From the NCBI RefSeq assembly GCF_000215975.1, contig NC_015682.1, positions 310,001-374,000 of the forward strand: a DNA stretch of 64,000 nt. Reading direction: 5' to 3'. Positions 1 to 64,000 of the stretch are shown here, in pieces. Source of the DNA: Thermodesulfobacterium geofontis OPF15. Its GTDB lineage: Bacteria > Desulfobacterota > Thermodesulfobacteria > Thermodesulfobacteriales > Thermodesulfobacteriaceae. Made by a program: the position numbers and the translations under genes. Numbering within the stretch: position 1 is the stretch's first letter; every line of letters starts with the position of its first letter. The notes beneath the pieces are model-generated. The model had not been told where the DNA came from. It saw only the letters and a program-made list of their open reading frames with translations, and did no database searches.

Positions 1-1
1 T

Positions 2-442
2 CGTTGGCTAATTTGTGGAGAATGGCTATTTAATTTTAAGCTCTTTGATCAAAAATTTCAATTTAAAGGAGAAGCTTGGACTGGAAGAGGAATTGATAAA
101 GAATGGTTAAGATATGATCTTGGAGTAAATGCTTATGGTGAGCCTATTGAAGCTTATGGAATGTGGGCAGATCTTGTATGGAATATAAATCCTCGCTTAA
201 GCTTTACTATTGGAGCAGGTTTTGATGACCCCAATGATAAAGAAATACTTAAAGGACAAATCGGACCACAAGCTTTAAATGATCGTCAGTTTACCAAAAA
301 TACCCAATATTTTGCCAATTTTTGGTATAAATTAAGTGATAATATGAGCATAGGTGTAGAAGTTATGCGTATTGAAACAGAACGCGATAAATGGGTAGAT
401 ACTGCTAATAGATTTACTTTATCAGCTTTTTATAACTTCTAA
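2..442 (+). CDS. Outer-membrane beta-barrel protein, C-terminal part (partial)
   Basis: The reading frame is open from the left window edge, so the start lies outside. The visible 146 residues alternate polar and hydrophobic positions and are rich in aromatic and Gly residues, as in outer-membrane beta strands. They end in Tyr-Asn-Phe, the terminal aromatic typical of proteins folded by the BAM complex. This fits a porin or porin-like barrel, but the exact family and substrate cannot be named. A strong hairpin follows at once, so it is the last gene of its transcript. Confidence 0.6.
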   Translation, partial: RWLICGEWLFNFKLFDQKFQFKGEAWTGRGIDKEWLRYDLGVNAYGEPIEAYGMWADLVWNINPRLSFTIGAGFDDPNDKEILKGQIGPQALNDRQFTKNTQYFANFWYKLSDNMSIGVEVMRIETERDKWVDTANRFTLSAFYNF

Positions 443-452
443 AATCTAATTC

Positions 453-491
453 TTTAGCCCCCTCTAAGTTTCATTTTTAGAGGGGGCTAAA
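453..491 (+). terminator. Rho-independent-type terminator hairpin
   Basis: A perfect 13-bp inverted repeat (arms 453-465 and 479-491, core CCCCCT/AGGGGG) with a 13-nt loop begins 11 bases after the barrel gene stop. The downstream U tract is interrupted (ATTTACTTGTTTTTT), so termination efficiency is uncertain. Confidence 0.75.
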
Positions 492-497
492 ATTTAC

Positions 498-527
498 TTG
501 TTTTTTCAAAAAATTCGTCAATAATAT
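498..527 (+). promoter_or_regulatory. Possible sigma70-type promoter for the VIT-family gene
   Basis: TTGTTT (498-503) and TAATAT (522-527) are 18 bases apart. Initiation about 7 bases downstream would start the RNA within a few bases of the ATG at 536. That ATG has no Shine-Dalgarno sequence, so a leaderless or near-leaderless mRNA is possible. The match is weak in an AT-rich background. Confidence 0.3.
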
Positions 528-535
528 CAAAATTA

Positions 536-1399
536 ATGGAAAAAGAAATTTTAGCACTTATTGAAAATTTTCAAAAAAATGAAATTACAGAGGAATATGT
601 ATATAGAAAACTTGCCAAATTTGTGAAAGATAAAAATAGAGAAACCCTTTTAAGGATTGCTGAAGAAGAAGGGAAACATGCAAGCATCTGGGGTAAATAT
701 ACTGGGAAAAAATTCAAGCCTAATTTTATAAAAGCTTTCTTTTATCTTTTTATTGCCTGGATTTTTAGTTTCACCTTTGCAATAAAGCTTATGGAAAGAA
801 ATGAAAAGCGTGCAGAAAAAGCTTATGCAAACTTAATTAAGAAAATTCCAGAAGCTCAAAGTATTTTATATGAAGAAGAAAATCATGAAAAAGAATTAGC
901 TTTAATGCTTGATGAAGAAAGATTAAATTATATAGGCTCTATGGTTCTTGGACTTAATGATGCTTTAGTTGAGCTTACAGGAGCTCTTGCAGGTCTTACC
1001 TTTGCTTTACAAAATACTACACTTATAGGGATTACAGCTTTTATTATTGGGATATCTGCAGCTCTCTCTATGTCTGCCTCTGAGTATCTTTCTACCAGAT
1101 CAGAAGAGGGAGAAAGATCACCTTTAAAGGCTTCAATTTATACAGGGATAGCTTATATTTTAACAGTAATTGTTCTTGTTTTTCCTTATTTTATATTTTC
1201 TCATTTTCTTCTTGCTTTAGGGATTGCCTTTTTTGGTGCCTTAATGATTATTCTTATTTTTACCTTTTTTGTAAGTGTTGTTCAAGAAAGATCTTTTATT
1301 AAATTTTTCTTAGAGATGTTTTTGGTAAGCTCTGGAGTTGCAATTCTTTCCTTTTTTATAGGGATTCTTGCACGCACCATATTTAAAGTAGAGGTTTAA
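536..1399 (+). CDS. Ferritin-like / VIT1-CCC1 family iron-manganese transporter
   Basis: 287 residues. The N-terminal ~125 residues are ferritin-like, with Glu/His pairs (EEEGKH near 44, EEENHEKE near 113) of the sort that bind a di-iron centre. The rest is a VIT1/CCC1 membrane domain with the family signatures GLNDALVELTGALAG (~140) and SMSASEYLS (~180), and about five membrane segments. Such fusions are thought to move Fe2+ or Mn2+ across the inner membrane, with the ferritin-like part oxidising or delivering the metal. There is no clear ribosome binding site. The next gene lies 30 bases downstream and may be co-transcribed. Confidence 0.85.
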   Translation: MEKEILALIENFQKNEITEEYVYRKLAKFVKDKNRETLLRIAEEEGKHASIWGKYTGKKFKPNFIKAFFYLFIAWIFSFTFAIKLMERNEKRAEKAYANLIKKIPEAQSILYEEENHEKELALMLDEERLNYIGSMVLGLNDALVELTGALAGLTFALQNTTLIGITAFIIGISAALSMSASEYLSTRSEEGERSPLKASIYTGIAYILTVIVLVFPYFIFSHFLLALGIAFFGALMIILIFTFFVSVVQERSFIKFFLEMFLVSSGVAILSFFIGILARTIFKVEV

Positions 1400-1429
1400 C
1401 TAAAATTTGAAAGTTTTAGGTTTTGAAAG

Positions 1430-2122
1430 ATGATAAAAGGATTTCGTGGAACAAGCTTAATAGATTATCCGGGGAAAATAGCTTCAGTAATTTATACTTA
1501 TCTTTGCAATTTTCGTTGCCCTTATTGTTATAATATAGAACTTGTTGTTCCTGAAGAATATAATAAATTAAAAGATCTTTCTGAAGATTTTATTTTACAA
1601 GAACTTTCAAGAAGAAAGGGATTTATAAAAGGAGTTGTTATTACAGGAGGAGAACCCACTCTTTGGGGAGAAAGGCTAATCTATCTTATAGAAAGAATTT
1701 ATTATGAAATTGGACTTCCAATAAAACTTGATACTAATGGGTCTAATCCTGAACTTATAAAAACACTTTTTAACAGAGGAATTCTTGATTTTTTAGCTAT
1801 TGATTTTAAAACCTCGCCTAAAAGGTATCATGAAATAGGAGGAGATTTTAAAAAAGTAGAAAAAACATTAAATATAGCAAAAGCTAAGCCTGAAAAAGTA
1901 GAAATAAGAATTACCTTTTACCCTCCCTTAGTTTCGGAAAAAGATCTAAAGGAGATGATACCTTATTTAAAGAATTTTAAATACATTGCCTTTCAAAAAT
2001 ATGTGCCTGGTAAGACCTTAGAGAAAAATGAAATTCCTCCTTATTCCCAAGATTTTTATGAAAAAGCAAAAAACCTATTTAGAGAGTTTTTGCCAGAAGT
2101 AGAAATTATTGAAAGATTCTAA
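1430..2122 (+). CDS. nrdG: Anaerobic ribonucleotide reductase activating protein (radical SAM)
   Basis: 230 residues with the radical SAM cluster motif CNFRCPYC (Cys26, Cys30, Cys33), the SAM-binding TGGEPT (~73) and an NrdG-like start (KGFRGTSLIDYPGK). The protein would use a 4Fe-4S cluster and SAM to place the glycyl radical on anaerobic NTP reductase (NrdD). No nrdD is in the window, so activation of another glycyl-radical enzyme is possible. thiE starts one base after its stop, which implies one transcript. The cysteine motif is intact. Confidence 0.8.
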   Translation: MIKGFRGTSLIDYPGKIASVIYTYLCNFRCPYCYNIELVVPEEYNKLKDLSEDFILQELSRRKGFIKGVVITGGEPTLWGERLIYLIERIYYEIGLPIKLDTNGSNPELIKTLFNRGILDFLAIDFKTSPKRYHEIGGDFKKVEKTLNIAKAKPEKVEIRITFYPPLVSEKDLKEMIPYLKNFKYIAFQKYVPGKTLEKNEIPPYSQDFYEKAKNLFREFLPEVEIIERF

Positions 2123-2123
2123 A

Positions 2124-2759
2124 ATGAAACTTTCAGGTCTTTATGTAATAACTGATGAAAAGCTTACACCCTACGAAAATGATGAAATTTTAGAAAAAGT
2201 TGAAAAGGCTTTAAAAGGAGGAGCTAAAATTGTTCAATTAAGAGATAAAAGCCATTCTGATGAATTTTTGCTTCCCTATGCTAAGGCTTTAAAAAAGCTT
2301 TGTGAGAAATATGGAGCAATTTTTATAGTTAATGATAGAGTTTCTCTTACTTTATCCGCTAACGCAGACGGAGTCCATCTTGGGAAAGAAGATCCTTTTA
2401 TTGGAGAAGTTAGAAAAATTTTAAAAGATAAAATAATAGGAGTTTCCTGCTATGGAGACATTAGAAGGGCAAAAGAGATGGAATTTCTTGGAGCAAGTTA
2501 TGTAGCCTTTGGGAGTTTTTTCCCATCTCCTACTAAACCAGAATCTGAAATAATTGATAAAGAAATTCTTTTATCAGCAAAAAAAGTTTTAAAAATTCCT
2601 ATTTGTGCTATTGGTGGTATAACCTTAGATAAAGCTGAAGAATTAATTAAGCTTTCTGCAGATATGGTTGCAATTGTAAGTGATATATGGAAAGCCGAGG
2701 ATATTGAAAAGAGGGCAAAAAAATATAGAGAAATCTTTAAAAAATATGGGAAAGATTAA
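2124..2759 (+). CDS. thiE: Thiamine-phosphate synthase
   Basis: 211 residues from ATG 2124, one base after the preceding stop. An in-frame TTG at 2109 is less likely. The protein joins hydroxymethylpyrimidine diphosphate and thiazole phosphate to make thiamine phosphate. ThiE signatures are in order: QLRDKS, VNDR, DGVHLGKEDP, the GSFFPSPTKP loop and the phosphate-binding IGGI. It is a single TIM-barrel domain of normal length. The 3' end overlaps the convergent flavoprotein gene by four bases, and no hairpin separates the two. Confidence 0.9.
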   Translation: MKLSGLYVITDEKLTPYENDEILEKVEKALKGGAKIVQLRDKSHSDEFLLPYAKALKKLCEKYGAIFIVNDRVSLTLSANADGVHLGKEDPFIGEVRKILKDKIIGVSCYGDIRRAKEMEFLGASYVAFGSFFPSPTKPESEIIDKEILLSAKKVLKIPICAIGGITLDKAEELIKLSADMVAIVSDIWKAEDIEKRAKKYREIFKKYGKD

Positions 2760-3385
2760 GGAGCTGGGCTTGTATTAAGGTTTAGTTTTTCAGGAGATTC
2801 TATTATTTCTTTCTCTGAAAGAGTAGAAAGTTTAAAGCCTACATTTTTAGCAAGTTCTAAATAATCTTTATGATTTAAAATCTCTCCCTTTTTATCTATT
2901 CCTCTAAAAAACAGACCACCAAGGTAGATTCCATAAATAGTATCAAGAACATATTTGAAACTTCTTACCACTCCTTCAAAAAGTTTTTTTCCTTTTGTCC
3001 CTCCAAGGCTAAGAAGTATACCCTTTGGTTTTTTGTTAAAAGGGTGAGGGAGTTTTAAGAGATATTTTCTTGCCCAAAAGGCTTGAAATCTTTCAAAAAA
3101 AGCTTGTACATAAGATGTATGACTATAGAAAAATATAGGAGTTGAAACCACTAAAAAATCAGCATTCCAGATTTTTTTATAAAGTTCTTTAAAATCATCA
3201 TCTAAAATGCATTCTCCAGTAGTTTCACATTCACCACATTCTATACAGGGTTGATAATTTAATTCAAAAAGTCTTATTTTTTCAAAAGAAATAAATTTTT
3301 GGTTAATACCTTTTAAAAAATAATCTAAGAGAATTTCAGAATTTCCGTTTTTTCTGGGACTACCATGGATAGCAAGAAGATACAT
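2756..3385 (-). CDS. NADPH-dependent FMN reductase / iron-sulfur flavoprotein
   Basis: 209 residues with a flavodoxin-like fold. The FMN-phosphate loop is GSPRKNGNSE (~8-17), then a four-cysteine motif C47-x2-C50-x2-C53-x5-C59 as in iron-sulfur flavoproteins, then the TPIFFYSHTSYVQAFFER segment common to the family. It probably transfers electrons or reduces flavin or small-molecule acceptors in the cytoplasm. The physiological partner is unknown. The ATG overlaps the stop of the small upstream gene (3385-3591) by one base, so the two are co-translated. Confidence 0.8.
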   Translation of the reverse strand: MYLLAIHGSPRKNGNSEILLDYFLKGINQKFISFEKIRLFELNYQPCIECGECETTGECILDDDFKELYKKIWNADFLVVSTPIFFYSHTSYVQAFFERFQAFWARKYLLKLPHPFNKKPKGILLSLGGTKGKKLFEGVVRSFKYVLDTIYGIYLGGLFFRGIDKKGEILNHKDYLELAKNVGFKLSTLSEKEIIESPEKLNLNTSPAP

Positions 3386-3591
3386 TAATCTTCATCTATA
3401 GTTTTTTTAACTACAGAGAAGACTTGAGTAAAAACTTCTTCAAAAGTAGCAGGAGAACATCTACCCATTTCTATAAATTTAATAACAATTTCTTTGGTGG
3501 TTTTAAGGGCAAGTTCATTAATAGGAGATATGGAAGTTTTAGGAGTAGCTTTAATTTTTTGATCTAAATTTACTATTTTTTCTTGAGACAT
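3385..3591 (-). CDS. Small conserved-looking protein of unknown function
   Basis: 68 residues from ATG 3591; an in-frame TTG at 3603 would add four. I do not recognise the family. The sequence looks like a helical protein with a GRCSPATFEEV segment and no signal peptide. It is coupled to the flavoprotein by a TAATG overlap, so it may be a partner or regulator of it. A short purine run (AAAGG) sits unusually close to the ATG, which leaves the start uncertain. Confidence 0.55.
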   Translation of the reverse strand: MSQEKIVNLDQKIKATPKTSISPINELALKTTKEIVIKFIEMGRCSPATFEEVFTQVFSVVKKTIDED

Positions 3592-3674
3592 ACCTTTAAC
3601 CAAATTTTTTTAATTTAAAATACTCAACTTTTTTAAAATGTCAATAAAAAACAAAGACCATTACAATTTTTCTC

Positions 3675-3703
3675 TTGTCTTTTATTTAAAATTTATTTAA
3701 AAT
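3675..3703 (+). promoter_or_regulatory. Sigma70-like promoter of the lipoprotein gene
   Basis: TTGTCT (3675-3680), a 17-base spacer and TAAAAT (3698-3703) lie 55 bases upstream of the lipoprotein ATG, in the divergent region shared with the small minus-strand gene. A direct repeat of TTTAAAATTTA overlaps the -10 region. Confidence 0.5.
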
Positions 3704-3757
3704 TTAGTAAAAATTTAAAAATAAGGAGAATCAAAAATTTTAAATTGGGAGGAGATA

Positions 3758-4564
3758 ATGAAAAAAAACATTTTAATAGGGTTACTTTTTATAGTAATAG
3801 GTATTTTTTTAGCAGGATGTGCAGGGGAAAGTACAAAACTTTATATGAAAGATGTATCTAATACTACAAAAACTATTGATTTTCCTTCTGGAACTATAAC
3901 AGGTGCAGCATCCAAAGATCAAGCAAAGGTGCTTGCTCAAATCTTTGTAGACTCACATAATATGGCTATGAGTGAATTTTCTGAACTTAAACAAAAAACT
4001 TCAAATATTGAATCTGCTACTAAAAATTTGGAAGAACTTAATAAAAAATTAGAAGAAGAAATACAAAAACTTGATGCTAATACTCAAAACATACTAAGGG
4101 CAAGTCAGTCTAATTTAGAGTTAGCTAAAAAAACTTTAGAATTAATTGAAGAATTGTCAAAAAAACAAGGAACTGGTGAAATTACCATATTTTTCCCTGT
4201 AGGTTCAAGTAAAATTAAAGAAAATTCTTTTGAATATCAAAGATTAGTTAATTTTCTTGATTATCTTGCCAGAGAAAGTAAGGGTAGAAAAATTTTATTT
4301 ATTTCTATAGGTAGTGCTTCAGCCTTAGGAAATAAAAAGATTAATGAAAAACTTGCTAAGGAAAGAGCATCTGCACCTATTGAAATTATTAAAAAATACT
4401 TAATTAACGTTCCTCATGAAATTTTTAGTGTTTATGGAGTTGGTGATTTTTATAGTCCAAAGAATGTATCTATGAAAGAGCATGAAAGATATCAACATAC
4501 AAGACTTATAGCAGTATATGAAACTGAGCAAATACCTAATCTACCTGCAGAACCAATGAAATAA
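3758..4564 (+). CDS. OmpA-like lipoprotein with coiled-coil middle
   Basis: 268 residues. A signal peptide (KK, then a hydrophobic run) ends in the lipobox LAGC, with acylation at Cys21. The following residues do not give the Asp+2 inner-membrane signal, so the outer membrane is likely. A heptad-rich stretch (~75-140, SNIESATKNLEELNKKLEEE) is followed by a domain resembling OmpA-type peptidoglycan-binding domains (IFFPVGSSKI, LAKERASAPIEIIKKYL, GVGDF). It probably links the envelope to peptidoglycan. The Shine-Dalgarno GGAGGAGAT is excellent. It is followed 19 bases later by the metallo-hydrolase gene. Confidence 0.75.
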   Translation: MKKNILIGLLFIVIGIFLAGCAGESTKLYMKDVSNTTKTIDFPSGTITGAASKDQAKVLAQIFVDSHNMAMSEFSELKQKTSNIESATKNLEELNKKLEEEIQKLDANTQNILRASQSNLELAKKTLELIEELSKKQGTGEITIFFPVGSSKIKENSFEYQRLVNFLDYLARESKGRKILFISIGSASALGNKKINEKLAKERASAPIEIIKKYLINVPHEIFSVYGVGDFYSPKNVSMKEHERYQHTRLIAVYETEQIPNLPAEPMK

Positions 4565-4583
4565 AAATAAGGGGGGATAAAAA

Positions 4584-5210
4584 ATGGTTAAAGATTTGAT
4601 TAAAAAAATTCAGTGGTTAGGGCATGATTGTTTTCTTATTAAAAGTGATTTAATTATTTATTTTGATCCCTTTCAAATAAAAACAGGCCCTAAAGCAGAT
4701 ATTATCTTTGTTACTCATCCTCATTATGATCATTGTTCTCCAGAAGATATAAAAAAAATTGCTAAAGAAGATACAATTATTGTGACAGAAAAAGATTCAG
4801 CCAAAATGCTTACTGGTAAAATAGAAATAATGAAAGTAGGAGAAGAAAAGACAGTTAAAGGAATAAAAGTAAAGGCTGTCCCAGCTTATAATATAGGAAA
4901 AACATTTCATACTAAGGATAAAGGATGGCTTGGTTTTGTAGTAGAAATAGAGGGAGTAAAAATTTATCATGCAGGAGACACAGATTTTATTCCAGAAATG
5001 AAAGATATAAAAACAGATATAGCACTTTTGCCTGTTTCAGGAACATATGTTATGACTGCTGATGAAGCAGTATCCGCTACCCTTACTATTAAACCTCAAA
5101 TAGCTATTCCTATGCACTATGGAAGTATTGTTGGTTCAGAAAAGGATGCAGAAAAATTTGCTAAGGCTTTAGAAGGAAAAATTGAGGTAATCATTCTACC
5201 TAAGAGCTAA
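4584..5210 (+). CDS. Metallo-beta-lactamase-fold hydrolase (UPF0173-like)
   Basis: 208 residues. Zinc ligands are visible as THPHYDH (~50), HAGDTDF (~130) and a late PMHYGS (~178), together with the typical start IQWLGHDCFLI. Members of this single-domain UPF0173-like group are metal-dependent hydrolases of unknown substrate. The ribosome binding site GGGGGGA is strong. The last bases overlap the tail of the convergent radical SAM pseudogene. Confidence 0.85.
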   Translation: MVKDLIKKIQWLGHDCFLIKSDLIIYFDPFQIKTGPKADIIFVTHPHYDHCSPEDIKKIAKEDTIIVTEKDSAKMLTGKIEIMKVGEEKTVKGIKVKAVPAYNIGKTFHTKDKGWLGFVVEIEGVKIYHAGDTDFIPEMKDIKTDIALLPVSGTYVMTADEAVSATLTIKPQIAIPMHYGSIVGSEKDAEKFAKALEGKIEVIILPKS

Positions 5211-5807
5211 TATTTCCTAAATATTCTCCTACAATCGGAATTTCCTTTTTACAGTTTGGGCATCTTTTATCTTTAGAAATATTATATTCTAAAACACTAA
5301 GTGCATATCTTTTAATTAAAATAGTTCCACAATCAGGGCAATAGTATTTTCAAATTTATGCCCAGGAACATTTCCACAATAAACATATTTAAGTCTTATA
5401 TCTTTACCAATTTCTATGCCTGCTTCAAGAGTTTTTATACCTTTTTCTTTTGCTATTTTTGCATTTCTCCAAATTTTTTCCGCATCAGCATTACAATAAA
5501 GCTTTACTACTTTTTTATCACCTTTTATATCAATATTTATTCCGTCAAGTCCAGCGGAAATAAGAAGTTGTAAGGCCTTTTCACTCATATATCCATTTGT
5601 TACATAAGTATTGTAATATCCGTAAGATTTGGCTAATTTAAAAACATCTACAGCGTATTCTAAAAGAAAAGTAGGCTCATTAAAAGAGAGGCTTGTTTCT
5701 TGGCAATTTAGTTTTTTGTTCCTAAAATTAGACTTGCTATGATTAAAAAAATCCCAAATATTTTCCCAAAAACAGAAAAATAAAGATAAAAATTCCAAAA
5801 TTATCAA
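5200..5807 (-). pseudogene. Decayed radical SAM gene (AmrS / pyruvate-formate-lyase-activase-like)
   Basis: Recognisable blocks of an AmrS-like radical SAM protein remain in order: NEPTFLLEYA, YVTNGYMSEKAL, DGINIDIKGD, then KYVYCGNVPGHKFENT. A different frame then carries the zinc-ribbon tail YYCPDCGT...RCPNCKKEIPIVGEY, ending at 5200. The N-terminal CxxxCxxC cluster motif is missing, about 70 residues between KEKGIK and TLEAG appear deleted, and a frameshift near 5340 separates the tail. The gene cannot make an active enzyme. The last 11 bases overlap the metallo-hydrolase 3' end, so the deletion left the neighbours packed together. Confidence 0.8.
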
Positions 5808-5895
5808 GCTTTTTACATAAAAAGGGAATAAGAATAAAAAGAAAAATTAGGTAAATAAACCAAATTATGAGAGCTAAAATTTTAAAATGAGTCAC
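5743..5895 (-). other. Short membrane-peptide ORF, possibly a frameshifted remnant
   Basis: A GTG-initiated 50-codon frame encodes two hydrophobic stretches (ILALIIWFIYLIFLFIL and GIFIFIFLFLGKYLGFF) and stops in a run of seven Ts. One extra T would extend it with LIIASLILGTKN. It lies 27 bases after the GGDEF gene on the same strand and overlaps the 5' end of the radical SAM relic. It could be a decayed small membrane protein or a chance frame. Confidence 0.3.
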
Positions 5896-5921
5896 AACAG
5901 GTTAAAAACATCTTGATAAAT

Positions 5922-7175
5922 TTAAAAAGTTATACTATTTTTTCCTTTTTCTTTTGATTTATAAAGTTTACGGTCTGCCAAAATTATCATTTCTTTTAAG
6001 GAGTTAGTGAGTTCTAACTCAACCCCCATAGAGATAGTATATCTTATTTCCAACTCTTTTGAATTTTCCTTAAGTTTCAGAATATTTTCTTCTATATGTT
6101 TTCTAAATTTTTCCAAATATTCCAAAAGTTTTTCTTTTTCTTCATAACCTACAAGTAAAGTAAATTCTTCTCCTCCTGTACGGGCAATTAAATCACTTTT
6201 TCTTCTAAAAAAATTCTTTAGATGTTTGGCAAAATCCTTTAAAACTTCATCTCCTACGCTGTGTCCATAAATATCATTAATCTTTTTAAAATCGTCTATA
6301 TCTATAACTATGCAAGCTAATTTAGAATTCTGCCTTTTTGCAAGAGTCCACAATTTTGGAGCCTCCTCAAAGAAATATCTTCTATTATGAAGTCCTGTGA
6401 GTGGATCTCTATAGGCATAAAATTCTAACTCCTTTATCATATCTAACATTTCAATGGTATTGTTTATTCTTACCATAAATTCTTCTTTACTAAAGGGTTT
6501 ACTGAGAAAATCATTTGCTCCAGCTTTTAAAAGAATAGGTATCATATTACTTTTGATAATTCCTGAAACTACAATAATTCCCACTTCATTTTTCTTAAAT
6601 TTTTCTCTAATAGAATATATTAATTCTACAGTATCTTCTTCTGGCAAATAGTAGTCCAAAACTATTAGCTTTATATCTGGATTAGCTGATAATATTTCTA
6701 AAGTTTCTAAACCACTTTTAGCTTCAAATACTTGAAAAAGCATATTTTTTAAAATTTTTTTCATTAAAGCCCTGTCGGTCTGGGAATCATCAACAATAAG
6801 AATTTTAGTATTTCTATTTTTTAAGGCTCTTGTAATAGCATAAATAACATGTTCAAGTATATTAGGGGTTCCTTTAACTAAATAATCTACCACACCTTTT
6901 TCAAGAATTTCTTCCCTTATCTTTTCATCATAGGATGCAGTTAAGACAATAGTAGGAATTTTATTTTTTATAAGAAAATCAATAGCTTCTCCATGCTCAG
7001 CATCTGGAAGATGATAATCACAAACACAAAGTAAATAAGAATTTTCTGATACCACCCTTTCTAATTCTTTAAAATTCATTACTTGATCAGTAGGCAATTT
7101 AATTTTTTCTCCGATTATCTTAGAAAGAACTCTTAAAACTATTTTATCATCATCAACTAAAAGTATTTTAGACAT
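5922..7175 (-). CDS. Two-receiver response regulator with GGDEF diguanylate cyclase
   Basis: 417 residues in three domains. Receiver 1 (~1-118) has acidic VDDD and phospho-acceptor Asp53 in CDYHLPD. Receiver 2 (~123-240) has VDDSQTD and the acceptor in VLDYYLPE. The GGDEF domain (~250-417) has the signature GGEEF, so c-di-GMP synthesis is expected. An inhibitory RxxD site (RKSD) lies five residues before GGEEF, so product feedback should work. No sensor kinase is adjacent. It sits next to the polysaccharide region, and exopolysaccharide control is a plausible but unproven role. Confidence 0.9.
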   Translation of the reverse strand: MSKILLVDDDKIVLRVLSKIIGEKIKLPTDQVMNFKELERVVSENSYLLCVCDYHLPDAEHGEAIDFLIKNKIPTIVLTASYDEKIREEILEKGVVDYLVKGTPNILEHVIYAITRALKNRNTKILIVDDSQTDRALMKKILKNMLFQVFEAKSGLETLEILSANPDIKLIVLDYYLPEEDTVELIYSIREKFKKNEVGIIVVSGIIKSNMIPILLKAGANDFLSKPFSKEEFMVRINNTIEMLDMIKELEFYAYRDPLTGLHNRRYFFEEAPKLWTLAKRQNSKLACIVIDIDDFKKINDIYGHSVGDEVLKDFAKHLKNFFRRKSDLIARTGGEEFTLLVGYEEKEKLLEYLEKFRKHIEENILKLKENSKELEIRYTISMGVELELTNSLKEMIILADRKLYKSKEKGKNSITF

Positions 7176-7198
7176 TTCTAATTACTTCTTTATTTAAA

Positions 7199-7376
7199 TT
7201 AAGTTCTACTTTTTATCGCCTCTTTAATAAGTGCTACAAAAATTCCAAGAAAAAATGCCTGTTATAAAGCCAATTGCTGTATAAAGTAAAGGTTTTGGTC
7301 TTACAGGTTCTGAAGAAACAATTATATCTAAAGGGCTTATAATTTGAGGATTTTGGAGCCATTTCTGAATCCGTCT
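7199..7376 (-). pseudogene. Remnant of a Wzz-type chain-length protein (C-terminal end)
   Basis: Reading the minus strand gives QNPQIISPLDIIVSSEPVR, PKPLLYTAIGFITGIF and, after a one-base slip in a T run, LGIFVALIKEAIKSRT then stop. This is the Pro-rich segment plus second transmembrane helix that ends Wzz/GumC-like proteins. The rest of the gene is gone. It is distinct from the intact Wzz-like gene at 39885-41126. The next 230 bases (7377-7606) are AT-rich and show nothing I can support. Confidence 0.65.
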
Positions 7377-7606
7377 TCAACGCTTTTTAAAATTCTTATC
7401 TCGAATTAGTCGCACAAATTTTTATTACCACAAATTTTTATTACTTTGCTTAAATTTTGAAACATGTCCTTTATACTTATTATTATTAAGTTACATAAAA
7501 TTATAACATAAAATTTTTTATGGGCTAATTTTACAAACTCATTTATGGATGTTGATTAAATTAGGGTATTAAAAATTTCTTGAAAAATAAATTTTATAGT
7601 TAAACT

Positions 7607-7680
7607 GTGAAGAACTTAAAGGAAGTTTTGGGATGGCTTGATCAAGCTTTGGCTGACATAAAAACAGCTAAAGATTGTCA
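7607..7680 (+). pseudogene. 5' fragment of a HEPN-domain gene
   Basis: A GTG-started frame encodes VKNLKEVLGWLDQALADIKT followed by AKDCQ, resembling the first helix of HEPN proteins (W..QA..DI..A) that pair with MNT nucleotidyltransferases. After about 25 codons the similarity stops and the frame runs into a 21-bp tandem repeat. I read it as a truncated relic of a HEPN toxin. Confidence 0.5.
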
Positions 7681-7704
7681 GGTTATACTCCTGACGTACT
7701 CTCT

Positions 7705-7746
7705 TCTTCTCTTGACAAATCTAACTCTTCTCTTGACAAATCTAAC
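7705..7746 (+). repeat. 21-bp perfect tandem duplication
   Basis: The unit at 7705-7725 is repeated exactly at 7726-7746 and each unit contains TTGACA. It sits between the HEPN fragment and the coiled-coil gene. No -10 box lies at the right distance, so I do not call a promoter. Confidence 0.8.
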
Positions 7747-7766
7747 AGGTATTTTATTCTTTCCTT

Positions 7767-8249
7767 ATGCAGGAATTTTCTGAGGAACAATTAAAGCAGA
7801 TTATACTTTCTCTTCTTCCTGAGGTTTTATCTCAATATCTTCAAGAGAAGGAAAAAGAATTAAAGGCTATTTCTTTGCTTGAGAGGCTTATTAGGGTGGA
7901 AGAGGAGCTTAAGGCTCTGAGAGAAGAGATGAAAGTAAGATTTGAGGCAAATGACAAGAGGTTCGAATCTTTGCTTAGGGAGATGAATGCAAGGTTTGAG
8001 GCTGTATTAGCTGAGCAGAGGGCTTTAAGAGAGGAGATGAATGCAAGGTTTGAAGCTATTGATAATAGATTTGAAGCTTTGCAAAGGGAGATGAATGCAA
8101 GGTTTGAGGCAATGGATAAAAGATTTGAGGCTATGGATAAGAGATTTGAGGCTTTAGAAAGGCGTTTTAATTTTATGCAGTGGTTAATAGTAGTAGGGTT
8201 TTCTTTTCTTGCTATTCTTATAACTTTATTTGGGTTTTTAAAAGGGTAG
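7767..8249 (+). CDS. Coiled-coil protein with C-terminal membrane anchor
   Basis: 160 residues. Residues ~30-135 form a long coiled coil built on an imperfect repeat of the type REEMNARFEAxDxRFEAL, present several times with near-identical DNA. One transmembrane helix (~140-158) ends the protein. The repeats suggest recent internal duplication. The role is unknown. Similar short proteins with variable coiled-coil repeats occur widely in thermophiles, often near defence or transposon-like genes. The stop codon TAG directly abuts the manC ATG, so expression is coupled. Confidence 0.7.
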   Translation: MQEFSEEQLKQIILSLLPEVLSQYLQEKEKELKAISLLERLIRVEEELKALREEMKVRFEANDKRFESLLREMNARFEAVLAEQRALREEMNARFEAIDNRFEALQREMNARFEAMDKRFEAMDKRFEALERRFNFMQWLIVVGFSFLAILITLFGFLKG

Positions 8250-9641
8250 ATGAAAGTTTTAATTCTTGCTGGTGGTTCAGGAACAAGGCTTTGGCCTGCA
8301 TCAAGAGAAACTTACCCTAAGCAATTTTTGAAACTTAATGGCAAAAAATCCCTCCTTCAGCAAACAATTGAAAGGATTTTAAAAATTTCATCTCCTGAAG
8401 ACATTATCTTACTTACTAATGAGCAGTATAAATTTCATGTGCTTGCAGAGTTAAACGAGATTTCTGAAAACCTTACCGATAAAATTCTTCTTGAGCCAGC
8501 AAGAAGAAACACCGCCCCTGCTATAGCCCTTGGAATAAAATATTGTTTAGAAAGGCTTAGTGTTGAGCCTTCTGAAGTTTTATTCGTTTGCCCCTCGGAC
8601 CACATTATAAAGCCGGTAGAAAAATTTATTGAATATGTGAGGTTAGCTGAAAAGGTAGCAAAACAAGGTTATCTTATAACTTTTGGGATTAAGCCCCTAT
8701 ATCCAGAAACAGGTTATGGCTACATTAAAATCACTGGTGAAGATCGGGGAGGCTATTATCCAGTTGAGAGATTTACCGAAAAACCAAACCTTGAAACCGT
8801 AAAAAGATTCTTAAGCGAAGGAAACTACTTTTGGAATTCAGGAATGTTTGCCTTTACTATCGAAACCATGATAGAAGAGCTAAAGCTTTATGCTCCAGAA
8901 ATTTATCAACTTTTTAATCATCCTTTAGAGGCTATGATAGCAAACTTTCATAAGATGCCGGATATTTCAATTGATTATGCTGTTATGGAAAAATCAAAAA
9001 AGGTTGTTGCCATTCCGATGGACATTTATTGGAGTGACATAGGCTCTTGGGATAGTCTTTATGACGTGTTAGAAAAGGATGAGAAAGGAAATGTCATCTT
9101 GGGTAATGTTTTAACTAAGGAGACAGAGGGTTCATTGATAATAGGGAATAAAAGGCTTATAGCAACGATTGATTTAAAAGATCTTATCATAGTAGAAACC
9201 GATGATGCTATTCTTATTGCTAAAAAGGGGTCGGCTCAAAAAGTTAAGCATATAGTAGAGGAGCTTAAAGCCTGGAATCGTGTTGAGGCTTTAGAGCATA
9301 AGACGGTTTATCGTCCTTGGGGTGAGTATACTGTTCTTGAGGAAGGTCCAAGGTATAAAATAAAAAGGATAGTTGTTAAACCAGGGGCAAAGTTAAGTCT
9401 TCAGATGCATTACCATCGGAGTGAGCATTGGGTGGTGGTGAAAGGAACTGCCAAGGTAACGATTGGGGATAAAGTAATGTATGTTCATGAGAACGAATCA
9501 GCCTATGTGCCAAAGTCAACCCCACATAGACTTGAAAACCCAGGAAAAGTCCCACTTGAAATCATAGAGGTTCAAAACGGAGAATATTTAGGAGAGGACG
9601 ACATCGTGAGATTTGATGATGAATATGGGAGAGGATCATAA
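8250..9641 (+). CDS. manC: Mannose-1-phosphate guanylyltransferase / mannose-6-phosphate isomerase
   Basis: 463 residues, the normal bifunctional length. The N-terminal domain has the nucleotidyltransferase signature [20 protein letters not shown] and later FTEKPN. The C-terminal ~110 residues are the cupin isomerase domain (RPWGEYTVLEEG, QMHYHRSEHW, VPKSTPHRLENPG). It makes GDP-mannose and interconverts fructose-6-P and mannose-6-P for the polysaccharide. No phosphomannomutase or GDP-mannose-modifying gene is in the window. Translation is probably coupled to the coiled-coil gene just upstream. Confidence 0.93.
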   Translation: MKVLILAGGSGTRLWPASRETYPKQFLKLNGKKSLLQQTIERILKISSPEDIILLTNEQYKFHVLAELNEISENLTDKILLEPARRNTAPAIALGIKYCLERLSVEPSEVLFVCPSDHIIKPVEKFIEYVRLAEKVAKQGYLITFGIKPLYPETGYGYIKITGEDRGGYYPVERFTEKPNLETVKRFLSEGNYFWNSGMFAFTIETMIEELKLYAPEIYQLFNHPLEAMIANFHKMPDISIDYAVMEKSKKVVAIPMDIYWSDIGSWDSLYDVLEKDEKGNVILGNVLTKETEGSLIIGNKRLIATIDLKDLIIVETDDAILIAKKGSAQKVKHIVEELKAWNRVEALEHKTVYRPWGEYTVLEEGPRYKIKRIVVKPGAKLSLQMHYHRSEHWVVVKGTAKVTIGDKVMYVHENESAYVPKSTPHRLENPGKVPLEIIEVQNGEYLGEDDIVRFDDEYGRGS

Positions 9642-9669
9642 GAAAGTATTGTAAACATTGTGGATTAAA

Positions 9670-9969
9670 ATGAGTTTATCAAAAGTAAGACTATCTACTG
9701 AAGAAATAGAAGCTATAAAAAGAATTATAAGGCAATACGACGAAGATGCTCAAGTTTTTTTGTTTGGTAGTCGTACCGACCCTGAAAAAAAGGGCGGTGA
9801 TATTGACCTAATTGTAATTTCCCAAAAGATAGATGATGTTTTAAGAAGAAAGATTAAAGTAGATTTATTTTTGGCTTTAGGTGATCGGAAGATAGATCTT
9901 ATTGTGACAGATAATCCATATAAAGATTTATTTACTAAAATAATGATAGAATCTGGAATTAAGCTATAA
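9670..9969 (+). CDS. mntA: MNT-type nucleotidyltransferase (antitoxin of a HEPN/MNT pair)
   Basis: 99 residues from ATG 9670; an in-frame TTG at 9658 would add four. The pol-beta-like motif is FGSRTDPEKKGGDIDLIV, that is GS followed by DxD, with a third acidic site in KIDLIV. In known MntA/HepT pairs this protein AMPylates and silences the HEPN ribonuclease. Its stop overlaps the start of the HepT-like partner by one base. It appears intact, while the partner is truncated. Confidence 0.8.
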   Translation: MSLSKVRLSTEEIEAIKRIIRQYDEDAQVFLFGSRTDPEKKGGDIDLIVISQKIDDVLRRKIKVDLFLALGDRKIDLIVTDNPYKDLFTKIMIESGIKL

Positions 9970-10265
9970 TGAAGTCTTTGCGAAGAGAAGAATTAATAAC
10001 TTTATTTTGTGAAGATTTAAAAAGGCTGATAAAAAATAAAGAATGGTTAGAAAAATCTTATTATAAAGCATTGAATATAGATTTAAATAATCTAAAAGAG
10101 GAAGACTATGAGAAATTGGAAACTTTATGCAATAGATTTGGTAGAACGATTGATATGCTAATAAATAAAATTCTAAGAGGCTTAGATTTAATTGAACTCG
10201 AAGATATTTCAAGAAAACTTGATATTGTAATTAGAGCGGAAAAAAAGAGGACCTTCTCTGCTTAA
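9969..10265 (+). pseudogene. hepT: Truncated HepT-like HEPN toxin
   Basis: The 98 codons match the first two-thirds of HepT-family toxins: SYYKALNIDLNNL, EKLETLCNRFGRTIDMLINK and IVIRAEKK. Normal proteins continue with a helix carrying the catalytic RxxxxH motif (typically RNxxAH). Here the frame changes after RAEKK and stops, exactly where the 1.37-kb duplication begins (its first bases copy the 3' end of the flippase gene). The ribonuclease site is therefore lost and the antitoxin is orphaned. Confidence 0.75.
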
Positions 10266-11640
10266 TTTATTCTTTTTTTAAGCTATTTAGTATTATATTT
10301 TGCTCAAAAAAATAGTCAGTTCTTTTAATTTCTCAAAATAATAAATAAAAAAATTCTCGGGTATATTTAAAACTTGACTTTCAAAATTCTCGGGCTAAAA
10401 TAAAAATATGCTCATCATTAAAAGGGACCTATTTGAAGAAATTAAAAACCATCTTTCTGCAAAGGAGATTTCTTTGATTATTGGTCCGAGGCAGGTTGGT
10501 AAAACAACCTAAACTTGCCTTACAAATTTATTGTTTCTGGCTCAGGCAGTTTAGATTTAAAAGAGAAAATCCATGAGTCTTTAGTTGGCAGAAAAAGAGT
10601 GTTTGAATTATACCCGGTCTCTTTCAAGGAATTTGTTAATTTTAAAACTAATTATCGCTACGAAGAGAGCCTTGAAGAATTTTTTGAGGTTGAAAAAGTA
10701 AAAACTGAGAGTTTGCTTAATGAATATTTAAATTTTGGAGGCTATCCAAGGGTCGTTCTTGAAGAAAAGCTTAGTGAAAAAGTAAGAATAATTGATGAAA
10801 TTTATCGTAGCTATTTGGATAAGGATGTATCTTATTTGATTAAATCAGAAAAGGTTGATGTTTATAGTTCATTAATAAAACTTTTAGCTGGTCAAATTGG
10901 TAGACTAATTAATTATTCAGAATTGTCTTCAACCTTAGGAATATCCCTTCAGACTCTTAAAAACTATTTATGGTATGCAGAAAAAACTTTTATTATTCAT
11001 AGATTGACTCCTTATTTTAGAAATGTTAGAAAAGAAATTACTAAATCACCTGTCATATATTTCTATGATTTAGGTTTAAGGAATTATGCTTTAGGTTTTT
11101 TTGGTAAAGTAGAGTTTTCACCTGATATAGGGTTTCTTTTCAAAAATTTTGTTTTTAATATAATAAAAGAAAAATTTAGATTTACAGGAGCAAGTGTTCA
11201 TTTCTGGAGAACAAAAGATAAAGCAGAGGTTGATTTTGTAATTAATTTTGGCAAAGAGGTTATACCAATAGAAGCAAAATATAAAAAACTAAAGGAGCCA
11301 ACGGTCGAAAGGTCGTTAAGGAGCTTTATTGAGAAATATCACCCTAAGGAAGCATGGGTAATTAACTTAGCTTTAGAATATGAAGTGAAAATAGATAAAA
11401 CTATCGTAAAATTTTTACCCTTTTATAGACTTTTGATGTGAGCAAGAACTAAATATGTCACCCGTCCCTGTCACTTTGACCAATTTTAGTTGTGATGCTA
11501 AAATCGTTATTAGATAAAGAAAAGAAAATATAAATTTTAGGGTATATAGAGATGCAAGAGAGAAAAAGGCTTGAGGATATTATAAAAGAATTGCCTGAAG
11601 ACTTGAGAAAAGAGCTTGAGGACTTTGCCCAATTTTTATG
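10265..11640 (+). repeat. 1.37-kb direct duplication, copy A
   Basis: This segment matches 13642-15013 at an offset of 3373 bases. It starts with the last ~45 bases of the MurJ-like flippase gene (GCTATTTAGTATTATATTTT), then carries the broken ATPase gene and the first part of a DUF2281 gene. Mismatches cluster before ~10732. From there to ~11611 I see none. Confidence 0.9.
10408..11441 (+). pseudogene. DUF4143/AAA_14-type ATPase with internal deletion, copy A
   Basis: A 34-codon opening frame from ATG 10408 ends LIIGPRQVGKTT (Walker A) and stops. A second frame from ~10512 gives LPYKFIVSGSGSLDLKEKIH and then the whole C-terminal part: the DUF4143 region (NYSELSSTLGISLQTLKNYL) and the nuclease-like end (FWRTKDKAEVDFVI). 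About 80 residues between Walker A and the sensor strand, including Walker B (DEIQ in relatives), are missing and the join is out of frame. A 308-codon frame from a TTG at 10515 remains open. The family is of AAA ATPases with unclear, possibly defence-linked roles. Confidence 0.85.
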
Positions 11641-11760
11641 GGAGAAGAAATTTAAGCAAGGTCCCAAACAAAAAAGTTACATTTAACATGGGCAGGTGGG
11701 CTTAAGGAGTATCGTGATAGATTTACATCTTTAGAGTTACAAAAGCAAGCATTTCCAAGC
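11552..11760 (+). pseudogene. Frameshifted DUF2281 (VapB-like) antitoxin gene
   Basis: ATG 11552 starts MQERKRLEDIIKELPEDL, continuing to DFAQFLWEKKFK, then stops after 44 codons. The continuation LTWAGGLKEYRDRFTSLELQ lies in another frame and then breaks off at ~11755, where a different repeated leader begins. This is a relic of the antitoxin still intact at 16734-16955. Any cognate PIN toxin is gone. Confidence 0.75.
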
Positions 11761-11823
11761 TTTAGTTTTTGTGTTAAAATTAGTTCAAATCCAAGACATA
11801 CTTAATAAATAGGAGATAAAGCT

Positions 11824-12024
11824 ATGAATAGATTCGAAACAAAGTTAGAGAAAGAGTTGCAAGAAATAAAAACTTTACTTTTAGAATTATTGGAACGTGA
11901 TGAACGGTCTAAATCTGAAAACGAAATAAGAGGTATAATGAAATTATTTGAAATTTCAATGAAAGATTTCTTTGAAGATGAAGTTTTATATTCAATTTCT
12001 GATATGAAAAAGCTTTACAAATGA
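11824..12024 (+). CDS. Antitoxin-like protein of a MazF/PemK pair
   Basis: 66 residues, highly charged, starting MNRFETKLEKELQEIKTLLL and predicted helical (EIKTLLLELLERDERSK), with no recognisable DNA-binding fold. The preceding AGGAGATAA is a good ribosome binding site. Its TGA overlaps the ATG of the PemK/MazF-type toxin frame (ATGA), the usual antitoxin-first order. The toxin frame is broken, so this antitoxin is probably unpaired. A decayed second copy of the same pair lies at 16446-16680. Confidence 0.6.
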   Translation: MNRFETKLEKELQEIKTLLLELLERDERSKSENEIRGIMKLFEISMKDFFEDEVLYSISDMKKLYK

Positions 12025-12349
12025 AAGGCAAAATAATACTTGTACCATTTCCATTCACAGATTTAACCTTAACTAAATTGAGACAGCTTTAGTGATTCAT
12101 GAAAGTGAGAATGATGTAATTCTGGCATTTATCACGTCAAAAATACCAACAAAGATTTCTGACACAGATGTTTTATTAACAAAAGAACACCCTTCTTTTG
12201 AGAAGACAGGATTAAAAACGGATTCTTTGATTAAGCTTGATAAAGTTGTTACAGTATTAAAAGATTTAATAGTTGGAGAAATAGGCGAAATCGATGATAC
12301 TCTTAAAGATGAAATAAATGCAAAACTTCAGAAAATTTTCAAATTGTAA
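12021..12349 (+). pseudogene. PemK/MazF-type toxin gene with one-base frameshift
   Basis: ATG 12021 gives MKGKIILVPFPFTDLT, typical of PemK/MazF ribonucleases, then a stop. Restoring one C near 12085 (AGACAG to AGACCAG) gives KLRPALVI and joins the rest, HESENDVILAFITSKIPTK to KLDKVVTVLKDLIVGEIGEI, through 12349. All other family blocks are present, so the lesion is a single-base deletion. It has either been inactivated recently or is a sequencing error. Confidence 0.8.
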
Positions 12350-12368
12350 AACCATTAGAAATCTCTAA

Positions 12369-13694
12369 ATGAACAAAATTGATACAAACATTTTGGCACC
12401 TCTGAAAAATCTGTTAAACCTTAGTAGCAAGCCTGAAGCTATAAGGCATGCCCTTATAAGGTCTTCTTTTCTCAATCTTCTTGCAAGAGGAGCTGGATAT
12501 CTAAAACATTTAGCTATTGCTATTCTTCTTGGCTTTAGCTATAAGACTGATGCAGTATTTATGGCTTTATCTTTGCTTGGAATTTTTCTTCTTTTTGCCG
12601 ATGTATTTGATTCAATAGGAGTTCCAAACTTAGTTTCTGCAAGATTAAACGGAGAAGAAGATTTTAAAAGTTTATCTGCACTTTTACTTACTTTTACTCT
12701 AATTTTGTCTTTTTCAATTTTAGTTTTTTCAATTATACTTTATCCAATTTTAAAACACATCCCTATAGGTTTTAGCAAAGAAGCAAAGGATTACTTAAGT
12801 ATATCCTATTTTCTTCTTCTTCCATATTTATTTTTAAACTTTATCTTTCATCATTTTGGAGCAGTTTTAAGAAGCCTTCGCAGATTTACAGAGTATTTTG
12901 TGGGGGAATTAATTTTTTCTGTTTCAAGTTTTATCTTTACAGCTTTAGGTCTTTATTTTTTTCGCGATTTTAGGGTAATTCCTATTTCTTTTTCTATTTC
13001 TCAAGTTTTGGCAACTTTATTTTTACTTTTGAGAGCAAAGGAATTTATTCATTTAAAATTTTATCTTGATGAAAGAGCTCATTTAATTTTGAAGCATTTT
13101 TTCTATCTTTCAGCTTTGTATGGAGTTTTTCATTTATACATTTTTGTTGATAGAGCTTTTGCATCTTTGACAGGTGAGAAAGGAATTTCAGCCTTAACCT
13201 ATGGTTTAATGGTTGTAACAGTGCCTAAAAATATAGTTAAGCTTGAGCACATGGCTATAACTGCTTTATCTGAAGTAAAGGCGTCTATGGGGAAAATTAA
13301 TCTTTATATAAAATATTCATTTTTGATAAGTCTTCCTTTCATGATAGGTTTTTTTATTTTAGCAAACTTTTTAATTTCTTTCTTTTTTGGTTATGGGAAA
13401 TTTAGTTTAGTAGATGTTGAATTAACAGCAGAAGCAACAAAATATTATGCTCTAAGCCTTGCCTTTATGTTTATCTGGCCTATTCTTTACCGAGCTTCTC
13501 AAGTGCTAAACTTACTAAAACCTGTTTTTTTCATTGCCATCCTTGGCATCCTTGCCAATGCACTTTTTAATTATCTTTTCGTAGTAGTCTATAATCTTGG
13601 GATTAAAGGGATCTGTCTTGCAACCTTTTTCGCTTATTTTATACTTTGTTTTTTAGGCTATTTAGTATTATATTTTGCTCAAAAAAATAGTTAA
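12369..13694 (+). CDS. MurJ/MVF-like lipid-linked oligosaccharide flippase
   Basis: 441 residues with about a dozen membrane helices and an MVF-type opening (SFLNLLARGAGYLKHLAIAI, then FSYKTDAVFMALSL). It belongs to the MOP exporter superfamily and probably flips a polyprenol-linked sugar; a cell-wall role like true MurJ is less likely here. The first 16 residues (MNKIDTNILAPLKNLL) are the same as in the unrelated Wzx at 17374, which shows that the 5' ends have been exchanged. Its last ~45 bases are duplicated at 10270-10315. Confidence 0.8.
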   Translation: MNKIDTNILAPLKNLLNLSSKPEAIRHALIRSSFLNLLARGAGYLKHLAIAILLGFSYKTDAVFMALSLLGIFLLFADVFDSIGVPNLVSARLNGEEDFKSLSALLLTFTLILSFSILVFSIILYPILKHIPIGFSKEAKDYLSISYFLLLPYLFLNFIFHHFGAVLRSLRRFTEYFVGELIFSVSSFIFTALGLYFFRDFRVIPISFSISQVLATLFLLLRAKEFIHLKFYLDERAHLILKHFFYLSALYGVFHLYIFVDRAFASLTGEKGISALTYGLMVVTVPKNIVKLEHMAITALSEVKASMGKINLYIKYSFLISLPFMIGFFILANFLISFFFGYGKFSLVDVELTAEATKYYALSLAFMFIWPILYRASQVLNLLKPVFFIAILGILANALFNYLFVVVYNLGIKGICLATFFAYFILCFLGYLVLYFAQKNS

Positions 13695-15013
13695 TTCCCT
13701 TAAATTTTCAAATAATAAATAAAAATTTCTCGGATAGATTTTAAACTTGACTTTTAAAATTCTCGGTCTAAAATGAAAGCATGCATATCATTAAAAGGGA
13801 GCTATTTGAAGAAATTAAAAATCATCTTTCTGCAAAGGAGATTTCTTTGATTATTGGTCCGAGGCAGGTTGGTAAAACAACCTAAACTTGCCTTACAAAT
13901 TCATTGTTTCTGGCTCGGGTAGTTTAGATTTGAAAGAAAAAATTCATGAGTCTTTAGTTGGCAGAAAAAGAGTGTTTGAACTATACCCAATTTCTTTTAA
14001 GGAATTTGTTAATTTTAAAACTAATTATCGCTACGAAGAGAGTCTTGAAGAATTTTTTGAGGTTGAAAAGGTAAAAACTGAGAGTTTGCTCAATGAATAT
14101 TTAAATTTTGGAGGCTATCCAAGGGTCGTTCTTGAAGAAAAGCTTAGTGAAAAAGTAAGAATAATTGATGAAATTTATCGTAGCTATTTGGATAAGGATG
14201 TATCTTATTTGATTAAATCAGAAAAGGTTGATGTTTATAGTTCATTAATAAAACTTTTAGCTGGTCAAATTGGTAGACTAATTAATTATTCAGAATTGTC
14301 TTCAACCTTAGGAATATCCCTTCAGACTCTTAAAAACTATTTATGGTATGCAGAAAAAACTTTTATTATTCATAGATTGACTCCTTATTTTAGAAATGTT
14401 AGAAAAGAAATTACTAAATCACCTGTCATATATTTCTATGATTTAGGTTTAAGGAATTATGCTTTAGGTTTTTTTGGTAAAGTAGAGTTTTCACCTGATA
14501 TAGGGTTTCTTTTCAAAAATTTTGTTTTTAATATAATAAAAGAAAAATTTAGATTTACAGGAGCAAGTGTTCATTTCTGGAGAACAAAAGATAAAGCAGA
14601 GGTTGATTTTGTAATTAATTTTGGCAAAGAGGTTATACCAATAGAAGCAAAATATAAAAAACTAAAGGAGCCAACGGTCGAAAGGTCGTTAAGGAGCTTT
14701 ATTGAGAAATATCACCCTAAGGAAGCATGGGTAATTAACTTAGCTTTAGAATATGAAGTGAAAATAGATAAAACTATCGTAAAATTTTTACCCTTTTATA
14801 GACTTTTGATGTGAGCAAGAACTAAATATGTCACCCGTCCCTGTCACTTTGACCAATTTTAGTTGTGATGCTAAAATCGTTATTAGATAAAGAAAAGAAA
14901 ATATAAATTTTAGGGTATATAGAGATGCAAGAGAGAAAAAGGCTTGAGGATATTATAAAAGAATTGCCTGAAGACTTAAGAAAAGAGCTTGAGGACTTTG
15001 CCCGTTTTTTATG
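13642..15013 (+). repeat. 1.37-kb direct duplication, copy B
   Basis: This is the counterpart of 10265-11640. Here the left end lies naturally inside the flippase 3' end, so this copy is likely the parent and copy A the derivative. The right end lies within a DUF2281 gene, where the two copies diverge after DFA(Q/R)F. Confidence 0.9.
13781..14814 (+). pseudogene. DUF4143/AAA_14-type ATPase with internal deletion, copy B
   Basis: It has the same architecture as the gene at 10408: a 34-codon Walker-A peptide (MHIIKRELFEEI to GRPxVGKTT-type end), a stop, then a 308-codon frame starting LPYKFIVSGSG. The deletion endpoints are identical to copy A (ACAACC joined to TAAACTTGCC). The 308-residue products differ at one position only (Val/Ile in the YPxSFKEF segment). 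Walker B is missing, so neither copy can be an ordinary ATPase. Confidence 0.85.
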
Positions 15014-15077
15014 TGTTTTTTCTAATTTTACTGATAAGTTTACCTCTGTTGAATTACAGCATAAAATATTTCAATAG
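14925..15077 (+). pseudogene. Internally deleted DUF2281 antitoxin
   Basis: This 50-codon frame joins the N-terminal block (MQERKRLEDIIKELPEDL to DFARFL) directly to the C-terminal block (NFTDKFTSVELQHKI). About 20 middle residues present in the intact protein at 16734 (EKRRKKIKEKPKFDWAG) are missing. The frame is open, so a short product could still be made. No toxin follows. Confidence 0.7.
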
Positions 15078-15093
15078 GATTTTTTTCTAAACA

Positions 15094-15353
15094 ATGAAAA
15101 TTAAGTTTGTCGAACATGCTAAGGAAAGAATGAAGGAAAGGGGACTTCTGAGGAAGAAGTGAAAACAGTTTTATTATTGGGGATTGAGATTTCTGCAAAG
15201 AAAGGTAGAAAAGCAAAAGAGATGGTTTTTGAATATGAGAAGAAATGGCTTGGGAGAATATATCCTTAAAAGAAAGTAGTGGTAATATATATTGAAGAAG
15301 ATGATGAAATCGTTGTTATTACAGTAAAAGTTTTTTATGGAAAGTGGAGGTAA
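15094..15353 (+). pseudogene. DUF4258-type gene with frameshift and nonsense codon
   Basis: It starts MKIKFVEHAKERMKERG. After a one-base slip near 15140 it continues TSEEEVKTVLLLGIEISAKK and ends IYIEEDDEIVVITVKVFYGK-WR. An in-frame TAA near 15268 replaces a codon in the IYP-x-KKVVV segment. DUF4258 proteins are small RelE-fold-like putative toxins, often followed by DUF2283, as here. Confidence 0.75.
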
Positions 15354-15356
15354 ATA

Positions 15357-15592
15357 ATGAGAATTACTTATGACCCAAAATATGATCTCCTTTATATTAA
15401 ATTGGGAAAAGCTAAAAAGTTTTTTGTAAAGAGGTAGATGAGGATATAACCTTTGATGTTGATGAGTCTGGGAAATTGATAGGGATAGAAATCCTTTCCG
15501 CATCTGAACATATAGATTTTAAATTTTTATTTCCTGTTGAAATTACTAAAGAAACTTTAAAAAAGAGAAGACAAATTGATAAAAAGAAATAA
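15357..15592 (+). pseudogene. DUF2283-type gene with one-base frameshift
   Basis: MRITYDPKYDLLYIKLG starts three bases after the DUF4258 relic. A slip in the AAAAAGTTTTTT run near 15420 changes the frame, after which KEVDEDITFDVDESGKLIGI and EILSASEHIDF continue to 15592. DUF2283 is the usual partner of DUF4258. Both members of the pair are broken. Confidence 0.75.
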
Positions 15593-15639
15593 TCTTACCT
15601 TAGATTTTAAAAAGTTAAGTTGTAGAGGAGGCAATAAAG

Positions 15640-15740
15640 ATGCAGGAGAGAAAAAGGCTTGAGGATATTATAAAAGAATTACCAGAAGACTTGAGAAAAG
15701 AGCTGAGGACTTTGCTGATAAGTTCAACAATTATTTAAAG
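15640..15740 (+). pseudogene. DUF2281 antitoxin fragment
   Basis: MQERKRLEDIIKELPEDL-RKEL is followed by a missing T and a deletion that joins directly to the ADKF region (CTGATAAGTT). The product would be 32 residues. The leader before the gene (CCTTAGATTTTAAAAAGTTAAGTT) is shared with the intact gene at 16734. Confidence 0.7.
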
Positions 15741-15753
15741 AAGGAGGAAGACA

Positions 15754-15954
15754 ATGTCAATATTAATTATTAAGAAAGAGATGAAGATAGATGATAAAAT
15801 TTTAACCATTGAACTCCCTGAAGAATTCAAAGGTCAAGAAGTTGAAATAACAATTAGATTAAAAGAAAGTATAGAAAAGGAAATTTTAGCAGATCAAATT
15901 AAAGTTGATACAACTAAATGGAAGTTTAATAGAGAAGAAATGTATGCCAGATAA
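15754..15954 (+). CDS. Antitoxin paired with a PIN-domain toxin
   Basis: 66 residues. The N-terminal half resembles a short beta-rich domain (IDDKILTIELPEEFKGQEVEITIRL) as in small VapB-like or AbrB-like antitoxins; the tail would wrap the toxin (TTKWKFNREEMYAR). It has an excellent Shine-Dalgarno (AAGGAGGAAG). The stop overlaps the start of a PIN frame (ATGTATGCCAGATAA). The toxin is frameshifted, so the antitoxin is orphaned. Confidence 0.65.
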   Translation: MSILIIKKEMKIDDKILTIELPEEFKGQEVEITIRLKESIEKEILADQIKVDTTKWKFNREEMYAR

Positions 15955-16368
15955 AGTATTTATAGATACAAATATTTTAATTTATGCATATTCAACAATG
16001 AGCTTAACAAAAGAAATATAACTTTTACTATTTTAGAATCTTACAGTATTGTAATTAGTGTTCAAGTTATAAATGAATTTATTTGGATAATGAATAGAAA
16101 ATTTAATATTAACTACGATAAATTAGAAGTTTTAGTAGATAGATTTTGGGAAAAGTTTGAAGTTTCTTTGATAAACAAATTTTCCATTGAGAAAGCTTTA
16201 AAAATAGCTCAGGATTATAAGTATTCCTACTGGGATAGTCTTATAATTGCTTCTGCATTAGAAAATGAATGCTCGATACTTTTTACCGAGGATATGCAAG
16301 ATGGTCAAGTAATAGAAGGCAGATTAAGAATAAAGAATCCTTATGTATCTCCTTTGCCCAGGCCTTAG
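15944..16368 (+). pseudogene. PIN-domain (VapC-like) toxin with one-base frameshift
   Basis: ATG 15944 gives MPDKVFIDTNILIYAYST, then stops. Moving by one base near 15996 yields NELNKRNITFTILESYSIV, VISVQVINEFIWIM and on to YWDSLIIASALENECSILFT-EDMQDG, ending at 16368. The PIN acidic residues (Asp in FIDTN, Glu in NEF, Asp in YWD and EDMQD) all survive, so one missing base is the only lesion visible. Confidence 0.8.
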
Positions 16369-16445
16369 CAACTATTCTAAGCTTTGGTTTTTGTGGTAAA
16401 ATTAGTTCAAATCCAAGACATACTTGATAAAAAGGAGATAAAGTT

Positions 16446-16680
16446 ATGAAGAGATTTGAAACAAAGTTTGAGAAGGAGTTAAAAGAAAAAAACTTTGCTT
16501 TTAGAATTGTTGGAACGTGATGAACGATCTAAAGCTGAAAATGAAATAAGAGGTATAATGAAGTTATTTGAAATTTCAATGAAAGATTTTTTTTGAGGAT
16601 GAAGTTTTATATTAAATTTCCTTGCCCATTTCCATTTACAGATTTAACTTTAACTAAATTAAGACTAGCCTTAGTTATTT
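16446..16680 (+). pseudogene. Fused relic of the MazF/PemK-type antitoxin-toxin pair
   Basis: MKRFETKFEKELKEK matches the antitoxin at 11824, then a one-base loss shifts the frame. The next ~100 bases follow the antitoxin DNA closely, and a deletion joins them to the toxin start (PFPFTDLTLTKLRLALVI, with the arginine-proline region altered) before a stop. The upstream ~70 bases also match those before 11824, so the whole unit was duplicated and then decayed. Confidence 0.75.
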
Positions 16681-16733
16681 AAATAATCTTGCCTTAGATT
16701 TTAAAAAGTTAAGTTCTAAAGGAGGATATAGAG

Positions 16734-16955
16734 ATGCAAGAGAGAAAAAGGCTTGAAGATATTATAAAAGAATTGCCAGAAGACTTAAGAAAAGAGCTTG
16801 AAGACTTCGCCCGTTTTTTATGGGAGAAGAGAAGAAAAAAAATTAAAGAAAAACCTAAATTTGATTGGGCTGGTGCTCTTTCTGATTTTGCTGATAAGTT
16901 TACCTCTGTTGAATTACAGCATAAAATATCAGACTGGCGGATTGATGAAAAATGA
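16734..16955 (+). CDS. vapB: DUF2281 family antitoxin (VapB-like), intact
   Basis: 73 residues: helical N-terminus (MQERKRLEDIIKELPEDL), basic linker, then the DUF2281-type end FDWAGALSDFADKFTSVE-LQHKISDWR. It is the only complete copy of the four related genes between 11.5 and 17 kb. AGGAGGATATAG precedes the ATG. The stop overlaps the VapC ATG (ATGA), so the two are co-translated. It is expected to bind and silence the PIN toxin and repress its own promoter. Confidence 0.8.
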   Translation: MQERKRLEDIIKELPEDLRKELEDFARFLWEKRRKKIKEKPKFDWAGALSDFADKFTSVELQHKISDWRIDEK

Positions 16956-17377
16956 AAGTTTTAATAGATACAAACATTATTCTGGAAATTCTTTTGAATC
17001 AAGAAAGAGCTAATGAAGCAAGAAAGTTACTAGAAAATTCAGATAATTTTGCTTTTTTTCTATCTGATTTTTCGCTCCATTCAATAGGAATTTTATTATT
17101 TCGAACAAAGAGGCATTATAGTTTTTATCAGTTTTTAAAAGATATGATTTTTAGTGAAATATTGTCTATACTTTCGCTATCCTGTGAAGATATGAACAGA
17201 GTTATTGAAGTATCTACACGTTTTGACCTTAATTTTGATGATGCCTATCAATATGTAGTAGCAGAGAAATATGGTTTAACTATTATTAGTTTTGATTCAG
17301 ATTTCAATAAAACAGAGCTTGGCAGAAAAACCCCAAATGAGGTTTTAGAGGAATTGAACTTATTAAGACAAAAATGA
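16952..17377 (+). CDS. vapC: VapC-type PIN-domain ribonuclease toxin, intact
   Basis: 141 residues with the PIN acidic set: Asp6 in VLIDTN, Glu in the early helix region, and Asp residues in LNFDDAYQY and SFDSDF. VapC toxins cleave tRNA or rRNA with Mg2+ when the antitoxin is degraded. The ATGA overlap with the antitoxin and a second ATGA overlap with the Wzx gene place the toxin directly inside the polysaccharide transcript. It is similar to the pair at 36327-36967. Confidence 0.85.
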   Translation: MKVLIDTNIILEILLNQERANEARKLLENSDNFAFFLSDFSLHSIGILLFRTKRHYSFYQFLKDMIFSEILSILSLSCEDMNRVIEVSTRFDLNFDDAYQYVVAEKYGLTIISFDSDFNKTELGRKTPNEVLEELNLLRQK

Positions 17378-18678
17378 ACAAAATTGATACAAACATTTTG
17401 GCACCTTTGAAAAATCTTTTAGCTACTGAAACAAGAAGAAGGCTTTTTGAGAATTTCCTATCCTTATCCTTTTTACAGGTTGCAAACTATATTTTCCCGC
17501 TTATAACCCTTCCTTATCTTGTAAGGGTTTTAGGACCCGAGAAATTTGGGCTTATCTCCTTTGCCCAGGCTTTTATCGGATATTTTGTGATTTTAACCGA
17601 TTATGGCTTTAACCTTTCCGCAACAAGGGAAATAGCTATTTATAGGGAAGATAAAGAGAAGGTTTCAGAAATTTTTAGCTCCGTGATGGTTATAAAATTC
17701 TTCCTTTTCTTTCTTTCCTTAGGTATAATGTCTGCCATAATATTTACATTTGAAAAATTTCGGCAAGATTGGGAGATATATTACTTGACTTTTGGCATGG
17801 TTTTAGGACAAGTCCTTTTTCCTGTTTGGTTCTTTCAGGGAATGGAAAGGATGAAGTATATTACTTTTTTAAACATCTTAGCCAAGCTTATTTTTACAAT
17901 TGCTATTTTTGCATTCGTAAGAAAAGTGGAAGATTATTTATACGTTCCGCTTTTAAATTCCTTAGGATTTATAGTTGCGGGTGTTTTAGGTTTATGGATT
18001 GTGTTTAAGGATTTTGGGATAGGGTTTAGAATGCCAAGTTGGGAGGGAATAAAACATCAACTAAAAGAAGGATGGTATATATTTATCTCAACTGTGGCTA
18101 TAAGTTTGTATACAATATCTAACACATTCATTTTAGGATTATTTACAAATAATACTATCGTTGGATATTATTCTGCTGCTGAAAAAATTATAAAAGCTAT
18201 TCAAGGATTATTAGGTCCTATTTCGCAAACTATTTATCCACATGTAAGTAAGCTAATGTATGAATCAAAAGAATGTGGTATAAAATTCTTAAGAAAGGTT
18301 ACGCTTTTAATAGGTAGTTTTAGCTTTGTTTTATCTTTAATTATATTCATATTTGCTGATTTAATTGTGAGAATAGTTTTAGGATCTCAATATACAGAAT
18401 CTGTAATTGTTTTAAGAATTTTAGCGTTTTTACCCTTTATTATTGGATTGAGCAATATTTTTGCAGTACAAGGGCTAATAGCATATGGAAAATTAGAAAT
18501 TATCCCTAAAATAACATTAGCTGGAGCCATTTCAAACATATTTATTGCTTTATTATTAGTAAATTTACTGCAAGCTGTTGGAGTAGCTATATCAGTTTTA
18601 ATTGCAGAAGCAGTAGTTACTTTTATATCCTTTTATTATTTTAAAAGAGTTATAATAGACCGGAGGGTTATATCATGA
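17374..18678 (+). CDS. wzx: Wzx-type polysaccharide flippase (RfbX family)
   Basis: 434 residues, about 12-14 membrane helices, with the MATE/MOP-like Wzx opening QVANYIFPLITLPYLVRVLG and ARxxGPEKFG-type loop (VRVLGPEKFGLISFAQAFIG region). It should move undecaprenyl-linked repeat units to the periplasmic face. The first 16 residues are identical to the MurJ-like protein at 12369 and do not belong to the family proper. The start is coupled to the vapC stop. Followed by an overlapping methyltransferase gene with a GGAGGG site inside the wzx 3' end. Confidence 0.88.
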   Translation: MNKIDTNILAPLKNLLATETRRRLFENFLSLSFLQVANYIFPLITLPYLVRVLGPEKFGLISFAQAFIGYFVILTDYGFNLSATREIAIYREDKEKVSEIFSSVMVIKFFLFFLSLGIMSAIIFTFEKFRQDWEIYYLTFGMVLGQVLFPVWFFQGMERMKYITFLNILAKLIFTIAIFAFVRKVEDYLYVPLLNSLGFIVAGVLGLWIVFKDFGIGFRMPSWEGIKHQLKEGWYIFISTVAISLYTISNTFILGLFTNNTIVGYYSAAEKIIKAIQGLLGPISQTIYPHVSKLMYESKECGIKFLRKVTLLIGSFSFVLSLIIFIFADLIVRIVLGSQYTESVIVLRILAFLPFIIGLSNIFAVQGLIAYGKLEIIPKITLAGAISNIFIALLLVNLLQAVGVAISVLIAEAVVTFISFYYFKRVIIDRRVIS

Positions 18679-19397
18679 AATATTTCAAAAATTTTATAAA
18701 GAACAAAATTTATCAATTATTTAATCACATTCTAGATTCAGATGCTAAAAATGTAGACCGAGAACTTCAAAGAAGGGCTTTAAAATCAACTGTTGATTTT
18801 ATTTTAACTGAAAAAAGATTGTTAAAAACTAAGATCTTTACAAATAGATTTGAACTTTTAAAATATGCAATTGCTGAAATTACTATAGATGGCTTTATAA
18901 TTGAATTCGGTGTATATAAAGGAGAAACAATAAATTATATAGCTAGTTTATTACCAAATAAACAAATTTATGGATTTGATAGTTTTGAAGGCTTACCAGA
19001 AACATGGAGATATAATTTTTATAAAGGTACATTTAAAATTGATACTTTACCAAAAACAAGGAATAATGTAATTTTAATCAAGGGGTGGTTTGAAGATACC
19101 TTACCGATTTTTATTGAAAAGATTGGTAATTCTCCTATTAGTTTTATACATGTTGACTGCGATTTGTATTCGTCTACAAAAACAATTTTTCATTATTTAA
19201 AAAATAATATAGTACCAGGTACTGTAATTGTTTTTGATGAGTTTTTTAATTATCCTGGGTGGGAAGAGGGGGAATTCAAAGCTTTTTACGAATTTGTTGA
19301 GGAATGTGATGTTGCTTTTGAATGGCTTGGATTTGTAATTAACAATGAGCAGGTTGCTTTAAAAATTACTAGAATTGGAGGGAATAAAATTGTTTAA
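18675..19397 (+). CDS. TylF/macrocin-O-methyltransferase family protein
   Basis: 240 residues. The family core is IEFGVYKGETINYIASLL, YGFDSFEGLPETW, the metal and substrate region FIHVDCDLYSSTK, and VIVFDEFFNYPGW. TylF-type enzymes methylate sugar hydroxyls using SAM. In this cluster it probably decorates a glycan residue. It overlaps wzx by four bases and glf by eight, so it is embedded in the operon. Confidence 0.85.
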   Translation: MKYFKNFIKNKIYQLFNHILDSDAKNVDRELQRRALKSTVDFILTEKRLLKTKIFTNRFELLKYAIAEITIDGFIIEFGVYKGETINYIASLLPNKQIYGFDSFEGLPETWRYNFYKGTFKIDTLPKTRNNVILIKGWFEDTLPIFIEKIGNSPISFIHVDCDLYSSTKTIFHYLKNNIVPGTVIVFDEFFNYPGWEEGEFKAFYEFVEECDVAFEWLGFVINNEQVALKITRIGGNKIV

Positions 19398-20538
19398 CCA
19401 TATCGTTGTTGGTTCAGGTTTTGCAGGAAGCGTGATTGCCGAACGGATAGCAAATGTATTAAATCAAAAAGTTTTAATTATTGAAAAAAGAAACCATATC
19501 GGTGGAAACTGCTATGATTATAGAGATGAAAACAATATAATAGTGCATAAATATGGACCTCATCTTTTTCATACAGATTATAAAGAGGTATTTGATTATC
19601 TATCAAACTTTACAGATTGGCATATATATCATCATAAAGTCTTAGCGTTTGTGGATGGAAAAAAGGTACCGCTACCATTTAACCTTAACAGCATTTATGA
19701 GGTTTTCCCACAAGAATTGGCTAAAAGGTTAGAAGTAAGACTCATTGAAAAATATGGCTATGGAACTAAAATTCCTATTCTTGAACTTCTAAAAGAAGAA
19801 GATCAAGATTTAAAGTTTTTGGCAAACTATGTATATGAAAAAATTTATAAAAATTACACCATGAAACAATGGGGGCTAAAGCCCGAAGAAATTAGCCCTC
19901 AGGTAACAGCAAGAGTTCCCATTTACGTTAGCAGGGATAATAGATATTTCACTGATAGATATCAGGTGATCCCTAAGGACGGATATACTAAAATTTTTGA
20001 GCGAATGCTAAATCATCCAAACATAAAAATAATGCTAAATACGGATTTCAAAGAGGTAATTTCTATAGATTTTGAAAGAAAGAAAATTTATTTCTTAGGA
20101 CAAGAGTTTAAGGGTAAATTGATCTTTACAGGTATGATAGATGAGCTATTTAATTTTAAATATGGGATCCTTCCTTATAGAAGTTTAGATTTCAAGTTTG
20201 AAGCGATAGAGCAAGAATATTATCAGGAGGCACCAGTAATTAACTATCCAAACGATTATGAATTTACAAGGATAACCGAGTTCAAGCATATTCATCCTGT
20301 AAAGTCAGAAAAAACTACTATTTTAAAAGAGTACCCAAAAGCCTATAGTTCTAATACAGATATTCCATGCTATCCTTTATTGACAAAAGAATCAGAAGAG
20401 CTTTACTATCGATATAAAGAGGAAGCAGAGAAGTTTAAAAATTTAATTCTTGTAGGTAGACTTGCGGAATATAGATATTATGACATGGACGATGTTGTAA
20501 AAAGAGCATTAGAGGTGTTTGAGGAAAGGATAAGATGA
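19390..20538 (+). CDS. glf: UDP-galactopyranose mutase
   Basis: 382 residues from TTG 19390, chosen because GGAGGG (19377-19382) lies seven bases upstream; a TTG at 19375 would fall inside that site. The FAD motif GSGFAGSVIAE and EKRNHIGGNCYDY, the GPHLFHTD signature, and the ARVPIYVSRDNRYFTDRYQ region (uridine and catalytic residues) are intact. It converts UDP-galactopyranose to UDP-galactofuranose, so the polymer likely contains Galf. A GT2 gene resembling galactofuranosyltransferases follows with a four-base overlap. Confidence 0.95.
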   Translation: MFNHIVVGSGFAGSVIAERIANVLNQKVLIIEKRNHIGGNCYDYRDENNIIVHKYGPHLFHTDYKEVFDYLSNFTDWHIYHHKVLAFVDGKKVPLPFNLNSIYEVFPQELAKRLEVRLIEKYGYGTKIPILELLKEEDQDLKFLANYVYEKIYKNYTMKQWGLKPEEISPQVTARVPIYVSRDNRYFTDRYQVIPKDGYTKIFERMLNHPNIKIMLNTDFKEVISIDFERKKIYFLGQEFKGKLIFTGMIDELFNFKYGILPYRSLDFKFEAIEQEYYQEAPVINYPNDYEFTRITEFKHIHPVKSEKTTILKEYPKAYSSNTDIPCYPLLTKESEELYYRYKEEAEKFKNLILVGRLAEYRYYDMDDVVKRALEVFEERIR

Positions 20539-21569
20539 GTGATAAAGTTTGTGCAGTAGTAGTAACCTATAACAGAAAAAATTTATTACTTGAATGTTTA
20601 AAAGCGCTTAGAAAACAGACAAGACCTATACAGGGGCTTTATTTGATAGATAATGCTTCAACCGATGGGACTCCAGAGTTATTATTGGAGAAAGGTTATA
20701 TTACTGAGTTGCCCCCTCAAAATATAGAAGAACCATGGGAAAAAGAGTTTATTATACAAAATTTAACAGATGGGGAAGAAATAAAATTATATTATGTTAG
20801 AATGCATGAAAATACAGGTGGTGCAGGCGGATTTTATGAAGGAGTTAAGAGAGGGTATGAGAAAGGATACGATTGGTTGTGGTTGATGGATGATGATGCA
20901 GAACCAAAAGAGGATGCATTGGAGAGTTTGAGCATCTACTTTAAGAATAGTAATATTGTAGGCTTAGCTGGTTCAGTTTTGTTACCAAATAGGACTATAG
21001 CAATCTATCATAGAGGGAAGATAAATTTTAAAAAAGTTTTTCCTTTAATTCAAATTCCATTACAATTACAAGAATACCAAAAACAAACGGTCGAAATCGA
21101 CATGGCATCATTTGTAGGTTTATTAGTAAGAAGAAATGCAATTGAAAAAATAGGTTTTCCTAAAAAAGATTTTTACATTCATCATGATGACATAGAGTAC
21201 TGTATACGTCTAAGAAGTATAGGAAAAATCTTGCTTGTTCCTAAGAGTATAATATTTCATAAAAAAGCTTCCAAAACAGAAGTAGAAAAATTTTTTTTAG
21301 GAAGAAGAAAACTAAGAAAAAACTTTAGCGAATATTGGCTTACCTATTATGGTATTAGAAATCTTGTGTGGTTAGGTAAAAGATATTCTAAAAGTAAAAC
21401 TTTATTTTATTATCAAATGTTTAAATTTTTGTTAAGACAAATATTAGGAATAATTTTACTTGATGATAATAAATTAAAAAGAATTAAATTTATCATAAAT
21501 GCTTATATAGATGGATTACAAGGAAAATTTGACAACAAAAAACCAAAAAGATTGCTATACGAAAAATGA
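20535..21569 (+). CDS. GT2 glycosyltransferase, candidate galactofuranosyltransferase
   Basis: 344 residues with GT-A features: VVVTYNRKNLLLECLKAL, IDNASTDGT, NTGGAGGFYEGVKRG and the acidic motif WLWLMDDDAEP, followed by the acceptor-side HHDDIEYCIRLR. The glycine-rich NTGGAGG loop and direct linkage to glf resemble GlfT-like enzymes, so Galf transfer is a reasonable inference. The C-terminal ~80 residues are basic and could bind the membrane surface. Confidence 0.82.
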   Translation: MSDKVCAVVVTYNRKNLLLECLKALRKQTRPIQGLYLIDNASTDGTPELLLEKGYITELPPQNIEEPWEKEFIIQNLTDGEEIKLYYVRMHENTGGAGGFYEGVKRGYEKGYDWLWLMDDDAEPKEDALESLSIYFKNSNIVGLAGSVLLPNRTIAIYHRGKINFKKVFPLIQIPLQLQEYQKQTVEIDMASFVGLLVRRNAIEKIGFPKKDFYIHHDDIEYCIRLRSIGKILLVPKSIIFHKKASKTEVEKFFLGRRKLRKNFSEYWLTYYGIRNLVWLGKRYSKSKTLFYYQMFKFLLRQILGIILLDDNKLKRIKFIINAYIDGLQGKFDNKKPKRLLYEK

Positions 21570-21620
21570 ACCTCAAAAATTTATAGAAGATTTAAAGAAA
21601 ATTTTTATAAAAGTTGAAAA

Positions 21621-21731
21621 ATGACTTATCCAAAAGTTTATATAATACTTTTAAATTACAATAACTGGACAGATACGATAGAGTGCTTAAATTTTTATTT
21701 TATTTGCTATAAAAATCAACAGGCTTGTTAG
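21621..21731 (+). pseudogene. 5' remnant of a GT2 gene
   Basis: ATG 21621 encodes MTYPKVYIILLNYNNWTDTIECL, the first strand of a GT2 enzyme (xIIxLNYN), then similarity ends and a stop follows. A near copy starts at 25244. They bracket the module 21770-25226. Confidence 0.75.
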
Positions 21732-21769
21732 ATTTGTCAATTTGATAAACCTATATAAGGTTAAATTAA

Positions 21770-22654
21770 ATGAGTAAAGTATTTGGTATTATTGTAACTT
21801 ATAAGCCTAATATGGAAATTTTAGAAAAATGTATCGAAAGTTTAGCAAATCAGTTAAACAAATTAATTATTGTAGATAATACTCCTGGTAGATGTGAAAT
21901 GCTTGAGAGTTTCAAAAAAATCTCAAATATTGAAATTATATATTTGAATGATAACTATGGAATAGCTTATGCGCAAAATGTAGGGATAAAAAGGGCATTA
22001 GAAGAAGGGGCAGATTATGTATTGCTTTCTGACCAGGATACGATTTATCCTTTAGATTATGTTGAAAAAATGCTTGAATGTTTTAAAGAAGATAAAGTGG
22101 CGGCAGCAGGACCTCTTTTTTATTCAATAAATGAAAGAAAAATTCATCCATTTATCAAGAAAGGTTTTTTAGGTTTTAAAAAGATATACCCCAAAAATGG
22201 GAAACATGAGGTATTCCAAATAATATCTTCGGGTATGATAATAAAAACAGAGTTTTTGCCTAATGTTGGTTCAATGTGTGAACAATTATTTATAGATTGG
22301 ATTGATTTAGAATGGTGTTGGAGAGCTATAAAAAAGGGTTATAAAATAATAGGAAATGCTGATGTTATAATTAATCATAGATTAGGAAATACTTCTAAGT
22401 CTATATTGTATAGATCAATAACTTTAAGAAATCCATTGCGCCATTATTATATTACAAGAAATGCTTTTTATCTTGCACTTAAATCCAATAGTTTAGATTT
22501 TTTGCATAAACTTACTTTATTTTTTAAATCTTTTAAATATATTATAGGTTTTACTTTGTTTTCCAAACCTCATTTTTTAAATTTCATATATACCCTCAAA
22601 GGCTTCTATCACGGAATTATTGGTAAATTAGGAAAACTTGATGAAAAACATTAA
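21770..22654 (+). CDS. GT2 glycosyltransferase (rhamnosyltransferase-like)
   Basis: 294 residues. GT-A motifs are IIVTYKPNMEILEKCIESL, IVDNTPG, LNDNYGIAYAQNVGIKRA and the DxD-like VLLSDQDTIYP. FIDWIDLEWCWRAIKKGYK is typical of RfbF/WbbL-type rhamnosyltransferases. dTDP-rhamnose genes are in the same cluster, so rhamnose is the likeliest donor, but this is inferred. Its 3' end overlaps the next gene by 14 bases. Confidence 0.8.
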   Translation: MSKVFGIIVTYKPNMEILEKCIESLANQLNKLIIVDNTPGRCEMLESFKKISNIEIIYLNDNYGIAYAQNVGIKRALEEGADYVLLSDQDTIYPLDYVEKMLECFKEDKVAAAGPLFYSINERKIHPFIKKGFLGFKKIYPKNGKHEVFQIISSGMIIKTEFLPNVGSMCEQLFIDWIDLEWCWRAIKKGYKIIGNADVIINHRLGNTSKSILYRSITLRNPLRHYYITRNAFYLALKSNSLDFLHKLTLFFKSFKYIIGFTLFSKPHFLNFIYTLKGFYHGIIGKLGKLDEKH

Positions 22655-23480
22655 TGTATCAATCGTTCTTTTTAAAAATGATAAGAATTTAGTTGAAAAA
22701 GCAATTTATTCTTGTATAAATTCAACTTTAATTAACAAGCTTTATCTAATTGATAATTCGTCAACAGACGCATTGAGTTGTTTAGCAAATCTTGATAGCA
22801 GAATAATATACATTTTTAATAATGCTAACCTTGGTTATGGGAAGGCTCACAATATAGCACTTAGAAAATCAATTGAAGAAAATATTCCATACCATCTTGT
22901 CTTAAATCCTGATGTCTACTTTGAAAGCGGGGTTTTAGAAGAGCTTTACAATTTTATGGAGGCAAATAAAGATGTTGGAATAGTTATGCCGAAGGTTTTG
23001 TATCCTGATGGAAATATTCAGTACTTATGCAAACTTTTACCTACGCCCTTAGATTTATTTGGAAGAAGATTTTTAAATTTTGGTCCTTTCAAAAAAATTA
23101 TAGATAAAAGAAATGAAATATATGAGCTTAGATTTACTGGGTATGATAAAATTATGGAAGTTCCTTATTTATCTGGATGTTTTATGTTCATAAGGACTGA
23201 AGTCCTTAAAAAAGTAGGACTTTTTGATGAAAGATTTTTTATGTATCTTGAAGATACTGATTTATCTCGTAGAATACATAGGGTTGCTAAAACAGTTTAT
23301 TATCCCTATGTTCATGTTTATCATGAATATGGTAAAGGATCTTACAAAAACTTAAAACTTCTCTATTATCATATCAAAAGTGCCATTAAATATTTTAATA
23401 AATACGGCTGGTTTTTCGATAAGGAAAGGAAAGAGATAAATAAGAGAATTTTAAAAAAGTTAGGTTGGTACAACCCTTAG
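22641..23480 (+). CDS. GT2 glycosyltransferase (WbbL-like)
   Basis: 279 residues from ATG 22641. Motifs: VSIVLFKNDKNLVEKAIYSC, LIDNSSTD, NNANLGYGKAHNIALR, LVLNPDVYF, then YLSGCFMFIRTEVLKKVG and FMYLEDTDLSRRI. This matches the WbbL/WcaA-like GT2 group that often uses dTDP-rhamnose. Its full length and intact motifs indicate an active enzyme. It ends the transcript before a possible new promoter at 23485. Confidence 0.82.
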   Translation: MKNINVSIVLFKNDKNLVEKAIYSCINSTLINKLYLIDNSSTDALSCLANLDSRIIYIFNNANLGYGKAHNIALRKSIEENIPYHLVLNPDVYFESGVLEELYNFMEANKDVGIVMPKVLYPDGNIQYLCKLLPTPLDLFGRRFLNFGPFKKIIDKRNEIYELRFTGYDKIMEVPYLSGCFMFIRTEVLKKVGLFDERFFMYLEDTDLSRRIHRVAKTVYYPYVHVYHEYGKGSYKNLKLLYYHIKSAIKYFNKYGWFFDKERKEINKRILKKLGWYNP

Positions 23481-23484
23481 ATAT

Positions 23485-23513
23485 TTGGAGAAATCATAAT
23501 AGTTTGATATAAT
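23485..23513 (+). promoter_or_regulatory. Sigma70-like promoter before the truncated rfbA copy
   Basis: TTGGAG (23485-23490), a 17-base spacer and TATAAT (23508-23513) are followed by AAGGAG and the ATG at 23554. It may now drive the downstream broken genes and the GT set beyond. Confidence 0.5.
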
Positions 23514-23553
23514 AAAGAAAATTTTTATAAAGGAAATTTTAAGGAGTGAGGAC

Positions 23554-23895
23554 ATGAACTCTCAAATTAAAGCGGTTATACTTGCTGGTGGCTCTGGAAC
23601 AAGGCTTTATCCGGTTACTCAGGTGGTAAATAAGCATCTTCTTCCTATCTACAATAAACCTATGATCTATTATCCCCTCTCTTTAGCTATGCTTTTAAAA
23701 ATTAGAGACATAGCCTTAGTTGTTAATCCTCAGGATAGGGAGAGCTTTGAAAAGCTCTTGAAGGATGGTTCGCATTTGATATGAATAATATCTTATATTT
23801 TTCAGTAGGAGCCAAGGAGGTCGTCGGCTGAAGGTTAATCCTAAAGGTTTAAGCCACGGGTTGGGCTTTTTTCTTTGCCTATGCAGTGCCATACT
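23554..23895 (+). pseudogene. Truncated copy of rfbA
   Basis: The first ~75 codons are almost base-for-base the same as the rfbA gene at 32242 ([20 protein letters not shown] through ESFEKL). After that the frame stops at 23784. Scattered matches to rfbA DNA continue (a GGCTGAAGG-TTAATCCT block and TTTGCCTATGCAGTGCCA near 23875), so the gene was deleted in pieces. It cannot make an active enzyme. Confidence 0.85.
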
Positions 23896-23979
23896 CAGAG
23901 TGCTCCAGAGAGGAAGCTTGGAAAATTTTTAGGCAACTGCTTAATAGGTTTCTCCCGGTGTTATAAAACAAAAAAACAT

Positions 23980-24044
23980 GTAGGGGCGAGTGGCTGCTCG
24001 CCCTTTAAAAACAAAACATTGGGCGCCCAACCGGGCGCCCCTAC
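23980..24044 (+). repeat. GC-rich palindromic element with 9-bp inverted ends
   Basis: 65 bases bounded by perfect inverted repeats GTAGGGGCG and CGCCCCTAC, with internal self-complementary pieces (CGAG...CTCG, and GGGCGCCC twice). The GC content is far above its surroundings. It resembles the short palindromic repeats or MITE-like elements with GTAGGGGCG ends that occur in many genomes. Neighbouring sequence to ~24120 is also GC-rich, with a second palindrome (GGCAAACGCCGTTTGCC). Confidence 0.7.
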
Positions 24045-24194
24045 GATTGGTTTTTAAGGCAAACGCCGTTTGCCCTGCTTTCCACCCTGCGCCCCGAGCC
24101 GTCAGGTGAGGGGTCTCGCCTTTTCCGTGTTGCAAACTTTATTTTTCCCGTTTATAATTCTTAAACTGAATGTTGCCTTTTAAGGGGAAAACCT

Positions 24195-25226
24195 ATGCCA
24201 CCCATGCTCACTTGCCCAATTTGCGGAACTGGGGTAGAAGCAGGCTCTTTCAAAGAGGTTTATGTCTCCCCTTACAACAAAAAGGAATACAAACGCTATG
24301 AGTGTCCAAACTGCGATGTCCATTGGTGGGAGCTACTAAAGATAATCTCGGAATTTTATGAAAGTGAGGTTTTTGAATCCTATATTGCATTCCATGAAGG
24401 CGTAGGAACAAGGCTTAATGAAAACCACAAAGCTTTTTTTAAATACTTTTCTTCCAATGTAAGAAGTAAGCTTTTAGATGTAGGCTGTGGAGACGGAAGA
24501 TTTTAAAGACATGTTAAAGAACAAGGCTTTAAAGTATGGGGAATAGATTTTGATAAAAAATCTGTAGAGAATGTAAAAAGAAACCTTGGTATTGACACCG
24601 TTTTTGCTATGGGCTTGGAAGAGTTTTATGAATATGCTAAGGAGAAAAACTTAAAGTTTGATGTAATCATCTTTTTTGAGGTTTTAGAATATCAGGACAA
24701 ACCAAGGGAATTTCTGGAAATGGTAAAAGGGCTTTTGAGGGAAGGAGGATACATAGCGGGAAGCGTGCTAAATAGGGAGCGTTTATTCGTAGAGATAGAT
24801 TGGAAATATTATATAGATAATCCCCCTCATCACTTTTTAAGATTTTCAAAGTCCTCCCTTGAAAAAGCTTTGAATTTTGCTGGGTTTAAAGATATTGAAG
24901 TTTATAAATTAGACATTCCTTTCATAGAACTTTTTCCCTATCTTGAAAAAAAGCTTTTTGGAAACTTGGACAAGCTTAAAATAAAGCTAAAAGGTATGGT
25001 GCTTGGGGATGAAAGAAAGGCAAGAGTTTATGTGGTAGAGGATCTTATGGAAGTTAGACCGAGTAAAGGTAAAGTCTACATACTTATGATGCTTAAGTTA
25101 ATCAGGAATGCTATACTTTTGCCCTTTGCTTTGAGGTATGTTGGAAGGTTGAAAGAGAATGAACTTTATTTATATTTTCAAGCTAAATATAACTTAGGGA
25201 AAGTTAGTTATATTTCCTTCTTATAA
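24195..25226 (+). pseudogene. SAM-dependent methyltransferase split by an in-frame stop
   Basis: A single frame runs 24195-25226 except for TAA at 24504-24506. The N-terminal zinc ribbon (CPIC...CPNC) is followed by motif I LLDVGCGDGRF, then the stop, then RHVKEQGFKVWGIDFDKKSV (motif II region), FDVIIFFEVLEY and PPHHFLRFSKSSL. One base change (TTA to TAA) explains the lesion, since relatives have a Leu-type residue there. The gene resembles methyltransferases of C-methyl sugar or glycan modification. A downstream ATG at 24609 would lack motif I. Confidence 0.8.
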
Positions 25227-25243
25227 TAGCTTTAAATAAAAAA

Positions 25244-25318
25244 TGACTTATCGAAAAGTTTATATAATACTTTTAAACTACAACAAGTGAACTGATACAA
25301 TAGAGTGTTTGGAAAATA
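25244..25318 (+). pseudogene. Second 5' remnant of a GT2 gene
   Basis: MTYRKVYIILLNYNK followed by a stop (TGG to TGA in the NKW position), then TDTIECLEN before it runs out at the next gene. About 75 bases closely match 21621-21695. Confidence 0.75.
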
Positions 25319-25321
25319 AAT

Positions 25322-26335
25322 ATGCAAAGTAGGGTATTTGTTGTAACGGTAACATACGGGAATAGGTTTCACTTACTAAAACAAGTTATAGACGCAGCTT
25401 TAAAGGAAGGTGTATATAAAATAATAGTTGTTGACAACAATTCAGCCCCAGAAAGTAGAGAAAAGCTAAGGGAATACGAAAAAGAACTTGGTAGTCAAAA
25501 AATTAAAGTTCTTTATCTTGATGATAATTATGGTTCTGCTGGTGGATTTAAAAGAGGATTGGAAGAAGCATATAACGATCCGGAGTGTGAATTTATATGG
25601 CTTTTAGATGATGATAATAAACCTCTGGAAGGGGCATTGAAAATACTATTGGATTTTTGGAATTCTTTTAAAATAGAGAATAAAGAAGAGAAAATTGCAC
25701 TTTTATCGTATCGTTTTAAAAAAGAACAGGTTGCCAAAAAATCAATAATTTATAATAAGCCAGAGATGGTAATTGGATTAAAAAATAGCTTCTTAGGATT
25801 TCATATAAAAGAATTTCCAAAAAAAATTCTTAGATATTTAAAAAGAAGATTTTTAGAAAAAAATAATACCTCAAAAGAAGAAGATTATGGATTTGGAAGT
25901 GTACCTGTTGCACCCTATGGAGGTTTATTTATACACAAAAATATCATAAATAAAATCGGTTATCCAAATGAAAATTTTTATTTATATGCTGATGACCATG
26001 AATGGACATATAGGATAACTAAAAATGGAGGGAAAATTTACTTAATACTGAATAGCAAAGTTGATGATATAGAATTATCATGGCATGTTCCAAAGGAAAT
26101 CAAAGAAACATCATTTTCAATAATTTCAAAAGGCAATCCTTTTAGAGTGTATTATAGTATTAGAAATAGAGTTTATTTTGAAATAAATAATTTAGTAAAC
26201 AGCAAAATAATATATGAGATTAATGTTTTTACGTATTTGCTTTTAATTAGTCTTTCAAGCACTAAAAATTTAAAAATAATTATAAAAGCAATAAAAGACG
26301 GATTTAAAGGAAACCTTGGAAAGAGAGAGATTTAA
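25322..26335 (+). CDS. GT2 glycosyltransferase with GlfT-like motifs
   Basis: 337 residues: VVTVTYGNRFHLLKQVID, VVDNNSAPESR, LDDNYGSAGGFKRGLEEA, the acidic FIWLLDDDNKPLEGAL, and YADDHEWTYRITKNGGK. The SAGGF loop and long acidic motif are like those of Galf-type GT2 enzymes, as in the gene at 20535. The end overlaps none of the next gene: ATG 26337 follows its stop by one base. Confidence 0.8.
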   Translation: MQSRVFVVTVTYGNRFHLLKQVIDAALKEGVYKIIVVDNNSAPESREKLREYEKELGSQKIKVLYLDDNYGSAGGFKRGLEEAYNDPECEFIWLLDDDNKPLEGALKILLDFWNSFKIENKEEKIALLSYRFKKEQVAKKSIIYNKPEMVIGLKNSFLGFHIKEFPKKILRYLKRRFLEKNNTSKEEDYGFGSVPVAPYGGLFIHKNIINKIGYPNENFYLYADDHEWTYRITKNGGKIYLILNSKVDDIELSWHVPKEIKETSFSIISKGNPFRVYYSIRNRVYFEINNLVNSKIIYEINVFTYLLLISLSSTKNLKIIIKAIKDGFKGNLGKREI

Positions 26336-26336
26336 A

Positions 26337-27521
26337 ATGAGAATACTATTTATAAATGTTTTATATGAACCTTACATAGGTGGTGGAGCAGAAATTACTT
26401 TAAAGCAGCTTGTCAAAGGAAATCAAATTTTAGGTCATGAAGTAAAAGTTTTAACTTTTTGGGATAAAGATGATAAGGAAGAAGTTATAGACGGGATTCC
26501 CGTTTATAGAGCTAAGATACCTAATCTCTATTTACCATATGGGAAGATGAGGCAACCTTTTTTTAAAAGAGTGTTGTGGCATATTTTTGATATTTATAAC
26601 CCTTTAGCAAAAAAAATTGTTTTAAAGCAAATTAAAGAATTTAAACCAGACTTAGTTAGTATACACAATACCCAAGGGTGGTCTTGTTCTATATGGGATG
26701 CTGTAATAGAAACAAGCATACCAACTATACAAGTTCTTCATGACTTATATCTTTTATGTCCAAGAAATATGTTTAAAGATAATGTTGTTTGTAAAAAGCG
26801 ATGTTTAGTATGTAAATTAATGAGATTCCCATACAAACAAAAATCAAATAAATTAAAAGCTGTTGCCGGGATAAGTAATTTTATCTTAAATCATTATTTA
26901 AGTTATGGATATTTTCAAGAGGTCCCTATAAAAAAAGTAATACATAATTCACGAAATTTAGACACTAAAATAAATAAGAAAATAGATCGAAATTACATAA
27001 ACTTTGGGTTTATTGGAACTTTAGCACCAAATAAAGGAATAGAAGTTTTACTAAAAGCTTACCATAAAATTAAAAAACCAAATTATAGGTTGTTTGTAGC
27101 TGGATCAGGTAAGGAAGATTATGAAAAATATTTAAAATCTAAATATAAAGATAATTCAATTATTTTTATGGGAAAGGTTAATCCTAAGGATTTTTTTGAA
27201 AGAGTTGATGTTACTATTGTTCCAAGTATTTGGTATGAAAATTTTCCTGGAGTGATAGTAGAATCTTTTGCGTTTGGTGTTCCAGTTATAGGAAGTAATA
27301 TTGGTGGTATTCCAGAGATGATTTTAGAAGGGGTAAATGGTATGCTTTTTAATCCGTACAATGAAAATGAATTAATCGATAAAATGTTAAGATTTGAAAC
27401 TGAAATTGAGCATTGGAGAAGTAAATCTGATACTATTAAACAAAGTGCTTTGAAATTTTTAGATTACAATGGATGGGTAAGAAAATGGGAAGAGTTGTAT
27501 TTAAATGTTTTAAAAGATTAG
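26337..27521 (+). CDS. GT4 glycosyltransferase
   Basis: 394 residues from ATG 26337. GT-B fold features: N-terminal YIGGGAEITLKQLVKGN, the middle IGTLAPNKGIEVLLKAY and MGKVNPKDFFERVDVTIVPS, then the donor-binding EX7E-like stretch ESFAFGVPVIGSNIGGIPEM. It transfers a nucleotide-linked sugar, acceptor unknown. It also has a Cys-rich patch (CKKRCLVCKLM) that may bind metal. Confidence 0.85.
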   Translation: MRILFINVLYEPYIGGGAEITLKQLVKGNQILGHEVKVLTFWDKDDKEEVIDGIPVYRAKIPNLYLPYGKMRQPFFKRVLWHIFDIYNPLAKKIVLKQIKEFKPDLVSIHNTQGWSCSIWDAVIETSIPTIQVLHDLYLLCPRNMFKDNVVCKKRCLVCKLMRFPYKQKSNKLKAVAGISNFILNHYLSYGYFQEVPIKKVIHNSRNLDTKINKKIDRNYINFGFIGTLAPNKGIEVLLKAYHKIKKPNYRLFVAGSGKEDYEKYLKSKYKDNSIIFMGKVNPKDFFERVDVTIVPSIWYENFPGVIVESFAFGVPVIGSNIGGIPEMILEGVNGMLFNPYNENELIDKMLRFETEIEHWRSKSDTIKQSALKFLDYNGWVRKWEELYLNVLKD

Positions 27522-27546
27522 GATTTAAAAATAAAGATAACGGTTT

Positions 27547-28614
27547 TTGGTATATATTCATACCCATTTTATTCATGCTTTTTATTTTTCACCCTCCAAA
27601 AAACGGTTAAAGAAAACAGACTTTGAAGAAATGTATCAAGTTATTGTAGTAGATAATAACTCACCAAATAATTTTATAGGATACTTAAAAGCTTGGGCAA
27701 AGGGGAAGCTTGATGTTTGGGTTAATTCCAATAATCCTTTAAGAAATTTGTCCTTTCCTCCAGTTCCAAAACCAATACCTTATATTTACTACACAAGAGA
27801 AGAGGCTAAAAAAGGTGGGAGTCCTGAGCTAGAGGAAGAATTAAAAAATAAAATGCCTAAAGATATAACTTCAAAGTATCCTATGGTGTTTATACAAAGT
27901 GGTGGTAACTTAGGCTTTGCAGGTGGTAATAATGTTGGAATTAGGTATGCCTTGGCAAAAAATGACTTTGATGGTGTTATTCTTTTAAATAATGATACAG
28001 TGATAAAGAGGGATACTATTTCAAATTTGGTTAATGCACGATTGGAATTTGGAGAGCAGGCAATATATGGTGGAAGAATTTATTATTATTCTGATCCAGA
28101 CAGAATATGGTATGATGGAGGGAGATTTAATGAGTGGATAGGAAGGACAACGCATTTAAATATGAGAAAACTAAAAACTGAGGTGAAAAATAATCAGGCT
28201 ATAAAAGAAGTAAATTTTATTACTTTTTGCTATGTTTTAATTCCAAAATTCATTTTAGACAAAATTGGTTTACTCGATAAGTCTTATTTTATGTATGCAG
28301 AAGATTTAGATTATTCTTATAAGGTATGGAAGTCTGGATACAAATTATATCATGTAGTTAATTCAGAAATTTGGCATAAAGTTGGTGCAAGCTCAGGAGA
28401 GGAGGAAATAAGCGAGTTTTCAGCGTATCGGATGATGCGTAGTAGGGTCAGATTTATAATATCAAGACTTCCGTATGCCCAAAAAATAGCTTCAATATAT
28501 TTTTTAATAATAACCAGACCTATCCGCTTTTTATTTTTTTATATAAGGAGAGCTAAATATATAATAAATGCTCAAATAAAAGGACTTATGGATGGTTTTA
28601 AAAAATTAAAATGA
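27547..28614 (+). CDS. GT2 glycosyltransferase with altered or missing N-terminus
   Basis: The GT-A body is clear: YQVIVVDNNSPNN (from ~29), a long insert including DVWVNSNNPLRNLSFPPVPK, NLGFAGGNNVGIRYA, VILLNNDTV and FMYAEDLDYSYKVW. The usual first strand (xIIxLNYN) is replaced by an unrelated stretch (THFIHAFYFSPSKKR), with only a TTG at 27547 and no ribosome binding site. The two stray GT2 starts at 21621 and 25244 look like the missing part. It is probably inactive or poorly active; an internal ATG at 27630 is the next possible start. Confidence 0.65.
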   Translation: MVYIHTHFIHAFYFSPSKKRLKKTDFEEMYQVIVVDNNSPNNFIGYLKAWAKGKLDVWVNSNNPLRNLSFPPVPKPIPYIYYTREEAKKGGSPELEEELKNKMPKDITSKYPMVFIQSGGNLGFAGGNNVGIRYALAKNDFDGVILLNNDTVIKRDTISNLVNARLEFGEQAIYGGRIYYYSDPDRIWYDGGRFNEWIGRTTHLNMRKLKTEVKNNQAIKEVNFITFCYVLIPKFILDKIGLLDKSYFMYAEDLDYSYKVWKSGYKLYHVVNSEIWHKVGASSGEEEISEFSAYRMMRSRVRFIISRLPYAQKIASIYFLIITRPIRFLFFYIRRAKYIINAQIKGLMDGFKKLK

Positions 28615-29900
28615 AAAATCAACCTTTATACTCATTCATATTTTTTTTGTTATGTATCGCAATGATATTCACTGACTTACCTATTTATGAAAAAACAGTA
28701 ACTCATAGTTTAATGATATTTTTTGCTCCTTTAATTTTTGTGTCCATTTTAGTTGCAAAAAATTTTAAAGCGCTGCTAACAAAAAATTTAAAGCTTTTTA
28801 TCCTATATATAATCATTTCGTTTGTGATTTCATTATTTTTGCTTTATTTTTCAATCTTAATAAAAGGGGAATTTTACGCATATAACAAAAATCTACTTAT
28901 AAAACATTTTGAAGCTTTTATTTCTCTTTCTCTGCTCCATTTTATGGTGTACTTCTTATTAATATTAGTTTTCAATAATTTAACTCCTAAATTACTAAAA
29001 AATTTTGTTTTTCTATTTTTCCTATTTTTAACGCTTGTTGGACTTATCGAATATTTAGATTCAGGGAAATTAAATATGTTTCATTCCAAACCGAAAGATT
29101 ATGAAAGATTGAGATTATTTACAGCTGAACCATCGCATTGCGTTTTATTATATCTAACATTTAGTTTGCTAAGTTTGTTTTTTGCTGAAAATATTTCTTT
29201 GAAAATTTTTATATCAATTTTATCGGGAATAATTTTTATTCTAATAAACTCTAAAGGAGGTTTCATTACTCTTTTTTTAGTATCCATTATTTTATTTTTA
29301 AAGAAGATTAAGAATATAAAATATGCTATTCTTCTTTTATTGATATTACTAATAGCATCTTATCTTTTAGTGAAGTTTTCTCTTCCTTCTCTTTACATAG
29401 ATATAAATAATTTCTCGTCTTTCTCAACAAGATTTTCTTCTTTAATTTCCGTAATCATAATTTTATTCAAGTATCCTTTAGGCTTAGGCTATGGAAGTTA
29501 CCTTTTATATTATCCTAAAATTCTTGATCAAAGCTATGAAATTGCAAATACTCTATTTACAAATTTATTTGGTATTCCTCTTTCGTATGCTGAAATTTCA
29601 GATATGATATCCACAGGGGAAAACATAGGAGCAAAAGCTGGAATACCACAAGCTGTAATGCTTAGTGGATGGGTTGGAGTAATATTTTGGTTAATAATTT
29701 TTAGGAATAGTTTGAAGTATATAAAAAAACTTGACATAAATACTTCAAAGAAAATTATACTTGAAATTTTAATTTTATACATATTTATTCAACTTTTAAT
29801 AGGTTCAGATTACACATTACTTTATGTTATTTGGCTTCCCATCGCTTTTATTGAGGTAATGTATTACAAACAACAGAAGGCTATACGTAATGAAACCTAA
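28611..29900 (+). CDS. Wzy-like O-antigen/polysaccharide polymerase
   Basis: 429 residues with about ten to twelve membrane helices, a large periplasmic loop region (~240-330, SSFSTRFSSLISV to IPLSYAEISDM) and Wzy_C-like features such as LFTAEPSH and PLGLGYGSY. Sequence families of Wzy are very divergent, so the call rests on topology and context (between glycosyltransferases). It should link repeat units on the lipid carrier. Overlaps the next gene. Confidence 0.7.
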   Translation: MKNQPLYSFIFFLLCIAMIFTDLPIYEKTVTHSLMIFFAPLIFVSILVAKNFKALLTKNLKLFILYIIISFVISLFLLYFSILIKGEFYAYNKNLLIKHFEAFISLSLLHFMVYFLLILVFNNLTPKLLKNFVFLFFLFLTLVGLIEYLDSGKLNMFHSKPKDYERLRLFTAEPSHCVLLYLTFSLLSLFFAENISLKIFISILSGIIFILINSKGGFITLFLVSIILFLKKIKNIKYAILLLLILLIASYLLVKFSLPSLYIDINNFSSFSTRFSSLISVIIILFKYPLGLGYGSYLLYYPKILDQSYEIANTLFTNLFGIPLSYAEISDMISTGENIGAKAGIPQAVMLSGWVGVIFWLIIFRNSLKYIKKLDINTSKKIILEILILYIFIQLLIGSDYTLLYVIWLPIAFIEVMYYKQQKAIRNET

Positions 29901-31152
29901 ACTTTTATTTTTAGCTCCTCAAAATCCATATCCACCAATAGATGGTGGTAAGATAAGTATTTATTATCCAGTAAAATATTTAAGTAAATTTTTTGAAATT
30001 TTCTTTATAACACCCGTTAAACAAATAGACAAGAAAGTAAACAGAGCGATAAAACATTTTGAGAATATGGGGGTTAAATATTTTCCTGTTGTAAAAAATA
30101 CAGATGATAAAATTATAGATTTATTAAAGAATGTATTTAATAAAATTCCATTCAAATGGTATAAGTATTATTCTGATGAGATCTATAAATTATGCGTAAA
30201 GCTTATGATCAAGGAAAATATAAACTACAATTTTACGAGTGCTCCCCATATGGCTTTGTATGCTGTAAAATTAAAAAAATTTAATCCTAATTTAAAAATA
30301 TACCTGCGCGAACATAATATTGAATTTTCTTTGGTAGAGCAATTTGTTAATTTAACAAAAAATCCAGTATATAAATTAATAGGTATATGGCAATTAAAGA
30401 AGTCAAGATTTTTAGAACAGAAATATTGGGAGTTGTTTGATAAAATTTTTTTTATTTCTGACCATGATTACGAAACAGCAAAAAGATTAAGACCAGACTT
30501 AGTAAGTAAATTTTATGTGCTATATGATGGATTTGAGATTAATAAGACTTGTGAAGGTAATGAGTATAGTAAAGCATTTATTATACCTACTAATATTACA
30601 ACTATACAAAATCAAATAAGTGTAAAATGGTTTATAGAAAAAATTTGGATACCATCTTTTGATTATATTAAACAAAATAATCTTGTTCTTTCAATAACTA
30701 GCGGTTCAGAACGTAAATGGAAGAAAATTTTAGGTATTCATAATTTAGAACAATTTAATATAAGATTTTTGGGATTTATAGAAAATATTGATGAAGAATT
30801 ATGTAAGCATAAATATGTAATATCTCCTACCATTATGGGAAGCGGATTAAGGTTGAAAATACTTCACGGTATGGCTTTAGGGAAAGTTGTTTTTGCTACA
30901 GGATATGATGTTAAAACTGTAAAAGTATTTAAAGATATGGATAATATCGTAGAATTTAATAATTCAATTGAATTTATAAAAAAAATAAAAATAATTGAAG
31001 AAAATCCCACTTTATTTAATACTTTGAGCAAAAATGCTGTTAAAACAATTCAAAAGTATTTTAATTGGAATTATTACGCAAAAATTATATTTAAAATTTC
31101 GTTGGAAGAAAACTATGAAAGTGCTCCATCTTGGCAAACTTTGTCCACCTAA
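29890..31152 (+). CDS. GT4 glycosyltransferase
   Basis: 420 residues: N-terminal FLAPQNPYPPIDGGKISIYY is a GT4/GT-B opening, LREHNIEFSLVEQF matches the acceptor-side loop, and FLGFIENIDEELCKHKYVIS with MGSGLRLKILHGMALGKVVF forms the donor site with the usual EXXXXXXXE part weakened to GLRLKILHG. Donor and acceptor are unknown. Its last 38 bases overlap the next gene. Confidence 0.8.
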   Translation: MKPKLLFLAPQNPYPPIDGGKISIYYPVKYLSKFFEIFFITPVKQIDKKVNRAIKHFENMGVKYFPVVKNTDDKIIDLLKNVFNKIPFKWYKYYSDEIYKLCVKLMIKENINYNFTSAPHMALYAVKLKKFNPNLKIYLREHNIEFSLVEQFVNLTKNPVYKLIGIWQLKKSRFLEQKYWELFDKIFFISDHDYETAKRLRPDLVSKFYVLYDGFEINKTCEGNEYSKAFIIPTNITTIQNQISVKWFIEKIWIPSFDYIKQNNLVLSITSGSERKWKKILGIHNLEQFNIRFLGFIENIDEELCKHKYVISPTIMGSGLRLKILHGMALGKVVFATGYDVKTVKVFKDMDNIVEFNNSIEFIKKIKIIEENPTLFNTLSKNAVKTIQKYFNWNYYAKIIFKISLEENYESAPSWQTLST

Positions 31153-32224
31153 TGAAGGGGGTATAGAGGTTTTTTCTTTTGACCTACTTGAAGCTTTAAA
31201 TAAAAAAGGCATAAAAGTGGATTTACTTTGTTTTGGTGAGGACACAAGAGAGGATAACTATAATAACTTTAAATATTTTGCTTGCAAGATGAATCTTAAG
31301 TTGAATTCTGCCCCTTTATCTTATGATTATATCAAAACTTATAGAAAAATAATTGAGCACTACGATATTATTCATGTGCATAGCCCGAATCCATTGGCTG
31401 AAATATTGACATTAATAACGGATAAAAAAATTATAATTCATTGGCACTCAGATATAGTAAGACAGAAAATTTCTTATTTTTTTTATAAACCTATTCAGCA
31501 AAAGGTTTTAAAAAAGGCAGATAAAATAATAGCAACTTCTCTTCAATATCTCGAAACATCCAAACAAATAAAAAGCTACAAAAATAAAGCAATAGTGATT
31601 CCTTTAGGGCTAAACCCAAAAAGGCTTAAGATTAACGAACAGGACTTAAGGGAATTTGATGGAATAAAAGAAAAGATAAACAATAAGAAGGTCGTTTTAG
31701 CTGTTGGGAGGCTTATAGAATACAAAGGTTTTGAATACCTCGTCGAGGCGAGCCAATTTTTAAAAGATGATACAGTTGTTCTTATAGCTGGTGGAGGTCC
31801 TTTGTATGGAACTTTAAAAGACAAAATTGAAAAATTAAACCTGAAGGATAAGGTCTTATTGCTTGGCAGAGTCAATAATGTATCGGTGTATATGAAAAAT
31901 TGTGATCTATTTTGTCTACCCTCTATTAGTAGAAATGAAGCTTTCGGTTTGGTTTTAGTAGAAGCTTTATATTTTGGGAAACCTCTCGTTACAACAAATG
32001 TAGAAGGATCTGGAATGAATTATATAAATAAACATAACGAAACTGGATTGATTGTTCCTCCTAAAAATCCAAAAGCATTGGCAGAGGCTATAAATACAAT
32101 TTTATCTGATGAAAAACTTTACGAAAAATTTTCAAAAAACGCTTTTGAAAGATTTAAAGAATTTGAAATTGATTCGGTAGCTGATAGAATAATAGAAGTT
32201 TATGAAATAGTTTTGAAAAAATAA
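31115..32224 (+). CDS. GT4 glycosyltransferase
   Basis: 369 residues from ATG 31115, with GGAAGAA upstream; longer in-frame starts lie inside the preceding gene. Motifs: [68 protein letters not shown] and [21 protein letters not shown] standard intact GT-B/GT4 enzyme. It precedes rfbA by 17 bases. Confidence 0.85.
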
Positions 32225-32241
32225 AAACTTTAAATGGACTC

Positions 32242-33129
32242 ATGAACTCTCAAATTAAAGCGGTGATTCTTGCAGGTGGCTCAGGAACAAGGCTTTATCC
32301 GGTTACTCAGGTGGTAAATAAGCATCTTCTTCCTATCTACAATAAACCTATGATCTATTATCCCCTCTCTTTAGCTATGCTTTTAAAAATTAGAGACATA
32401 GCCTTAGTTGTTAATCCTCAGGATAGGGAGAGCTTTGAAAAGCTTTTTGGGGATGGTTCTCATTTAGGAATGAAGATTTCTTATATTATTCAAGAAAAGC
32501 CAAGGGGATTGGCTGAAGGATTAATCCTTGCTGAGAAGTTTTTAGATGGAAGCAGTGTTTTCTATCTTCTTGGGGATAATGTAGTTTTTGGGCATAATTT
32601 GCCTTTAGTTTTAGAAGAAGCTTTAAATGAGGTTTTAACAGAGGGTGGGGCTTTTTGCTTTGGCTATGCAGTGCCAGACCCTGAAAGGTTTGGTGTAGTT
32701 GAGTTTGATGCCTCTGGGAGAGTTCTTTCAATTGAAGAAAAGCCAAAAAAGCCAAAATCTAATTATGCGGTGATAGGAGTTTACTTCTTTGATGAGAAGG
32801 CACCTGAAGTGGCAAAAAGAGTTAAGCCCTCAAAAAGGGGAGAGTATGAGATAACTTCTGTGCTTGAAGAGTATTTAAAAGAGGGGAGTTTAAAGGTAAA
32901 GCTACTTGGAAGAGGTTTTGCCTGGTTTGATGCAGGAACTCATGATAGCTTTTTAGAAGCAGGGGAGTTTGTAGCAACGATTGAAAAGCGAACCGGACTT
33001 ATGATTGGGTGTATAGAAGAGATTGCTTACAGAAACGGCTGGATTGATAGAGAAGCCTTGATTAAACTTGCAAAGCCTTTAAGCAAAACTGAGTATGGGA
33101 AGTATTTGTTGAAATTGGTTGATGAGTAG
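32242..33129 (+). CDS. rfbA: Glucose-1-phosphate thymidylyltransferase
   Basis: 295 residues, normal length. [20 protein letters not shown] (G-rich loop), [21 protein letters not shown] (metal Asp) and [11 protein letters not shown] are intact. It makes dTDP-glucose, the first step to dTDP-rhamnose. The remaining steps, rfbC, B and D, are 700 bases on, after a hicBA pair. Its own 5' end is duplicated at 23554. Confidence 0.95.
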
Positions 33130-33226
33130 TCGCCAGGATTTTGGAATTACTTTTGAGGTTCCTTGAATTATGTTTAAATTTATGTATCTTATTACTTAGA
33201 AGCTAAATGAATATGCAAAAATGAAA

Positions 33227-33238
33227 TCCCTCGAGGGA
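33227..33238. other. 12-bp perfect palindrome upstream of hicB
   Basis: TCCCTCGAGGGA lies about 105 bases before the hicB start in an otherwise featureless AT-rich gap (33130-33344). It could be an operator for the HicB DNA-binding domain or part of a weak terminator. Neither role can be shown here. Confidence 0.35.
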
Positions 33239-33344
33239 ATTAAAAATTTTTCTAAAAAGCAACGAGATAATTTTTAAGAGAATTTAAAGCTAAAATCTCA
33301 TTGATAGTTTAGGTATGAGTTAAACAAAAGAAGGAGGTGATTTG

Positions 33345-33602
33345 ATGTTAATACGTACATTTACTGCTGTTATTTATAAAGAAGGTGATATTTACGTAGC
33401 AGAATGTCCTGAAGTTGGGACGGTAAGCCAGGGATACACAATTGAGGAAGCAATTGCTAATCTTAAAGAGGCAACTGAGCTGTATCTTGAAGAATGCTTA
33501 TCAAAAGAAGGGTCATCAACTGGTTTATATATTAAAGAGTTTGTACTAAGAAAGAGCTCGAAGCCTATTATTTCTACTTTTGACACTACAATTAATGTTT
33601 AA
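33345..33602 (+). CDS. hicB: HicB antitoxin
   Basis: 85 residues from ATG 33345, with a perfect AAGGAGGTGA site. The partial RNase H-like fold is visible (FTAVIYKEGDIYVAECPEVG, TVSQGYTIEEAIANLKEATE, LYLEEC). It should bind and silence HicA. It lies before hicA, the reverse of the classical order, with the hicA ATG inside its last codons. It sits within the dTDP-rhamnose genes. Confidence 0.88.
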   Translation: MLIRTFTAVIYKEGDIYVAECPEVGTVSQGYTIEEAIANLKEATELYLEECLSKEGSSTGLYIKEFVLRKSSKPIISTFDTTINV

Positions 33603-33822
33603 ACTAAAGAATATTTCAGGTGAAGAAGTTATAAGAAGATTAGAGAAATTAGGATTTTATAAAGTTCGTCAACGTGGCAGTCATGTAGTTTTAAAGAAGC
33701 AAACATCTGAAGGAGAAATTGTTTGTGTAGTTCCTTTGCACAAGGAGTTAGCAATAGGTACTTTACGTGGTATTTTAAGACAGGCCAAGCTTACAATTGA
33801 AGAATTTTTAAGTTGCGAATAA
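33595..33822 (+). CDS. hicA: HicA toxin (mRNA interferase)
   Basis: 75 residues from ATG 33595, overlapping the hicB stop. The double-stranded RNA-binding-like fold has EEVIRRLEKLGFYKVRQRGS-HVV, with the catalytic His in GSHVVL, and VPLHKELAIGTLRGILRQA. The active-site region is intact, so unlike the pairs at 10-16 kb this module looks functional. Confidence 0.88.
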   Translation: MFKLKNISGEEVIRRLEKLGFYKVRQRGSHVVLKKQTSEGEIVCVVPLHKELAIGTLRGILRQAKLTIEEFLSCE

Positions 33823-33841
33823 AATTTTTGATTAAAATCCT

Positions 33842-34399
33842 ATGCCCTTTGAATTTATAAGACTTGAGATTCCAGATGTAGTGCTTGTTAAGCCTAAGGT
33901 TTTTGAGGATGATAGAGGCTTTTTTATGGAAACATACAAGGCTTCTGATTTCGCAAAGGCTGGGATAGATTTTTCTTTTTGCCAGGATAATCATTCTAAA
34001 TCTAAAAAGGGTGTACTGAGAGGGTTACATTATCAGCTTGAGCCAAAGGCGCAAGGAAAGCTTATAAGGTGTATTAAAGGAAAGATTTGGGATGTTGCAG
34101 TTGACCTTCGCCTTGGCTCTCCTTGGTTTGGGAAATGGATTGCGGTAGAACTTTCCGAAGAAAATAAATGCATGCTGTGGATCCCAGCTGGCTTTGCCCA
34201 CGGGTTTGTTGCACTTGAAGATTGTGAAATAATCTATAAATGCACTGAGGAATATGCACCAGAATTAGACCGAGGGATAATCTGGAATGATCCAGATTTA
34301 AACATTCCTTGGCCTATTAAAGATCCGATACTTTCTTCTAAAGATGCAAAGCTACCGAGGCTAAAGGATGCTGAAATAAATTTTTATTACAGAGGTTAG
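33842..34399 (+). CDS. rfbC: dTDP-4-dehydrorhamnose 3,5-epimerase
   Basis: 185 residues, standard RmlC length. DDRGFFMETYKASDF, QDNHSKSKKGVLRGLHYQ (catalytic His), DVAVDLRLGSP and IPAGFAHGFVAL with the second catalytic pair are present. It epimerises C3 and C5 in dTDP-rhamnose synthesis. Only two bases separate it from rfbB. Confidence 0.95.
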   Translation: MPFEFIRLEIPDVVLVKPKVFEDDRGFFMETYKASDFAKAGIDFSFCQDNHSKSKKGVLRGLHYQLEPKAQGKLIRCIKGKIWDVAVDLRLGSPWFGKWIAVELSEENKCMLWIPAGFAHGFVALEDCEIIYKCTEEYAPELDRGIIWNDPDLNIPWPIKDPILSSKDAKLPRLKDAEINFYYRG

Positions 34400-34401
34400 A
34401 A

Positions 34402-35394
34402 ATGAAGCTACTTGTTACAGGAGGAGCAGGTTTCATTGGGAGTGAATTTGTTAGGCAAGCAGTTAGAAAGGGCTATCAGGTTGCGGTAGTTGACGCCCTT
34501 ACCTACGCAGGCGACCTTGAAAGACTAAAAGAGGTTAAATCTAAGATAAACTTTTATCAAGTAGATATTAAAGATTATGCTTGTCTTGAGGAGGTATTTA
34601 AGCAGGAAAGACCTGATGCAGTAGTCCATTTTGCTGCAGAAAGTCATGTAGATAGGAGCATCCTTGAACCAAGAGCCTTTTTACAAACAAACATTGAGGG
34701 GACTTTTAATATACTTGAGCTTGCCAAGGCTTTTAAAGTTAAAAGATTTGTTAATGTGTCAACCGATGAAGTTTATGGCGAGCTTGGGGATGCCGGAAAG
34801 TTTACGGAAGATTCTCCTCTTAAGCCCAATTCTCCTTATTCGGTCAGCAAAGCAAGTCAAGACATGCTTGGAAGGGCTTATTTTAGAACCTATGGTCTTC
34901 CTGTGATTACTGTTAGACCATCAAATAACTACGGGCCTTGGCAGTATCCGGAAAAGCTAATTCCTGTAGTTATAGCTAAGGCATTAAAAGATGAGCCTAT
35001 CCCAATATATGGCACAGGGCAAAACGTGAGGGAATGGTTATACGTTTCTGATTGTGCAGAGGCTATTTTAATGGTTTTGGAAAGGGGTATTCCAGGTGAG
35101 GTCTACAACATCGCAAGCGGGATTGAAAAGAGAAACATAGAGGTGGTAAAGGCAATACTTAAGCTCCTTGGAAAACCTGAAAGTTTGATCGAGTTCGTAA
35201 AGGATAGACCAGGACATGACTATAGATACGCGATGGATGCAAGTAAAATTAATAGGGAGCTTGGCTGGAAGGCAAAGACTGATTTTGAAACTGGACTGGC
35301 TCTAACAGTTAGGTGGTATTTGGAACACAGAGATTGGCTTGAAAGAAAGGTAGCTGAGCTTAAAGATTTCTGGAAGAAAGTTTACAAAAAATGA
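34402..35394 (+). CDS. rfbB: dTDP-glucose 4,6-dehydratase
   Basis: 330 residues. Rossmann loop TGGAGFIGS, catalytic YSVSK, STDEVYG (the Thr/Asp/Glu set of RmlB) and SNNYGPWQYPEKLIP are intact. It performs the second step to dTDP-rhamnose using bound NAD+. It overlaps rfbD by four bases. Confidence 0.95.
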   Translation: MKLLVTGGAGFIGSEFVRQAVRKGYQVAVVDALTYAGDLERLKEVKSKINFYQVDIKDYACLEEVFKQERPDAVVHFAAESHVDRSILEPRAFLQTNIEGTFNILELAKAFKVKRFVNVSTDEVYGELGDAGKFTEDSPLKPNSPYSVSKASQDMLGRAYFRTYGLPVITVRPSNNYGPWQYPEKLIPVVIAKALKDEPIPIYGTGQNVREWLYVSDCAEAILMVLERGIPGEVYNIASGIEKRNIEVVKAILKLLGKPESLIEFVKDRPGHDYRYAMDASKINRELGWKAKTDFETGLALTVRWYLEHRDWLERKVAELKDFWKKVYKK

Positions 35395-36224
35395 AATTTC
35401 TTATTACTGGGGCACGAGGACAGCTTGCAAGAGAATTTATATCCTATTTTCAAGAAAAAGGCTATGGTTTTGCTGCTTTCCCTAAGGACGAGCTTGATGT
35501 TTCCGACTTTGAGAAAGTTTATCAAACAATCAAAGAGATTAAACCAGATATTATTATTAATTGTTCAGCTTACAATCAGGTAGATTTAGCTGAAAAGGAA
35601 AAACATCTTGCCTATAAAGTAAATACTATCGGGGTTTATAACTTAGCCATCTCTGCAAGAGAAATTAAGGCAAAGCTTGTTCATTACTCAACGGATTATG
35701 TGTTTGACGGGACAAAGACAGGATTTTATACGGAGGAAGATCAGCCTAATCCCCTAAATGAATATGGAAAAAGTAAACTTTTTGGGGAATTCTTTATACA
35801 AGAAGTACTTGAAAATTATCTAATCTTTCGGGTAAGCTGGGTTTATGGAAAGGGTACTCAAAACTTTCTTTATAAGCTTGAAGAATGGGCTAAGAAACAG
35901 GAAGTATTAAAAATAGCGGTTGATGAGTTTTCGGTGCCAACATCTACCAGAACGATCGTTGAAGTAACCCTTAAGGCTCTTGATGAGGGATTGACCGGGC
36001 TTTCTCATCTAACAAATTCTGGCTATGCCTCTCGCTATGAGTGGGCAAAAGAGTATTTTAAGTTAAAAGGGATAAATAAGCTTATTTATCCTGCTTTGCA
36101 AGCTGATTTTAATCTTCCTGCTAAAAGACCAAAGTGGTCGGTGATGAGTAATGAAAAAATTAGCAAAGCCTTAGGGATCACTATAAGAGACTGGAGGGAG
36201 GAGTTAAAAAGTTTAATTAGATGA
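35391..36224 (+). CDS. rfbD: dTDP-4-dehydrorhamnose reductase
   Basis: 277 residues with TGARGQLAREF, NCSAYNQVDLAE, YSTDYVFDGTK and the active-site YGKSK. It reduces dTDP-4-keto-rhamnose with NAD(P)H to give dTDP-L-rhamnose. It is the last gene of the rhamnose set. The 100 bases after it show no terminator I can support before the convergent vapC. Confidence 0.93.
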   Translation: MKFLITGARGQLAREFISYFQEKGYGFAAFPKDELDVSDFEKVYQTIKEIKPDIIINCSAYNQVDLAEKEKHLAYKVNTIGVYNLAISAREIKAKLVHYSTDYVFDGTKTGFYTEEDQPNPLNEYGKSKLFGEFFIQEVLENYLIFRVSWVYGKGTQNFLYKLEEWAKKQEVLKIAVDEFSVPTSTRTIVEVTLKALDEGLTGLSHLTNSGYASRYEWAKEYFKLKGINKLIYPALQADFNLPAKRPKWSVMSNEKISKALGITIRDWREELKSLIR

Positions 36225-36326
36225 GTACAGGATTAGAGGGAAACTTAAGTGATTGGGAGCTCATAAATTTATTAAAAGTAAGCTTTATCTTATGAAAAAA
36301 CAAGGAGATATTTAAACTTAATAGGT

Positions 36327-36737
36327 CTAAAGTTTAAACTCTTTTAATATATCTTCTGGGGTCTTACGACCTCTTTTTGTGCGATCAAAATCACTGTCAA
36401 AACTGACAATCTTAAGATCATAAAGTTCAGCTATGGTGTATTGATATGCATCATCAAAATCAAGATTAAATTGTTTAGCAACTTCTACCAATTGTTTAAT
36501 ATCTTTTGGAGCTAATTTCACTAAATGAATTCCATAAGTAAAGATAAGATCATCTACAAATCTTATAAATATGTCATATAATTTTTGTCTAAACAGTATA
36601 ATGCCTACAGAATAAAGAGAGAATTCAGAAATATAAAGTTTTTCTTTTTGAGCAGAACGCAAAAATTTTTCAACATCATCAGCTTTTTCTTGATCAAGAA
36701 TTAATTCCAAAAAGATATTAGTATCAAGAAGATACAT
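36327..36737 (-). CDS. vapC: VapC-type PIN-domain toxin
   Basis: 136 residues from ATG 36737, overlapping the antitoxin stop by one base (TGATG). LLDTNIFLEL carries the first Asp, LDFDDAYQY and SFDSDFD the later acids. Close in layout to the intact toxin at 16952. All acidic sites are present, so it should be active. It faces the rhamnose genes tail to tail. Confidence 0.85.
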   Translation of the reverse strand: MYLLDTNIFLELILDQEKADDVEKFLRSAQKEKLYISEFSLYSVGIILFRQKLYDIFIRFVDDLIFTYGIHLVKLAPKDIKQLVEVAKQFNLDFDDAYQYTIAELYDLKIVSFDSDFDRTKRGRKTPEDILKEFKL

Positions 36738-36967
36738 CAATCATTCCACCATTCAAGAATTTTATGTTGTAAATCCACTGAAGTATATTTAGTACGCAAA
36801 TCACGAAGAGCTCCTCTCCAATCGAGTTTTAATTTTTTTCTTTTCTCTTTCTTAAATTTAATTACCTTTTTTTCTAAAAGAAATTCTACAAAGTCTTGTA
36901 CTTCTTGCTGAAGTTCAGGAGGTAATTGATCGATTAAATCTTTTAAATTGTTTTTAATAGTAGACAT
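36737..36967 (-). CDS. vapB: DUF2281-type antitoxin (VapB-like)
   Basis: 76 residues: KNNLKDLIDQLPPELQQEVQ helical start, basic linker with WRGALRDLR, and end TSVDLQHKILEWWND, the same plan as the antitoxin at 16734 but clearly diverged. AAGGAG precedes the ATG. It has its own upstream region (36968-37167), which is AT-rich and otherwise empty. Confidence 0.8.
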   Translation of the reverse strand: MSTIKNNLKDLIDQLPPELQQEVQDFVEFLLEKKVIKFKKEKRKKLKLDWRGALRDLRTKYTSVDLQHKILEWWND

Positions 36968-37167
36968 ATTTTACTCCTTATTTTTGTATTATTTTCCTGC
37001 AAATTAAATTTGCTTTTATATTATCTTTTTTAAAAATAATACCACATGTTGCCCAATTTTCATCTAAAATATATATAAACATTTACCAAAACCCTTAATT
37101 TCAATTAAAAACTTCCAAAATTTTTTAAATTTAAGCAAAAAACTAAATTAAGAAAAAACTTTAGAAC

Positions 37168-37920
37168 TTAATAAAATTCATAAGTAAAATAGAGTTTAAT
37201 TCCTTTGCTTTCAGCATATTTCCTTATCTGAGGAGATGTTTGATGAGTTACACAAATAAGGACCTTTTCTTCAGGAAAGAATTTGCTTATTTTTTCAACT
37301 TTTTTAAGGAAATTATCTATATCTGACTTTTTAAGCTGACTTTTAGCTTCACCTAAAATTACTACAGATTTTCCGTTAATTTTGCCTTTGCCATAAATGT
37401 TTATCTCCTCATATTTATTAAGTGCAACTTCTATATAGTCTCTTATTAGTCTTCCTTCTATTTTTATATTAAAATCTCTTTGAAGAAGTGCAGGAAGATA
37501 TTTATAAGCCTCATTTTCTATAAAATATCCAATACTATGAGCTAAACCACCAAGCTGTTCTCTTGTCTTTCTATGTTCATCTATAAGCTTTTCTAATTTT
37601 TCTTCGGTTCTTTTTTGAGCCTCGGCAAGTTCTGCAACTGTTTTTTTAAGCCTTGTTAATCTTTCTTCTGCTGATTTTTGAGCCTCAGCGAGTTCTGCAA
37701 CTGTTTTTTCAAGTCTTGTTAATCTTTCTTCTGCTGATTTTTGAGCCTCGGCAAGTTCTGCAACTGTTTTTGTAAGTTTTTTAACTTCTTCATTTAGATC
37801 TAAAAAATCTTCCCTTCTTACAATCTCTCCCCAGTATTTTATTAACTTAAGAATAACAGCTTTTGTTTTGGGGTCTAACTCTTCTAAACTTTCGTAAAGG
37901 TCTATCGGAATAACTTGCAT
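37168..37920 (-). CDS. Coiled-coil protein with a C-terminal nuclease-like (PD-(D/E)XK) domain
   Basis: 250 residues. Residues ~48-115 are a coiled coil made of three 21-residue repeats (TVAELAEAQKSAEERLTRLE type), encoded by 63-bp near-identical units. The rest (~120-250) has EINIYGKGKINGKSVVILGE-AK, consistent with the E...ExK part of a PD-(D/E)XK nuclease fold, and CVTHQTSPQIRKYAESKGIK. Such DUF3782-like proteins are frequent in thermophiles and archaea, with unknown function. Confidence 0.7.
   Translation of the reverse strand: MQVIPIDLYESLEELDPKTKAVILKLIKYWGEIVRREDFLDLNEEVKKLTKTVAELAEAQKSAEERLTRLEKTVAELAEAQKSAEERLTRLKKTVAELAEAQKRTEEKLEKLIDEHRKTREQLGGLAHSIGYFIENEAYKYLPALLQRDFNIKIEGRLIRDYIEVALNKYEEINIYGKGKINGKSVVILGEAKSQLKKSDIDNFLKKVEKISKFFPEEKVLICVTHQTSPQIRKYAESKGIKLYFTYEFY
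37608..37775 (-). repeat. 63-bp coding tandem repeats
   Basis: Units begin at 37617, 37680 and 37743, exactly 63 bases apart, and differ at a few bases only (GAGCCTCGGCAAG / GAGCCTCAGCGAG). They encode the coiled-coil repeats of the gene at 37168-37920. The copy number probably varies between strains. Confidence 0.85.
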
Positions 37921-38022
37921 CGCCCTTTATCCCAAGATTTTTTATTTTTCAATTATACATCTTTTTTGCAAAAATTAAAAGAGTTCCAATTTTATAAACA
38001 TACCCCTGAAAGGAGAAGATAT

Positions 38023-38051
38023 TTGACTAAAGTTTAAGAATTATGTATAAT
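38023..38051 (+). promoter_or_regulatory. Strong sigma70-like promoter for the priming sugar transferase
   Basis: TTGACT (38023-38028), a 17-base spacer and a perfect TATAAT (38046-38051). The predicted RNA start lies about 30 bases before the GTG start of the next gene. This is the best promoter match in the window. Confidence 0.7.
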
Positions 38052-38088
38052 ATTTTACTTTAAAAATTAAGATTACATAGATAAAAAG

Positions 38089-38694
38089 GTGAAAAGATAT
38101 TTCATATTTAAGAGACTTTTTGATATATTTTTAGCATCTATTGGGCTTATTCTTTCTTTACCACTTTGGCTTATTATTGCTATCGCAATTAAATTAGAAG
38201 ATGGTGGCCCTATTTTTTATTCTCAAGAGAGAGTAGGTAAAGATGGTAAAATATTTCGGATTTTAAAATTTCGCTCAATGATACCTGATGCTGAGAAACA
38301 AGCTTCAGTGGCGTGGACATTTGAGAATGATCCTCGAATAACTAAAGTTGGGAGATTTCTTCGTCGCACTGCCTTAGATGAATTGCCAAGTTTACTAAGT
38401 ATACTCAAAGGAGATATGAGTTTTGTTGGACCAAGAGCTCTGGCAGTTGAGGAGCAAAAGTTTCTTGAAAAAAAGATACCAGGCTTTGAAAAAAGACTTG
38501 CAGTTTGCCCTGGACTTACCGGTCTTTCCCAAGTTTACAACCCAGAAGATGATCCTTATAAAAAATTAAAATACGACTTAGAATACATAGAGAAAATGAG
38601 TTTTTGGCTTGATATAAAACTAATTTTACTTTCTTTTTATAATACCTTTACGCTTCGCTGGGATAAAAGGATTGGTAAGAAAAGACAAGAATAA
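38089..38694 (+). CDS. Undecaprenyl-phosphate sugar-1-phosphate transferase (WbaP/WcaJ C-terminal type)
   Basis: 201 residues from GTG 38089. It has one N-terminal membrane helix (LFDIFLASIGLILSLPLWLI) then the bacterial sugar transferase core: DGGPIFYSQERVGKDGKIF, KFRSMIPDAE, RRTALDELPSLLSILKGDMS, FVGPRAL and CPGLTGLSQV. It places the first sugar phosphate on the lipid carrier and thereby starts repeat-unit synthesis. The sugar (Gal, Glc or a GlcNAc relative) cannot be told. It has its own promoter. Confidence 0.9.
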   Translation: MKRYFIFKRLFDIFLASIGLILSLPLWLIIAIAIKLEDGGPIFYSQERVGKDGKIFRILKFRSMIPDAEKQASVAWTFENDPRITKVGRFLRRTALDELPSLLSILKGDMSFVGPRALAVEEQKFLEKKIPGFEKRLAVCPGLTGLSQVYNPEDDPYKKLKYDLEYIEKMSFWLDIKLILLSFYNTFTLRWDKRIGKKRQE

Positions 38695-38728
38695 TTTTTC
38701 TAAAAATTCATACTGAGGAGAAAGGGAA

Positions 38729-39898
38729 ATGAAGGAAGTAAGAAAGATATATGATGTAATTGTTATAGGAGGAGGACCTGCAGGTCTTTATACTGCTAAA
38801 ATTCTTGGAGAAGCTGGATTAGATGTTTTAGTTTTAGAAGAAAAAGAAGAAATTGGGAAAAATATATTATGCACAGGGATAGTTAGCAAAGAATTTTTCG
38901 AAAAATTTGATATCTCAAAAGATTCAATTATAAGGGAAATTAGAACTGTTAAATTAATTTCTCCCTTTGGGACCTCAATCCTTTATACTCACTCATCACC
39001 CCTTGCTTATGTTATAGATAGAGGAAAATTTGATACCACCCTTTTTATAGATGCTAAATCAAAGGGAGTAGAATTTAGATTTTCTTACAAAGTATTTGAT
39101 ATAAATATTTTAAGAAACGGAGTAGAAGTAATTACCCAAAATTTGAAAGATTTTCAAGTTGAAAAATTTAAAGGCAAAATGATAATACTTGCAACAGGTT
39201 TTAGAATAAGGCTTTGTAAAAAACTTGGACTTGATTATCCTGTTAATTTTTTAAAAGGTGCTCAAAAGAAGGTAAAGTTAAAAGAAGATTTTGTTACCAT
39301 AATAACTGGTTCTTCAATTTCTAAAGGAGGTTTTGGGTGGATTGTTCCTGAAAAAGAAAATTTTGCTCGAGTTGGGCTTATAACAGAGGGTTCTCCGAGA
39401 GAGGGGTTTAAAAATCTGGCAAAAAGTTATTTATTTACTGAAGATTTAGAAGAAGTCAGATATAAACCTATTGCACAAGGACTTGTTTCTAAAACTTTTG
39501 GTGAGAGAATAATTTCAGTTGGAGAATGTGCAGGACAAGTTAAAACAACTACGGGAGGAGGGATTTATTTTGGACTAATTTGTGCAGAGATTGCAGGAGA
39601 AGAGGTGTTAAAAGCTTTTAAAAAAGGAGATTTTAGCTCTGAAAGACTAAGTTCATATGATAAAAAATGGAAAAGCAAAATCGGAAATGAAATAAAAAGA
39701 GGCTACTTTTTAAGAAAAATGTGGGGAAAACTCACAGATGAGCAAATTGAAAAGCTATTTACTATGGTAAAATCAGATGGTTTTATAGATTACATCAGTA
39801 AAAAATTAAAATTTGACTGGCATTCTTTAACACTCATAAAGATACTCCAAAGAAAAGAGATAAGAGAAGTCTTTTTTCAACTTTTCAACTCTTATTAA
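38729..39898 (+). CDS. Geranylgeranyl-reductase-family FAD oxidoreductase
   Basis: 389 residues. FAD motif VIVIGGGPAGLYTAKIL with Glu in LVLEEKEEIG, then LCTGIVSKEFF, GFGWIVPEK and the second FAD motif ISVGECAGQVKTTTGGGIYF. Family members saturate isoprenoid chains of lipids, quinones or carrier lipids. The substrate here is unknown; reduction of a polyprenol or quinone would fit the neighbourhood, by inference only. The AGGAG site is good. Its tail overlaps the convergent Wzz gene by 14 bases. Confidence 0.8.
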   Translation: MKEVRKIYDVIVIGGGPAGLYTAKILGEAGLDVLVLEEKEEIGKNILCTGIVSKEFFEKFDISKDSIIREIRTVKLISPFGTSILYTHSSPLAYVIDRGKFDTTLFIDAKSKGVEFRFSYKVFDINILRNGVEVITQNLKDFQVEKFKGKMIILATGFRIRLCKKLGLDYPVNFLKGAQKKVKLKEDFVTIITGSSISKGGFGWIVPEKENFARVGLITEGSPREGFKNLAKSYLFTEDLEEVRYKPIAQGLVSKTFGERIISVGECAGQVKTTTGGGIYFGLICAEIAGEEVLKAFKKGDFSSERLSSYDKKWKSKIGNEIKRGYFLRKMWGKLTDEQIEKLFTMVKSDGFIDYISKKLKFDWHSLTLIKILQRKEIREVFFQLFNSY

Positions 39899-41126
39899 AA
39901 ATCTTTCTCTTAAAATTAATTTTCTTAAAATTAAAGCTAAAATTAAGGTAATTTTTTATTGTTTCAATCTTTTGCTTTTGTTCTGGGTCTTGGTTTATCT
40001 TTTCTATATATTCTTTAAAAAAGGCAATAAAAATAGAGAAAAAGAAGGCTGAAATAGTTGCAACAAGAACCATAATAGTTCTTTTAGGTTTAGCTTTTCT
40101 TTCAGGTGGGGTTGCTTTATCAATAACTGCAATTACTGGTGCATCTTTTGCTTCATCAAGTTTTGCTGCTTCATAAGCTTTTAAAAGAAATCCATATAGG
40201 TCTTCATAAAATTTTAAATCTCTCATTTTTCTTAAATATTCTTTACTTACTTCTGGAAACCTTTGAGTTGGTATAAGTGGATTTGGATTGCTTCCACCTT
40301 TAGCTTCAAGTCTTGAAAGTTCAGCTCTTAATGTTTTTAAAGCTTCTTCTGCTCTTTTTAGTTCAGGATTATTAGGTGTTGCATATGTTTTCATTGCTTT
40401 TATTTCAGCCTCCTTTGCTGCTATTTGAGCCCTCAAATTTGCTATTGAACCTATTACTGCTTTTGCCTGCTCTTCAACACTTACGGTACCAGTCTTTTCT
40501 TGGAATCTTTTCATATCTTCTTCTGCCTTTGCAAGTTCTTCCTTTACTTCTTTTAATCGCTCTTCAAAATAAATTCTTCTCTTCGATGCCTCAGTTATTC
40601 CTAAATTTTTAGTCAAATTTTTTAATTCTTCTACAAAAGCATTTGCCATATCAGCTGCTCTCTTTGGATCTTTATCATATACAGAAAGTTTAATAATACC
40701 GCTTTTTTTATCAACTGATACTTCAATATTGCTAAGAAGTTTTTTTCTTGCATCAACCCTGTAACTAACATCATAAACCTTCATTAGATCAAATTTATCA
40801 ATTATTCCGTCAAGGATTGTATTACTTTTAAGAATCTCTGCATAAAGATCAGAAATACTCTTTACCCCTAACATTTCAGGAGCAATTCCAGTCATTTGCT
40901 CTACTGTTTGAGAAAGTAATTGAGAAGCAGTTAAACTTGATTGTTGAGGAGGGAGAAATTTTGTTTCTGCTTTATAGATAGGTGGGATTATAAGACTTAT
41001 AATAGCTGTAATAATGGCAACTGTTAAGGTAATCCCTATTATAAGAGATTTTCTTTTAGCAAGAACTAAAAATAAATCAATAAGGTTTATTTCATCTTCT
41101 TCAATTTTTTTTATTTCTTCATTCAT
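39885..41126 (-). CDS. Wzz/GumC-like polysaccharide chain-length determinant
   Basis: 413 residues. The N-terminal membrane helix (~28-50) is preceded by EDEINLIDLFLVLAKRK, the Wzz domain follows, then a long coiled coil (~180-290) and the Pro-rich PPERKAKPKR before a second helix (~345-365). No kinase domain is attached. It sits in the inner membrane and sets polymer length with Wzy, and may contact the outer-membrane exporter encoded upstream. A relic of a related gene is at 7199-7376. Confidence 0.88.
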   Translation of the reverse strand: MNEEIKKIEEDEINLIDLFLVLAKRKSLIIGITLTVAIITAIISLIIPPIYKAETKFLPPQQSSLTASQLLSQTVEQMTGIAPEMLGVKSISDLYAEILKSNTILDGIIDKFDLMKVYDVSYRVDARKKLLSNIEVSVDKKSGIIKLSVYDKDPKRAADMANAFVEELKNLTKNLGITEASKRRIYFEERLKEVKEELAKAEEDMKRFQEKTGTVSVEEQAKAVIGSIANLRAQIAAKEAEIKAMKTYATPNNPELKRAEEALKTLRAELSRLEAKGGSNPNPLIPTQRFPEVSKEYLRKMRDLKFYEDLYGFLLKAYEAAKLDEAKDAPVIAVIDKATPPERKAKPKRTIMVLVATISAFFFSIFIAFFKEYIEKINQDPEQKQKIETIKNYLNFSFNFKKINFKRKIFNKS

Positions 41127-41175
41127 CTCTGTGCCCCTTTTTGTATCTTTTTATTATATCGAGCTTTTTATTATA

Positions 41176-42594
41176 TCAAAAATTATATTTTATGCCAAAA
41201 TTTAAAAGTTCTCCATTTTTAACAGGAATTTCTTCAAACCGAGCTTTAGTATATTTTAGATTAAAATCAAATTTTTTTATCCTTACGCTAAAATTTAATC
41301 CTACTTCAGTTTTTTTACTATTTGTAATATTATATTTTTCTCTATCATAAAAAATGGAAAATTTACCAATATCAGGAGAAAGGTAAGTTAATTCAAGATA
41401 AAGATCATTTGAGTCTCTTCCCATATGATGGCCGATAATCCATCCTTTATAAGTGTATCCACTTGTATAAATATGATGTATATACCAAACTGGGGAAGTT
41501 TTTGCATATTCTAATCTCAAACTTAATTCTTCAATATTTCCTATTCTTGGTAAGTAAATTCCATAAAGATATGCCCATTTATAAGGAAGTCCTCCTGCCT
41601 CATCTTCTCCATCTGCAGAAAAATAAGCTTGAAAAGGCTGTCTTTTCCAGGGAATAGTTATTTTAATATCACCCCCTGCTCTTTGATCGCCAGCTTCAAC
41701 ACCTGCAACATTTTCACCTTTTCCTGTAAAACTATAAAACCATGTTCTTAAACTTTCAGATCTTCCCTTTCCTCCAAGAAGTGCTGTTCTTTCAAAAGAA
41801 ATTTCAGTATAAGGAGTAGGTTTAAAATTAATTCTTAAGCCCCACAAATAAGGTTCTGGTATATCTCTATCTTCTTCAAGTCTTGTTACAAAAAAATTAA
41901 ACTTAAAAGGCCCAAGATATTTTAAAAAAGACGGAAGAAGAGTTGGCATAGGATTTGTAATATTTATCATAGTAAAAGGTGGAGCATTATTTGATAAAAG
42001 AATACTTCCATGAACACCAGGTCCCCACCATTGTGAATCCTTCCCAACTCTGATATCAATTCCATCAAAACCTAAAACCAAATAACCTCTTTTTATAATT
42101 AAACAATCTTTACTGTCTGAAGTTCTTAATTCAGGATTAAGATAATATGAAATATTATCTAATTTAGCCCTTGTTTCAAATCCTATTCTTAAGTTTGAAC
42201 CTTTCTCTAATTTATCACCATCATTATTATAATTAAGTGATTGTAGATTTATGTCTTGGTAAAAATATTTTGTATATATTGAATCGACTGGTTTAATAAA
42301 ATCAACTTTTCTGAATTCTTCATTAAATCTTTCTTTAAGTTTTTTTACAATCGATTTTATATATAAACTTTTATCTTTTGAATTTTCTTCAGCTTCTTTT
42401 ATAAGTCTTGCAATTTCTTTTCTGCTCAATGGTTTTGTTGAAAGGAGCCCACTTTGAATTATACCTTCTGCCTCAAGCCTTTGAAGAAAAAAATAGGCTT
42501 CATCATCAATAGGGAGATATTCTTCTGCAAAGGAGTTTGAAACAATAATAAAGCTAATAAAAATCGCAAGGACGATTTTACTTACCAGCAGCAA
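41176..42594 (-). CDS. Wzi-like capsule assembly outer-membrane protein
   Basis: 472 residues from TTG 42594, supported by GGAG six bases upstream; this start lies inside the previous gene. A signal peptide (IFISFIIVSNSFAEE) is followed by a helical region and a beta-barrel with KDSQWWGPGVHGSILLSNNAPPF, typical of the capsule assembly Wzi family. The C-terminus ends KYNF, as expected for an outer-membrane barrel. Wzi proteins help attach capsule to the cell surface. It is translationally coupled to the exporter. Confidence 0.85.
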   Translation of the reverse strand: MLLVSKIVLAIFISFIIVSNSFAEEYLPIDDEAYFFLQRLEAEGIIQSGLLSTKPLSRKEIARLIKEAEENSKDKSLYIKSIVKKLKERFNEEFRKVDFIKPVDSIYTKYFYQDINLQSLNYNNDGDKLEKGSNLRIGFETRAKLDNISYYLNPELRTSDSKDCLIIKRGYLVLGFDGIDIRVGKDSQWWGPGVHGSILLSNNAPPFTMINITNPMPTLLPSFLKYLGPFKFNFFVTRLEEDRDIPEPYLWGLRINFKPTPYTEISFERTALLGGKGRSESLRTWFYSFTGKGENVAGVEAGDQRAGGDIKITIPWKRQPFQAYFSADGEDEAGGLPYKWAYLYGIYLPRIGNIEELSLRLEYAKTSPVWYIHHIYTSGYTYKGWIIGHHMGRDSNDLYLELTYLSPDIGKFSIFYDREKYNITNSKKTEVGLNFSVRIKKFDFNLKYTKARFEEIPVKNGELLNFGIKYNF

Positions 42595-45001
42595 TCAACA
42601 CTCCTGCTGTAACTGCCATGTGGAAGATTATTTCGGTAATATCTTTTATTTCTCTTAACCAGGCAATTCTTACAAGTTTTTCAGGAACAACTATTGTATC
42701 ACCTGGTTCAAGTTCTAAATTATATTCCCATCTATAAAGAGATTTGCTCCATTTTAAACCAAAAAGACCTTTATTAGGTCTTACTGCAGAACCATCTACT
42801 TTAAGAACAAATACATTTTTCTTATCGGCATTTTGTGTATAGCTACCAGCAAGTTCAATATAATCTGAAAGTGTTTTATTTTTATCGTAGATAAAAGCCC
42901 CTTGATTAAAAACTGAACCTATTACCTGAATTGTTGCAGGTTTTTGAGGTATATAAATATAATCTCCGTCTTCAAGTTCTATATCAAAAGGGGTGCCTTT
43001 TAATTTCTCAGGTTCATCAATTTTAACAACCATTCTTCCTAAGGCTCTGAGTTGTCTTAATCTTTGTATAAATTGTCTTTTTTGTTCTGTCTCAACTTGC
43101 AAAATTTTTGCCTCTTCAGCTGTTAAAGCTCCTGCAATTGATGCAGAACTTATACTTAAAAGTTCTCGCTCAAGCCTATCAATCATTTCATCTATTTGTC
43201 TTTGTTGAATTTCTTTTACAGATGGTCTTATAAAAATAGCACCTCTTAAATAAGCTTTATCAGTAAATCCACCTGCTCTTTCAATAAGACTTGAAAGTTT
43301 TTCACCTTTTTTGATTGTATAGGTTCCGGGGAATTTAACTTCTCCTGCTATAGTAACAGTTTTATAAAGTTCCCATTCAGGAACAGTTCTTATAAAGATA
43401 TAATCATCTTGTTGAAGTTTAATGTTATGTTCTGGATCTTCCTTAAGAGCTTTTTCTGGTGAAAAAATAATTTTTTCTGTTTTTGGACCTTGTGGGGTAG
43501 GGGTAACCCTTGTAAGTTCAGCTTTTTCTGTATAGGCATAATATTTAAATCCACCTGCCATCATTATAAGTTCACGAACTGTCATTCCTTCTTTAAATCC
43601 GTACTCACCTGGTCTTTGAATAGCTCCATAAATTCTTACAAACCTTTTATCTGGGAAAATTGGGAAAACTTTTACTATATCTCCTTTTTTAAGTTCATAA
43701 TTTAAAGCTGATTCAAGGTCAGCTTCAAAAACTATTTGTCTTATATTATCAATAACTCTTTCTATTTGGACTCTCCCTTTAAATGCTATTTCAGTTAACC
43801 CACCTGCAAGCTTTATAAGATCTCCTACTGTTTTTTCATCTTTTAATTCATATATAGCTGGTACTTTTACACTTCCTGCTATTGCTACAAGCGGTCCAGC
43901 AGGTGGAATGAAAATAACATCCTCTGGCATAAGCCTAATATCTTTAGTTTTATCACCTTTAAGAAGAAATTCATACATATCAAAATGAACAATTGTTTTT
44001 CCGTTTCTTTTTACCTGTATATCTCTCATTGAACCTGTTTTACTTGGTCCTCCTGCTTCAAAAAGGGCATTTATAAGAGTAGAAAGAGATGAAACTGAAT
44101 AAGCCCCTGGAGCTTTTGCATTCCCAACTACGTATACCTTTATTGTTTTGAGTTGTCCCATACTTATATTCATTTCAAAATTTTTAAAATATTTTGAAAA
44201 TTCTCTATTAAGAACTTCTTTTAATTCTTTAAATGTAAGACCAGCAACATAAATAGTACCTACTTTTGGAAGATTAATATTTCCATCTCTATCAACTACA
44301 GAAACAAAATTACCTTCAATACTTCCCCATAAAGATACCCTTATTTCGTCACCCGGACCAATTACATACTCTGGTGAGACAGGAATTTTATCAACAGGAG
44401 CAAATGTTGAAGGCGGTTGTCTAAAAAAGTCATAACCAAATTGTTTAAGATCAGTAGAAATTACTACAGAATTTTTAATTCCTAAGGTTTTAAATGCAGT
44501 AGTTATTGCTTGTGAAGTTCCAATTAAAAATCCTGCATCTATTTCTAATGGAGTCAAAATTCCTTGTCTATCAACATATTTAACAACCTTTACTGGAACT
44601 GCAATTTTGCCAGATGGAGGTGTTGAGGTGTGAGAAAAACTGATATCATCCCATTTTTTAAGAACCTCCAATTGAGTATCAGTAATTATTATTTTTTCAG
44701 AAACATATTGTTCAAAATCTGAAGCTTCTTCAGGTAATTGGTAGGGTTGTAATACCTGAGGTTGTGTTAAACTTGTTTGAAAAAAAAGTTGAGGTGTCAA
44801 TTGGTTTTGTGTTGATGTTTGAGGTAATGTTTGTTGTATTTGAGGTAATGTTTGTTGGGTTTGTAGTTGCTGATTTTGAATAAATGGATAAGATGTTAAC
44901 GGAAATATTTGAATACCTTGTGCAAATGTAATACTTTGGGAAATTAAAAATATTAAATTTATTAATAAAGTTAAAAGATTGAAATATTTTGCTTTTCTCA
45001 T
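42578..45001 (-). CDS. SLBB-domain polysaccharide export protein (Wza-like)
   Basis: 807 residues. A signal peptide (~1-27), a Gln/Pro/Leu-rich low-complexity linker (~30-95), then a polysaccharide export domain (~205-290, PEYVIGPGDEIRVSLWGSIEG) and about six SLBB repeats (AGPSKTG, AGGLTE, AGGFKYY, AGGFTDK, AGSYTQN...). It ends in a hydrophobic helix (IIFHMAVTAGVLIAAG). It should form the outer-membrane channel for the polymer. It is first in a minus-strand operon with the Wzi and Wzz genes. Confidence 0.9.
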   Translation of the reverse strand: MRKAKYFNLLTLLINLIFLISQSITFAQGIQIFPLTSYPFIQNQQLQTQQTLPQIQQTLPQTSTQNQLTPQLFFQTSLTQPQVLQPYQLPEEASDFEQYVSEKIIITDTQLEVLKKWDDISFSHTSTPPSGKIAVPVKVVKYVDRQGILTPLEIDAGFLIGTSQAITTAFKTLGIKNSVVISTDLKQFGYDFFRQPPSTFAPVDKIPVSPEYVIGPGDEIRVSLWGSIEGNFVSVVDRDGNINLPKVGTIYVAGLTFKELKEVLNREFSKYFKNFEMNISMGQLKTIKVYVVGNAKAPGAYSVSSLSTLINALFEAGGPSKTGSMRDIQVKRNGKTIVHFDMYEFLLKGDKTKDIRLMPEDVIFIPPAGPLVAIAGSVKVPAIYELKDEKTVGDLIKLAGGLTEIAFKGRVQIERVIDNIRQIVFEADLESALNYELKKGDIVKVFPIFPDKRFVRIYGAIQRPGEYGFKEGMTVRELIMMAGGFKYYAYTEKAELTRVTPTPQGPKTEKIIFSPEKALKEDPEHNIKLQQDDYIFIRTVPEWELYKTVTIAGEVKFPGTYTIKKGEKLSSLIERAGGFTDKAYLRGAIFIRPSVKEIQQRQIDEMIDRLERELLSISSASIAGALTAEEAKILQVETEQKRQFIQRLRQLRALGRMVVKIDEPEKLKGTPFDIELEDGDYIYIPQKPATIQVIGSVFNQGAFIYDKNKTLSDYIELAGSYTQNADKKNVFVLKVDGSAVRPNKGLFGLKWSKSLYRWEYNLELEPGDTIVVPEKLVRIAWLREIKDITEIIFHMAVTAGVLIAAGK

Positions 45002-45051
45002 AAAAATAGCTCCCCTTTCAAAATTATTGCTATCAGGTTACATATTAAAAA

Positions 45052-45079
45052 ATTATATTAATAAAAAAAAAGTTGACAA
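45052..45079 (-). promoter_or_regulatory. Sigma70-like promoter for the export operon
   Basis: On the minus strand TTGTCA (45079-45074), a 16-base spacer rich in T and a perfect TATAAT (45057-45052) lie about 50 bases before the exporter ATG. On the plus strand the same bases contain TTGACA, so a divergent promoter toward 45192 may overlap. Confidence 0.6.
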
Positions 45080-45191
45080 GTAATTTTAAAAGTTTTTAAT
45101 TTTTTTAATGTTATGAAAATATTGGAATAAAACCTCTCTAAGGATAAAAGGGAAAATAAGGGGGCTGAGGTAAAGGAAGATAATCTAAAAT

Positions 45192-45860
45192 ATGTTTTAT
45201 TTCTTAGGCATAGATATAGCTGGGAGTAAAAATACCTGGGTTATAGCTTTAAAAAATGAGGATAAGATTTTAAAATTATGTCCTTTGCTATCTTTAGAAA
45301 CACCCTCTTTCCCTTCTTATATTGAGGATTTTTCTTTAATAATAAATTTTTGTAAAAAAAACAAGGTTTTAGCAGTAAGTATTGATGCACCTTTAAGTTT
45401 TTCTTTTAAAGATAAAAAGGGACTTAGAATCTCGGATAAAGCTTTAAAAGAGCTTCTCCCGAAAAAGGCAAGATCCTGGGTAGTTTCTTATCATACCCTT
45501 ATGGCTGTTCCTATAAGAGCACTTCTCCTTAGTGAAGCTTTATCTCCCTTTTGTGGAACTATTATAGAAACTCATCCAAGAGCAAGTTTTTATTTTTGTC
45601 TGCCTGAAAATAAAAAAGAACTTGCCTTTATTTATAAAAAAAGTTTACCAGAAGATGAAAAAAACTTTTTAATTGAATGGTTAAAAGAAAAATTTAACTT
45701 AAGCATAGATTTTGAATTTAATTTAACAGAAGGGATTTTAGATGCTATAATGTGTGCTTTAGCTTGTTACTTTTATCATAGAATGCCGGAAAAACTTATA
45801 TTTCTTCCTGGAGAAGAAGCTCTTAAAGGTTTTGGGCCTTTTGTGGTTATATCCTTTTAA
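45192..45860 (+). CDS. DUF429 family protein
   Basis: 222 residues with FLGIDIAGSKNTWVIAL (RNase-H-like first strand and Asp), SIDAPLSF, and ETHPRASFYF. DUF429 members are predicted RNase-H-fold nucleases or binding proteins of unknown role. The gene is alone between the divergent exporter promoter and mreB, with a weak AAGGAAGA site. Confidence 0.75.
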   Translation: MFYFLGIDIAGSKNTWVIALKNEDKILKLCPLLSLETPSFPSYIEDFSLIINFCKKNKVLAVSIDAPLSFSFKDKKGLRISDKALKELLPKKARSWVVSYHTLMAVPIRALLLSEALSPFCGTIIETHPRASFYFCLPENKKELAFIYKKSLPEDEKNFLIEWLKEKFNLSIDFEFNLTEGILDAIMCALACYFYHRMPEKLIFLPGEEALKGFGPFVVISF

Positions 45861-45920
45861 AATTTCAAAAGTAATTTAAAATTATTTATTAAAAATTACA
45901 ATCTTTAGAGGTTAGAAAAT

Positions 45921-46952
45921 ATGTTATCTAAAATTTTTAATTGGCTTTCTAAGGATTTAGCTATAGATCTTGGGACAGCAAATACTTCAATTTATTTAAA
46001 AGGAAAGGGGATAATTCTTACTGAGCCTTCGGTAGTAACTGTAAAAGAAGATGGGAGATATAAAAGAGTTCTTGCTGTAGGAGAAGAAGCAAAAAGAATG
46101 CTTGGGAAAACCCCGGGGAACATTAAAGCTATAAGACCCTTAAGAGAAGGGGTTATTGCTGATTTTGAAGTTACTGAAGCTATGATAAAGTATTTTATCC
46201 AGAAGGTTTACAATAGAGGATATTTTCTTAAACCAAGAGTGATTATAAGTGTTCCCTCTGGAACTACTCAAGTTGAAAGAAGAGCAGTTAAAGAAAGTGC
46301 TGAAGGAGCTGGAGCAAGAGAGGTTTATTTAATTGAAGAACCCATGGCTGCAGCTATAGGTGCAGGGCTTCCTATTACAGAACCTGTAGCAAATATGATT
46401 GTAGATATTGGTGGTGGGACAACTGAGGTTGCTGTTATTTCCTTAGGTGGAATTGTAGTGAGCCATTCTATAAAGGTCGCTGGAGATAAAATAGATGAAG
46501 CTATCTGTCATTATATTAAAAGAAAATACAGTCTTCTTATTGGAGAAGCAACTGCTGAACAAATAAAAATCGCTATAGGTAATGTTTTACCAGAGGAACC
46601 TTATGAAACTATGGAAATAAAAGGAAGAGACTTAGTTACAGGAATTCCTAAAACTATTACTATAAATTCTAAAGAAGTTCAAGAAGCTATAAAAGAACCT
46701 GTAGATTTAATTTTACAAGCAATCAAACAAGTACTTGAAGAAACTCCTCCTGAATTAGCTGCAGACATAGTTGATAGAGGAATAGTTCTTTCAGGAGGAG
46801 GAGCCCTTCTTAGAAATCTTGATAAATTAATTGCCAAAGAAACAGGATTAGAAGTAAAAGTAACAGAAAATCCTTTATTTTGTGTAGCACTTGGAGCAGG
46901 AAAAGCCCTTGATGAAATTGATATTTTTAAAGAAGTTATGGCTGAGGTTTAG
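45921..46952 (+). CDS. mreB: Rod-shape determining protein MreB
   Basis: 343 residues, normal length. Actin-fold nucleotide motifs are present: [16 protein letters not shown] (phosphate 1), [29 protein letters not shown] (phosphate 2) and [12 protein letters not shown] (adenosine). It forms membrane-bound filaments that guide lateral cell-wall synthesis. mreC and mreD are not next to it. Its tail overlaps the convergent small gene by 17 bases. Confidence 0.96.
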
Positions 46953-47181
46953 AAGTTTTCTGTAAAAATTCATATAAACATTTCTTTGAGCAAAAATAGT
47001 AGTCTTTTCCTTCAAATTCTACTTTTATTGCGGAATCTTTTTTCACATAGGTCTGACAATTCTCATCAAAAACAAATTCTTCATAAAGTTCCTTAGATTT
47101 ATTGTAAGAAAGTTTTTTCTTTCTCTTTGAAAAATACCAGTAAACAAAAATTAAAAAAGCTATAAAAATTAAATATTTCAT
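46936..47181 (-). CDS. Small membrane-anchored protein with a YHS/TRASH-like metal site
   Basis: 81 residues: one N-terminal helix ([14 protein letters not shown]), a basic turn, then [20 protein letters not shown] and [13 protein letters not shown]. The C...CxxxC pattern resembles YHS or TRASH-like domains that bind a metal such as iron or copper. Its start overlaps the folK stop (ATGA). It is the last gene of the long minus-strand operon. Function is not known. Confidence 0.65.
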
Positions 47182-47645
47182 AACTTATCCTTTATAGTTT
47201 TGTATTCTTCATAAAGTTCTGCTATAGATTTTTTAAAAATTGGATGAAGAAAGGAGGGAGCAATTTCTAAAGAAGGTAGCATTACAAATTCCCTTTTATG
47301 CATATGAGGATGAGGAATAGTAAGGCTTTCTGAGCTTATTACCAGATTTTCATAAAAAATTATGTCTATATCTATAATTCTGTCTTCGTATAATTTTTCT
47401 TTTCTCAATTTTCTTCCCATTTTAGCCTCTATTTTTTTAATTTCTAAAATTAAAGCCCAAGGAGAAAGAGGGGTCTCTCCAAGTAAAACCATATTTAAAA
47501 ATAAATTAGAGCTTTCAAATCCCCAGGGTTTAGTTTCGTAGATTTTAGAAGATTTTATTATTCTAAGAGGTAGCTTTTTTAAAGCTTGGCAGGCTTTTTT
47601 CAAATTTTTTTCTCTATTACCTAAGTTACTTCCTAAACTTAAAAT
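47178..47645 (-). CDS. folK: HPPK (6-hydroxymethyl-dihydropterin pyrophosphokinase) with no standard start codon
   Basis: Folate enzyme; motifs are SSKIYETKPWGF, FLNMVLLGET, RKEKLYEDRIIDIDIIFY and PHPHMHKREFV. The family-defining start VILSLGSNLGNREKNL is encoded upstream of the first TTG (47603), but no ATG, GTG or TTG precedes it in frame. The earliest plausible codon is ATT at 47645-47643 (MLSLGSNLG), so a rare ATT start or an upstream lesion must be assumed. The dapL stop lies nine bases before. The product phosphorylates hydroxymethyl-dihydropterin for folate. Confidence 0.7.
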   Translation of the reverse strand: MLSLGSNLGNREKNLKKACQALKKLPLRIIKSSKIYETKPWGFESSNLFLNMVLLGETPLSPWALILEIKKIEAKMGRKLRKEKLYEDRIIDIDIIFYENLVISSESLTIPHPHMHKREFVMLPSLEIAPSFLHPIFKKSIAELYEEYKTIKDKL

Positions 47646-47653
47646 AACTTTAT

Positions 47654-48811
47654 TTAAAGTTGCAGGATAGAAAATCTTTGAATTGCTTCCTTTAATCTTT
47701 CCTCCTCTACAGTTAAAGCAATTCTGAAATAACCTTCTCCAGCTTTTCCAAATCCTGCTCCAGGAGTAATAACTACTCCCACATCTTGAAGAACCTTTTT
47801 GCAGAACTCTTGAGAAGAAAATCCTTTAGGAGTTTTCACCCAAAGATAAAAGGTAGCTGAGGGTTTTATAAATTGATATCCCAATTTTTCAAGTTCTAAA
47901 GATACAAGATCTCTTCTTTTTTTGAATACTTTTATTAAAGAAGGGACAATGTTTTCTAAATTATTTAAAGCATAAGCTCCTGCCTCTTGAATAGCGGTAA
48001 AAACTCCTGAATCAATATTGCTTTTTACTTTAGCCAGAGTTGAAACTAAAAAGCTATTCCCAACAGCAAAACCAATTCTCCATCCTGTCATACAAAAGGT
48101 TTTCGATAAACTGTGAAACTCTATAGCAACGTCTTTAGCTCCATCAATTTCAAAAATACTTATAGGTGGTTCTTCATAATACATCTCAATATAAGCTGCA
48201 TCATGAGCAACTATTATATTATATTTTTTAGCAAATTTTATTACTTCTTTAAAAAAATCTTTTTTTGCAACAGCCCCTGTAGGATTATTAGGATAATTTA
48301 GCCAAATAATTTTTGCTTTTTCTAATATTTCTTGAGGAATTTTACCAAGATCAGGCAAAAACTCATTTTCCCAAGTAAGTGGCATATAATAAGGTATACC
48401 ATCTGCAAATATGGTTCCTAAATAATAAACAGGATAGGCAGGATCAGGGCACAAAACCACATCTCCCGGATTTACAAAACCTATAGGAAAATGGGCAATT
48501 CCTTCTTTTGATCCTATAAGGGCTAAGATTTCCTTTTCTGGATCAAAGATTACACCAAATCTTTTCTTCATATAATCGGCTACTGCTTTTCTAAAAAATA
48601 AACTTCCTAAATTGGAAGGATATCTATGATATTCCTTTTTTTCTAAAGCCTTTTTAGCTACTTCTACTATTTCTGAGGGAGTAGGTATATCTGGATCTCC
48701 TATTCCAAGGTCTATAACATCAACTCCTTGCTCTTTTTTTTCGTTTTTAAGACGATCAAGTTCTACAAAAAGATAAGGTGGAACTTTTTTGAGCCTTTCA
48801 CTAATTTTCAT
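47654..48811 (-). CDS. dapL: LL-diaminopimelate aminotransferase
   Basis: 385 residues of the fold-type I PLP family. DLGIGDPDIPTP, the YPxNPTGA-type loop (WLNYPNNPTGA), and SLSKTFCMTGWRIGFAVG with the PLP lysine are intact. The family converts tetrahydrodipicolinate to LL-diaminopimelate in one step for lysine and cell wall. The gene starts two bases after the ino1-like stop. Other aminotransferases share the motifs, but DPDIPTP and GSKEGIAH favour DapL. Confidence 0.85.
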   Translation of the reverse strand: MKISERLKKVPPYLFVELDRLKNEKKEQGVDVIDLGIGDPDIPTPSEIVEVAKKALEKKEYHRYPSNLGSLFFRKAVADYMKKRFGVIFDPEKEILALIGSKEGIAHFPIGFVNPGDVVLCPDPAYPVYYLGTIFADGIPYYMPLTWENEFLPDLGKIPQEILEKAKIIWLNYPNNPTGAVAKKDFFKEVIKFAKKYNIIVAHDAAYIEMYYEEPPISIFEIDGAKDVAIEFHSLSKTFCMTGWRIGFAVGNSFLVSTLAKVKSNIDSGVFTAIQEAGAYALNNLENIVPSLIKVFKKRRDLVSLELEKLGYQFIKPSATFYLWVKTPKGFSSQEFCKKVLQDVGVVITPGAGFGKAGEGYFRIALTVEEERLKEAIQRFSILQL

Positions 48812-48813
48812 TC

Positions 48814-49920
48814 TTATCTCTCCCTTTTTCCTTCAATGAATTCTAAAACCATTTGTTTAGCAATATGATCTGGGAATTGCTTAGGGGGATGTTTCATAGT
48901 GTAAGCAGAGATAGAAATTAAAGGCCCCCCTATATTTCTGTCTTTAGCAAGTTTAGCACACCTAATAGCATCTATAGCTGAACCTGCAGAATTGGGAGAA
49001 TCTTCAACTTCCAATTTTACTTCTACAGACATAGGAACACCACCAAAATGTTCTCCCTCAATTCTTATGTAAGCAATTTTTTTATCCTTAAGCCAAGGGA
49101 CCCAATCAGAAGGTCCTATATGAATGTTTTCCCATCCTATATCATAGGGAATTAAACTTGTTACTGCTTCTGTTTTTGATATCTTTTTTGTTTTTAGTCT
49201 ATCCCTTTCGAGCATATTTAGAAAATCTGTATTTCCTCCGAAATTAAGTTGATAGCTTCTTCTAATGGGGATACCTCTATCTACAAAAAGTTGAATCAAA
49301 GTTCTATGGAGTATTGTAGCCCCTAACTGAGATTTTATATCATCTCCAACTGCAGGAATACCCTCCTTTTCAAATTTCTCTCCCCAGAGAGGGTCAGAAA
49401 CAATAAAAGTAGGCATAGCATTAACAAAAGCAACCCCAGCTTTTAAACAGGCTTCAGCATAAAATCTTGCTGCCATTTCTGAACCTACAGGAACATAGTT
49501 AATTAAAACATCAGCTCCTACATCTTTTAGAACTGCAACTACATCTTCTAATTCATCTTCTTTTTCAGAAGAGATTAAAAAAGTTTTATCTTGTGGGAAA
49601 TTTTTCATATGATTTGCTACTCCATCAAGAATTTTTCCTTTTCTAACCTTTACTCCGAGCTTAGGAACATCTTTATAAAAAATGGTTGTACAATTAGGCA
49701 AACTAAAAATCGCTTCACTTACATCTTTCCCCACTTTTCTTTCATCTATATCCCATGCAGCAACAATTTCAATGTCAAAAGGTTTATATCCTCCTATATC
49801 AGAAAACATAATTCCTTCAATATTATCAAGCCCCTTTTCCTTATAATAGTAAATACCCTGAACCAAAGAACTAGCACAATTACCTACTCCTACAATAGCA
49901 AGACGCACTTTCTTAGACAT
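48814..49920 (-). CDS. ino1: Myo-inositol-1-phosphate synthase
   Basis: 368 residues with VGVGNCASSLVQGIYYY (NAD+), ADVLINYVPVGSEMAARFYA-type middle, GDDIKSQLGATILHR (active-site Lys) and NFGGNTDFLNML. It converts glucose-6-phosphate to inositol phosphate for phosphatidylinositol-type lipids or, in some thermophiles, di-inositol phosphate; no downstream gene decides which. AGGAGG lies inside a small hairpin (49926-49937) before the ATG, so translation may be modulated by it. Confidence 0.9.
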   Translation of the reverse strand: MSKKVRLAIVGVGNCASSLVQGIYYYKEKGLDNIEGIMFSDIGGYKPFDIEIVAAWDIDERKVGKDVSEAIFSLPNCTTIFYKDVPKLGVKVRKGKILDGVANHMKNFPQDKTFLISSEKEDELEDVVAVLKDVGADVLINYVPVGSEMAARFYAEACLKAGVAFVNAMPTFIVSDPLWGEKFEKEGIPAVGDDIKSQLGATILHRTLIQLFVDRGIPIRRSYQLNFGGNTDFLNMLERDRLKTKKISKTEAVTSLIPYDIGWENIHIGPSDWVPWLKDKKIAYIRIEGEHFGGVPMSVEVKLEVEDSPNSAGSAIDAIRCAKLAKDRNIGGPLISISAYTMKHPPKQFPDHIAKQMVLEFIEGKRER

Positions 49921-49986
49921 AAATCCCTCCTAAGAGGCTTCTTTATTCTTAAAATTTTAAACAAAATAACATAAAAATTAATTATA

Positions 49987-52395
49987 TCAATTTGTTTTTC
50001 TTTGAATTACTGAAATTCCTGTTATATATTCGCCAGGTAAAAGAGAAATTAATCTTACACCTCTGGTAGCTCTTTTTTGTTCTGGTATTTCTTTATCTTC
50101 AATCCTTATCGCTTTTCCTGAACTTGAAAAAATAATTATATCCTCTTCCTCTGTTAACCCTTTTGCTCCTGCAATATAACCACTTTTTTCAGTGATACTA
50201 TGTCCAATTATTCCTTTTCCTCCTCTTCCTTGTATTCTAAATTCTTCAATAGGTGTCTTCTTCCCAAATCCCCTTTCAGTAATAGTAAATAAGTATTTTT
50301 TTTCTTTAGTTCCGATAATTTCTACCACTTCATCTTCCTTTTCTAATTTTATCCCTAATACACCTTCTGATTGTTTTTTAGTTATTCCTATACTTTTTTC
50401 AGAAAAATGAATAGTTAATCCCTTTTTAGTAACAATCAATAAATTTTCATCTCCATTGGTAACTATGCCACTTTTTAAATAATCATCCTTTCTCAATTTT
50501 ATTACTAAAGAACCACTTTTTCTAAGATTTTTCATTTCTGAAATTTTTATTCTTTTTATTATTCCTTTAGCAGTGACAAGAACAAGAAAGGCATCTTCTT
50601 TATAAGGTAAAACAAAAGAAATATCTTCTTCAAGATAGGGAATAAAATTTTTTATATGGGTGCCCTTAGCTGTCTTTGTAGAAAAACCTATGTTTTCCAA
50701 ATTTAAAGGGTATACTTTCCCTTTTTTGGTAAACACCCACAATTGAGAATCAGAGGGTACCTGTAGAGCTAATTTTAATGTTTCTTCAAGAGAAAAGGTA
50801 AGAGCCCCTTTACCACCTCTTTTTTGAGAAGAAAAAGCATCTAAACTTAATTTTCTAATATAACCTTCTTTACTTATTAAAACTAAAACAAACTCCTTAG
50901 GAACTCTTTCTTCTAAACTTAGATCTTCCTCTTTATCTTCTTCAATAATTTGTGTTTTTCTTGTATCTCCATATTTTTCCTTTATTTCCTTCAATTCCTC
51001 TTCAATTACTGTTAGTAATGTAGGTTCATGAGTAAGTATTTTTTTATAGTGACTTATAGCTCTTTTTAATTCCTCATATTCTAATATTATTTTTTCTCTT
51101 TCTAAGGCTGTTAATCTTTGGAGTCTTAAATTTAAAATTTCTTGAGCTTGTATAGGTGAGAATTCAAACTTTTTAATAAGTTTTTCTTTTGCTTCCTGAG
51201 GTGTTTCGGATTTTTTAATAAGATCTATTATTTCATCTATGTGAGATAGAGCTTTTAAAAAGCCTTCTAAGATATGAGCTCTTTCTTCAGCTTTTCTTAA
51301 ATCATACTGAGTTCTTCTAATTATGACTGTTTTTCTCCAATTGAGAAAATTTTGAAGGATTTCTTTTAAATTTAAAATTTCAGGTTTTCCATTAACTAAG
51401 GCTAATAAAATAATTCCAAAGGTTGTTTGTAGAGGTGTTAATTCATAAAGTTTTTTAATAATAGTATGAGGACTCTCTGCCCACTCCCTTTTCAATTCCA
51501 CAACAATTCTTATTCCCTCTCTATCAGATTCGTCTCTAACTTCAGATATTCCATCAATTTTTTTATCCCTTATAAGAGAAGCAATTTTTTCCACAATTTT
51601 AGCTTTACTTGTTTGATAGGGAATTTCAGTGAAAACAATTTTTAATTTATCCTTTTCTTTTTCTAACTTATATTTTGCTTTTAGCCTTATTAATCCCTTT
51701 CCTGTGGTGTAAGCAGATTTAATCCCCTCTTTACCTACAATAAAAGCACCTGTAGGGAAATCTGGTCCTTTTATGTATTCCATAAGTTCTTCAATGTTTA
51801 GGTCAGGATTTTTTAAAAGGGCAAGAAGTCCATCTATTACTTCAGAAAGATTATGAGGAGGTATGTTTGTTGCCATACCTACTGCAATTCCAGAAGAGCC
51901 ATTAATTAAAAGATTAGGTATTTTTGAGGGTAAAACCACTGGTTCTTTTAAGGTGTTATCGTAATTGGGAATAAATTCTACAGTTTCTTTTTCTATATCA
52001 GCTAAGAGTTCATGAGCAATCTTTGCAAGTCTAACTTCAGTATATCTCATGGCTGCTGGAGCATCACCATCAACAGAACCAAAATTTCCCTGTCCATCAA
52101 TCAAAGGATATCTCATAGTAAAATCTTGAGCCATTCTAACCAAAGCTTCATAAACAGGAATATCTCCATGGGGATGATATTTTCCTATGACTTCTCCTAC
52201 AATTCTTGCACTCTTTTTATATGGTTTATTCCAGTCACTACCTGTTTCATACATAGCGTAAAGAATTCTTCTTTGAACAGGTTTTAATCCGTCCCTTACA
52301 TCAGGAAGTGCTCTACCTACAATAACGCTCATTGCATAATCTAAATAGGACTCCTTTAATTCTTCCTCTAAAGGCACAACCACGATTTCTCCCAT
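49987..52395 (-). CDS. gyrA: DNA gyrase subunit A
   Basis: 802 residues. The cleavage-joining half has the [14 protein letters not shown] start, [20 protein letters not shown] and catalytic Tyr in AAMRYTE; the beta-propeller half has SQKRGGKG, close to the GyrA box QRRGGKG. With GyrB it introduces negative supercoils. At the quinolone-binding site the positions equal to E. coli Ser83 and Asp87 are Ile and Glu. gyrB is not in the window. It is the fifth gene of the operon after plsC (gap two bases). Confidence 0.93.
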
Positions 52396-52397
52396 AT

Positions 52398-53129
52398 TTA
52401 TTCAACCTCCTCTTCTTTTTTAATTATTTCAAGTCCCCTTAAAATTCTTTCTCTTACTAATTGAGCCAACCTTTCTTTATCCTTTCCACTCAAATCCTTT
52501 GTCTCTATAGGTTCATCTATGTAAACTTTCACTTTTTTTCTTGAAGAGATTCTAAACCAAAGAGCACCCTTAGGTAAAATATCTCTGGTCCCCCAAATAG
52601 AAACAGCAACAACAGGGATCTTGCTTTTTAATGGAATTATAAAACCTCCCAGTTTGAAGGGGAGAAGTTCTCCTGTTGGACTTCTTGTCCCCTCTGGGAA
52701 AATTACAAGAGAAAATCCCTTTTTAATTCTTTCTATGCAAGCCAATACACTTTTTAATCCTTCTCTTGGGTCCTCCCTTTCAACAGGAACATACCCTAAA
52801 GCTTTTATCCCCCATCCAAAAAAAGGAATTTTAAAAAGGCTTTTTTTAGCTAAAAATCTTATATTATAAGGTTTTAAAACTTTTTCTAAAACTGGGATAT
52901 CAAGCTGGCTTTGATGATTACTCATAAATATATAAATACCCTTAGGAAGTTCCTTATTTTTGATAACTTCTACCTTTATTCCAAGAATCTTTAGTAATCC
53001 TTTGCACCAGATATATGCCCAAAAATGTTTTCTTATTATAAGAGAAAATAAACCAAAAGTTGGGACTGTTAAAATAACATAAAGCCAAACTAAAAAATTT
53101 CTAAAAAATTCTTTTCCTTTCTTAAACAT
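52398..53129 (-). CDS. plsC: 1-acyl-sn-glycerol-3-phosphate acyltransferase
   Basis: 243 residues: N-terminal membrane helix, catalytic NHQSQLD (HX4D), [13 protein letters not shown] and [19 protein letters not shown]. It makes phosphatidic acid from lysophosphatidic acid at the inner membrane. It lies four bases after trpG and two before gyrA, an unusual but tight packing. Confidence 0.9.
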
Positions 53130-53133
53130 CTCC

Positions 53134-53787
53134 TTAATAGAGACTTAGAAAATTTCTTAAAAGAATAACCCCTTCTGGAAGGTTATTACTTTCAAAATCC
53201 CAATCCTTAGGAGGTGTTTTAAAAAATTGCCATCTTTCAAGAGAAGTTCCTATGGATTCTGGATGAAATTGTACTCCCTCTATCGGAAGTTCTTTATGTC
53301 TTATTCCCATAATTTCTCCATCTTCAGCTTTAGCTGAAATTTCAAAAAAAGGAGGTAAGGTTTCAAAATCTACTGCTAAGGAATGATACCTCATACCTGA
53401 AAAAGGATTAGGAAGTCCTGAAAAAATACCTTTTCCATCGTGAAAAATTTTGGAAGTTTTACCATGCATAAGTCTTTTAGCTTTAACAATTTTTGCTCCA
53501 AAAGCAGAACCTATACATTGATGCCCTAAGCAAACTCCTAAAATTGGAAATATTCCCTTTACTTTTTTAATAAGTTCTACAGAAATACCTGCTTCCTTAG
53601 GAGTACATGGGCCAGGAGAAATAATTATATGAGTTGGTTTTAAAGATAAAACTTCATCAGGAGTTATAGCATCATTTCTAAAAACTAAAACCTCTCCACC
53701 CCAGAGTTTCTCAAGCATAATACCCACTAATTGTACAAGATTATAGGTAAATGAATCGTAATTATCAATTACTAAAACCCTTTTCAT
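53134..53787 (-). CDS. trpG: Anthranilate synthase glutamine amidotransferase
   Basis: 217 residues, class I amidotransferase: [21 protein letters not shown], catalytic Cys in [15 protein letters not shown] and His/Glu in GVQFHPESI. It supplies ammonia to TrpE; TrpG/PabA proteins can serve both pathways. It starts two bases after trpE. Confidence 0.9.
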
Positions 53788-53789
53788 TT

Positions 53790-55283
53790 TTAAGAAAACT
53801 CCTTAATTATTTCTACAGCTTTAAATAAAGCTTTAGCCTTATTTATAGTTTCTTCATATTCTCTTTCTGGGTCAGAATCTGCAACAATTCCTGCCCCTGC
53901 TTGAACATAAAGCTTTTTACCTTTTTGGAAAAAGGTTCTAATAGTTATACAAAAATCCATATTTCCAGAAAAGGAAAAATATCCTACTGCTCCAGCATAA
54001 GGGCCTCTTACTTTTTTTTCAAGCTCAGTTATAATTTCCATAGCACGTATTTTAGGAGCTCCTGAGACGGTTCCTGCAGGGAAAGTAGCTGAAAAAGTAT
54101 CAAACATATCTGCCCCATCTTTTGCTTTTCCTCTAACACCAGATACCAAATGCATAACATGGGAATATCTTTCTACTACCATAAGTTCATAAACTTCAAC
54201 ACTTCCATATTTACAAACTCTACCAATATCGTTTCTTCCTAAGTCAACAAGCATTATATGTTCTGCTAATTCTTTTTCATCTCTTTTAAGTTCTTCTTCT
54301 AATTTTTTATCTTCCTCTTCTGTTTTGCCTCTTCTTCGAGTTCCTGCAATAGGTCTTGTTTCAATAACATCTTCTTCCATTCTTACAAGAATTTCAGGAG
54401 AAGAGCCTATTAAAATTTCATCCTCCAATTTTAGGTAAAAAAGATATGGTGAGGGGTTTACTTTCCTCAAAGCACGGTATATAAGAAAGGAGGGTAATTC
54501 TTCTTCAAGAAAAAATCTTTGAGAGAGAACAACTTGAATTACATCTCCATTTTCTATATACTCTTTTGCCTTTTTTACCATGGATAAAAATTCTTCCTTT
54601 GGAATTTCAGGGATAAAGTTAAGGGAGTAATTTGTAGGAACCGTTTCTTCTGGAACCTTTTCTTTTAAAATTTTATTTTTTAGACTAATTAAGGTTTCTA
54701 CAGCAAGATCATAAAGATTTTCAGGATTTTCAAAGCTTTCTTTTATCCAGAGGTTATAAATAAGTTTTAAGGTATGAGCTAATCTATCGTGTACTAAAAG
54801 TATTTCTGGGAACATAAAATGTAAGTCTGAAAAAAAAAGACTATCTTCTCCACATGGGATATTTTCAAAAAATCTTACACTTTCATAACTTACAAAACCT
54901 ACAGCACCTCCTGAAAATCTTGGAAGGTTTTTAAACACAGGGGATTTAAATTGATTTACAAGCTTTTTTAATTCTAAAAAGGCATTTTCAGATTCAAATA
55001 TTCTATTGCTAAACCCATTTTTTTCTTTTTCTATTATATTAACTTTCTTTCCTTTACTTCTAAAAATTAAAAAGGGATCAATCCCTATGAAACTATATCT
55101 TGCCCATTTTTCAGCACCTTCAACACTTTCAAGTAAAAAGCCATAATCATTTTTAAAAACCTTGTAAAATAAAGATATAGGAGTATCAAGGTCGCAGGGA
55201 AGATCAAGTGAAATAGGAATGAGATTATAATGTTTACTAAGTTTTAAAAATTCGTTTTTTAATGGGTGTATATTAGGATTCAT
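53790..55283 (-). CDS. trpE: Anthranilate synthase component I
   Basis: 497 residues. The tryptophan-feedback motif GFLLESVEG is present, with [20 protein letters not shown] and the catalytic end [14 protein letters not shown] and YVQAGAGIV. It makes anthranilate from chorismate with TrpG. LLES favours TrpE over PabB. The gene overlaps hisS by 11 bases. No other trp gene is nearby, so tryptophan genes are scattered in this genome. Confidence 0.9.
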
Positions 55284-56589
55284 TTTTTATTTTTTTTAAA
55301 ACTTTTGTAGAAAGATCTTCCCAATTTTTAAATTCTACTTCTTCTTGAATACTCTTTTTCATATTTCTTAATATAGCAGATTTTTTTTTAAGTTCTTCAT
55401 CTCCTAATATGAGGGAATATTTTGCTAAAAGTTTATCAGCGTTTTTAAGCTGTGCTTTTAAAGATTTTTCTTCATAGGTTATTTCGCAACGTATTCCTTT
55501 TTTTCTTAAAAGTGTTGCTAACTCAAAACCCTTATTTAAAAGTTCTTTGCCTAAAAGAATGATAAAAAGATCTGGATTAAGTTTTTCTAAAATTTTTTTA
55601 GATTCTAAAATCCCTTTATTTTCTTCATCTCCAAAAATAGAAATAGCCCATCTTTCAAGCCCTATAGCAAATCCTATAGCAGGTAATTCCGGACCTCCCA
55701 ATTCTTTTAGAAGATAATCGTATCTTCCTCCTGCAGCTACTGTATCTTGAGCTCCAAGCCCTTTGGCTTTAATTTCAAAAATTGTCCTTACATAATAATC
55801 AAGCCCTCTAACAAGCCTTGGATTTTCTATATATTTAATTCCAATAAAATCTAAAACTTCTTTAAGACTTATAAAATGATCTTTACACTCTTTACAAAGA
55901 TATTCTGTAATAATAGGGCTTTTTGATACTACTTCTTTACAAGTTTCGTTTTTGCAATCAAGTACTCTTAAGGGATTCCTGGTAATTCTTTCTTTACAAG
56001 TTTCACATAAATTTTCTTTATTTTCCTCTAAAAATTTTAGTAAATCTTCTTTATACTTGATTCTACAGTTTGGGCAACCTAAAGTATTCAATTCTAAGGT
56101 ATAAATATTTTTTTCTTGGGAGGAGAAGGGAGCTTTTAATATTTCCATAGCTAAAAAAATTAATTCAGCCTCTATATGAGGATTTAAAGGAGAGAATAAT
56201 TCTACATCAATTTGATAAAATTCACGGAGTCTTCCTTTTTGAGGTCTTTCATGTCTAAACATGGGTCCAATAGTAAAGAATTTCAAAGGTTTTGGATTTA
56301 CAAATAATCCTTTTTCTATAATCATTCTACAAATTCCTGCAGTTGCTTCAGGTCGTAAAGTTAAAAATTCTTTGTTTCTGTCCTGAAAGGTATAAGTTTC
56401 CTTTTGTACAATATCTGTGAATTCTCCTATAGATCTTACAAAAAGTTCTGTTTTTTCAAGAATAGGAATTTTAATTTCTTTATAATTGTAAGTTTTTAAA
56501 ATATTTTTAGCTAATTTTATAAGGTACTCGTATTTAGCAAAATCTTCAGGAAGCCAATCTTTAAATCCTCTGACAGCTTGAATTTTCAT
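55273..56589 (-). CDS. hisS: Histidyl-tRNA synthetase
   Basis: 438 residues from ATG 56589, which overlaps the upstream stop by one base; a TTG further up is less likely. Class II motifs are RPEATAGICRMI, RHERPQKGRLREFYQIDVE and the HisA signature VRGLDYYVRTIFE with GGRYDYLLKELGG. A Cys-rich insertion (CPNCRI, CETC, CLCKEC-like) may bind zinc. The anticodon-binding domain closes the protein. Confidence 0.93.
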   Translation of the reverse strand: MKIQAVRGFKDWLPEDFAKYEYLIKLAKNILKTYNYKEIKIPILEKTELFVRSIGEFTDIVQKETYTFQDRNKEFLTLRPEATAGICRMIIEKGLFVNPKPLKFFTIGPMFRHERPQKGRLREFYQIDVELFSPLNPHIEAELIFLAMEILKAPFSSQEKNIYTLELNTLGCPNCRIKYKEDLLKFLEENKENLCETCKERITRNPLRVLDCKNETCKEVVSKSPIITEYLCKECKDHFISLKEVLDFIGIKYIENPRLVRGLDYYVRTIFEIKAKGLGAQDTVAAGGRYDYLLKELGGPELPAIGFAIGLERWAISIFGDEENKGILESKKILEKLNPDLFIILLGKELLNKGFELATLLRKKGIRCEITYEEKSLKAQLKNADKLLAKYSLILGDEELKKKSAILRNMKKSIQEEVEFKNWEDLSTKVLKKIKNES

Positions 56590-58289
56590 TAAAATCTTTC
56601 TCCCCAACTTTTTGGAAGAACTATTCCTCCTAAAGCTACATAAACTCTTTCAAAACCTTCAGCAGAAAGCCATCTTGCAACTTCATAAGCTCTTGCTCCT
56701 ACACTACAAACTACTATTAAATCTTTATCTTTCGGTAAATCCTTTATTTTATTCCTTGCAAATTGATAGGGGATATTTATCCAGTTAGGATATCTTTCGG
56801 TTATGTCTTTTAGTTCATTGGGGGTTCTTACATCTAAAATTAACATACTTTCATCCCTTTCTTTTAATCTTTTAATCACAGTTTCCCAATCTATAGGTTT
56901 AAATCTTTCATAAATAATATTTTCAGCAATGAAAGAGGTTACATGGATAGGATCTAAAGCTGTGTTAAAAGGTGGTGAATAGGGAAGTTCTAAGGAAGCA
57001 ATTTCTTCTATAGTGGGTTTTAAAGGTAAAATGCTTGAAATAGCGTGAACCCTTGCTAAGGTTCCATCTGTAAAAGGTCCTATAGCTTGAAACCCCAGCA
57101 CCTTAGTTGTTCTCTTATCAAAAACTAAGGAATAATAGGAACATCCTGTAGAGAAAAAATGAGCTCTTTCATGTTGTATATTTAAAGCATAAGTCGCATC
57201 TTTAAAACCTTCAGATTTTGCAGTTTCTAAACTTAAACCACATCCTCCTATAGCCATATCAAAACATTTAAGAATGAAAGCACCTACTGTTCCCTTAAAA
57301 ATTGCATTTCCACCAGCAATATTTGTAGCAATGACCCTTCCTTGTCTATTAGCAAGAGAACCCATAGGCATGACAACTCCTTTACCACTAATCAAATGTC
57401 TTATTTCTACACAATCTCCACCTGCATAAATATCAGGATCTGAGGTTTGCATTCTTTCATTTACTACAATACCTTCTGTGGTTGGAGAAACTATTAATCC
57501 AGCTTTTTTAGCTAGTTCTGTGTTTGGTCTTACTCCAGTTGCTAACAAAACAAGATCTGCTGGATAAAAGTTATCTTCGGTTCTAACCCCTATTACTTTC
57601 CCATTTTCTCCAACAATTTCTTTTATCCTTACATTTAAAACTACATTTACTCCCTTTTCTTTCAAATGGTTTTCTATTATTCGTGACATAAAAGGATCTA
57701 TAAGTCTTGGTAATACTTGAGGAAAATATTCTAAAAGTGTTACAGGAAGCTCCCAAGATTCTCCAAAAGCTTCAACTACCTCAAGCCCTATAAAACCTGC
57801 TCCAATGACTAATGGTCTTTCTACTTTTTTATTTACTAATCTTTCTTTTATTTTTATAGCATCATGTAAATTTGAAAGGGTAAAAACTCCATCAAGATGA
57901 GTTCCGGGAATAGGAGGAATTTTAGGAATAGAACCTGTTGCTATTACAAGTTTGTCATAAGGTATTTCTTCTTTTTTACCACTTTCTAAATATTTAACTT
58001 TAACTACTTTCTTTTTTCTATCTATCTCTTCTGCAAGAGTTTTAGTTAAAGTAATAATTCCTTTTATATTTTCAAAAAATTTTTTATCCCTTAAGATGTA
58101 GAAAGTAGTTCTTCTTAGTTCATCTATATGAGAAACATCTCCAGTAAGATAATAGGGCATTCCACATCCGCCATAAGAAATAAATTCATCTTTATCAATA
58201 AGAATTATTTCAGCATCAGGTCTTAATCTTTTAAGTCTACAAGCAGTTTTAGTTCCACAAGCAACTGCTCCAATGATAACAACTCTCAT
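56589..58289 (-). CDS. CoA-disulfide-reductase-like flavoprotein with rhodanese domain
   Basis: 566 residues. FAD/NAD(P)H domains (VVIIGAVACGTKTACRLKRL, VIGAGFIGLEVVEAFG, YAGGDCVE), the single redox Cys in SYGGCGMPYYL and a C-terminal rhodanese domain (~465-566) with a Cys in VCSVGARAYE. The family reduces CoA disulfide, CoA persulfide or polysulfide, so a role in sulfur or redox balance is likely. It begins the long operon that continues with hisS. Confidence 0.88.
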   Translation of the reverse strand: MRVVIIGAVACGTKTACRLKRLRPDAEIILIDKDEFISYGGCGMPYYLTGDVSHIDELRRTTFYILRDKKFFENIKGIITLTKTLAEEIDRKKKVVKVKYLESGKKEEIPYDKLVIATGSIPKIPPIPGTHLDGVFTLSNLHDAIKIKERLVNKKVERPLVIGAGFIGLEVVEAFGESWELPVTLLEYFPQVLPRLIDPFMSRIIENHLKEKGVNVVLNVRIKEIVGENGKVIGVRTEDNFYPADLVLLATGVRPNTELAKKAGLIVSPTTEGIVVNERMQTSDPDIYAGGDCVEIRHLISGKGVVMPMGSLANRQGRVIATNIAGGNAIFKGTVGAFILKCFDMAIGGCGLSLETAKSEGFKDATYALNIQHERAHFFSTGCSYYSLVFDKRTTKVLGFQAIGPFTDGTLARVHAISSILPLKPTIEEIASLELPYSPPFNTALDPIHVTSFIAENIIYERFKPIDWETVIKRLKERDESMLILDVRTPNELKDITERYPNWINIPYQFARNKIKDLPKDKDLIVVCSVGARAYEVARWLSAEGFERVYVALGGIVLPKSWGERF

Positions 58290-58364
58290 TAAATTAAGCT
58301 TCCTCCCAAAGATTAAAAAAATAATTTTCCTGAAATTTTACCACAAAAGATAAATTTAGAAATT

Positions 58365-60275
58365 TTAAAAAAGCTTAAAATTTATAAAAGATATAAGCCA
58401 AGCCAAAATAAAACTATATAACCAAAAGCCTAAAGCAAATTTCAAGTTCCCCTCTTTTGCCATTATTACAACTGTTGCAAAACAGGAATTATAAATCAAA
58501 ACAAATAAAAGGAAAGATAATGCCTGTTTAGGAGTTAAAAGTTCTTTTATCTTAGCTTTTAATTCCCTATCTTCTAAATTTTGGTTAGTTTCTAAAGTAT
58601 CTTTTTTTTCTTGCGTCATAATAACTCCCAAATTACTTATTATGGCTTCTCTTGCTAAAAAACCAGAAAGTATTGAGGTTGAAATTCTCCAATCCCCTAA
58701 TCCTATAGGTTCAAAAATATAACTTAAGGTTTTACCTATTTTTCCTGCAAAGGTGTTTTCTAAATTTTCTTCTCCAAAAGGCAAATTTAAAAGAAGCCAC
58801 ATAACTACAGAAACTGTGAATATAATTGTTCCAGCTCTATAAACAAAATCTTTTAAATAAGCCTTGGTGATATTAAAAACTATTTTTAAGGAAGGGATTC
58901 TATAAGGAGGGAGATCCATAACAAAGTGGGATAATTTCTTTTCTAATAAAGTTTTTCTTAATACTAAACTGGTTAAAATAGAAAGAATTATTCCTATAAG
59001 ATAAAGAATAAAAATTATTAAAGCAGGTTTTTCAAAAAAAATAGAAACAATAAATGAAAAAACTATTAATCTTGCTGGACAGGAAATAAAAGGAATCATA
59101 GAGATAACAAGAAGTTTATCTTTGGTATCTTGAAAAGTTCTTGTAGCAATAACTGCTGGAACATTACAGCCAAATCCAAGTATTAAAGGAATAACACTTT
59201 GACCGTGAAGTCCTATTTTATGAGTAAAGCTATCCATTAAAAAGGCTACCCTTGGTAAATAACCTGAAGTCTCAAGAAGAGTTAAGAGAAAGTACATAGT
59301 AAAAATAAGGGGGACAAAAGACAAAACTATACCTACCCCACCTATTAGTGCTCCTACAATAAAACTAATCAAAAAATGAGGAGCCCCTATATTTTCTAAG
59401 TTTTTAGTTATTATAGGTCCTAAAAAATTTTGTAAAAAATTATCAATCCAATCAATAAAAGGGAAGGAAAAATCAAAAGAAATCTTAAAAAAGAGATACA
59501 TTATTAAAATAAAAAAGAAGATTCCTAAAAGAGGATGAAGAAAGAGGCTGTCTAAGGTTTCTGTTAAAGTTTTTTTATATAAAATTTTCTTACGAACTAC
59601 CTCTTTGGTTAGACCTTTTGAAAAACTAAGTTGTTTTTCTTTTATAATTTTATATAATTCAGGATTTTCTTTTATTATTTCTTGAAGTTTCAGCCATTTA
59701 AAAGTGTTTTTTTCTTTAATTTTATTTTCAATCTCTTTGGGGTAATTTATAGTTATAGGTTTTGTATTTTTTTTGTAAACTTCTACTATAGCTGGTAGAA
59801 TTTCCTTTATACCTTCTCCTGTTCTTCCATTAGTTTTAAAAACTTTCACATTTAAAAGCTCAGACAATCTTTCTACGTTAACTTCCATACCGTAACTTTC
59901 TGCCTCATCTATCATATTAAGTACCAAAATAAGAGGTTTTTCTATATCAAGGAGCTGGCAGGTTAAATAAAGATCTCTTTCTATTCTCGGAGTTTCTATA
60001 ATATTTAATATGAGATCATAGTCTCTACTAACAATAAAGTCAAAAGCTATTTTTTCATCTTCAGAAATTATTTCTTCTAAGGTGTAAATTCCAGGAAGAT
60101 CAATAAAGGTAATTTTATATCCATTAAAAAAAACATGCCCTTCTTTTTTTTCTACAGTAACTCCTGGCCAATTTCCAATCCTTAAATTTCCCTTAACTAA
60201 ATGATTGAGAATACTTGTTTTGCCAACATTAGGATTACCAACCAGAACTACTTTTATTTCTTTATATTCTTTCAT
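58365..60275 (-). CDS. feoB: Ferrous iron transporter FeoB
   Basis: 636 residues. N-terminal GTPase: GNPNVGKTSIL (G1), DLPGIYTL (G3) and LNMID (G4 in the feoB form), then about ten membrane helices with VPLIFTMYFLLTLLETSGYL and GFGCNVPAV (gate motif). It imports Fe2+ using GTP. No feoA is next to it. The gene starts two bases after the peptidase stop. Confidence 0.95.
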   Translation of the reverse strand: MKEYKEIKVVLVGNPNVGKTSILNHLVKGNLRIGNWPGVTVEKKEGHVFFNGYKITFIDLPGIYTLEEIISEDEKIAFDFIVSRDYDLILNIIETPRIERDLYLTCQLLDIEKPLILVLNMIDEAESYGMEVNVERLSELLNVKVFKTNGRTGEGIKEILPAIVEVYKKNTKPITINYPKEIENKIKEKNTFKWLKLQEIIKENPELYKIIKEKQLSFSKGLTKEVVRKKILYKKTLTETLDSLFLHPLLGIFFFILIMYLFFKISFDFSFPFIDWIDNFLQNFLGPIITKNLENIGAPHFLISFIVGALIGGVGIVLSFVPLIFTMYFLLTLLETSGYLPRVAFLMDSFTHKIGLHGQSVIPLILGFGCNVPAVIATRTFQDTKDKLLVISMIPFISCPARLIVFSFIVSIFFEKPALIIFILYLIGIILSILTSLVLRKTLLEKKLSHFVMDLPPYRIPSLKIVFNITKAYLKDFVYRAGTIIFTVSVVMWLLLNLPFGEENLENTFAGKIGKTLSYIFEPIGLGDWRISTSILSGFLAREAIISNLGVIMTQEKKDTLETNQNLEDRELKAKIKELLTPKQALSFLLFVLIYNSCFATVVIMAKEGNLKFALGFWLYSFILAWLISFINFKLF

Positions 60276-60277
60276 TT

Positions 60278-61387
60278 TTAATCCAAAATTTTTAGCTCCA
60301 AATCAATTTCTGAATAAATCTCCCCTCTTCCATTTTCTACAAATACTATATTTTCAAGTCTTATACCAAATTCATTAGGAAAATAAAGTCCTGGTTCTAT
60401 AGTAAAAACCATACCATCCTCTATTACAGTGATATCATTTTTTCTTTTTTTATTATTAATCTTTTGATAATAAATTCTTGGAGGTTCATGGACTTCAATT
60501 CCTATTCCGTGTCCTGTAGCATGAAGGAAGAAATTGTCAACTTCTTTTGTTTTAAAATATTCTCTTATTGTTTTATCTATTTCAGAAACTAAAACTCCGC
60601 TCTTTACTTTTTCAAAACCTTTATACCAGGCAGTTTTTACAATTTCATACATTTTTTTAAATTCGGAAGCAGGGTTTCCTATGTATAAAGTTCTTGTAAA
60701 ATCAGTACAATAACCTTTCCAGATCATACCCATATCTATTAAAAGTGGAGCATTCATTTGGATTTTGTTATTTGAGCTTTGCCAGTGGGGTAGAGCAGAG
60801 TTTTTCCCGCTTGCTACTATAGCAGGAAAACTTTCTCCTTCTCCTCCAAGTTCAAAAATTTTAGAAACTAAAAAACCTCTAAGATTTAACTCTGTTAAAT
60901 TAAAAATTTCTTTATTTTTAAGAAGGTCTAATGCGTATTTATAAACTTCATCAGTTTTTTTAATACCTTCTTTTAAAAGCTTGAGTTCCTCTTCATCCTT
61001 AATTATTCTTAAGTGTTTAAGAACTTTACTAAAACCTTTGGTTTTTACTTTTTTTATTCTTAGCTTTTCTTTGAACTCATAGGTAATGGCATCTTTTTCA
61101 AATCCCAAGGTTTCAATTTTTAATCCCCGAATAAATTTTCTTAAAAAAGAGAGAGTATCATTTTTTATAAGAACCACTTCCCAATCTTTTAATTCTTCTT
61201 TTGCTTTTTTAAAATATCTTGCGTCTGTTAGAAAAAAGTTCTTTTCTTTGGTGATAATGATAAAGGCGTTGGAAGATTTAAAGCGAGTTAAATAAAAAAT
61301 ATTTGAAGGGGAGGTAAAAAGAAAGGCTGAAAGTTTGTTTCTTTCTAAAAAATCTCTTATCCACTCTAATTTTTTTATCAAATTCAT
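60278..61387 (-). CDS. Xaa-Pro aminopeptidase (M24 family)
   Basis: 369 residues. Creatinase-like N-terminal domain, then the pita-bread domain with metal ligands in LLIDMGMIWKGYCTDFTRT (Asp, Asp), HATGHGIGIEVHE (His), FTIEPGLY and IRLENIV (Glu, Glu). It removes N-terminal residues preceding proline or cleaves X-Pro dipeptides. It leads a two-gene unit with feoB. Confidence 0.9.
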   Translation of the reverse strand: MNLIKKLEWIRDFLERNKLSAFLFTSPSNIFYLTRFKSSNAFIIITKEKNFFLTDARYFKKAKEELKDWEVVLIKNDTLSFLRKFIRGLKIETLGFEKDAITYEFKEKLRIKKVKTKGFSKVLKHLRIIKDEEELKLLKEGIKKTDEVYKYALDLLKNKEIFNLTELNLRGFLVSKIFELGGEGESFPAIVASGKNSALPHWQSSNNKIQMNAPLLIDMGMIWKGYCTDFTRTLYIGNPASEFKKMYEIVKTAWYKGFEKVKSGVLVSEIDKTIREYFKTKEVDNFFLHATGHGIGIEVHEPPRIYYQKINNKKRKNDITVIEDGMVFTIEPGLYFPNEFGIRLENIVFVENGRGEIYSEIDLELKILD

Positions 61388-61518
61388 ATATTTACCTTAT
61401 TTAGATATTTTTCAAATATAACCAAATTTTTTTGATTTTCAATCTCAATTGTAAGGGTTCAGGAAATTTTTTTAATTTTCTATCTTCTTAAAACTATATT
61501 CTTTTTTTGAGTAAAATG

Positions 61519-61540
61519 AAAGCTGTTTTAAAAACGCTTT
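61519..61540 (-). terminator. Possible weak terminator after the siroheme-ferredoxin operon
   Basis: AAAGC and GCTTT arms (61519-61523 and 61536-61540) with an inner GTTTT/AAAAC pairing form an imperfect hairpin 4 bases after the operon stop. The T run after it is broken, so the call is uncertain. Confidence 0.35.
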
Positions 61541-61544
61541 ATTT

Positions 61545-62333
61545 TTATTTGAGCTCTTTAATAAACTTATCCCAGCCAAGTTTTTCAATAATTGCCCCGA
61601 GTCTTTCTCCCTTTTGATTATATTTTTTATAAAGTTCTAAAATTTTATAAAAAAGTTTAGGTATTTCTTCTGCTTGAAAATAACCCAAAAAGGTTGCGAG
61701 CCGAGGATGGCGACCAAGCTTACCTCCCAAGTAAACTTTATATCCTTTAAACTCCTCATTTAAAGCTGATTCTGGGCACACCTTAATGCAATGACCACAG
61801 CCAACGCAAAGCTCCTCTTTTATCATCGGACCAAACTCGGTAAGCTCAATAGCACCTTCTTCACAGGCTTCAACGCAGGACCCACAAAAACTACAAGCCT
61901 TAGGATTGACGGAAATTTTTACCACCCCATGGAGAGCAAAATCGCAGATATGGATTTGGGAACAAGCGTTTGGACATTCAGAAAGGCCAACCTTAAACTT
62001 ATGATGAGCCTTCAACTTTGGTCCAACCTTAGAGATCAAAAATTGGGTAAGCTTTTCTTCTTCTAAAATCTTTTCTAAGGAAGACAAAAGATGGCTTGAA
62101 TCTGTTAGAGCGTTAGGGCAGGAATCAAAGCCAAAACACCCAGATACTTCATAGCCCTTTTCTGCTTCAGACATTTTACTGAGCAGAGCTTTCTTTGCCT
62201 CTAAAAGGTCTTCAAGGGTAACCCTGTTCTTCCCCCTTTCCTGAAGATACTTTTCTACCTCCCTTTTTACCTTTTTTCTGACAAAGAAAGGAACCTTCTT
62301 AAGGTAGGCTTCGGCATCAGGCGTCCACTCCAT
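61545..62333 (-). CDS. PCP-reductase-domain + siroheme/Fe-S + ferredoxin fusion protein
   Basis: 262 residues in three parts. The N-terminal ~50 residues (WTPDAEAYLKKVPFFVRKKV) match the small domain also found at the end of protochlorophyllide reductase BchB. Next is a sulfite/nitrite reductase Fe-S module with GCFGFDSC (C-x5-C) and ECPNAC (C-x3-C). Then two 4Fe-4S ferredoxin motifs (CSFCGSCVEAC, CVGCGHCIKVC). It may reduce or bind siroheme for a small anion such as sulfite or nitrite, but it lacks a full reductase length. The base composition is richer in G+C than nearby genes. Confidence 0.8.
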   Translation of the reverse strand: MEWTPDAEAYLKKVPFFVRKKVKREVEKYLQERGKNRVTLEDLLEAKKALLSKMSEAEKGYEVSGCFGFDSCPNALTDSSHLLSSLEKILEEEKLTQFLISKVGPKLKAHHKFKVGLSECPNACSQIHICDFALHGVVKISVNPKACSFCGSCVEACEEGAIELTEFGPMIKEELCVGCGHCIKVCPESALNEEFKGYKVYLGGKLGRHPRLATFLGYFQAEEIPKLFYKILELYKKYNQKGERLGAIIEKLGWDKFIKELK

Positions 62334-63070
62334 TAAGCTTCCTCCGTCCTAAGGATTTCACCCTTAACTCCTATGGTGTGAACTTTAAATTTAAAATCTT
62401 TATTGGCAAGCCTCCGCGCTTGGTCAAGAATAAAAAGAAGCCCTCGACAGCAGGGAACCTCCATTATGGCAAGCTCAAGCGACCTCAGAGGCACTTTGCT
62501 AAAGATTTCCGCGAATTTTTCGATGTAAAGGTCTGCTGGGTCAAACTTTGGACAACCTATCATGATCTTTTTCCCGGGAAGAAGCTTGGTATGAAGCTCA
62601 GGATAGGCAACGGCTACGCAGTCGGCACAGACTAAAAGCCGTGCATCCCTCAAGAAGGGGGCACTGCTTGGGATAAGCCTTATCTGGACCGGCCAATGGG
62701 TAAGCGACGATGCTATATCATGAGGATAAGGAGCAGGCTTTTCCTCTGTTTCAAGGTTTCTTACCTGGGTTGATGGACAACCGCAAGCAAGAGTAGGATG
62801 AAATGTTTCCTCGCTTTTCTTCATGCGATGCAGATGGTCTTCCACAGCCTCTTCATCAAAGGGCTCAGCTTCCTTTTCTACGATGCGAAGGACACCGGTT
62901 GGACACTCCCCAATGCAAGCCCCTAAACCATCGCAAAGGACTTCGCTAACAAGCCTTGCCTTACCATCTATGATGGCTATCGCACCTTCTTGACAGGCAA
63001 GTACGCATTTGCCGCAGCCGTTACAAAGCTCTTCATCGATCTCGATGATTTTCCTTAGAACCTTCGGCAT
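62333..63070 (-). CDS. Ferredoxin-domain protein with cysteine-rich C-terminal part
   Basis: 245 residues. Ferredoxin cluster 1 is CNGCGKCVLAC; the second site is CDGLGACIGEC, lacking one of the usual cysteines, as in related proteins of this type. The rest has further Cys (ACGCPST, CADCVAVAYP, IGCPKFD, EVPCCRGL). It is probably an electron carrier or assembly partner of the siroheme protein, with which it overlaps by one base (TAATG). The physiological pathway is unknown. Confidence 0.75.
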   Translation of the reverse strand: MPKVLRKIIEIDEELCNGCGKCVLACQEGAIAIIDGKARLVSEVLCDGLGACIGECPTGVLRIVEKEAEPFDEEAVEDHLHRMKKSEETFHPTLACGCPSTQVRNLETEEKPAPYPHDIASSLTHWPVQIRLIPSSAPFLRDARLLVCADCVAVAYPELHTKLLPGKKIMIGCPKFDPADLYIEKFAEIFSKVPLRSLELAIMEVPCCRGLLFILDQARRLANKDFKFKVHTIGVKGEILRTEEA

Positions 63071-63073
63071 GTT

Positions 63074-63613
63074 TTACTCCTCCTCTTTTAAGGTTAAAGC
63101 TTCAAATAATTCCTTTGGGTTTAGCCCTTCTTTAAGCTCCTTAAGCTTAAGCCTTATGTCATCAAACACAGGCTCTGGCAGACGAACCTTCTCCGCAACT
63201 TCCTTTGAATCATCCTTTGGCAGATAATAAAAATAGAGAAGTAAAAGTTTTAAGCCTGGGGACTTCCCCACATCTTTAGCTTTTGCTTCCATTTCTATTA
63301 CTAAACTTGAGATTTCTTTAAAAAGCTCTTTGGGAAGCCTTTTTTCAACCTCAACTGCTATGCGCTCTTTAAGGAGGTTACTCCTTTCTCTCAAAACCTC
63401 CTTTGGCAGTTCACCAAAGCAAAGCTCAGCGTATTGGCAATAGAGGGCGCACCCAAAATCCATCCTTGGATTGACAAGCACTCGCTTACAGCTTGGACAT
63501 TTCCTTGAGGTATCATCCTTGAAGAACTCAACAAGCGCCCCGCAATGGGGACATTTAACCTCAAAGATGGCATCTTCCTTCCAATAATGTGTATCTTGCC
63601 CTGGACATCTCAT
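63074..63613 (-). CDS. Zinc-ribbon protein of unknown function
   Basis: 179 residues. An N-terminal double zinc ribbon (KCPHCGAL...KCPSCKRVLV) and a further cysteine set (GCALYCQYAELC) are followed by helical segments (KEVLRERSNLL, FKEISSLVIEME). I do not recognise the family. Three bases separate it from the ferredoxin gene, so it is the leading gene of this small operon and may act as a regulator or scaffold. Confidence 0.65.
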   Translation of the reverse strand: MRCPGQDTHYWKEDAIFEVKCPHCGALVEFFKDDTSRKCPSCKRVLVNPRMDFGCALYCQYAELCFGELPKEVLRERSNLLKERIAVEVEKRLPKELFKEISSLVIEMEAKAKDVGKSPGLKLLLLYFYYLPKDDSKEVAEKVRLPEPVFDDIRLKLKELKEGLNPKELFEALTLKEEE

Positions 63614-63653
63614 TTTTTACTAAATTCTTAGCCTTTTGTATTTAGAAAATAAA

Positions 63654-64000
63654 TTAGTTGTTGTGGTGTAATAAAAAATAGGCTTCAAGTTCACAGATAA
63701 GTTTATGATATTGCTCATGAGAATCACCACCTATTTGTTCTTGTTCGTAGCTTTCAAAGCTTTTCTCTAATTCCATATCATCCGACTTATTTAATATCTG
63801 CTTTGCCATTTGAAAAAGTACATTATCTTCCTTCCAAATATGCTGGCTTAATAAAGTGATATATTCCCGAGCAGATGACACAAAATTTTGTCTGGCTTTA
63901 GCTTCTAAAAAATCACTAAGGGCTTGACGCATCTGTTCTTGCAATGTTCGTCCTTTTTCATGTTCATTTAACATTACGCCAATAGGACCACCTTCACGGG
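63654..64000 (-). CDS. Hemerythrin-like (HHE) protein, partial at window end
   Basis: The frame is open beyond position 64000 on the minus strand; a GGPIGVMLNEHEKGR segment precedes the internal Met at 63974. The visible 116 residues include the His-rich spots NEHE, LLSQHIWKEDNVLF and DSHEQYHKLICE, the pattern of hemerythrin HHE di-iron sites. It should bind O2 or NO, or serve iron sensing, and could protect the Fe-S proteins downstream. Confidence 0.7.
   Translation of the reverse strand, partial: REGGPIGVMLNEHEKGRTLQEQMRQALSDFLEAKARQNFVSSAREYITLLSQHIWKEDNVLFQMAKQILNKSDDMELEKSFESYEQEQIGGDSHEQYHKLICELEAYFLLHHNN

Follow-up and report, generated by a model that had tools for sequence, protein, structure and literature searches.

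A laterally acquired PCP_red–NIR_SIR gene trio in Thermodesulfobacterium geofontis OPF15, a likely HcpR-type nitrogen-oxide stress module without Hcp

The window analysed was a 64,000-nucleotide stretch (bases 310001-374000) of the closed 1,634,377-base genome of Thermodesulfobacterium geofontis OPF15. Three linked ORFs, as claimed in a sequence-only reading of the window, were found on the minus strand at its right edge, and an 18 kb region spanning that edge (L009) was analysed too. The first of this trio, which we have designated PNS (61545..62333), encoded a protein of 262 aa. The FrdX-like gene (62333..63070; L009:2334-3071) encoded 245 aa with an N-terminal ferredoxin and a C-terminal domain containing invariant cysteines, and ZnR (63074..63613) encoded a 179 aa zinc-ribbon protein. 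The zinc-ribbon protein and hemerythrin previously placed upstream were both present; the hemerythrin (HHE) gene (PF01814, E = 3e-22; 186 aa, minus strand) had its C-terminal part in the window (63654..64000) and ran past it (L009:3655-4215). It was preceded, outside the window, by a minus-strand gene for an octaheme HAO-family cytochrome c of 409 aa (L009:4389-5618). Read from upstream, the order was octaheme cytochrome c, hemerythrin, ZnR, FrdX-like and PNS, with gaps of 173 bp between cytochrome and hemerythrin, 40 bp between hemerythrin and ZnR and 3 bp between ZnR and FrdX, and an overlap of 1 base between FrdX and PNS. Residue numbers given below are true protein residue numbers. Elsewhere in L009, a TonB-type receptor gene was preceded by a cobalamin riboswitch (L009:11247-11522; Rfam RF00174, 48 bits), which accounted for a local GC peak. 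Approximately 8-9 kb past the hemerythrin gene, ORF fragments resembling a transposase and an integrase lay beside tRNA-Thr (L009:12136-13257) and are possibly the remains of a mobile element.

Analysis of PNS revealed a PCP_red domain (PF08369, E = 2e-19; residues 3-47), a NIR_SIR domain (E = 4e-25; residues 62-261) and two inserted [4Fe-4S] ferredoxin (Fer4) motifs within residues 146-191 (Pfam), which agreed with the suggested fusion of a BchB-type domain to a sulfite-reductase-like cluster and two ferredoxin clusters. The NIR_SIR cluster motif comprised C66-x5-C72 and C120-x3-C124, and the ferredoxin motifs C147/150/153/157 and C176/179/182/186; all 12 cluster cysteines (four NIR_SIR and eight ferredoxin) were invariant in 40/40 sequences. 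H110 (39/40), a GG-x-x-GR motif (GGKLGR), a GER motif and R244 were also conserved. The PCP_red part matched BchB chains and the stand-alone structures 2kru and 2l09, which share this domain. Unlike BchB, a component of light-independent protochlorophyllide reductase, PNS had no nitrogenase-like catalytic domain among its Pfam matches, and it scored 54 vs 490 bits for the BchB-family TIGR01278. The nearest solved structures to PNS (AlphaFold2 model, pLDDT 93.5) were, with high confidence, the sulfite reductases Fsr and Dsr; the best match was to MjFsr, with PNS residues 59-262 fitting MjFsr 418-612 (Z 19.5, 2.1 A over 190 residues).

The four sulfite ligands of Fsr (R355, R423, K460 and K462) have been described as perfectly conserved across sulfite reductases; one protomer binds the siroheme and the other binds the cluster (PMC10229431). 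The region bearing Fsr R355 and R388 was absent from PNS, no conserved Arg was found at the R423 position (residues 56-65; placement uncertain by up to 3 residues) and the K460 position was mostly Glu/Gln in the 40 sequences (E16/Q10/K9/R3). The K462 position, basic in 39/40 (R30/K9), was the sole one of the four to be kept basic. PNS showed no match to the PF03460 (NIR_SIR_ferr) half-domain and did not reach the cut-offs for AsrC (TIGR02912; 87 vs 324 bits) or DsrB (66 vs 341 bits). As three of the four residues that bind sulfite are missing along with the ferredoxin-like half, PNS is probably not a sulfite reductase. The earlier remark that it is not long enough for a full reductase holds in effect, the NIR_SIR_ferr half being missing, but length alone is no argument because group I Dsr-like proteins are only ~220 aa (one, in L058, has both domains in 222 aa). 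Siroheme binding by PNS is possible. In the Dsr-LP classification scheme (PMC3448663) PNS is like a group III protein that has lost most of its substrate residues. Group III Dsr-LP, AsrC and the C-terminal half of Fsr share with it the NIR_SIR Cx5C/Cx3C motif, two inserted [4Fe-4S] sites and the same fold over 190 residues, whereas PNS has PCP_red in place of the NIR_SIR_ferr half, one basic sulfite residue of four, and linkage to hcp. PNS represents a sulfite-reductase core that has lost the sulfite site and kept every cluster ligand.

The FrdX-like protein contained ferredoxin motifs at C16/19/22/26 and C46-x5-C52-x3-C56. The second (residues 46-56) was without its middle cysteine (CDGLGAC) in 34/34 sequences, which suggests an open, site-differentiated cluster or a [3Fe-4S] cluster at this site. 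Cys 151, 173, 207 and 208 of the C-terminal domain were invariant in the same 34 sequences, and a fold search returned convincing matches for the ferredoxin part only. The name FrdX was assigned from the domains present, the order of the genes and the promoter site: the gene adjoined or shared a cluster with hcp in L045, L036, L126, L134, L136, L149 and L155, and HcpR sites were present in relatives. FrdX guards Clostridioides difficile against NO, although its exact function was called unclear in the same 2026 paper (PMC12915319). ZnR had no significant match among solved structures; its relatives outside the order were longer, with an HD domain (PF01966).

The octaheme cytochrome c encoded eight CxxCH motifs and matched the solved HAO structures 6h5l (E = 7e-26, the nearest) and 1fgj (E = 3e-23). 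The cross-linking Tyr467 of NeHAO aligned with a His in this protein; a missing tyrosine ligand is a mark of reducing HAO types (PMC3701875), and such cytochromes have been put forward as acting on nitrite in relatives without NrfA (PMC5276818). A promoter-like match (11/12, a match to the consensus only) preceded the gene. HAO was common in the order; homologues were found in 24/41 relatives, mostly not linked to PNS. HAO was beside the module also in L058 (G025) and L143, and among the 41 relatives it was beside PNS only in G025; HAO and hemerythrin together adjoining the trio were seen only in this genome.

The trio had been noted to differ in base composition from its AT-rich flanks. Its GC contents of 0.48, 0.42 and 0.40 were accompanied by GC3 values of 0.45, 0.41 and 0.37, the three highest among the 51 window genes (mean 0.215, sd 0.076). 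High expression was ruled out as the cause because native dsrAB, presumed to be highly expressed, had a GC3 of only 0.17-0.21; composition like that of highly expressed native genes, which had been named as evidence against transfer, was not found. The relatives compared were Caldimicrobium and Thermodesulfobacteriaceae MAGs. ZnR, FrdX and PNS were 92, 91 and 87% identical to those of Caldimicrobium sp. EvPrim.Bin5 (G014; L042/L010), a MAG of another genus. GyrA was 66% identical to that of G014 vs 84% to that of the same-genus G008; PNS of G008 was 72% identical, so that the relationship seen with GyrA was reversed. The PNS tree paired this gene with that of G014 (SH-aLRT 99). A nucleotide alignment showed a single 2,063-bp match to G014 with 87.7% identity, beginning at the ZnR start codon, and the rest of the 18 kb had no further match to that G014 contig. 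Import of the trio from a related genus by lateral transfer, as first suggested from composition, is well supported by the identities, the tree and GC3. The trio is under purifying selection in this genome, with a pairwise dN/dS vs G014 of 0.10-0.13, a value in which both lineages are pooled. The hemerythrin and octaheme HAO-like genes (L009:3655-5618) lay outside the G014 nucleotide match and had GC3 values nearer the genome's (0.27-0.30); this suggests that the trio was inserted behind them. Raised GC3 values (0.30-0.34) also marked four sugar-nucleotide genes of the dTDP-rhamnose type at 32242-36224, which form a second composition island in the window.

PNS homologues were present in 31/41 relatives and, in a survey that covered this phylum, in 79/197 genomes drawn evenly from it (alignment query, E<=1e-25). 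Matches better than ~1e-76 mostly covered positions 1-260 and thus PCP_red as well; of the weaker matches, many covered the core only. The spread of full-length, PCP_red-bearing matches over the phylum indicates that the PCP_red–NIR_SIR fusion is old in it. A gene-neighbourhood search revealed the fusion, the ferredoxin and the zinc ribbon to recur together in relatives, and not the scattering that had been named as an argument against a linked set. At 51 PCP_red-type loci, many of which were cut by contig ends, ZnR was found within 5 kb at 32, FrdX at 30, Hcp at 16 and an HcpR-like Crp/Fnr gene at 12. Where at least 4.5 kb was available on both sides, one or more of FrdX, ZnR and Hcp lay inside that distance at 20/27 PCP_red loci. 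The neighbouring Hcp proteins scored above the NCBIfam hydroxylamine reductase cut-offs. Gene order was ZnR-FrdX-PNS in family f1, FrdX-PNS-ZnR in family f3 and PNS-Hcp-ZnR-FrdX in L036, L126, L134, L136 and L149. In G008 an HcpR-like gene was divergent from Hcp-FrdX-PNS, and a divergent HcpR-like gene was also found at the module in L125 and L132. The G025 locus (L058:8337-12739) encoded FrdX-PNS-(222-aa NIR_SIR_ferr+NIR_SIR)-octaheme HAO-ZnR, all co-directional, and L143 had a co-directional HAO. The 222-aa assimilatory-type protein of G025, which does match NIR_SIR_ferr, is a possible PNS partner that would supply the missing half.

The published delta-proteobacterial HcpR consensus is wyTTGACnnnnGTCAArw (PMC1274295). 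At 36/65 loci, compared to ~0.7 expected, TTGA-N6-TCAA was found in the 200 bp preceding the first gene of the module, mostly at -40 to -110, and the matching loci spanned many families. The binomial value of 1e-53 overstates independence because the loci are related. CRP-like and HcpR2 motifs showed no comparable enrichment at module loci. With hcp and HcpR-like neighbours and HcpR sites in relatives, it is well supported that across the phylum the module belongs to HcpR-type nitrogen-oxide defence, which favours the NO-handling role among those first proposed. This genome had no HcpR site upstream of the trio, no Crp/Fnr HTH above the cut-off and no Hcp at 1e-60 using a true Hcp query, so that partners and regulation here are non-canonical. 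The sole PF03063 match in the genome, a protein of 735 aa, was rejected as Hcp; its locus, which also has a formyl-H4F synthetase gene and genes of the FolD type, identified it as a CO dehydrogenase.

HcpR, hcp and frdX are published members of the HcpR system (PMC545781, PMC1274295), and the same genes were found beside PNS in many genomes, together with the FNR-like palindrome and a divergent Crp/Fnr gene; hcp, HcpR and the site are, however, missing in T. geofontis. The Desulfovibrio 206515-206516 operon, a 'putative sulfite/nitrite reductase, polyferredoxin' listed in the predicted HcpR regulon in 2004 (PMC545781), is alike in description, on which the comparison rests, in that an FeS protein resembling sulfite/nitrite reductases is predicted to be controlled by HcpR. 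The reverse-HURM system of Nautilia (octaheme HaoA, Hcp and NAMH_1302, the last compared by description) also combines an octaheme HAO without the cross-linking Tyr with a cytoplasmic Fe-S protein, but it includes Hcp. The proposal that the set was uncharacterised was therefore too broad with regard to FrdX, Hcp and the Desulfovibrio operon, which were already published. It stands for the PCP_red–NIR_SIR fusion, the ZnR/HD partner and the Hcp-free version, none of which was found in the literature searched; nor were PCP_red beside hcp, or PNS and ZnR-HD named as core HcpR-regulon members.

We consider it reasonably likely that the trio is a laterally acquired HcpR-type nitrogen-oxide stress module that works without Hcp and serves tolerance of nitrite, NO or hydroxylamine. 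This reading draws on computed domains, invariant cysteines, missing sulfite residues, hcp linkage, promoter sites in relatives, transfer and purifying selection. In the phylum the module would consist of PNS, Hcp, ZnR-HD and FrdX; Hcp is lacking from the copy here. In the cytoplasm, FrdX may relay electrons together with the two ferredoxin clusters of PNS, the presumed end point being the cluster of the half-size Dsr-like domain; the direction of flow and the substrate are inferred. In most genomes the relay would work next to Hcp, which converts NO to N2O and hydroxylamine to ammonia. Here, from gene position, we infer an Hcp-free, HAO-linked use. The periplasmic cytochrome, an octaheme protein of the HAO type, is probably a nitrite/hydroxylamine reductase, and the relay may act downstream of both it and the di-iron hemerythrin. 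The genes of these two would be co-transcribed with the trio, giving tolerance of nitrite, NO and hydroxylamine without Hcp.

A tentative alternative is that PNS is itself a catalytic siroheme enzyme for nitrite, NO or hydroxylamine, a homodimer with siroheme between two NIR_SIR domains and PCP_red as a lid. The BchB PCP_red domain belongs to a tetrapyrrole enzyme, the genome's dsrAB implies a siroheme supply, and the invariance of the whole Cx5C...Cx3C motif in the 40 sequences, the basic K462 equivalent and the retained GGKLGR and GER motifs are all in keeping with catalysis. Fsr-type enzymes reduce nitrite (PMC13381448). However, PNS lacks the half-domain that carries R355 and R388 in Fsr, a conserved Arg is missing at the R423 position and K460 is mostly replaced. 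PCP_red has also been lost several times in the family (copies without it were scattered in the tree, forcing at least three changes) and is therefore dispensable in some members. A more specific form of this idea, which we regard as speculative, is that PNS represents a new nitrogen-oxide reductase class or an NO-responsive enzyme in which PCP_red would replace the ferredoxin-like half as a tetrapyrrole lid, working with FrdX and, in genomes like this one, capable of acting in the absence of Hcp.

It is unlikely that PNS and FrdX are mere electron donors to Hcp, in place of the enteric Hcr reductase and with no reaction of their own. Adjacency to hcp, shared HcpR sites and three cluster sites suited to an electron wire favour such a role, and a functional link of Hcp with Hcr/FrdX has been suggested (PMC1274295). 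Against it, the near-complete genomes G000, G002, G007 and G031 keep PNS without Hcp, and the trio here is still under purifying selection with Hcp absent. That the trio is a decaying passenger of transfer, functionless because it arrived without hcp, HcpR and the promoter site, is improbable: the lack of all three here and an alignable segment that begins at the ZnR start codon would fit, but the three ORFs are intact, their dN/dS vs G014, with both lineages pooled, is low, and they sit 40 bp behind an intact hemerythrin gene. A sulfite (or thiosulfate) reductase or sulfite-detoxification module, also among the original suggestions, is barely credible, since the likeness to Fsr and Dsr as nearest structures is outweighed by the loss of the sulfite site with a whole half-domain, scores under the AsrC and DsrB cut-offs, and linkage to hcp and HcpR sites.

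As an HcpR-type nitrogen-oxide stress module, the set adds two conserved proteins, PNS and the zinc-ribbon/HD protein, to the Hcp/FrdX system across one phylum and indicates an Hcp-free version. It touches on two questions in strict anaerobes without Hcr, the electron source of Hcp and the role of FrdX. In Thermodesulfobacteria without NrfA, the step from nitrite to ammonium is missing (PMC5276818), and the trio/HAO locus offers candidates for it.

PNS without PCP_red was also found beside UvrA in nine genomes of two families. The order was UvrA-FrdX-PNS in L033 (3043-9702), L034 (9166-15825), L035 (2386-9049) and L061 (9389-16043), and PNS-UvrA in L037 (9703-13063), L038 (9337-15170), L039 (9573-12931), L040 (2306-8179) and L041 (2084-4190). 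The UvrA was of double length (1749 aa) in one family and of 910-911 aa in the other, and 4/9 of these genomes also carried FrdX with an HcpR-type site. These loci suggest an association of excision repair with a Dsr-like iron-sulfur protein, one that has no obvious explanation.
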